This document shows, in pieces, positions 1 through 29,980 of a stretch of 29,980 bases of DNA. Position numbers and translations under genes: made by a program. Source of the DNA: a virus; the IMG/VR virus record IMGVR_UViG_3300022929_000130, positions 1-29,980 of that record; one strand, 5' to 3'. The notes under the pieces are model-generated. The model saw only the letters and a program-made list of their open reading frames with translations, did no database searches and was not told the DNA's origin. How positions within the stretch are numbered: the first letter of the stretch is position 1; the number at the start of each line of letters is the position of its first letter.

Positions 1-74
1 AAATACAAGGTGCTATCGCTGAGTTAAAGCGGATTGAAACTCTTCGGGATGAAGCAATTAAGGGAGCCGAATAA
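1..74 (+). CDS. 3' end of an unidentified gene (partial)
   Basis: An open frame enters from the left edge and ends at TAA (72-74). It encodes 23 visible residues that look like a charged helix ending in KGAE-stop. Its stop shares the final A with the ATG of the next gene (TAATG), so the two are translationally coupled. By position, upstream of scaffold and capsid, it could be the C-terminus of a portal or another head gene, but the sequence is too short to tell. Confidence 0.6.
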   Translation, partial: IQGAIAELKRIETLRDEAIKGAE

Positions 75-2881
75 TGGGTCTGTACGAGTTTATGTTTGGC
101 GGCGGCGAGAAGGTAGAAGATGACCTTGAGGAAACCCAAAAAGGCATGGGCTACGGAGAGCTAATTCTAGACAACGTCATTGGCTTAGATAATGAGTATG
201 ACAGCTTTGGGGAGAAGCTAGGACGCACCATCAATGAAGATGAAATCGGCTTTATGAAACAGGCTGGTCAGGGCATCTATGAAGGCGCGAAGGAGTTTGT
301 AAAGGCTCCAATAGAAACCACCAAGGAAGCGGTAAGAGAAGTAGCCACTAGCACTAAGGACTTATTCACTAAAGACTTGGATGAACGCCTACAGGAAATG
401 TACGGCGTGGATATGACCTCTGCTACCGGAGAGCAGATAACAGCCGCAAGAGAGGGCGTTATGAGTGATGCACTAGGTGCGTCTGCTCTTATCCCAGCGG
501 CTGGTGTTGGTATTAAAGGCGTTAAGGTAATAGCCAACGCAATGCCTGACTTAGATACCGCCGCTGAGTATTTCAAAAACATACCTATGCCAGAGTATGA
601 CCCAAACACTCTTGGGATGAATTTAGGCAATATTAAATTTAATAAAGCCTTAGAAAATGGCGTAGGATTACGCAACTATACCTTAGACGATTTATCCCGA
701 TTAGATGCAGAAGTTGGTGATTATTCCAATATTAAGTCAGGCAGAGGTGTAGATGGAGATGCAAAACTAGGGGTAGTACCTGAAAACGGTACTGTAGTTG
801 CGTTGCGGCCTAACCTAAATACTTCCATACCAAACAACCCACTTAATATTCCTGACAATCCTAAGACAGGTAAAAAAGGCGAAACAAAATTAACTACTAT
901 CCACGATGGAACAAATGAGAAAAAGGTTGAAGGATCGGTACTTGGTTATGTTCCTTACGCTGTAGCTGAAAATGTTAGCTTTGTTGTAAATCAAAATTCG
1001 CGTAGGCAAATTGCCAGTAGAATACATGGCCTTGATGTAGCGGATGCTAAAAACAAATTTCCCTCTATGTCTGTTGTGGGAACCTTTAACGGAAATAGAA
1101 ATCTATTAGAGGAAGGAGTTGAATTAGTTGAGCTAGGAGTAAATCCTGCCGTCAACCACTTGTTTGTAGATATGTCTACAGGTCAGGCAGTTAAAGGTGC
1201 AGATGCTGCTATGACTATCGGAGATAGAGTATTAGCAGTAGGCGTTAAGTATTATAACAGGGAAGATGCTCCAAAGCCTCAACCTGCCTCTGATGGTACA
1301 GAATTACCAAATACGGTTGTTTACAAATATGAGAATGCTGCGGAAGAACTAGAGACCAGCACAGTACCTGCAACAGTAGCCGAGCAAACAGAAAATATGC
1401 TCGACACCAGCAAGGTTGTTCCGGGTGGTAATCCTGAGTTTGGGCCTACCGGAAGAATATCCACAAGAATGCCCTTACAAGCTCCCTTGAAAGATGAAAT
1501 TCCAGCGGAAGAATTTTACTCAGGTGAGCTTACTATTGGTCGGGATGTAATGGATGAAGCTGGTACTACTGAGAAGAATATGGAGTACCTTGCATCTAAT
1601 CGGGAGCAAAGTGATGATGTAGTAAAATCAAAAGGTACAGAGAGGCCTTTATTCACTTCTAAGACTCCTAATCCGTATGAAGACATAGGAGATGTACCCT
1701 ACTTCCCCGGATTTAAAGCATTAGAAGGAATGTCTACGGAAGACAGGGTAAAGTTCGTATCTGCTATGCAGAAGGAAAACCTAGAATGGGTAATGGATAA
1801 ACTACCTCAAGGTTTTCAAGATAGAGCAAAACTCTGGTATACTGGCGCTAATAGATTTTCAGAAGAACTTTCCTCTAAATACGGCGTTCCAAGACAGTCT
1901 ATGTCAGGAGTTCTTGCAGCATTATCACCTCAAAAGGATTGGTTTCAAAACGCATCTCTTGCTGAACGAGTAGCAGATGCCGCAATAAATAATAGAAATT
2001 TCCCTTGGTCCTCTGAGATGAGTGCGGTCGTAAATAAATACCCCACTTTTAAAACGGGGGGTCGCGGTAAAAACGCAGCTATCTGGGAGAGTATTCAAGG
2101 TAAGAAATACTCTGAGTTAGAAACCACCAAACAAAAAGCCATGTGGATACGTGCGTATGATGAAGCGCATAATCCCAAAACCTACAGAGCGTTAACTCCA
2201 GAAGGTGATTTAGGAGAAATAATTCTAGCAGGTAATTCTCCCAAGGATATTGCATGGGGTGGATTCAATACCATTGAAAAAGCTGTAGACGCTTTAGAAA
2301 GTGGCGGGGATTTTAAAATTTTATCTGATACTATGGGCGGTCAACACAAAGTCAGAAATTTCTTTAATAATATAGAAGTACCATTTTCAGATATGGGTGA
2401 CGTTACCATTGATACCCATGCTATTGCCGCAGCTTTAATGAGACCTTTAGGCGGGGATGACCGATTAGTTGCACAAGGACTTGGGGCAATCGGAGGCCAG
2501 AATAAATCTCTAGGAGCAAAGGGTAATTATGGATTTATAGCAGATGATTATAGAGATGTAGCTGATAATAGAGGACTACTTCCAAGAGAGGTTCAATCTA
2601 TTACTTGGGAAGGCATTCGATCTTTATTTAATAACAAAAGTGATGCCGTAAAGCGCAAGGTAAATACTATTTGGTCACAAGTAGATAAAGGCAATCTTAC
2701 TCAGCAACAGGCTTTAGACTTGATAGAAGCAGAGATGGGCGGCTTCGGCGCAACCAATCAAGTACTTACTCCTAGAACTAATAGATCAATCGCCGCAGGT
2801 AGTTCAACTATGTTTGCCGCAGGGGGTCTAGCTTTGCTTGATGATGATATTGAAGAAGAAGGCTTTGCCACTCCCCAGTAA
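74..2881 (+). CDS. Large virion-associated protein with a DUF7178/HhH-glycosylase-like domain
   Basis: A 935-residue soluble protein with no signal peptide. Three parts are visible. Residues 1-150 are acidic and helical, with a short Ala/Gly hydrophobic stretch near 135-160. Residues about 290-400 resemble the domain found in large polyvalent phage proteins (pattern VELGVNPAVNHLFVD, then TGQAVKGAD and VLAVGVKYY). Residues about 535-860 resemble a conserved phage domain (I believe DUF7178), with a GVLAALSPQKDWFQN-like helix near 620 and VTIDTHA near 777. That last motif recalls the catalytic-Asp (V/I)DTH motif of HhH-GPD DNA glycosylases. The C-terminus is short, hydrophobic, then acidic. The gene precedes the scaffold gene in the head module, so packaging in the virion or action on incoming DNA is plausible but inferred. 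The start overlaps the previous stop (TAATG). Function is unproven. Confidence 0.8.
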   Translation: MGLYEFMFGGGEKVEDDLEETQKGMGYGELILDNVIGLDNEYDSFGEKLGRTINEDEIGFMKQAGQGIYEGAKEFVKAPIETTKEAVREVATSTKDLFTKDLDERLQEMYGVDMTSATGEQITAAREGVMSDALGASALIPAAGVGIKGVKVIANAMPDLDTAAEYFKNIPMPEYDPNTLGMNLGNIKFNKALENGVGLRNYTLDDLSRLDAEVGDYSNIKSGRGVDGDAKLGVVPENGTVVALRPNLNTSIPNNPLNIPDNPKTGKKGETKLTTIHDGTNEKKVEGSVLGYVPYAVAENVSFVVNQNSRRQIASRIHGLDVADAKNKFPSMSVVGTFNGNRNLLEEGVELVELGVNPAVNHLFVDMSTGQAVKGADAAMTIGDRVLAVGVKYYNREDAPKPQPASDGTELPNTVVYKYENAAEELETSTVPATVAEQTENMLDTSKVVPGGNPEFGPTGRISTRMPLQAPLKDEIPAEEFYSGELTIGRDVMDEAGTTEKNMEYLASNREQSDDVVKSKGTERPLFTSKTPNPYEDIGDVPYFPGFKALEGMSTEDRVKFVSAMQKENLEWVMDKLPQGFQDRAKLWYTGANRFSEELSSKYGVPRQSMSGVLAALSPQKDWFQNASLAERVADAAINNRNFPWSSEMSAVVNKYPTFKTGGRGKNAAIWESIQGKKYSELETTKQKAMWIRAYDEAHNPKTYRALTPEGDLGEIILAGNSPKDIAWGGFNTIEKAVDALESGGDFKILSDTMGGQHKVRNFFNNIEVPFSDMGDVTIDTHAIAAALMRPLGGDDRLVAQGLGAIGGQNKSLGAKGNYGFIADDYRDVADNRGLLPREVQSITWEGIRSLFNNKSDAVKRKVNTIWSQVDKGNLTQQQALDLIEAEMGGFGATNQVLTPRTNRSIAAGSSTMFAAGGLALLDDDIEEEGFATPQ

Positions 2882-2890
2882 GGAAATTTA

Positions 2891-4063
2891 ATGGACCCGT
2901 TAGTCGAGCATCATTTCTATAACATAGCCAACGACAAAGCCGTTAAAAATGAAGACGGTACTCTGTCTACCGTCAGAGGTACTATCGTTGAAATAGACGG
3001 CATTCAAACTCTCATTCCAACAATCTGGGATGGTAAAGAAGTTGATACGCAGACGGCTATACAGAATGCACAGAAGTCTGGGGTAAACTGGCAGAGAGCC
3101 TTTGGTGATAACGCCATAGAAACCCTCAGAGACATTGAGATTGATGGCAAGAAAGAGATGTCTGACCAGACAACTCCTGAAGAAGCTCAGTCACTCTTGG
3201 ACACCTACTATGAGGACATAAACGGCATACCAGAAGCTGAAAGAGTAGGCCTGAGAGATGTAGGCAAGCTAGGTCTCATGGGAGTTATGCTAGGCGGTCA
3301 GAAGCTAGGATTCAACATGGGTCCGGTCTGGGAGTCAATTAAGGGCAAGGGCTTTGCATTAGGTGGTCTGGCTACCGCCACTAAGGGAATTACCACACAA
3401 GAGGGAAAAGATATGGCAGCTAAGAAATTCCAGCGCGACGATAAGAAGGCCGATACTAACGAAGACGGTATGCTGTCTCCCCGCGAAAAAGAAGTCGGAG
3501 ATGCTACCCAGAAGACTGCTCTAAAGATGTACCACGGCGGTATGCCTTGCGGCTGCGGGGGAGACTGTGACGGCTCCTGTGAGGATATGTCTAACGGCAT
3601 CATGGGTTATGATGATGTAAGTGGTAACCCCATTCCAATTGGCTCAAGCGCAACTAATGTGCGTGATGATATTGAAGCCATGATTTCAGAAGGCGAATAC
3701 GTTCTACCTGCACATGTAGTCTCATGGCACGGCTTAAAGCATATTAAAGAAATGCAAGCCGAAGCTGAGATGGGTCTCATGTCTATGGAAATGGACGGTT
3801 TGATCCAGCATGTCGAAGAAAAATCCAATAGCGAAAGCTCTGAGGACACCGAAGTTTCGGATGAGGGTGATACCCAACAAGAAGAAGCCTATGAGGAAGT
3901 CCAAGCATCAGAAGAAATTCCATTTGAAGAGATGGATATAGAGGTCGCTGCCGTCGAGGTAGACGATCAATTAGACGATACAGACGATATCGAAGAGATG
4001 CTGCCTGTATCAAAAACCCTACCCGGAATGCTCAAGAAACAGAAGATAGCATTCATGGTTTAA
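2891..4063 (+). CDS. Phage virion-associated protein with EF-hand-like loop and Cys cluster
   Basis: A 390-residue acidic protein, 9 bp after the previous stop, with an AAGGAA ribosome site. Residues 10-110 match a domain recurring in phage structural proteins (NEDGTLSTVRG followed by IPTIWDGKEVDTQ and a helical EEAQ segment). Residues 188-199 form a textbook 12-residue EF-hand loop (DTNEDGMLSPRE: D1, N3, D5, G6, L8, E12). Four cysteines follow at 220, 222, 226 and 230 (C-x-C-x3-C-x3-C). Residues about 255-300 contain the phage motif EGEYVLPAHVVSWHGL, common in marine phage virion proteins. The last 80 residues are very acidic (many Glu/Asp). A structural or assembly role beside the scaffold is inferred from position. 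The exact function is unknown. Confidence 0.75.
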   Translation: MDPLVEHHFYNIANDKAVKNEDGTLSTVRGTIVEIDGIQTLIPTIWDGKEVDTQTAIQNAQKSGVNWQRAFGDNAIETLRDIEIDGKKEMSDQTTPEEAQSLLDTYYEDINGIPEAERVGLRDVGKLGLMGVMLGGQKLGFNMGPVWESIKGKGFALGGLATATKGITTQEGKDMAAKKFQRDDKKADTNEDGMLSPREKEVGDATQKTALKMYHGGMPCGCGGDCDGSCEDMSNGIMGYDDVSGNPIPIGSSATNVRDDIEAMISEGEYVLPAHVVSWHGLKHIKEMQAEAEMGLMSMEMDGLIQHVEEKSNSESSEDTEVSDEGDTQQEEAYEEVQASEEIPFEEMDIEVAAVEVDDQLDDTDDIEEMLPVSKTLPGMLKKQKIAFMV

Positions 4064-4102
4064 TTGGATACCCGAAGATTATCGGACCCATAAGGAAACT
4101 CA

Positions 4103-4879
4103 ATGTTAAAACAAAAGTATAATCGTACACCTGATACTGAAGAAGATTTAACCTACACAGAAGAAATGGCTCAACAGCAACCTGAACCTCAAGAGAAATT
4201 AAACGCCGAAGAGGCAAGCTATAAGAAGCGGTATCAGGACATCCAGAGGCACATACAGACGGTGCGTGATCAAAAGGATCAGGAACTAGCTGAAGTAAAG
4301 AAACAACTAGATGAAGCCACTAAGAAGCAAATACGCTTCCCAAAGACAGATGCAGAAGTTGAGGCTTGGTCTAACCGCTACCCAGATGTCGCCAAAATCG
4401 TTGATACCATAGCTAGAAAGCGGGCTAACGAGGCTCTCCAAGAAGGCGAGGAGCGTCTAAAGCAGGTAGAGAAATTTGAACGCAATCTACACAAACAGTC
4501 GGCTGAACAAGAGCTACTGGCTCTGCACCCTGACTTTGTAGAAATACGAAATGATGCAGCATTCCATGAGTGGGTGGCTGAACAGCCAACGGCCCTTCAA
4601 GACAGTGTGTATAAGAATACCACAGACGCTAAGTGGGCTGCTCGAACAATTGATCTGTATAAAGTCGATACAGGTAAACGCACGAAGAGGACTAAGTCAG
4701 CCGCTGAAGCTGTTGGCCGTACATCATCTTCTGCACCAACCACCGGCAGTAAGGCCACCTTCTCTGAGAGTATGGTACAGGCCATGAGTGATCGTGAGTA
4801 CGAGGCTAATGAAGAAGCCATTCAAGCCGCAATTGCTTCCGGTACATTTTCATACGATATTTCTGGCGCTGCCAGATAA
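4103..4879 (+). CDS. Capsid scaffolding protein
   Basis: 258 residues, strongly charged and almost entirely helical. A likely coiled coil covers about residues 35-95 (heptad-like KKRYQDI to QLDEATKKQ). A second helical region spans 100-190, followed by a Ser/Thr/Ala-rich linker and a short C-terminal amphipathic helix that could bind coat protein. Size, composition and position directly before the major capsid gene match podovirus scaffolding proteins (T7 gp9 and P22 gp8 class). Scaffolds guide procapsid assembly and leave before or during DNA packaging. Ribosome site AAGGAA lies upstream of ATG. It is followed by the only long non-coding stretch of the window, so this is probably where the head transcript is processed or partly terminated. 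Confidence 0.85.
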   Translation: MLKQKYNRTPDTEEDLTYTEEMAQQQPEPQEKLNAEEASYKKRYQDIQRHIQTVRDQKDQELAEVKKQLDEATKKQIRFPKTDAEVEAWSNRYPDVAKIVDTIARKRANEALQEGEERLKQVEKFERNLHKQSAEQELLALHPDFVEIRNDAAFHEWVAEQPTALQDSVYKNTTDAKWAARTIDLYKVDTGKRTKRTKSAAEAVGRTSSSAPTTGSKATFSESMVQAMSDREYEANEEAIQAAIASGTFSYDISGAAR

Positions 4880-4883
4880 AAAA

Positions 4884-4933
4884 AGCCGTAGGCTTAGGTT
4901 GACAATTAAGCCACTTAACTATAGCCTACGGCT
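4884..4933 (+). repeat. Perfect 11-bp inverted repeat with nested hairpin
   Basis: AGCCGTAGGCT (4884-4894) and AGCCTACGGCT (4923-4933) are exact reverse complements separated by 28 nt. The loop contains a second small palindrome, TTAAG-CCA-CTTAA (4906-4918), and an exact TTGACA hexamer (4899-4904). The left arm ends a run of seven A residues, so on the minus strand the stem is followed by a T run as in an intrinsic terminator. On the plus strand there is no T run. Likely roles are RNA 3'-end protection or processing after the scaffold gene, or an operator; I cannot choose. Confidence 0.7.
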
Positions 4934-4950
4934 GCGCCCTTGAGGGTGCA
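4933..4950 (+). other. Stem-loop after the scaffold gene
   Basis: TGCGCCC (4933-4939) pairs with GGGTGCA (4944-4950) with one G-U pair and a TTGA loop that can close by one more T-A pair. It immediately follows the right arm of the larger inverted repeat, sharing base 4933. No T run follows, so it is not a classic plus-strand intrinsic terminator. It would form in RNA read through from the scaffold gene and lies 20 nt upstream of the capsid promoter. Confidence 0.55.
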
Positions 4951-4969
4951 GTACCATAGTAATTAACTA

Positions 4970-4998
4970 TTGTATTAACTACGTCAATGTGTTATAAT
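4970..4998 (+). promoter_or_regulatory. Sigma70-type extended -10 promoter for the capsid gene
   Basis: TTGTAT (4970-4975), a 17-nt spacer, then perfect TATAAT (4993-4998) preceded by TGT, giving an extended -10 (TGn-TATAAT). The -35 matches only 3 of 6 consensus bases, but the extended -10 can compensate. Predicted start of transcription is near 5005, about 240 nt before the capsid ATG. It shares TTGnATTA and the 17-nt spacing with the lysis promoter at 19565-19593. Confidence 0.7.
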
Positions 4999-5243
4999 GA
5001 AACCATTGATTTCATAGATGTAGGCCACTCTTAGAAGTATACCCCGCATCTCCCTCCCAGATAATAGATACAAAGTCTACCAGTGCGTTAGACCCGCCAT
5101 TAGCGATACTCTAATCAAGCTGACACTGTTGTTTAATTGTCTGATCTAGCTGCTTCTAGAATTATTTAATCATTTTATTAATCACACAATTACGTGTGCC
5201 TAGAAGTTTATTTTAAGCCATTTCATACAAGGATTTTAAAGCA

Positions 5244-6302
5244 ATGGCATTTCCAAAGGCATCAGGTTATTCCAACCTCAATTCGGGCAATTTCAGCCCA
5301 GTAATCTACTCAAAACAGGTCCAGAAGGCTCTGAGGAAGGCGTCTGTAGTAGAGTCAGTTACTAACACTGACTACGCTGGAGAAATTGCTAACTTCGGAG
5401 ACTCTGTAAAAATCATTAAAGAACCAGATATCACTATCACTACATATGAGCGTGGTACGACACTGGCTACTCAGGATCTTACAGACGCTGACTTCACTAT
5501 GGTTGTTGATCAGGCCAACTACTTCCAGTTCGCTATCGATGATATAGAAGAGGCGCATTCGCATGTTTCGTTCGGCCAGCTTGCTAGTGACCGTGCAGGT
5601 TACAAGCTGCGTGATACATTTGATGCAGAAGTACTTGGCTACCTAAGTGGTTGGAAGACACCTTCATCATGGGCGCGGCGTTCCGCAGCGGGCGATGTTA
5701 ACGGTACTAAAGCCGATACTAACGCTGGCAATGACGAAATGTTGGCAGCTAACAAGCTGGATATCACAACATTCGGTGGCAGCGATCTTGGCGTAGCGAG
5801 TGAAGTTACTTCTATCCCAATTGCTGTTGGTGGCGGTGCTGGTGGTATCACTTCTCCATTGGCAATCCTAAACCGTATTGCACGGCAAATGGATCAAGCC
5901 AACGTAGATACAGATGGCCGCTGGGTAGTGATCGATCCGGTATTCGCAGAAGTACTGATGGATGAGTCTAGTAAGCTTATTAACGCTGACTTCGGTGGTG
6001 GTGATGAGTTGCGTAACGGACGCTTGCCCGGAACACTTCGTGGGTTCTCAATCTACAAGTCTAACAACCTTCCATACTTAGGTACTGGTGCTGGAACAGC
6101 CGATTCTGCGGGTTCTGAGACTAACTTCGGTGTGATGGTTGCTGGTCACGCATCTGCGGTAGCTACGGCTCAACAGATTGCCAAGACTGAGACCTTCCGG
6201 TCACCTACTACCTTTGCAGACATCGTGCGCGGCATGAGTCTCTACGGGCGCAAGATTCTTCGCCCAGAAGCTCTGTTCACAGCGAACTACAACCTCGCAT
6301 AG
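5244..6302 (+). CDS. Major capsid protein (HK97-fold type)
   Basis: 352 residues, the usual length for a major coat protein. The pattern fits marine podovirus coat proteins. The N-terminus is MAFPKASGYSNL. A YSKQVQKALRKASVVESVTN segment is followed by GDSVKIIKEPDITI and TLATQDLTDADFTMVVDQA, characteristic of the strand-rich start of the HK97-fold coat family. A central insertion covers about residues 145-205 (Gly/Ala/Thr-rich). The segment GRWVVIDPVFAEVLMDE and the C-terminal FADIVRGMSLYGRKILRPEAL complete the fold. No N-terminal propeptide is evident. The gene directly follows its scaffold and has its own promoter and long leader, consistent with the need for hundreds of copies per head. Family assignment is by recognition, not alignment. 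Confidence 0.92.
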   Translation: MAFPKASGYSNLNSGNFSPVIYSKQVQKALRKASVVESVTNTDYAGEIANFGDSVKIIKEPDITITTYERGTTLATQDLTDADFTMVVDQANYFQFAIDDIEEAHSHVSFGQLASDRAGYKLRDTFDAEVLGYLSGWKTPSSWARRSAAGDVNGTKADTNAGNDEMLAANKLDITTFGGSDLGVASEVTSIPIAVGGGAGGITSPLAILNRIARQMDQANVDTDGRWVVIDPVFAEVLMDESSKLINADFGGGDELRNGRLPGTLRGFSIYKSNNLPYLGTGAGTADSAGSETNFGVMVAGHASAVATAQQIAKTETFRSPTTFADIVRGMSLYGRKILRPEALFTANYNLA

Positions 6303-6316
6303 TCTAGGTAGGGGCA

Positions 6317-6688
6317 GTGGCAATCACTTTAACCAATCGTGCTAAGAATGCCGCCTTGAACGGCATCGTGGACGATATCGACAGCGGCGGTTCTGCAGGT
6401 ACTCTGCAAATCCTAGATGCTGGAGATAATGAGTTAGCAACATTGCCCCTTACCAACCCAGCATTCGGAGCCGCAGATAGTGGCTCCGTTTCTGCTAACG
6501 CCATTACCACGGACACTACGATCAATGCTGGTACGGCAACCCAATTCAAAGTCTTTACTAGCGGTGGCTCCGAAGTCTTCAGAGGCACTGTGACTAACGA
6601 AGGCGGCGGCGGTGATCTCACCTTAACCAACGTCAATCTTTTCGCAGGAGACAGGTTAGCTGTGTCCTCTTTCACCATCACGATTTGA
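6317..6688 (+). CDS. Small phage structural protein, possible head decoration
   Basis: 123 residues, GTG start chosen because AGGTAGGGG lies just upstream and because the family begins with a conserved (A/S)ITL(T/S)xxAxNAAL-type helix. The rest alternates short beta strands with Gly/Ser/Thr: IVDDIDSGGSAGTLQI, then a FGAADSGSV segment and GDRLAVSSFTITI at the end. Many phage genomes carry such a protein beside the major capsid gene. Roles as a decoration or neck protein have been suggested by position but I know no firm function. It lies 14 bp after the capsid gene, so it is probably co-transcribed from the capsid promoter. Confidence 0.7.
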   Translation: MAITLTNRAKNAALNGIVDDIDSGGSAGTLQILDAGDNELATLPLTNPAFGAADSGSVSANAITTDTTINAGTATQFKVFTSGGSEVFRGTVTNEGGGGDLTLTNVNLFAGDRLAVSSFTITI

Positions 6689-6704
6689 GGAACAGGAGAA
6701 ACAC

Positions 6705-7094
6705 ATGAGCCTCTCAAACAGTTTTGAAACACACACTTTAAAATACTTGCTGACTTCAGATTCAGTAACACGACCGACTGCTTGGTACGTGGCGCTTTGC
6801 ACCACAGATCCCACGGATTCAGCACTCGGCACCGAAGTTTCTGGCGGCGGCTATGCCCGTCAGTCAGTTGCCTTTACTGTGTCAGGCGACAACGCTTCCA
6901 ACACCTCGGCAATCGAGTTTCCCGAAGCAACGGCAAACTATGGCACTGTAGTAGCAGTAATGATCATGCCAGCATCTAGCGGCGGGTCAGCTTCAGACAT
7001 GATCGTACACGCCCAGTTAACTGCCGATAAAACTATTTCCACTGGCGATATTTTCAGAATCCCCGCGGGCGATCTCGACATCAACATTGAGTAA
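6705..7094 (+). CDS. Tail fibre-type protein, single GYARQ domain
   Basis: 129 residues made of one beta-rich domain widespread in phage appendage genes. It starts with an N-terminal helix (FETHTLKYLL), then AWYVALCTTDPTD, the hallmark GTEVSGGGYARQSVAF, SNTSAIEFPEATANYGTV and a closing TGDIFRIPAGDLDI strand. The same domain occurs twice in the next gene, so the locus carries three copies. Ribosome site AGGAG precedes ATG. A role in the distal tail or as a baseplate/fibre component is inferred from the family and from its place at the head of the fibre cassette. Confidence 0.75.
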   Translation: MSLSNSFETHTLKYLLTSDSVTRPTAWYVALCTTDPTDSALGTEVSGGGYARQSVAFTVSGDNASNTSAIEFPEATANYGTVVAVMIMPASSGGSASDMIVHAQLTADKTISTGDIFRIPAGDLDINIE

Positions 7095-7106
7095 TAGGAG
7101 CGGCTG

Positions 7107-8303
7107 ATGGCTATTCTTAGCGATAATCTAGAGCTTGCCCTGATCAAGCATCTTTTTAAAAAGGCTAATTTTTTAATCCCTGCAGGGATGTGGTTGGGTC
7201 TACACACCGGAGATCCGCTTGATGGGAATACAGGCTCGAATGAGATCTCTGGGAATGGCTATGCCCGTGTGCAGGTTGTTGATAACGACCATAATGCAAA
7301 TACCAGTTCTTCTTCGGGTATGTTCAGCAAGTTTGGCTTCGATACCAATGACAATATAACCAATTCTTCTGCCATCGATTTTGCTGAAGCAACCGGCAGT
7401 TGGGGTACGGTTACACACTGGTCACTTTGGAGCCATGTCACGGAAACTGGATCTAGTTATTTCTTAATGTCTGGAGCTTTAAGCAGCGGCGTAGGAGTGG
7501 CTTCAGGTGATCAATTCAGGATTTCTTCAGGTCAGTTTGATATTACCTTCCCAAATCGTTGGGGTGTGGGATCAGGCACGGTAACGATAGCCGAAGACAC
7601 GAGCTATACTTTGTACCAAACTACAACTGAATGGCGCAGACAGCTTGCCCGTAGATTAGGCTTTATAAATGAGCCGTGGGGGCCGTTTCACGGCGATGGT
7701 TACGATTGGGCAAGTACTTATGATCCGGGGTCATCCTCTGAAAGGATTATTTCAGCAAATCGAAACAGAGCATGGCCCAATATCTCTCTTCCGTATTATG
7801 ACTTCACTTTCCAATCTGTAAATCAATCAACAGGTTCTGCTTCAACTACCACTGTTTCTGATAGTCGATTATATCTTGGTTTATATCGAAGTGACCCCGG
7901 AAGTAATGCCACGTCAGTAGACGCTTCCGCATCAGGTTCGACAGGAGAGTTTGATGGAAATGGCTATGCACGACAGGAAATTATCGGCCCTAGTACAAAC
8001 GTATTTGGAACCCCAACCACTGATGGTAGCGGCGTAACATCAATTACAAACACCTCTGCAATTGCTTTTCCAGAAGCCACAGGTAATTGGACGGGATCAG
8101 CAACGCACTGGGGCATCTATCGTGGAACATTTGGAGGCACTGGAACTAATGGTTCTGCAGCCCAGTACGATAGCAACGGCAGTGCTACCTACCGTAAGTC
8201 TAAAGACCCATTAATTACTGGCGCTTTGACCACTTCTCGCAGTGTAAACAGCGGAGATATACTCCGATTTGGCATCGGGGATTTTGTCATCAAATTAGAT
8301 TAA
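7107..8303 (+). CDS. Tail fibre-type protein with two GYAR domains
   Basis: 398 residues. Copy one covers about 1-150 (LALIKHLF, MWLGLHTGDPLDG, GNGYARVQVV, SAIDFAEATGSWGTVTHW, GDQFRISSGQFDITF). A linker of about 80 residues follows with no recognisable family but many aromatic residues (residues 150-235, including PWGPFHGDGYDWASTYDPG). Copy two covers about 240-398 (RLYLGLYRSDPGS, GNGYARQEII, SAIAFPEATGNWTGSATHWGIY, GDILRFGIGDFVIKLD). The layout is most simply a fusion of duplicated copies of the 129-residue gene just upstream. Gap of 12 bp, ribosome site AGGAG. Likely part of the host-recognition appendage. The aromatic linker could be a glycan-binding insertion, but that is a guess. Confidence 0.72.
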   Translation: MAILSDNLELALIKHLFKKANFLIPAGMWLGLHTGDPLDGNTGSNEISGNGYARVQVVDNDHNANTSSSSGMFSKFGFDTNDNITNSSAIDFAEATGSWGTVTHWSLWSHVTETGSSYFLMSGALSSGVGVASGDQFRISSGQFDITFPNRWGVGSGTVTIAEDTSYTLYQTTTEWRRQLARRLGFINEPWGPFHGDGYDWASTYDPGSSSERIISANRNRAWPNISLPYYDFTFQSVNQSTGSASTTTVSDSRLYLGLYRSDPGSNATSVDASASGSTGEFDGNGYARQEIIGPSTNVFGTPTTDGSGVTSITNTSAIAFPEATGNWTGSATHWGIYRGTFGGTGTNGSAAQYDSNGSATYRKSKDPLITGALTTSRSVNSGDILRFGIGDFVIKLD

Positions 8304-8312
8304 GGAACCCAC

Positions 8313-9230
8313 ATGGCTCGGTTCGCAGATCGTGTAAAGGTTTCGACCTCTACAACAGGCACAGGCACGGTTACGCTAGGCTCTGCGGAGACTGGTTATC
8401 AAACCGTGCCTTCTTCTTTGGATGGTCACACAGTACGGCTTGTAATTGAGGATACCGGCGGCGCATGGGAGGTATCTACAGGTGTATATACGCATTCGGG
8501 TATTACTCTTTCCCGCACGTTAACGAGTTCAAGCACGGGCAGTTTGTTAAACCTGTCTGGCAATGCCAAAGTCTTTATCAGTGCTTCTGCAGATGATCTT
8601 GATCTGCTTTATGCTGACATTACGGTTACTGTATCGGGCGGCAACTACCTGATTGATGGTACTGCTAATCAGACGATTACTTTAGTGCCTTCTGTTACCT
8701 ACCGCTTTGATGTTTCTGATAGCACAAATGCTAGTCACCCGCTACGCTTCAGCACAACCTCAGACGGCACTCACAACAGCGGTTCTCAGTTCACCACGGG
8801 CATCACTGAAGTAGGCACACAAGGCACTGCAGGAGCCTATATCGAGGTAAAACTAGAGCAGGATTGCCCAGCGCTTTATTACTACTGTGCAAACCACTCA
8901 GGCATGGGCGGTGCAATCGTTGTAAGACCGCCCGTGGTTGGAACTGACGCCTTAGCCTATGATGCCAACCTTCAAAGTTTTGTATCTGCGTTTACGCTTC
9001 CAACCTCAGACGGTTCAGCCGACCAACTTTTAAAAACTAATGGTTCGGGAACTCTGTCCTTCGTGGATGGCGGCGGTGCAGGGTTTGGAACAGTAAACGT
9101 GGCCTCACGCACTCTTACGACTGACACCACTGTAGGAGCCACAGAAAGCGCTCTCACGGTTGGGCCGCTTACCATTGCCAGCGGTGTAACTTTAACTGTT
9201 GCGGCTGGGGGAAGGCACGTAATCCTATGA
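8313..9230 (+). CDS. Tail fibre protein with plastocyanin-like (cupredoxin) domain
   Basis: 305 residues in three parts. Residues 1-95 resemble the N-terminal attachment domain of many phage fibres (MARFADRVKVSTSTTGTGTV, then WEVSTGVYTHSGITLSRT). Residues about 100-207 look like a cupredoxin: beta strands, then H142 in SHPLRFST and a C-terminal loop YYYCANHSGMGG with C192, H195 and M198. This is the His...Cys-x2-His-x2-Met order of type 1 copper ligands. Residues 208-305 are a fibre-like repeat region with Gly/Thr. I associate the same domain with virion proteins of marine cyanophages. Whether copper is bound is untested. The gene overlaps the next by 4 bp (TATGA region), so it belongs to the fibre operon. 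Confidence 0.75.
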   Translation: MARFADRVKVSTSTTGTGTVTLGSAETGYQTVPSSLDGHTVRLVIEDTGGAWEVSTGVYTHSGITLSRTLTSSSTGSLLNLSGNAKVFISASADDLDLLYADITVTVSGGNYLIDGTANQTITLVPSVTYRFDVSDSTNASHPLRFSTTSDGTHNSGSQFTTGITEVGTQGTAGAYIEVKLEQDCPALYYYCANHSGMGGAIVVRPPVVGTDALAYDANLQSFVSAFTLPTSDGSADQLLKTNGSGTLSFVDGGGAGFGTVNVASRTLTTDTTVGATESALTVGPLTIASGVTLTVAAGGRHVIL

Positions 9231-10381
9231 CCGAAATTCGTGTAGACACAATCGTTGATGCCGCTGGAACAGGCGCACCCGACTTTTCTACTGCTCCAAC
9301 CGTGGGCGGTGTTGCGCTGGGCAGTCTAGCTACTTCCAGCTTTACTAGCAGTGGTACTGAGCCATCAAGCCCTAGTGATGGTGCAGTTTGGTGGGATACT
9401 ACAAACAGCGAATTGAAGATCTATGCAAACAGTGCGTGGCAAACGGTTACTTTGGGAGCTTCACCACCCGCTTTACCTTCGCATTACGGCGATAGGGGAA
9501 TACAGGGGCCGGGATATAGCGCAGTTGAGTATTCAGGTACTAACAATATAGGGAATACGATTGATTATTGGGATTTTACCACCCTTGGCAATGCTTCTGA
9601 CTTTGGAGATGATGCACATTACATTTCTGGTTGCTCTTGTACGGCGGGCGCTGGACGAGGATTTATTATCGGTGGAAATGAAAACGGTACTCTGATTGCA
9701 AATATTCGGACAATTCTTACTGCCACTTTAGGTAATGCAAGTCAGTATGGTTCTATAGGAGTAGCTAAACAAGACACTTGTGCAGACAATGATGCAAACC
9801 GAATGTTTGTTTCTGGATTCACAAGCACCGATAACCGTATTGAGTATAAAAGCATAGAATCCTCTGGAAACACTGCTGATTTTGGAGACATTACAGACAA
9901 CGATTATCAAGCAATGGGAGCGGCTTGTGATGGCACTAGAGGCTTCTTTATGGGCGGGAACGGCAACAATGGTAGAACTAATCGAATTTGTTCTATTGTA
10001 GTACAAACAACGGGTAACGCTACTGACTGGGGTGATCTTGTAATCTCTTGTCTGAATACAAAAGCGTGTGGCAATGATACGAGGGTTTTGCACTGTAGAG
10101 GTAGAAACTCAAGTTTAACTGATTTTTCTGAAATATATTATTTCGACACATCTTCTGCAGGTAATGCATCTAGCTTTGGAGATATGGGTGATAATACCTA
10201 TTTGGGTGGGATGTCGTGTAATGCAACCAGAGCCTGTTATTCTGGCGGTACTGGGTCTTGGCCTAATAAAAGAGATCAGATTGAATATGTCACAATAGAC
10301 ACCCTTGGTAACGGAGCCGATTTTGGTGATCTAACCAAAGAACGGGGTAATACTGATTCAATGTCGGGGGCCGCTGCTTAA
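9227..10381 (+). CDS. Propeller-repeat tail fibre protein, paralogue 1
   Basis: 384 residues. Residues 1-85 are an attachment module starting TEIRVDTIVDAAGTGAPDF, with a TSSGTEPSSPSDGAVWWDT segment also found in other phage fibres. The rest is six repeats of about 48 residues following the pattern GG...IEY-V-I-TxGNAxDFGDL...C..TRGFF, here more diverged than in the two following paralogues. Six repeats of this length with a GG strand recall kelch or galactose-oxidase-like propellers, so a six-bladed beta-propeller is inferred. Probable job: receptor or glycan binding at the tip of an appendage. ATG overlaps the previous stop (ATGA), and its own TAA overlaps the next ATG. Cysteines are frequent at the end of each repeat. 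Confidence 0.75.
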   Translation: MTEIRVDTIVDAAGTGAPDFSTAPTVGGVALGSLATSSFTSSGTEPSSPSDGAVWWDTTNSELKIYANSAWQTVTLGASPPALPSHYGDRGIQGPGYSAVEYSGTNNIGNTIDYWDFTTLGNASDFGDDAHYISGCSCTAGAGRGFIIGGNENGTLIANIRTILTATLGNASQYGSIGVAKQDTCADNDANRMFVSGFTSTDNRIEYKSIESSGNTADFGDITDNDYQAMGAACDGTRGFFMGGNGNNGRTNRICSIVVQTTGNATDWGDLVISCLNTKACGNDTRVLHCRGRNSSLTDFSEIYYFDTSSAGNASSFGDMGDNTYLGGMSCNATRACYSGGTGSWPNKRDQIEYVTIDTLGNGADFGDLTKERGNTDSMSGAAA

Positions 10382-11520
10382 TGTCAGAGATTACAGTAGA
10401 TAAAATTAACAATTCAGCTGGCACAGGCGCTGCTAATTTCACCTACGGGATTAAGGTTGGTGGAGTGGCACAATCCATTGGCTCTGGTACATTTACTAGT
10501 AGTGACACTGAGCCATCAAGCCCTAGTGATGGTGATATTTGGTATCAACCAACGCTTAGGTATTTGGACTATCGGGCTGGGGGTGAGTGGAAGCGAGTTA
10601 TTGGCAGTGGAACGTCAAACCCTCCCGCATATTTTGGCGATAGGATGCTTGTAGCGGGAGGTGGTATCGATATCAGCCCGTACCGAACAAGTGCAATTCG
10701 TTACATAGATTTGACTGGTTCAGGTGGATCAACCAACTTTGGATCTTTAACAAGTAGTAGAAATGGCGCTCACGGCGCAACAGGCGACACTAGAGGAATA
10801 TTCGCAGGGGGTGTAATAAGCAATTACATTAACAACATCGAGTATGTCACCATTCCGACAACTGGAAATTCTACTGATTTTGGTGATCTAACAGAGATAA
10901 TGATGGCTTCTTCTGCATCCGATGGTACTTACGCAATCTTTGCGTTGGGCGATGGTGCAAACGCATATAATGGCTCGATTTCACAAATTACAATAGCAAC
11001 TACTGGAAACGCTACTTCTTGGAGCGGAACGCTAACTACCAATAGGGGTAATGGTAGTGGCGCTTCTGACGGTACTAAAGGTTTCTTTTTTGGCGGGTAC
11101 GAAACGGGTTATGTTAATACAATAGATTATGTGACTATCGCTACCGATGCTAATGCTACGGATTGGGGCGATTTGATTGTAGCTAGAAATGGCAGCGGCG
11201 ACTCTGCTTGTGGAACTAACAGCCGTGTTCTCACTGCGGGTGGTCAGATTTCGGGTAGTAAAACCGATGCTATTGAATACATTAACCCCGCTAGTGCTAG
11301 CAACGCTTATGACTTTGGGAATCTGACTTCTCAAATGGGAATGACTACTTCTGCTTGTAACAGCACTAAAGCTTGTTGGGTGGGCGGCACTTATACCAAT
11401 GGCGTTAAAACCGATACGCAGCAAATAGTCACCATAGATACAGCGGGAAACGCCTCGGCTTTTGGAACTTATTCGATTGCGTTGCAGAGTGGGGGATCTT
11501 GTTCGGGGGCCGCTTCATAA
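10381..11520 (+). CDS. Propeller-repeat tail fibre protein, paralogue 2
   Basis: 379 residues, built like its upstream neighbour: an attachment module (residues 1-80, SEITVDKINNSAGTGAANF, then TEPSSPSDGDIWYQP) and six repeats of about 48 residues. Repeat hallmarks include FAGGVISNYINNIEYVTI, TGNSTDFGDLT, ASDGTKGFFFGGY and ACNSTKACWVGG. It is much closer to paralogue 3 than to paralogue 1, with stretches of identical DNA (11043-11100 equals 12158-12215). The N-terminal part shares a 28-bp identical stretch with paralogue 1 (10507-10534 equals 9356-9383). Starts at the A of the previous TAA. Predicted to be a six-bladed propeller host-binding protein. Function inferred. Confidence 0.75.
   Translation: MSEITVDKINNSAGTGAANFTYGIKVGGVAQSIGSGTFTSSDTEPSSPSDGDIWYQPTLRYLDYRAGGEWKRVIGSGTSNPPAYFGDRMLVAGGGIDISPYRTSAIRYIDLTGSGGSTNFGSLTSSRNGAHGATGDTRGIFAGGVISNYINNIEYVTIPTTGNSTDFGDLTEIMMASSASDGTYAIFALGDGANAYNGSISQITIATTGNATSWSGTLTTNRGNGSGASDGTKGFFFGGYETGYVNTIDYVTIATDANATDWGDLIVARNGSGDSACGTNSRVLTAGGQISGSKTDAIEYINPASASNAYDFGNLTSQMGMTTSACNSTKACWVGGTYTNGVKTDTQQIVTIDTAGNASAFGTYSIALQSGGSCSGAAS
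11043..11100 (+). repeat. 58-bp identical repeat shared with 12158-12215
   Basis: These 58 bases in paralogue 2 recur without a change at 12158-12215 in paralogue 3, both coding the end of repeat 3 and start of repeat 4 (RGNGSGASDGTKGFFFGGY). The flanking DNA differs much more. A second shared block is 10799-10830 and 11914-11945 (32 identical bases, then almost identical to the end of the strand). Such patches point to recent duplication with gene conversion. Confidence 0.85.
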
Positions 11521-12635
11521 TGAGTACATTAAAAGTAAATACCATTAAAGATAACGGCACAGCGATTGACCTTGAAAACGGTATTAAGATTGCTGGTGCC
11601 TCACCTACACAAAATTACACTGCCAGTGGAACTGAGCCTAGTAGCGGGAATGCAAACGGCGACTATTGGTGGGATACTGGCAATGACCAACTTTATCAGT
11701 ATTGGGATAGCGAGTTTAGAGCGATTACTACTGTACCCCCACCGCCACCAGTTTCGCATATTGGCGATAGGATGGTCGTAGCGGGTGGTACCAGTTCTCA
11801 AACATCTGCAATTCGCTACATAGATTTAACTGGTTCTGGTAACTCATCCTCATTTGGATCTTTAACAAGTGCTAGAAATGGAGTCTCAGGCGCATCAAGT
11901 GGTAGTCGAGGGGTATTCGCAGGGGGTGTAATAAGCAATTACATTGACAACATCGAGTATGTTACAATCTCTACGCCGGGAAATTCTACCGATTTTGGCA
12001 ATCTGACAGCTATTCAACAGGTTTCTTCTGCATCTGATGGCACTACCGCAATCTTTGCATTGTGGGATGGTGCAAGCACATATCACGGCTTTATATCAAA
12101 AATTACAATAGCAACTACTGGAAACGCTGCTAATTGGGACTACTTCATAACTCAGACTAGGGGTAATGGTAGTGGCGCTTCTGACGGTACTAAAGGTTTC
12201 TTTTTTGGCGGGTACGCCTCTACAGGTCGTGTAAATACTATAGATTATGTAACGATTGCCACACAGTCTAGTGCAATTGACTGGGGGGATCTTTCTTCAG
12301 TTAGGGATTCACAAGGACAAATGGCTTGTGGAACTAGCAGTCGTGTTCTTCACGCTGGTGGTCACAATGGAACTACTTATACTAATACTATCGAATACCT
12401 TAATCCCGCTAGTGCTGGAAACACTACTGACTTTGGTGATCTGACTGTAGGAATGAGGTTTGGCTCTTCTGCTTGTAACAGTACTAAAGCTTGTTGGGCT
12501 GGTGGTGGATCAACGTCAGGGATAGTGAACACTCAACAAACAGTCACTATAGATACCACTGGGAATGCCACGACTTTTGGCACTTACAATGCGGCGTTGC
12601 AGAGTATGGGGGCTTTATCGGGGTTCCCTTCGTAA
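11520..12635 (+). CDS. Propeller-repeat tail fibre protein, paralogue 3
   Basis: 371 residues from ATG 11520, which overlaps the previous TAA. An in-frame ATG at 11499 would add seven residues from inside the previous gene and break the family's N-terminal pattern, so I reject it. The attachment module is STLKVNTIKDNGTAIDLENG, followed by a proline stretch PPPPPVS. Six propeller repeats follow (RYIDLTGSGNSSSFGSL, NIEYVTISTPGNSTDFGNL, KITIATTGNAANW, TIDYVTIATQSSAIDWGDL, TIEYLNPASAGNTTDFGDL, TVTIDTTGNATTFGTY). The most similar sequence in the window is paralogue 2. Likely an alternative or additional receptor-binding fibre. Whether all three are in one virion is unknown. Confidence 0.75.
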   Translation: MSTLKVNTIKDNGTAIDLENGIKIAGASPTQNYTASGTEPSSGNANGDYWWDTGNDQLYQYWDSEFRAITTVPPPPPVSHIGDRMVVAGGTSSQTSAIRYIDLTGSGNSSSFGSLTSARNGVSGASSGSRGVFAGGVISNYIDNIEYVTISTPGNSTDFGNLTAIQQVSSASDGTTAIFALWDGASTYHGFISKITIATTGNAANWDYFITQTRGNGSGASDGTKGFFFGGYASTGRVNTIDYVTIATQSSAIDWGDLSSVRDSQGQMACGTSSRVLHAGGHNGTTYTNTIEYLNPASAGNTTDFGDLTVGMRFGSSACNSTKACWAGGGSTSGIVNTQQTVTIDTTGNATTFGTYNAALQSMGALSGFPS

Positions 12636-12665
12636 TTACTAGACTAAAAACTTCAAGGAAAATTT

Positions 12666-13496
12666 ATGACTAATATCGTCACGAAACCCATCACGTTTTC
12701 GCTGCCTATTGAGGCATCTGAAAACATTAATCAGGTAGCGGCGGCTAGGGTTGCTGAAAAATTGCCAGAAATAGATCAGGCCACACGAGCCTTTGATCGT
12801 CAGAACTCTCAAACGACATTGAGCTTAATGAGCCTCACGATGCTTAACGGGCATTCTCCGATGCGGATGCTTCGTCAGGTGGCTGCAGAGGTTGAAACTC
12901 GTAAGATGGCTCTGAATGAAGCGCAAGTCAGCCACGCTGAGTGCCGTGAAGAAATATTAGAATTAGAAGGCCAAGACGATATCGTATCAGAGGCCAAGTT
13001 GCGTATGAAGCGCCACGCTTTAATGTCGCTAGAGCATAAAATTAATGGCTCCATTAAAGATATTGCTACGCTGTGTGACGCCTACGACAATCTTAAAGAA
13101 AAACACGGTATTGATGAATGGGATGAGGTTTCCTTCGAAGCTGAAGAAAAGCGGCATCACGTTAGACGGGCCTTTGAGCTTATGTACCGCAATTTGTTGG
13201 ATGGGGGTCGAGCCTCAACTTCTACAATCGAATATATGCAGCAATACGGTGTACATCCACAGGTCGGTTTTACTGAGGTGAATGGCTATTTGCAGGTGTG
13301 TGGTCAACGCATTGGACAAGGCGAATTGCTGCACTCAAACGATCTTGAAGATTTCTTGGATGCAATGGCTGAAAAGTATCACAAAAACGTCGATGCTACT
13401 GCCGAAAGGATTTTTGGAAAAGCTGATTTTGTAAATCCAGAGTATATGATGAAGCTCGAAAAGCCAAAAGGGGATGAAAATGTTTCTGAAGTATAA
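12666..13496 (+). CDS. Unidentified helical phage protein
   Basis: 276 residues, not recognised with confidence. Residues 1-45 form an N-terminal segment; residues 45-160 are helical and charged with coiled-coil potential (RQVAAEVETRKMALNEAQVS and onward). Around 165-205 is a conserved-looking helix (VRRAFELMYRNLLDGGRAST, then EYMQQYGVHPQVG). The C-terminal part contains EDFLDAMAEKYHKNVDATAERI. No signal peptide or membrane segment. It sits between the propeller fibres and the repeat fibre, so a fibre-assembly or virion role is possible. Ribosome site AAGGAAA lies 7 nt before ATG. It overlaps the next small gene by 17-23 bp depending on the start chosen there. Confidence 0.7.
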   Translation: MTNIVTKPITFSLPIEASENINQVAAARVAEKLPEIDQATRAFDRQNSQTTLSLMSLTMLNGHSPMRMLRQVAAEVETRKMALNEAQVSHAECREEILELEGQDDIVSEAKLRMKRHALMSLEHKINGSIKDIATLCDAYDNLKEKHGIDEWDEVSFEAEEKRHHVRRAFELMYRNLLDGGRASTSTIEYMQQYGVHPQVGFTEVNGYLQVCGQRIGQGELLHSNDLEDFLDAMAEKYHKNVDATAERIFGKADFVNPEYMMKLEKPKGDENVSEV

Positions 13497-13815
13497 ACTT
13501 CATCGAACAATTATCGGGAACACAACACCGCCGTGGGTTGAAAATCCGGGTCACTTTCCTGATCCAGACGATAACACTTATATTGGTTACACGCCTGATG
13601 AAGCTGATCGGGAGTATTGGGTTCCTGATACCGTCACAAATTATACGCAGTCAGAACTGGTTGCCCACGTTCTTGATCTGCATTCTCGCTACCCGATGTT
13701 AAACGCTTCTGCAGATGGCAGTGGCGTGATTGACCCAGATTATCAACCAAGTGCTATGACGAATGATGAAGTAACAGCATTTGTGAACACTTGGGCGACT
13801 GCAGTTAGTTCTTAA
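13480..13815 (+). CDS. Small unidentified protein of the fibre cassette
   Basis: 111 residues from ATG 13480. An earlier in-frame ATG at 13474 touches the AAGGGG ribosome site (13468-13473) with no spacing, while 13480 leaves 6 nt, so I prefer the later start. Visible: a basic N-terminus (MFLKYKLHRTIIG), Pro/Trp/Asp-rich middle (PPWVENPGHFPDPDDNTYIG, then EADREYWVP) and a helix SELVAHVLDLHSRYP. The mix of acidic and aromatic residues and the location just before a huge fibre gene is seen in small fibre-assembly proteins, but no homology is claimed. Starts inside the end of the previous gene. Confidence 0.65.
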   Translation: MFLKYKLHRTIIGNTTPPWVENPGHFPDPDDNTYIGYTPDEADREYWVPDTVTNYTQSELVAHVLDLHSRYPMLNASADGSGVIDPDYQPSAMTNDEVTAFVNTWATAVSS

Positions 13816-13826
13816 AAGGAACCTAA

Positions 13827-16286
13827 ATGCTCGGCTTTAGCCCCCTCGCAGCAGCACCGCTTTCTGCTCTCGACGCTAACATCGTTGAGGTAGCAGCCAG
13901 TGCGTCTATTGCCGCTTCTACAGCGGCTTCTGCGGTTGAGGTTAGAGAGGCTAGTGCTGGTGCTAGTGTCGCCTCTAGCGGTGTTGTAGAGGCTAAGAGG
14001 GTCGCTGTTTCTAGTGCTAGTGCTAGTATCGCCTCTAGCGGCTCTGTAGAGGCTAAGAGGGTCGCTGTTTCCGATGTCGCCACTACGGCTTCATCTACAA
14101 CCAGTATCGATGTAATTAGAGTTCGTACCGCCGATGCGGCTGCTTCAATCCCTGTATCGTCCTCAATCACCTCTGAGGGTGTTACTCTTGCGGCAGCAAC
14201 TACATCAGTAAATTCAACGTCAGCACTTTCAGCGGTACGGGTGGCTACGGCAGACGCCACCACCACGGTGGCAATAAGTTCAACTGTTGCCGGTGAGGAA
14301 TCCACGGTTGTAATTGCAGCGGCCTCAGCGTCTTGTGCTTCCACATCTTCGATTGCTGCAGTTACAGTAAAATCTAGTTCTGCCACAGCGTCTTGTGCGA
14401 TTACCACAGGTGCAATTTCTAAACGAGTACGAAACTCGAATATTGTGGCTTCGGTCACAACTGTTATCGCAGACGCAGTCAATAAAGTTCGCCTTGGCAG
14501 ACCAAGCACAAATATCACTGCCGTAAGCACCGTTGATTATCAGCGCATTATAAATACAGCCGCTGCGGCTTCTATTGCTGCAACCACTACAAGTACTGCA
14601 GCGCTTAAATTACGTGCGGCTCCAACAACATCTATTGCTTCAACGGCAACTCTGAACGCCGCTCAATCTTCTCAGATCGCTACAGATACCGGCCTAGACA
14701 CCACGGCTTCTGTAGTTGGGCAACTTGCTGTCAGTGCTGAGACAGACACGGAACTCGGCACAGATGCCACCGTTGTAGGCAAAAGAAGTATTGGTGTTGA
14801 AACTGAGACAGTTTTAAGCACTGATGCAGCGGTCGTAGGCTCCAGAAGCGTGGGCCTCGAAACTGAAACAAGTTTTGGCACCACGGCTTCAGTTGTAGGT
14901 TCAAAAGCCACTGACGCTGAGACAGATACAACTTACTCGACAACAGCAAGTGTGACGGGCCGCTTAAAAGTAATAGAAGCAGCCGCATCCACTTCTATAG
15001 CTGCCACCAGCGATGCCGTTGCCCAAATACTTATAGATGGCAGTGCAACAGCTTCCGCTTCTACCTCTACGTCAATTTCATTCGAGCGCATCCGTACCGC
15101 TAATATTGCGGCAAACGCTCAAACCACTACTGCGATTGCTGCCGTGCGGGTTATAACACCTGACATTACAGCTTCCATAAATTTTGCTACATCTGCCGAT
15201 ATTGCTCGGATCATTAAAGCTGCCGCAAATACAAATATCGCAACACAAGCGACTATTTTAAGTGAAGAATTTAGAGCGGCTAACACGGTAACCAGCTACA
15301 GCTTTGTTGGTTCAGTAACTGCAACTACGGGTACTAATGTTGGCGCAGACAATACTTACGAATTTGCTGGGGTCTTAGATGCGGGATTAGGCGCAGATAT
15401 TGCCGCCGATACGACTTATAGCTTTACCGGCTTTTTAGACGCAGGTTTAGGCGCAGATATTGCCGCTGATACGACCTACAGCTTCGTTGCAAGCTTGGAT
15501 GCGAGTAAAGGCAGAGTTGCACAAACCGATACGACCTACAGCATCACGGCTGCAGCGGTTGGCACACTTGCAGAAGACATTCAAAGCGAGACAAATCTAG
15601 TATTTGCAGCTACGGTTACTGGCTCTATCCCAGAAAACTCCGAAGCTGATGAAACGTATACATTTGCTTCCGTAGTTACAGGCGCAATAGCTGAACGTGT
15701 TACCACTGATTTGGCTGTATCGGCTACGGTAGATCCTGAAGTAATACGTCTAGGAAGAACCTCTACCAATATACAATCGTCTGCAGAAATTGATGCAGAG
15801 CGAGTATCGACATCACTTATTTCAGCAACGATCTCCTGCACTGCTCCTGTAGCTGCTCAATTAGTTGCCCAGCCGCAAGTATCCGCTGAAGTTGAAAGCT
15901 CTGTCGTTGTTTCGTTTGATCGTATTAGAAAAGCTACTGCAGCGACTGATATATCATCAACCACCGCTATCGATGGTGATTCAGTTGCAGACGGTAGGCC
16001 GTCTACTAATATCGGGGTTACTACTCAAGCCAATCCCGAAGGCGTATTCCAGAGTGGTGCTACTGTTACTATCACCAGCGTAGGCCGGTCTAATTCTAGT
16101 TTAACCTTAACTGGTACTATTAGTAGTACTCTTAATAGCCCCATTGTGAATGCCGAAGGCGCTCAAAACATAACTACTAGCGTGATTGAGCCGCCATTTA
16201 CTTCAAGAAGTTCAGATCTAAATGTGTCGCCGTTTGCGACTACCTCAACTTCTACTCCAAGCAGCCCGTTTAGAAACGCAGCTTAA
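13827..16286 (+). CDS. Giant 20-residue-repeat fibre protein
   Basis: 819 residues, dominated by Ala, Ser, Thr and Val, with almost no aromatic residues outside one section. From about residue 20 to 740 it is built of consecutive 20-residue units. Three unit styles follow each other: ASIASSGSVEAKRVAV-type (residues about 40-280), ETxTxLxTDAxVVGxRSxGx-type (about 290-375) and DTTYSFTGFLDAGLGADIAA-type (about 490-630), with mixed units between and RLGRPSTNI or variants appearing three times. A constant 20-residue period with alternating small residues suggests a beta-solenoid or fibrous beta-helix shaft. The last 70 residues are a Ser/Thr/Pro-rich non-repeat cap. Ribosome site AAAAGGAA precedes ATG. 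Probably a long tail fibre or appendage shaft; function inferred. Confidence 0.75.
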   Translation: MLGFSPLAAAPLSALDANIVEVAASASIAASTAASAVEVREASAGASVASSGVVEAKRVAVSSASASIASSGSVEAKRVAVSDVATTASSTTSIDVIRVRTADAAASIPVSSSITSEGVTLAAATTSVNSTSALSAVRVATADATTTVAISSTVAGEESTVVIAAASASCASTSSIAAVTVKSSSATASCAITTGAISKRVRNSNIVASVTTVIADAVNKVRLGRPSTNITAVSTVDYQRIINTAAAASIAATTTSTAALKLRAAPTTSIASTATLNAAQSSQIATDTGLDTTASVVGQLAVSAETDTELGTDATVVGKRSIGVETETVLSTDAAVVGSRSVGLETETSFGTTASVVGSKATDAETDTTYSTTASVTGRLKVIEAAASTSIAATSDAVAQILIDGSATASASTSTSISFERIRTANIAANAQTTTAIAAVRVITPDITASINFATSADIARIIKAAANTNIATQATILSEEFRAANTVTSYSFVGSVTATTGTNVGADNTYEFAGVLDAGLGADIAADTTYSFTGFLDAGLGADIAADTTYSFVASLDASKGRVAQTDTTYSITAAAVGTLAEDIQSETNLVFAATVTGSIPENSEADETYTFASVVTGAIAERVTTDLAVSATVDPEVIRLGRTSTNIQSSAEIDAERVSTSLISATISCTAPVAAQLVAQPQVSAEVESSVVVSFDRIRKATAATDISSTTAIDGDSVADGRPSTNIGVTTQANPEGVFQSGATVTITSVGRSNSSLTLTGTISSTLNSPIVNAEGAQNITTSVIEPPFTSRSSDLNVSPFATTSTSTPSSPFRNAA
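13951..14070 (+). repeat. Tandem 60-bp repeat, two units
   Basis: 13951-14010 and 14011-14070 differ at 5 of 60 positions by my count and encode two near-identical 20-residue units (GVVEAKRVAV and GSVEAKRVAV endings). This is the least diverged pair in the gene and marks a recent in-frame duplication of one repeat unit. Confidence 0.85.
15361..15540 (+). repeat. Tandem 60-bp repeat, three units
   Basis: Three consecutive 60-bp units (15361-15420, 15421-15480, 15481-15540). The first two share GCGCAGATATTGCCGC and GATACGAC. The third keeps only the GATACGACCTACAGC end and the start of the unit. They encode LDAGLGADIAADTTYSF-type units. Same period as the other repeats in this gene but a different unit sequence. 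Confidence 0.8.
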
Positions 16287-16298
16287 AAAGGCCCGTAC

Positions 16299-17042
16299 AT
16301 GACTACTTTTATTGACCTGACTAATCGGGTGCTAAGGCGACTCAATGAAGTCGAGCTTACGCAGTCTGACTTTGAGAACGCCCGTGGCATACAGGCGGCG
16401 GCTAAGGATGCGATTAACAGCGCCATATTTGACTTTAACGCACAGCAATTCGAGTGGCCTTTTAATGCGGCTGAGGAATTGACGCAGCTTGTCGTGGGGC
16501 AGACCGAATACTCCAATCCGACTAGGGCTAAGACGTTAGAGTGGAACTCTTTCCAGATTGTGGGTGATGGAACCTACTCCACAGAGAACCGTTCACTGCA
16601 GTACATAGATCGAGATGTCTGGTACAAGAGCTATCGGGATAAGGATGATGACGCAGCTACGTCAGGTATTGGTCGGCCTGAGTATGTATTTCCCAGCCAC
16701 GGCGTAGGGTTTGGTATTAGCCCTGCACCCGACAAGCCGTACCGCCTTGAGTTTAGATACTTCCTGCACCCGACTGAGCTTGTAGCATATAACGATACAC
16801 CTACAGGCGCTTCGGTTTATCCTGATGTATTGACGCCAGTCTTCGTAGAAGGTGCGTTGTACCACATCTATATGTTTAAGGATAATCCAGAGTCGGCCCA
16901 ACTAGCCCAGCGCAATTTTGAACGGGCTATAGCCGACATGAAATCACAATACATCAACAGCTACAGCGAAGTCAGAGACACCAGAGTGAACTTCGGCGGT
17001 GGTAATGTTTCAGCCAGTTTTAGATCAGTGAGTGGTTTATAG
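16299..17042 (+). CDS. Head-tail adaptor / tail tubular protein A-like
   Basis: 247 residues. The N-terminal helical block (FIDLTNRVLRRLNEVELTQ, RGIQAAAKDAINSAIFDFN, QFEWPFN) is the hallmark of the podovirus adaptor family that connects the portal ring to the tail (T7 gp11 / P22 gp4 role). A beta-rich middle follows (VVGQTEYSNP, SLQYIDRDVWYKSYRDK, RPEYVFPSHGVGFGISP), then a helical C-terminal block (PVFVEGALYHIYMFKDNPES, FERAIADMKSQYINS). Gene order agrees: it is directly followed by the tail tubular B-like gene, overlapping it by one base (TAGTG). This pair is the main evidence for a short-tailed phage. Confidence 0.85.
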   Translation: MTTFIDLTNRVLRRLNEVELTQSDFENARGIQAAAKDAINSAIFDFNAQQFEWPFNAAEELTQLVVGQTEYSNPTRAKTLEWNSFQIVGDGTYSTENRSLQYIDRDVWYKSYRDKDDDAATSGIGRPEYVFPSHGVGFGISPAPDKPYRLEFRYFLHPTELVAYNDTPTGASVYPDVLTPVFVEGALYHIYMFKDNPESAQLAQRNFERAIADMKSQYINSYSEVRDTRVNFGGGNVSASFRSVSGL

Positions 17043-18721
17043 TGGATCGTATCGACTCATATAAAGTAATCTGCAAAGGCGGGTTGAATAGCAATGAGAA
17101 CCATCTGGATCTTGCTGCCAACTATCCCGGTGCAGCTACTCGCCTATTAAACTACGAGCCTAGCTTATTTGGCGGCTATAGACGCATCGAAGGCTTTGAT
17201 CACTACGACACTACGGTTACCTATTCTGGCGGCGAGTACGGGCAGGAAGTACAGGCATTAGACGGGTCTTCCAATCCTGTAGCCGAAGGTAAGATCCTTG
17301 GACTCTGCATGTACCGCAATGAAATTTTAGGATCGCCTTACATTATAGCCGCACGTAAGGATGTTTCTGGAAATACTTACTCTTTCTGGAAACACATTAC
17401 TGGCTCTGGCTGGAGCAAAATCACCACTGGCTTTACGCATAATACCGTTAGCGGATCTAAGACGATTAACAAGATACGCCATGTGCAGTTTAACTTTGGC
17501 AGTGGTTCTATGGTGGCCTTTGCTGATGGTATAAACCCTCTGACAATCTTCGATGGTACGAACTGGAAGCAGGTACTCTCAGCCAACTCAGGTGGATCGT
17601 CTAGTGCCGGTGGGCCGAATGCCTATGACGCCCCTGAAATCGTAGAAGTGTTTGAGCAGTATTTGTTTATTGCTGGTGATACGAGCTACCAAAACGGCAT
17701 TGCTCATTCAGCGCCACAAGATCCATACACTTGGACTACGGCGGCTGATAGTCATCAGTATTCTGCAGGATTTAAAGTCGTTCAGCTAAAGCCGTTTCGT
17801 GAGGATTTATTTGTATTCGGGCAGAACGCCATTAAGAAGCTGTCCAAGAATACAGCCCAAGGAGCCACGGCCCCGTTTAAGCCCGATAATGTAACCAGCA
17901 ATGTAGGCTGCGTAGCCCGTGACTCCGTACAAGAACTAGGTGGGGATCTAATATTTCTTAGCCCTGATGGCCTACGCCCTGTATCGGGAACTGCCAATAT
18001 CGGTGACGTAGAGATCCGCTCTATAAGTAAAAATATACAAGCCAAGCTCACTGATATTATCCGTAACGAGGATTTAGATACGCTTAATTCTACGGTCATC
18101 AGAGCTAAGTCTCAAATCCGTCTTTTTGTGGGAGACAATACTTCCGAAGGCAAGGGCATATTAGGTGGCTTAACCAGTACTCCACAAGGCATGGGGTGGG
18201 AGTTTTCTGAATTACTGGGATTTAAAGTATCGGTCTGCACCAGTGAATACATAGGAGCAGAAGAGTACGTCTTACATGGCGGTTTTGATGGTAAGGTATA
18301 TCGCCAAGAGACAGGCAATAGCCTAGCCGGTGATAACATTATCAGCCTCTACTCCACGCCGTTCTTAGACTTTGGCGACACTGAAATCCGCAAGGTAATT
18401 CATAAACTAAATACATTTATTAGGGCAGAAGGCCCGTTCACCATGCTGCTCAACATCGAATACGATTGGTCTGATCCAGACACCTCTACGCCACGGGATT
18501 ACAGCCAAACCTCTACCGGCGCACCCACAGTCTATGGCGGCAGAAACATAACTTATAACGCTACAGACGTTAAATACGGCGGCTCTAGTAAGCCCGTCAT
18601 CGTGTCGGACATACAAGGCAGCGGCTACTCGACTAGAGCTACCTTCGTAACGGACGCAGTAGCCAGCCCACATTCTATTCAAGGGCTAGTATTTGAATTT
18701 GCACAGTCAGGGAAAAGATAA
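17042..18721 (+). CDS. Tail tubular protein B-like nozzle/stabilisation protein
   Basis: 559 residues with GTG start at the TAGTG overlap. It opens with a loop that is typical of the family (GGLNSNENHLDLAANYPGAA, RLLNYEPSLFGGYRRIEGF) and continues as a long beta-rich protein with propeller-like repeats (VAFADGINPLTIFDGTNWKQ, APEIVEVFEQYLFIAGDT, FREDLFVFGQNAIKKLSKNT, LGGDLIFLSPDGLRPVSGT). It matches the role of T7 gp12 and P22 gp10, the nozzle that holds fibres and forms the tail end. The C-terminal third includes TPFLDFGDTEIRKVIHKLN and a Gly/Thr-rich end. It overlaps the next gene by one base (TAATG). Family assignment by recognition and gene order. Confidence 0.82.
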   Translation: MDRIDSYKVICKGGLNSNENHLDLAANYPGAATRLLNYEPSLFGGYRRIEGFDHYDTTVTYSGGEYGQEVQALDGSSNPVAEGKILGLCMYRNEILGSPYIIAARKDVSGNTYSFWKHITGSGWSKITTGFTHNTVSGSKTINKIRHVQFNFGSGSMVAFADGINPLTIFDGTNWKQVLSANSGGSSSAGGPNAYDAPEIVEVFEQYLFIAGDTSYQNGIAHSAPQDPYTWTTAADSHQYSAGFKVVQLKPFREDLFVFGQNAIKKLSKNTAQGATAPFKPDNVTSNVGCVARDSVQELGGDLIFLSPDGLRPVSGTANIGDVEIRSISKNIQAKLTDIIRNEDLDTLNSTVIRAKSQIRLFVGDNTSEGKGILGGLTSTPQGMGWEFSELLGFKVSVCTSEYIGAEEYVLHGGFDGKVYRQETGNSLAGDNIISLYSTPFLDFGDTEIRKVIHKLNTFIRAEGPFTMLLNIEYDWSDPDTSTPRDYSQTSTGAPTVYGGRNITYNATDVKYGGSSKPVIVSDIQGSGYSTRATFVTDAVASPHSIQGLVFEFAQSGKR

Positions 18722-19557
18722 TGGCAGGATACACCAGACAGTCGGCAAGCAGCATACAGAACACACTGGATATTACTGCAGCGCCTTTAAACGCAGAGTT
18801 TAACCAACTCGAAACAGCCTTTGGAACCACAGGCCATACGCATACAGGTTTAGCGGGGGATAGTGCAAAGATACCTCTAGCAAGCTCAGTTACCGGCTAT
18901 CTTTCTGCCGCCAATGGTGGAGTAGGAGGATTGAACAAGCTGGATGCTACGGCAGATCCTACAGCCAACGATGATACAGATTTAGGCTACGCAGTTGGAT
19001 CTATTTGGGTGAACGTGACTACGGATCGTATGCACATTTGTGCAGATAGCACGGCAAATTCGGCGGTCTGGCAAGCCTTAGCTCATATTACGACCGGCGT
19101 TGGTTCAATGCTTCCTGATGTAACAAATACGAAGGACATAGGTTCTCTAAACACTCGATGGAAGGATTTGTTTCTGAGCGGTGATGCTTCAGTGGCTGGT
19201 GATATTACCGGCGATAGTGCCACAATTACGAATGCAGTTTCAGCCGCCAGCTATGTAACGACATCTGATTACAGAACTAAGACGGTTGAAGGTAGTTTAA
19301 GAGACGCCACTCATTTAGTTATGTCGGTAGATGCCATTATGGGTAAGCGGGATACAGACACACAATCAAGGGCCATGTTTATAGCACATGAACTTCAAGA
19401 AGTTGTTCCTTGGGCAGTATTTGGGGATAAAGATGCTGAAGATGTTGACGGTATGCCGGTGTATCAAACCGTGGACTACTCTAGCCTAGTACCCGTCCTG
19501 TGGTCAGCGTTACAGGAAGCTAATGATCGCATAGAAGAACTAGAGCAACGCCTGTAA
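18721..19557 (+). CDS. Tail fibre/tailspike with S74 intramolecular chaperone
   Basis: 278 residues. N-terminal 60 residues (NAEFNQLETAFG, HTHTGLAGDSAKIPL) form the attachment part found in many phage fibres. The central part is short and beta-rich (GYAVGSIWVNVTTDRMHI, DIGSLNTRWKDLFLSGDA). Residues about 180-278 are a peptidase S74 domain: SDYRTK (S182, D183, R185), a DAIMGKRDT segment, FIAHELQEVVPWAVFGDKDA, QTVDYSSLVPVLWSALQEAN and a terminal coiled coil. S74 domains fold the fibre trimer and then cut themselves off before the catalytic Ser of the SDxR motif. A short body suggests this fibre is small or an adaptor. It is the last gene before the lysis promoter. Confidence 0.88.
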   Translation: MAGYTRQSASSIQNTLDITAAPLNAEFNQLETAFGTTGHTHTGLAGDSAKIPLASSVTGYLSAANGGVGGLNKLDATADPTANDDTDLGYAVGSIWVNVTTDRMHICADSTANSAVWQALAHITTGVGSMLPDVTNTKDIGSLNTRWKDLFLSGDASVAGDITGDSATITNAVSAASYVTTSDYRTKTVEGSLRDATHLVMSVDAIMGKRDTDTQSRAMFIAHELQEVVPWAVFGDKDAEDVDGMPVYQTVDYSSLVPVLWSALQEANDRIEELEQRL

Positions 19558-19564
19558 GTAAGTG

Positions 19565-19593
19565 TTGAATTATGCGCCGAATTAGTGTATAAT
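19565..19593 (+). promoter_or_regulatory. Sigma70-type promoter for the lysis module
   Basis: TTGAAT (19565-19570), 17-nt spacer, perfect TATAAT (19588-19593). Predicted start near 19600, about 34 nt before the endolysin ATG. The -35 matches 4 of 6 consensus bases. It shares the TTGnATTA start and spacing with the capsid promoter. The A/T-rich tract after it carries only a weak ribosome site (AAGTGA) for the endolysin. Confidence 0.72.
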
Positions 19594-19633
19594 AGTAGTA
19601 TATTTAATTTATTTTATAAGTGATTTTAATAAA

Positions 19634-20365
19634 ATGCATCCAACTAATGTATCGCAGCAATGCGTTGATCTTGTTAAGAAATTTGAAGGCTTGCACAAAG
19701 TCAAGGACGATGGCCTAGTACACTCATATCGCTGTCCAGCCGGTGTTTGGACGTTGGGATTTGGGAAAACTAAGGGTATTCGTTCTGGAATGACTTGCAC
19801 TATAGCAGAGGCAGAGCAACATCTTAAAGATGACTTAGAAGAACACGGTAAGATAGTTAAACGTCTAGTCAACGTACCTCTAAGCCAAGGTCAGTATGAT
19901 GCCCTAGTGTCGTTTGTATTCAATGTCGGCGGCGGCAACTTTAAGTCATCAACAGCCCTAAAGCGTCTGAACTTAGGAATGTACGACGATGTACCTGAGC
20001 AACTGCAAAGATGGAACAAGGCACGGGTAGATGGCAAGCTAACACCCCTACGAGGACTGACTCGACGCCGTGCAGCGGAAGCAGCTATCTTTAGCCGTGA
20101 CGCACAATTGCCTTCAGATGAGGGTGGCCCTGCTATGGTACAAAAGCCTACTGCAGAGGCTCCTAAGAAACTTACTAAATCCAAGACTATGGTAGGCGCT
20201 GGTATAGCGGGTGCAGCCACGGGCCTGAACGAAGTTGCAGGGCAATTACAGGGGCTGGTAGCCTATGCTGACAGCCTAAAAACAATCTTCCTATTGTGCG
20301 CTATAGGCGGGATTGCCTTAGCAGCATACGCCCGTTGGAAGGATAACAAAGAAGGCGTCCATTAG
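19634..20365 (+). CDS. Endolysin, GH24 (T4/P1-type) lysozyme with C-terminal membrane segment
   Basis: 243 residues. Residues 8-155 are a glycoside hydrolase family 24 muramidase that cuts peptidoglycan glycan strands. Visible: FEG with catalytic E18, then C34 and T40 in YRCPAGVWTLGFG, a C-x5-T spacing with Cys at the usual Asp position as in the P1 Lyz type. Also LSQGQYDALVSFVFNVG and LRGLTRRRAAEAAIF, both standard GH24 blocks. An 8-residue enlargement separates E18 from C34 compared with short members. After a Pro/Ala/Lys linker comes a single membrane segment at about 217-233 (TIFLLCAIGGIALAAYA) and a charged tail. No N-terminal signal or SAR segment is seen, so export would need a holin. 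The next gene starts at the TAGTG overlap. Confidence 0.9.
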   Translation: MHPTNVSQQCVDLVKKFEGLHKVKDDGLVHSYRCPAGVWTLGFGKTKGIRSGMTCTIAEAEQHLKDDLEEHGKIVKRLVNVPLSQGQYDALVSFVFNVGGGNFKSSTALKRLNLGMYDDVPEQLQRWNKARVDGKLTPLRGLTRRRAAEAAIFSRDAQLPSDEGGPAMVQKPTAEAPKKLTKSKTMVGAGIAGAATGLNEVAGQLQGLVAYADSLKTIFLLCAIGGIALAAYARWKDNKEGVH

Positions 20366-20604
20366 TGTTCGTCTTCGGTAAGATCAAGTCCTACATCATA
20401 GGCGCTTTAGCTCTGGCCTTACCTATCATTTACTTGATGGGTCAGGTCAAAGGACGGGCCAAAGAGAAAACCAAAGTCCTTGAGGACGAATTGGAGGCAC
20501 AGACAAAAGCCTCTAATTTTTACAAAAATATGGCAGAACATGAGAACGATACTCTTACTGATCGTCGCTCTGTCACTGACCGGCTGCGTAACAACGGTTT
20601 ATAG
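20365..20604 (+). CDS. i-spanin (Rz-like)
   Basis: 79 residues, GTG start overlapping the endolysin stop (TAGTG). One N-terminal membrane segment (residues about 8-27, IIGALALALPIIYLMGQV) followed by a charged helix with coiled-coil character (AKEKTKVLEDELEAQTKA, YKNMAEHENDTLTDR). Short length and topology fit the inner-membrane spanin of Gram-negative phages. The o-spanin gene starts inside it in another frame, the classic Rz/Rz1 layout. With the partner it fuses the inner and outer membranes in the last lysis step. Its N-terminal membrane anchor is also a weak holin candidate, but the coiled coil makes spanin the better call. Confidence 0.8.
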   Translation: MFVFGKIKSYIIGALALALPIIYLMGQVKGRAKEKTKVLEDELEAQTKASNFYKNMAEHENDTLTDRRSVTDRLRNNGL

Positions 20605-20791
20605 AACGCAGCTTGAGGTCTACTGCCCTTCGATGGCGCAGTATGATGACAGATTTAATAATCAATTAGCAGATGAAATCGAAGCTCTTCCCTCAGATAG
20701 TCGGGCGATAGAGGAAGCGATGAAAAACTACATTTACTTACGTGATCGTATCAGACGGTGCGAAGCCGAAAGGGATAATATCAATGGCTGA
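20540..20791 (+). CDS. o-spanin lipoprotein (Rz1-like)
   Basis: 83 residues from ATG 20540. The frame is open upstream, but only this start puts the signal peptide at the N-terminus: MRTILLLIVALSLTGC, with lipobox L13-T14-G15-C16. The mature part is about 68 residues, mostly helical (NNQLADEIEALPSDSRAIEE, YIYLRDRIRRCEAERD). It is longer than lambda Rz1 and lacks its proline richness. It overlaps the i-spanin gene by 65 bp in the +1 frame and the next gene by 8 bp. Role: outer-membrane half of the spanin complex. Confidence 0.85.
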   Translation: MRTILLLIVALSLTGCVTTVYRTQLEVYCPSMAQYDDRFNNQLADEIEALPSDSRAIEEAMKNYIYLRDRIRRCEAERDNING

Positions 20792-22949
20792 AGATGATGT
20801 GACAATCGATCCCGTGGGGGATGGAACAGATAAGCAAGACATCTTCGATCTAGACGGTGCTATGGATGACGTTGGCATGACAGATCAGGATGTAGATATT
20901 CAGGCATTAGCTACTGATCCTAATACGTTTTTGGCTGATAATGATCTACAGCTTACAGATAATTATACTGAGCTAGATGCAGACGCTACGGGAACAAATC
21001 TTGATCCTACTGATGATCGTTATGATCTGGGTGAGGATCTAGTCATAGATAATACGAATACGGTAGATGAAGACGATGTCGAACTGGCTACTGAAATTAC
21101 CGATACTCCAGACGCAGCGGGATACTCAGATAATGTAGAGACTGTAGAAGGTTCATTAGGCACCCCATTAACTACGGTTAATGCAGCACAAGGTGAACTC
21201 ACTGAGGATTCTGATGCGCTTATAGACGCCAGTGATATAGAAATTGACATTGATGCGGTAGCTTCAGGGGTTAATGAAGATGGTACGGTAAACAGTACTG
21301 GGGAAGCGTTAAATCAATACGCTACTCAGAACTTCTCCACCATTATTGATACTTCTACAACGTCTGGCCGTTTACTTGCGGAAGAATTGGGAGAGGGTAA
21401 CTATACTGACGCGAAGGCTACTATAGCTGGGCAGATGGATATTATAAGCCGTCAGTTTAAAGACCCCGATACTGGTGAGCCAGTTATCCCGCCGTGGGCG
21501 CAATCTACTGCCCGTATGTTGAAGCGTAGTATAGCCTTCGATGGTATGTCAGGAACTGCAGCGACTGCAGCGATGGCAAACGCAATTATGGAAGCGACAA
21601 TTGGCATATCCAAGGATGAGGCAGCTTTCTTTCAGACCTTGACTACAGAGAATTTAGACAACCGCCAAGAGTCAATCATCAACAAGGCTCAGGCACTGGC
21701 TAAGTTTGAGGTAGCCAATCTAGGGGCTAGGGAAACTGCGGCTGTTAATAACGCTGATGCCTTTCTGCAAATGGATCTAAAGAATTTAGACCTAGAGCAG
21801 GAAGCTGAGATTATTAACACACAAGAGCGAATAGACGTAATGCTGTCGGACGCCGCTGAAACCAACGTGGCCCGTAGATTTGATGTAGAGCAAGAAAACG
21901 ACTTCACAAAATACTATGACAATCTGAATAGTAACATCCAGATGCATCGTTCTGAGCAACTAAATGCAATTAAACGGTTTAATGCGGGTGAACTAAATGA
22001 CGGCGCTGAGTTTGAAGCCGACATGGAAGATAGCCGACAGAGATACTACTCCGATATGCAGTATCAGATCGACTCCGACAATGCTCAATGGCGGCAAACT
22101 GTAACTGAAACTAATGCAGAAATGTCCTTCGATGCCGCTAACGAGGATGTTCGTAATGGATTGGATCTCAGCCAAGAGGCGATGAACCAAATGTGGGATC
22201 GGGTCGATAGTCTACTGGATCACACAGTAAATAATTACAACAACGATGCGGATCGTGATGCTAATATTCTAGCCACTACAATTACAGCACAATCTAGAAT
22301 GTCTGCCCCCTCAAATGATCCAATCGTAGATGGTCTGTTCACCCTAGCTGCGGCGGCTATTGGATCTAGAGGTTACGGCGGTGTAGGTGGCGGTGCTGGC
22401 GGCGATATTGATGTTATAGGTGGTACTCTAGGTACGGTAGGTAATGTTTATAACTGGGTCACTGGCGCTAATACAAACTTAGCTGCGGATGGAATAGATG
22501 TATTATCTGGGGCTGAGAATGTAGTGAATTACTTTACTGGGGCCGAGGGAGACAGTGCAGCAGACTTTAGCTCTCTACCCGCCACAGTCACAACATTTAC
22601 CAAGGCAATTGGCTTAACTGGTGAAGGTGGTGTGCTAGGAAGCATGGCTAGTGGTTTTAGTAGCATGGGGGCATGGGCGGCGGCAAACCCTGTAACGGCA
22701 GGAATAATTGGCCTGACTGCCGTTAGCCTAGCACTTAAAGAAGCGGGTATTGATGTAGATGTTAACCCCTTTGATGAGGGGGTATTGGAAATAGATCTAG
22801 TAGATTCCGCAAAAAGATTAATGGAAGGTGATGTTGATTTAAACCCATTCGATGACGGGGCGCTAGAAATTGATCTCGTAGGTTCGATTGAAAATGTGAC
22901 GGGTGAAGTTGATTTAATCGACAGAGATTATTTGAATTGGGGTTGGTAA
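20784..22949 (+). CDS. Internal virion (ejection)-type protein
   Basis: 721 residues from ATG 20784. An ATG at 20742 would add 14 residues overlapping the o-spanin gene and is less likely; AGGG at 20771-20774 serves 20784. Residues 1-165 are extremely acidic (Asp/Thr-rich, disordered). Residues about 190-515 are a long helical domain (GRLLAEELGEGNYTDAKATI, ARMLKRSIAFDGMSGTAATA, FEVANLGARETAAVNNADAF). Residues 525-650 are Gly/Ala-rich with hydrophobic helices (GYGGVGGGAGGDID, NPVTAGIIGLTAVSLAL). Two copies of DVxxNPFDxGxLEIDLVxS lie 26 residues apart near the end. Position in front of the transglycosylase protein suggests a role in the ejected core of a podovirus, but the family is not certain. 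The acidic half may bind calcium or DNA-mimic. Confidence 0.7.
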   Translation: MAEDDVTIDPVGDGTDKQDIFDLDGAMDDVGMTDQDVDIQALATDPNTFLADNDLQLTDNYTELDADATGTNLDPTDDRYDLGEDLVIDNTNTVDEDDVELATEITDTPDAAGYSDNVETVEGSLGTPLTTVNAAQGELTEDSDALIDASDIEIDIDAVASGVNEDGTVNSTGEALNQYATQNFSTIIDTSTTSGRLLAEELGEGNYTDAKATIAGQMDIISRQFKDPDTGEPVIPPWAQSTARMLKRSIAFDGMSGTAATAAMANAIMEATIGISKDEAAFFQTLTTENLDNRQESIINKAQALAKFEVANLGARETAAVNNADAFLQMDLKNLDLEQEAEIINTQERIDVMLSDAAETNVARRFDVEQENDFTKYYDNLNSNIQMHRSEQLNAIKRFNAGELNDGAEFEADMEDSRQRYYSDMQYQIDSDNAQWRQTVTETNAEMSFDAANEDVRNGLDLSQEAMNQMWDRVDSLLDHTVNNYNNDADRDANILATTITAQSRMSAPSNDPIVDGLFTLAAAAIGSRGYGGVGGGAGGDIDVIGGTLGTVGNVYNWVTGANTNLAADGIDVLSGAENVVNYFTGAEGDSAADFSSLPATVTTFTKAIGLTGEGGVLGSMASGFSSMGAWAAANPVTAGIIGLTAVSLALKEAGIDVDVNPFDEGVLEIDLVDSAKRLMEGDVDLNPFDDGALEIDLVGSIENVTGEVDLIDRDYLNWGW

Positions 22950-22950
22950 A

Positions 22951-23115
22951 ATGAAGTTTGAAGATGCAGTGCAAAAGTCCGTTAAATTATTCTTAGGTGG
23001 TAAAATGCCTCCTAAGACCGCCGACATAGCTGAGAACGGTATAATGTACACACCAGACTATTTTGATGAGCTTGAAGAGCGCCTTTTAGGGGCTATTGAA
23101 AAGGATGATAAGTAA
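22951..23115 (+). CDS. Small unidentified phage protein, 54 residues
   Basis: ATG 22951 begins one base after the previous stop, and TAA (23113-23115) is immediately followed by the ATG of the next gene. Residues: MKFEDAVQKSVKLFLGGKMP, then a middle with NGIMYTPDYFDELEERLLGA and a Lys/Asp tail. Charged and amphipathic, no membrane segment. Exact packing between two coding genes, with no gap, strongly supports it as a real gene. Function unknown; probably a minor virion or assembly factor. Confidence 0.75.
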   Translation: MKFEDAVQKSVKLFLGGKMPPKTADIAENGIMYTPDYFDELEERLLGAIEKDDK

Positions 23116-23676
23116 ATGCGACTGCCTGTAGATGCACCAATTCCCGGCGCTAACATGACCGCCGATACAAGAAACTACCCTTGGCATCGACCGCCAGAGT
23201 ATACTGACTATGATGAAGCGGTAGAATATCTTATTGGCAAGGTAGATGAACCTGATCAACACGATTTGGTTATGTCACTCATTCAATTAAAAATGGATGT
23301 AACCAATGCGGTTACGGCTATGCTTTTACAGGCCATCCGCAAGGGTAAAATAGGAATTGATCTAGCTGTTTTAGTAGCAGGGCCAGTGGTCAGGCATATT
23401 GATATTATGGCTAAAGAAGCAGGTCTAAAACCGAAGCTATTGATTGAAAGCCGCAAAGCTAAAATCACGCCTACCAGCCTAAAATTAGCAATGGGCATCG
23501 TGGATGATGATGATGAAATACCTGATATGCCCGACACCCCTGCACCCGTATTACCTAAAGGTGGCTTGATGGGAAGTCCGAGCGAAGCAACTGCCATGAG
23601 TGCCACCGAAGGAGAACAGGCATCTATGTTGGGAATGACAAATACGGAAGAGGAGCCACAAGATGGGGTGGCGTGA
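23116..23676 (+). CDS. Unidentified virion-module protein
   Basis: 186 residues. The N-terminus (MTADTRNYPWHRPPEYTDYD) is a pattern I associate with marine phage virion-module proteins. Residues 35-115 form a helical core (HDLVMSLIQLKMDVTNAVTA, IDLAVLVAGPVVRHIDIMAK). The tail, from about 135, is acidic and Pro-rich (DDDDEIPDMPDTPAPVLP) and ends in a Met/Glu-rich disordered stretch. No signal peptide. It overlaps the next gene by 14 bp. Ribosome site AAAGGA precedes ATG. It is placed between ejection-type proteins, so a core or portal-proximal role is possible, but not shown by sequence. Confidence 0.7.
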   Translation: MRLPVDAPIPGANMTADTRNYPWHRPPEYTDYDEAVEYLIGKVDEPDQHDLVMSLIQLKMDVTNAVTAMLLQAIRKGKIGIDLAVLVAGPVVRHIDIMAKEAGLKPKLLIESRKAKITPTSLKLAMGIVDDDDEIPDMPDTPAPVLPKGGLMGSPSEATAMSATEGEQASMLGMTNTEEEPQDGVA

Positions 23677-26104
23677 TACTCAGAGAGCAGTAGCTTCTGG
23701 AGCAATGAGCTTTCGACCAGAAGCCCCTAACGACATTCGTGAGGGAATAGGACTACTTTTAAAAACTAGAGCAAACTCCATCATGGATGCGGCTGAACGG
23801 CAACGAGAAGCCAGTATGGTTGCAATGGAAGAGGCTAAAGAACTGCGTAAAGAAAGAAATGCGAAAAGCAGAGCAGCCGCTCAAAAACAAAAAAAAGATA
23901 AAGAAACTGCCCAACAAATTCTAAAAAACCTTAATCAAGATTATAAAAATCAAAATCTAATAACTCACGTAATAGGTAATTTAGAATTAAATGGAGGCGA
24001 TGGCGCGGCGACACTTAAATATTATACAGATTTAGGAAACAGATTAGGACTTGCTGCTTCTAAAGTAGAAATACCTAAACTTAAACAGCCCGGACGCGCT
24101 GGAGATTTAAGCCAGCAAACGGCTGAACTTATGGGCGTTGATATGGATTCTGTATTTGAAACGGATACAGGAAGTGCCAGCCAAGGTGTGACCAACAGAC
24201 AAGCACGAAGTGCGTTTGAAGATGAAATGTCAATGTCTGAGAGCAGTGGTAGAGTTAATGAATTAGGTACTGATACCAAAGGTAGAAAGTTTGGTGGCGA
24301 GTTTCAACTGGGTAAGTTGAGGTTGCAGGACTATAATGAAATATATGGTACAAACTTTACTCCCGAAACTTTTGCCCAGTTAGAGAAAAAAGATCAAAAA
24401 GCTATAAACGACTGGCACTTCAGAGACATTAGTACTTTCATTAGAAACGAAGGTCTTGATGAGTTTGTAGGTGAAGAGATCAACGGTACTGTTTTAACGG
24501 AAGCGAGCCTTATAGCTATTGCTCATTTAGGCGGTAAAACCGGACTAAGAAACTACCTTACATCTGGCGGTGAAAAAAATCCTCACGATGAGAGTAAAAA
24601 CCCTGACGGTACTATAGCTAAGACCTATCTTTCAGATTACGCGGAGAAGTTTGCTGACACTTCGTTTATGATGGAAGAATCTGGAGATGATCCTAACTTC
24701 AGATCGTTTATCATAGCCGACAAGAAAGGTTTACACGATCCGTTTAAAAAGGAGGATGGTACATACCACACTGCAGCACAGATTCTACTCATAGCCAATG
24801 ACTCAGGAGATGCTGCTCTAATTCAACGCGCTAATAAAATTACAGCGCCTAGAATAAACCCAAGCTCACTCAGTAGAGGTGACCTATCTGCTAAAATTGC
24901 TGTTATGCAGCTAGAAGGTAGACCGGAAGCTGAAATAGCCCCCTATCAAGCCGCCTTGCAAGCCCGTAATGATCAAAAGGCAGTGGATGATATTCCTGAC
25001 CCTACTACGGCTAAAGGATTATATTTTGCTGCAGAAAAAGCCTTAATACCAGAAGGACTAGCGCCAGAAGAATACAGTAAGCGTGTGGCTGCTATTGAAA
25101 ATTCTTGGAATGAAGCAACTTCTTCTGAAAAGTTTACCCCGCGCACCTTATATCGAATAGGTACACAGACAACGACAAGGGTATATTCTGAAGAGGAGTA
25201 TAAAAAACTAACTGGTTCCGGAGGCGGTTACAGTGACGTTCAGCTTGGTGCGGTAGAGCAAATAATGCAGGACTTTAGCATTAACCGCGAAGAAGCTTCA
25301 CAACTCAAAAACGGCTTTATAAACATATCATCTGATGGTTTAGGCAGAGTTGTATTTGTAAATAAACAAACAGGTGAACAATCTTATCCTTCCAGATCAA
25401 GTCAGGCTCAGGATACAGAGACTCAGGGATTAATGTCAGAGGCTCTACAAGAGGCTATGCAAAGCGGTCAAACCGGAGACCCCAATAACCTGAGCGTTCC
25501 TAGTGTATTTTATGAGGATGAGCAGGGGAATAAAGTAGTAATTACTGCCGAAGAAAAAGCCGCTGCAGCATCTTTACTGACAGAAGCCGGTCTTGGTGGA
25601 GGTATTGCGGGATTGAAAGACATAAGCTCTGCATTTGGTCCTGAAGGCTGGGCTAAGAAGATTGGGAATAATATATCAGGCTTTGTCTTCGGAACCACCT
25701 TTGATGAGAACAGCGCAGAGGCAAAGTCTAAGTTGGAGAAGCTTAGAACTCTAACGGTCTTACAGCTTGTATCTGCATTTCCAAACATCCGAGACAGCGT
25801 AGCTCTCAAGCAGCAATTAGCTTCATTAATACCTGAACCGGGAAAGCTGTTGGATAGCGGATCTTTTAAGCCAAATGCTTTACGTGGATTTAAATCAGTC
25901 AAACAAATTCTAGAAGGTGCAGTCTCTACCCAGAGTAAAAATTCAGTGGATATGACTATGTCTACAAGAGATAATGCCAAGGCTAGAATGGCGTTAAACT
26001 CTCTTCTCCCTCTGTTGGAAATATATGAGACAATTGTTGAAGGGTTTGAAAACCCACAGAGCGGTACAACCCCTGTCGGCCAATCTTCCTACATAAAAAA
26101 GTGA
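23663..26104 (+). CDS. Internal virion protein with lytic transglycosylase-like domain
   Basis: 813 residues. Residues 30-110 are a Lys/Glu/Ala-rich helical stretch. Residues about 185-330 look like an SLT-type transglycosylase: SES with E193 as the probable catalytic acid, GGEFQLGKLRLQDYNEIYG (G...Q block), FTPETFAQLEKKDQKAINDW, then LIAIAHLGGKTGLRNYLTSG. Beyond 330 the protein is helical, with a Gly-containing hydrophobic stretch near 640-665 (AAASLLTEAGLGGGIAGL). T7 gp16 carries such a domain at its N-terminus and opens the murein during DNA ejection; the same job is inferred here. Starts inside the previous gene (14-bp overlap). Length and domain place are within the range of podovirus ejection proteins. 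Confidence 0.75.
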   Translation: MGWRDTQRAVASGAMSFRPEAPNDIREGIGLLLKTRANSIMDAAERQREASMVAMEEAKELRKERNAKSRAAAQKQKKDKETAQQILKNLNQDYKNQNLITHVIGNLELNGGDGAATLKYYTDLGNRLGLAASKVEIPKLKQPGRAGDLSQQTAELMGVDMDSVFETDTGSASQGVTNRQARSAFEDEMSMSESSGRVNELGTDTKGRKFGGEFQLGKLRLQDYNEIYGTNFTPETFAQLEKKDQKAINDWHFRDISTFIRNEGLDEFVGEEINGTVLTEASLIAIAHLGGKTGLRNYLTSGGEKNPHDESKNPDGTIAKTYLSDYAEKFADTSFMMEESGDDPNFRSFIIADKKGLHDPFKKEDGTYHTAAQILLIANDSGDAALIQRANKITAPRINPSSLSRGDLSAKIAVMQLEGRPEAEIAPYQAALQARNDQKAVDDIPDPTTAKGLYFAAEKALIPEGLAPEEYSKRVAAIENSWNEATSSEKFTPRTLYRIGTQTTTRVYSEEEYKKLTGSGGGYSDVQLGAVEQIMQDFSINREEASQLKNGFINISSDGLGRVVFVNKQTGEQSYPSRSSQAQDTETQGLMSEALQEAMQSGQTGDPNNLSVPSVFYEDEQGNKVVITAEEKAAAASLLTEAGLGGGIAGLKDISSAFGPEGWAKKIGNNISGFVFGTTFDENSAEAKSKLEKLRTLTVLQLVSAFPNIRDSVALKQQLASLIPEPGKLLDSGSFKPNALRGFKSVKQILEGAVSTQSKNSVDMTMSTRDNAKARMALNSLLPLLEIYETIVEGFENPQSGTTPVGQSSYIKK

Positions 26105-26119
26105 TGGTTAGGAAATTTT

Positions 26120-29100
26120 ATGGAAATTGATGCAAGATTAATTCTGCAAGACCGTGCTAACGGTGTGCCTGATGAAGATATTTTTGAGACATTGCTACGA
26201 GATAGTGGCGGCTCATTAACTGTAGATGACTTCACTATGGACTTGAACGCCGCGAAACAATCTGGAGACAGCGTTTCAAGTATCATGGACTTCATCACTT
26301 CAGGTAAAGCTCTACGAACTAAAGATAATGTAGATGCAGGTATAGCCAGTAGCTCGATAGATAGTCAGCCAGAGGCATTACTCTCAGGCGCAGCTACTGG
26401 TGTAACTAATCTTATGGGTTTGCCTGTAGACCTTGTTAATATGGGTCTTCAAGCTGGTGAAGGATTGGTTAGAAAAGGCATCAATACAGTAGGTGGTGAT
26501 GTCAGTACCAACCCTGATGACTTTTATCTTTCATCCTCTAACCCAATTGGCGGCGGTCAAAATGTAAGAGACACTATTGAAGCTGCTTCTCTAGGCACAG
26601 TCGATTATGTAGATAGCCGAGAAGAAGTTCCTCAAGAGTATAGACCTGCGTTTCAAGCTGGTAGGGTAATCGGGGAAAATGCCCTACCTATAGCCGGTGG
26701 CTTACAAGCTGCTAAAGCAGGATTCGGCCTTACCAATCCTCTCATGCAAGGGATCAGAAATAACCCTGCTAAATTTGCTGCAACAGAGGCCGCTGCCACT
26801 ACAGGTGCGGCTGCAGGAGTGGCTGCAGTAGAGGCTGGCGGTCTAGGAGATAACCCTTGGGTTATGATGGGGGCAGAATTGCTAGGCGGCATTTCTGGAG
26901 CCAATGTAGGAGCTATCTCAAAAGCATCACCTTTAGGAATGGCATACAGACAAGGGCGTAAGGCAGTCGATCAAGTATTTTCTAGCTGGAGTGACACCGG
27001 AGCTAGAAAACTAGCAGTAGATCAAATCCTAAAAACTGCAGAGCAAACTAGAAAAGGCTTACTAGAAGAGGCCGATTTTGTTGAAAGTAACGGAAATACA
27101 ACCTCTGCAACCGCACTTAGAGAACAGGCAGAGTTCTACACTCCTGAGCGAATAATATCAGACATAGAGACAGCCGACTCTTTAGGAGGTACTCTTGCGG
27201 CAGGAGACTTAACTGGTAACCCGCTGCTAATGGCAATGCAGAAGAGGTTAATGGTTGAAAGCCCTGAGTTTGGTAAAGACGTTATGGAACGGGCCAATCT
27301 AGTCTTGTCGGGCATTCTAAAGGCCTCTGATGTTATGGCTAGGGCCGGTAATACAGAGATGGCTAAAGCTCTACGAACAAATTTCTATTCCAGTGTGATC
27401 GACTCTAAATTAAAGCTAGAAGAAGATAAAGCAGCAGAAGCTTTAAAAGCCATGAAAGGCGACCCTAATGCGGCGTCAATCCTTACGCAGAAAACTATCT
27501 TCAAAGCTAAAGATAATATCAGAAGTATGGAGACTGCACTCTGGGATAGAATTAATCAGGAACAGTCTGTATCTGGAGAACAACTTTCTGCAGTAATACA
27601 GAAATTAAAAGACGGCCTTCCTGAAGGTAGAACAATCGCTGGCGGCGGTCAGCTTGATGACGTTATTGATAATCTGCAAGCAGAGATACGAAAAAACGGA
27701 AGTGTTACTGTAGGAAGAATACTTCAGTTTCGCTCTGAAATGTTAGATCAATCCAGATCATCTGCCGCTAATAGTGAATTTAAAAAAGCTGGTTTGTTTG
27801 ATGATTTAGCCGCTGCATCTATTGATCAGCTAAGTACCTTAGACGGTGCGGCTGGTAGTGTTATTGACCAAGCCCGTGGCTTTAGTGCTGCTCTAAATAA
27901 AAGATTTACACGGTATTTTGTAAAAGATGTACTCGCCACAGAAACTAAGGGTGGTACAAGTATTAGAGATACCGCTGTATTAAGGGAAGGCTTTGGCTCT
28001 GGTGGTGCAGAGGCAGATGAAAAATTTAGAGAGCTAAGAGAGGCCGCTGAGTTTACTGACGCCGCTGCAGATAGAGTTGAATTAATCCGTATGGAAGATT
28101 CTCTAGCTGCTAAGAAGGCCGCTGCAGAGAACGTCGAGGAGCCTGTACCACCTACTACTGACGCAGCCACTACTGATGATGTAATCTATCCTGAGAACAC
28201 CGCCTACCCTTACCGTGCCACGGCTGCAGCCCAGCGCCCTGTACGAGATGAATTTGGTCAGGTGCAGTTTGATGAGAATGGGGAGATGATTACTGAGCCA
28301 GTAGGTGATCCTTCCTTTAGAGAACCCGGATCTGGTAATGATATTTTTCCACCTGATGGAAGAAGAAGTACCTTTGAAAGACAATTTCAAGATGAAGTAA
28401 CTGATGCTGTGCCGCCTGAAGCCGTTGGAGATGGAGACCCTGTTCCTAGAGATGAGTTACCAAACTTTGAGTCCACTCAGGAAAGATTGGACAAGATGTT
28501 TAACCGCCCTGAAGGGGAAACTTACAGTGCAGATCCTAAGCCTGAAGATGCTCCTAAAGACGGCCCTACAGTAGACTGGTCTAGGACTGGGGCTACTCCT
28601 GACTACTTGCCGCCCGCCCTAGCCGACGAACCTGTATTGCTGGGATTAACTATAAGCAAAGCCCAAGAAGACTTCTTACGTTCTAAGATTATGGAGTTTG
28701 AAGATGTTACTACAGGCGTTTTAGACCTCAAAGCCTTAGACAAATTTATCAATCAAAACCAAAATCTTGTTAATCAGTTCGATAGCTTTAAAGAAGATCT
28801 GCTTACGCTGTACGAGGCCAATAAGACCGCAGCGAGGCTAATTGATGAGTTAGGATTTGTAAGAAACACCGAAAGACTATCAGACGCTATAGGGAAAACA
28901 TTAGCAACAGACACCCCAGTAGAGGGTTACTCTAGGCTGGCTAGGGAAGCTGTCGAAGCTGGTTCTATTGCTCCTGAAGCTAAGATTGATTTCAGAAATG
29001 CAACAATCGATGAGATATTTGCAGGAGCCGGTGATCCACCAGACTTCACCACAGTAGCTAAACGTATGTTACAGCCTATGAGTAGACGCTCAGGAGACCC

Positions 29101-29671
29101 TACTATTCTAGATGTGATGGTAGACACTGGGATTTTAAGTGCTGACGAAAAAAATGCTATAGGAGAAATGATCTTTCAAGGACTACAACTAGAAAAGAGA
29201 ATGACAGACCCTAAGACGTTTAATCAGGTAATGTCAGATACACCAGATCTTCAAAAGAATTTAGCTAGATTAATTGGTGCTAACGTAGGTGTATTATTTG
29301 GTAGGGGTGATGCCAGTCTACAAGCTGCAGCCATTGGTTCAGCCTTCTTCAAGAAATATATCGACCAGCTTCCAATAGCTAACCAGAAAAACCAAATGGA
29401 AAAGCTCTTTAAAGTGCCTGAATTAATTGTGGCGGGAATTAAGGGCCGTGGCCCCATGCAAAAAACGGTGATTGAAACGATCAAAGAATACACCCGTATG
29501 GCAAGGCAGCTTGGTGTGGGCGGTGCTGTTAAAATAGCGGGTAGAAAAGTAGGAGACAACTTAGAAACCATGTCTCTTGCGTATCCTTCTGCAGTCACAG
29601 GTAATACAGAAGACGAAAGTGTTCCTACTATCAGCATAGACGAACAGATGATGGATCTGGGTATGCAATAA
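26120..29671 (+). CDS. Large internal virion (ejection) protein
   Basis: 1183 residues, the largest gene here. Residues 1-60 are a helical acidic module (MEIDARLILQDRANGVPDED). Residues about 85-275 hold Ala/Gly-rich hydrophobic segments (GAATGVTNLMGLPVDLVNMG, ENALPIAGGLQAAKAGFGL, ATTGAAAGVAAVEAGGLGDN) that could line a channel or insert in membranes. Residues 290-660 are mostly helical. A Pro/Asp/Glu-rich linker covers about 670-840, then a helical C-terminal domain (about 850-1183). Size, hydrophobic N-terminal part and order after the transglycosylase protein fit the gp16-like ejection class, though no catalytic motif is visible. AGGA precedes ATG at 26120. It ends at a hairpin, so it is the last gene of the late operon. 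Confidence 0.75.
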   Translation: MEIDARLILQDRANGVPDEDIFETLLRDSGGSLTVDDFTMDLNAAKQSGDSVSSIMDFITSGKALRTKDNVDAGIASSSIDSQPEALLSGAATGVTNLMGLPVDLVNMGLQAGEGLVRKGINTVGGDVSTNPDDFYLSSSNPIGGGQNVRDTIEAASLGTVDYVDSREEVPQEYRPAFQAGRVIGENALPIAGGLQAAKAGFGLTNPLMQGIRNNPAKFAATEAAATTGAAAGVAAVEAGGLGDNPWVMMGAELLGGISGANVGAISKASPLGMAYRQGRKAVDQVFSSWSDTGARKLAVDQILKTAEQTRKGLLEEADFVESNGNTTSATALREQAEFYTPERIISDIETADSLGGTLAAGDLTGNPLLMAMQKRLMVESPEFGKDVMERANLVLSGILKASDVMARAGNTEMAKALRTNFYSSVIDSKLKLEEDKAAEALKAMKGDPNAASILTQKTIFKAKDNIRSMETALWDRINQEQSVSGEQLSAVIQKLKDGLPEGRTIAGGGQLDDVIDNLQAEIRKNGSVTVGRILQFRSEMLDQSRSSAANSEFKKAGLFDDLAAASIDQLSTLDGAAGSVIDQARGFSAALNKRFTRYFVKDVLATETKGGTSIRDTAVLREGFGSGGAEADEKFRELREAAEFTDAAADRVELIRMEDSLAAKKAAAENVEEPVPPTTDAATTDDVIYPENTAYPYRATAAAQRPVRDEFGQVQFDENGEMITEPVGDPSFREPGSGNDIFPPDGRRSTFERQFQDEVTDAVPPEAVGDGDPVPRDELPNFESTQERLDKMFNRPEGETYSADPKPEDAPKDGPTVDWSRTGATPDYLPPALADEPVLLGLTISKAQEDFLRSKIMEFEDVTTGVLDLKALDKFINQNQNLVNQFDSFKEDLLTLYEANKTAARLIDELGFVRNTERLSDAIGKTLATDTPVEGYSRLAREAVEAGSIAPEAKIDFRNATIDEIFAGAGDPPDFTTVAKRMLQPMSRRSGDPTILDVMVDTGILSADEKNAIGEMIFQGLQLEKRMTDPKTFNQVMSDTPDLQKNLARLIGANVGVLFGRGDASLQAAAIGSAFFKKYIDQLPIANQKNQMEKLFKVPELIVAGIKGRGPMQKTVIETIKEYTRMARQLGVGGAVKIAGRKVGDNLETMSLAYPSAVTGNTEDESVPTISIDEQMMDLGMQ

Positions 29672-29673
29672 AA

Positions 29674-29703
29674 GAGACCCCCGCCAACCAAAGCAGGGGT
29701 CTC
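29674..29703 (-). terminator. Minus-strand terminator hairpin (end of the convergent gene)
   Basis: GAGACCCC (29674-29681) and GGGGTCTC (29696-29703) pair perfectly around a 14-nt loop. On the minus strand the stem is followed by TTTTATT, the T tract of an intrinsic terminator, while the plus strand has no T run after it. It starts 2 bp past the stop of the last ejection gene, so it may also stall plus-strand RNA polymerase or protect the mRNA end. Confidence 0.7.
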
Positions 29704-29763
29704 AACCAACGAACAGGATGGACCAATCTCAACCCCATTCAAGAAACATTTTAGTGTAAATGC

Positions 29764-29795
29764 GCTCTCAGGTCAAGCGATCTGAGGGCTTTTTT
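29764..29795 (+). terminator. Plus-strand intrinsic terminator of the late operon
   Basis: GCTCTCAG (29764-29771) pairs with CTGAGGGC (29782-29789) with one G-U pair, a 10-nt loop and six T residues (29790-29795). It is the clear end of the plus-strand transcript, about 95 bp after the last stop. The preceding stretch 29704-29763 contains no open gene that I can support. Confidence 0.85.
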
Positions 29796-29803
29796 ATTGG
29801 GAT

Positions 29804-29980
29804 TTATGCTGAAATATCAACAAGTTCGCAACTGTCTCCAGTACAAGCCATCGTCTGCATGGACACTGTGTTGTCCTCTTTTTCGTAGTCTTGAAATTTG
29901 GACCAGTCAATTCGTTCAGGCATTTTTTCTAAAAGACTTTGATAATCTGAAGCCTCACAATCCTGATAAACAGCTTGGAC
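29804..29980 (-). CDS. Convergent gene, 3' part (partial)
   Basis: On the minus strand a frame enters from the right edge and ends at TAA (complement of 29804-29806). 58 residues are visible, from VQAVYQDCEASDYQSLLEKM to SCELVDISA. The residues are mixed polar with no membrane segment. An internal Met (residue 20 of the visible part) could be a start, so the gene might begin in the window. It has no recognised family. It is transcribed towards the late operon and would use the minus-strand terminator at 29674-29703. Confidence 0.55.
   Translation of the reverse strand, partial: VQAVYQDCEASDYQSLLEKMPERIDWSKFQDYEKEDNTVSMQTMACTGDSCELVDISA

Follow-up and report, generated by a model that had tools for sequence, protein, structure and literature searches.

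Organization of the propeller gene array

The window, that is, the whole stretch of DNA analysed here, is a 29,980-bp IMG/VR virus fragment that comes from the structural gene region of a tailed phage. The gene for the major head protein is followed by two Gp80-type fibre genes, another fibre gene, and three propeller genes, downstream of which are situated an SU10-type adaptor, a tail-fibre gene, and a lysozyme; the neighbors of the array (Gp80 fibre, tail fibre, and SU10 adaptor) are fibre and structural genes. At 6705–8303, the Gp80-type fibre gene is duplicated, and its second copy contains three Gp80 stretches. The gene preceding the array (8313–9230) has a 3′ end that is approximately 86–88% conserved in the relatives and a 5′ part at approximately 69%. 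The open reading frame at 13827–16286 encodes 819 residues rich in Ala, Ser, and Thr with internal repeats, and a 235-residue open frame is located on the opposite strand (13823–14530).

The three propeller genes (9227–10381, 10381–11520, and 11520–12635) are arranged head to tail, their stop and start codons overlapping. The start of gene 3 is the ATG at 11520, and the longest open reading frame would start at the TTG at 11499. Each gene encodes an N-terminal module (N-module) of about 85 residues and a predicted six-bladed kelch propeller head (Table 1).

Table 1. Features of the propeller gene array and their positions in the window.
Feature	Position	Strand	Evidence or remark
Gene 1 N-module, putative slot class A anchor	9227–9487	+	DNA identity 81–97% within the slot, at most 58% to other slots
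28-bp block, common with 10507–10534, in the N-modules	9356–9383	+	Weak
Gene 1 head, predicted six-bladed kelch propeller	9488–10378	+	AlphaFold2 model, structure match
Gene 1/2 stop/start overlap TAATG, 3′ head border	10379–10383	+	Sequence
Gene 2 N-module, putative slot class B anchor	10381–10635	+	Slot clade 97/94; holds the 28-bp block 10507–10534
Gene 2 head, predicted six-bladed kelch propeller of the slot-3 lineage	10636–11517	+	pLDDT about 97, Z 39.0; clade 100/100
32-bp block, common with 11914–11945	10799–10830	+	Largely also in L010_3
Gene conversion tract of 59 bp in gene 2	11043–11101	+	p = 0.0012 and 0.001; normally hypervariable d–a loop
Gene 2/3 stop/start overlap TAATG	11518–11522	+	Sequence
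Gene 3 N-module, putative slot class C anchor	11520–11762	+	Slot clade 100/99; 90% to L004
Gene 3 head, predicted kelch propeller	11763–12632	+	Identical to the L004 slot-3 head; Pfam Kelch_1 20.9 bits
Probable donor of the 59-bp patch, gene 3	12158–12216	+	Sequence also present in the L004 slot-3 head
Conserved neighbor ORF, 276 aa, locus marker in relatives	12666–13496	+	80 loci

Relatives carrying the same array are found among viral contigs, and in most of the 80 loci marked by the conserved neighbor ORF the propeller genes lie directly upstream of it. Complete arrays contain one to nine genes, three being the most frequent number (35/80 loci). The propeller family has at least 549 relatives in one scan and appears widespread in uncultured marine phages. 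A search of 50,697 phage records gave no match to gene 3 at 1e-5, and nothing significant was obtained for the window genes by tblastn against deposited phages or by profile search against PDB sequences. The distant Synechococcus phage S-SKS1 (L180) is the sole deposited phage with a significant match, found via a longer relative, and 44 places across its two records match the repeat. Two arrays (L100 and L101) are located on contigs of a Porticoccaceae MAG and a Pirellulales MAG, which are either host hints or binned phage DNA. Single-gene arrays and fused genes of 600–1360 residues also exist, so three slots are not universal. Probably fused heads in this size range are encoded at L138:3889–7971, L139:4060–7971, L055:5071–8783, and L101:7335–13326, and the long propeller genes of L138 and L139 adjoin the same neighbor ORF as in the window.

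Predicted fold of the heads

The AlphaFold2 model of gene 2, built with 117 related sequences, has a mean pLDDT of 90 and approximately 97 over residues 86–379. Foldseek and VIA-align match this model to the kelch propellers KLHL12, Keap1, and the SAKe6 designs with an E of about 1e-18, a Z of 39.0, and an rmsd of 1.8 over 278 residues. The gene 1 head is only about one third identical, yet it has the same predicted fold as gene 2; its AlphaFold2 model aligns with a SAKe6 kelch design at a VIA Z of 39.2 (278 residues, rmsd 1.9) and with Keap1 at a Z of 38. The Foldseek E values for the models of genes 1 and 2 range from 1e-17 to 1e-18. Gene 3 shares 58% identity with gene 2 and barely exceeds the cut-off of Pfam Kelch_1 (20.1 bits), which gives no match at this cut-off in genes 1 and 2.

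In these models, the heads of genes 1 and 2 are predicted to form a closed kelch-type ring of six blades, each with four strands. An earlier note, made from the DNA letters of the window, had proposed a six-bladed propeller, and structure prediction of both genes agrees with it (Z of about 39). The six repeats of about 48 residues that it described correspond to six blades, although only five are complete units (approximately 47–50 residues), the sixth being divided, with one part at either end of the head. The ring is closed by the C-terminal strands together with the strand at residues 88–92, just after the GDR motif, which provides the one missing from the incomplete last repeat, as indicated by the sequence register and the model. 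The first 85 or so residues are mostly of low model confidence, with a small β region in gene 1.

The variable face of the propeller

In a propeller of this geometry, the b–c and d–a loops are situated on one face and the a–b and c–d turns on the opposite face. Across 117 sequences, the mean entropy is 3.10 bits in the b–c/d–a loops versus 1.41 in the c–d/a–b turns (p = 1e-21). Within the clade to which the window belongs, the difference has the same sign (2.32 versus 1.15). Meanwhile, pN/pS in close pairs amounts to 0.71–0.80 in the b–c/d–a loops versus 0.26–0.44 across the remaining propeller. With the faces assigned via the predicted fold, the variation is concentrated on one propeller face. 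In Keap1, the ligand-binding face is the one with the b–c and d–a loops.

N-modules form three slot classes

The N-modules share 78–97% DNA identity when they occupy the same slot and no more than 58% when they occupy different slots, and in the N-module tree each slot forms one clade, that of slot 1 being weakly supported. Among 29 non-redundant three-gene arrays, the nearest N-module is in the same slot in 84/87 cases. Leave-one-phage-out class calls are correct in 67/69 cases, and both misses come from L120, which has the order A-C-B. Judged from these sequences, the N-modules constitute three slot classes, A, B, and C, conserved across phages. The earlier claim that each gene has its own N-terminal module holds for all three genes, and identity, clades, and nearest-neighbor counts make each module position-specific. 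The N-modules have no match in Pfam and PHROG at the thresholds used, and their role as the attachment or docking part is a putative one.

The classes are also represented as evenly as the number of genes in an array permits. A:B:C is 1:1:1 in 23/23 classified three-gene arrays and 2:2:2 in six six-gene arrays with two gene orders (AABBCC and AABCBC); classified arrays of four genes have 1:2:1, those of five have 2:2:1 or 1:2:2, and those of seven have 2:3:2. Such evenness is only suggestive, because the arrays are related. It is conceivable, though unlikely, that the three classes associate in one hetero-assembly, such as a fibre with a single subunit of each class; three different propellers per appendage would then provide combinatorial specificity.

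Heads do not follow the slots

In contrast to the N-modules, the nearest propeller is in the same slot in only 47/87 cases in the same 29 arrays; as about one third would be expected by chance, vertical inheritance has not been erased. AU tests reject every one of the slots as a propeller clade, with p = 3e-6, 2e-7, and 1e-4. Within the window, genes 2 and 3 are 43% identical in the N-module and 73% in the head, with a step at the head border, and the gene 2 head falls inside the slot-3 clade with a support of 100/100. Most of the similarity between genes 2 and 3 therefore arises because the gene 2 head belongs to the slot-3 lineage.

Heads of high identity are also found in different slots, where the cross-slot similarity was taken as single long matches and summed BLAST pieces, inflated by the repeats, were set aside. 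The slot-2 head of L010 shares 90% DNA identity with the slot-1 head of L014 and 84% with that of L007, while the N-modules share approximately 51%. The shared segment starts at the GDR codons, and in the comparison with L014 it stops at the stop/start overlap; the similarity of a head moved between slots reaches as far as the TAATG. In the six-gene arrays L026 and L111, the N-modules correspond slot for slot at 85–93%, whereas the heads of L026 slots 4 and 5 are 91% identical to those of L111 slots 3 and 4, displaced by one slot, and the other heads are mostly at background (56–70%). The codons at the head border follow GGN-GAT-(AGR/CGN) with varying synonymous codons, and a conserved DNA linker beyond the GDR codons was ruled out on this basis, leaving only short homology. 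In L037 (6877–9122) and L049 (7834–10166), two B-class N-modules occur in swapped order between flanks that are approximately 95% identical, and whole genes, not heads alone, may accordingly move.

Replacement of heads between close relatives is seen in the comparison of the window with L004. The two have zero mismatches over 7544–9246 and 11754–12638, and the stretch from 9385 to 11753 is divergent. Head 1 has background identity (41%), head 2 has 61%, and head 3 is identical, while N-modules 2 and 3 share approximately 90%. The exchange borders lie in N-module 1 and at the head 3 border, and one or several exchanges would account for the pattern.

The examples from L026, L007, and L004 come from one contig each, and similar N-modules of 250 bp are in general hazardous for short-read assembly. 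Chimeric metagenome assembly, in which heads have been paired with the wrong N-modules, is nevertheless very improbable, since independent contigs are concordant. The L010 array is represented by four contigs from different samples (L009–L012) with at most one difference in approximately 3.4 kb, and L005/L006 have two differences, L008/L013 one, and L111/L114 nine in 6.7 kb. Furthermore, the slot pattern is repeated across the 29 arrays.

Identical blocks and short conversion

Blocks identical between the genes had been read in the earlier note as recombination within the array and as a way of varying the host-binding face. The block shared by genes 2 and 3, given there as 58 bp, has exact coordinates and a true length of 59 bp (11043–11101 and 12158–12216). 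The 32-bp and 28-bp blocks are exact and maximal as described, and an additional, unlisted block of 29 bp lies at 10985 and 12100.

The 59-bp run exceeds what is obtained from shuffles that preserve the amino-acid match pattern in place (p = 0.0012). In a three-way test with L010_3, the slot-3 allele of a relative, which is otherwise closer to gene 3 (W3), it corresponds to a run of six sites at which genes 2 and 3 agree (p = 0.001). Its sequence is present in slot 3 of both the window (W3) and L004 (L004_3) and absent from the other slot-2 alleles examined, so the transfer probably ran from slot 3 to slot 2, and gene conversion is supported for this block. The 28-bp block is located in the N-module, outside the propeller. 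Its significance depends on the slot-2 allele taken as reference: p is 0.0008–0.002 for some, but a nonsignificant 0.2–0.3 for L004_2, the nearest, and for L014_2, and the block was rejected as strong gene conversion. The 32-bp block was rejected as a recent conversion, since most of it also occurs in L010_3, which points to shared ancestry of the slot-3 head lineage. The longest within-array blocks at other loci were likewise set aside as evidence, being mostly DNA overlap of neighboring ORF calls.

Plain duplication followed by divergence, without recombination in the array and with slow evolution as the reason for the identical patches, would fit the inherited 32-bp block, much of the similarity between genes 2 and 3, and the 28-bp block. 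However, the 59-bp block spans a loop that usually ranks with the most variable parts and exceeds the amino-acid-preserving shuffles, the N-module and head trees conflict (AU p ≤ 1e-4), and heads of 90–91% identity occupy different slots; with the contigs at hand already contradicting it, this explanation is improbable. Recombination patches within the array are retained for the 59-bp block of genes 2 and 3, while most of the similarity between these genes reflects one whole-head relationship. Gene conversion is the lesser component beside the exchange of whole heads between phages and between slots.

Recombination functions

The earlier note had also suggested variation without a reverse transcriptase. 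In agreement with this, RVT_1 is absent from the 30-kb window fragment and from eight relatives, several of these records being fragments and four of the relatives being 48–60 kb long, whereas control genomes gave the expected match. A serine resolvase or invertase was found in none of ten records, several of them fragments, and the array has no notable inverted repeats. A tyrosine recombinase/integrase is encoded in one relative (G004), which is what a site-specific machinery (retroelement or invertase) generating the variation could draw on; given the lack of RVT_1, of the serine enzymes in these records, and of inverted repeats at the array, such a machinery is most improbable.

RecT and YqaJ were looked for and not found. 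The single-strand annealing protein ERF is encoded in two of the ten records, G006 (L026) and G005 (L114, a near-identical sister of L111), and is absent from the window fragment. Its presence, an association only, fits relaxed homologous recombination, and the enzymes that would act on the array are presumed to be of this kind.

Discussion

With a probability of about 0.75, the array serves receptor binding through several slots and owes its diversity to the recombination of head cassettes. Each N-module (A, B, or C) probably docks its protein at a virion position specific to that module, and the propeller probably binds the cell surface with the b–c/d–a face. The N-module stays with its slot, and the propeller acts as an interchangeable cassette. 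Whole heads are replaced, presumably by homologous or short-homology recombination when phages co-infect a cell; crossovers would fall in the conserved N-modules, at the gene end, and at the GDR codons that open the propeller. In addition, heads shift from slot to slot, and short tracts convert between the heads of one array. Such movement of heads probably changes what the virus can bind.

The place of display bears on this interpretation. The heads could sit on the capsid, because the Gp80-like genes upstream match a PHROG that carries the label head protein, and one kelch protein of jumbo phage CBB is, in the description available from PMC5259590, a virion protein of unknown role. The heads would then be capsid decorations, or bind a target other than a receptor, and their variability would come from another pressure. 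The hypervariability of one face, the recent head replacement in near-identical phages, and the fibre neighborhood fit receptor binding better, and a role in capsid decoration or non-receptor binding is judged unlikely.

The closest known organization is the branched tail-spike complex of Ackermannviridae, in which the conserved N-ends of TSP1–TSP4 fix their place and the receptor-binding ends are exchangeable (PMC11414711). The exchange proceeds through homologous recombination, which takes place between phages and, in the laboratory, also from one tsp gene into another, tsp5 into tsp4 (PMC11414711). Both systems have clustered genes, slot-specific N-ends, and exchanged C-ends, receptor binding being putative for the propellers. 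However, Ackermannviridae use trimeric tailspike heads and XD/TD anchors, whereas the arrays have one predicted kelch-propeller family and N-modules without a Pfam or PHROG match. Furthermore, the arrays reach six to nine genes, and the same head occurs in different slots in natural phages.

T-even and other phages have tail-fibre mosaics, reportedly described by Haggard-Ljungquist (1992) and Tetart (1998). In such mosaics one adhesin locus is exchanged, unlike the parallel slots with slot-specific anchors of the present arrays. As far as the account in PMC11414711 extends, conserved motifs in these mosaics are the crossover points that swap adhesin specificity. Metaviromic islands are comparable in that host-recognition genes distinguish marine phages that are otherwise near-identical and the tail fibre has a conserved N-end and a variable C-end, according to the portion of PMC3909814 consulted, which describes neither the slot-plus-cassette structure nor kelch arrays. 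Jumbo phages likewise encode kelch propellers, for example CBB_550/552/554, one of which is confirmed in the virion, and the part of PMC5259590 concerned contains neither anchor classes nor head exchange in their description. The design is most likely a variation on the known organization of an anchor with an exchangeable head; kelch heads on three slot classes that are displaced between slots in nature are undescribed in the literature searched, which covered few subscription papers.

Some phages, on this evidence, can separate the location of a receptor-binding protein, set by a fixed plug per slot, from its possible target, set by a mobile head. The separation would be achieved without dedicated mutation machinery and can be read from natural sequences alone, and the head border would offer a natural unit for studying host-range change in the sea.
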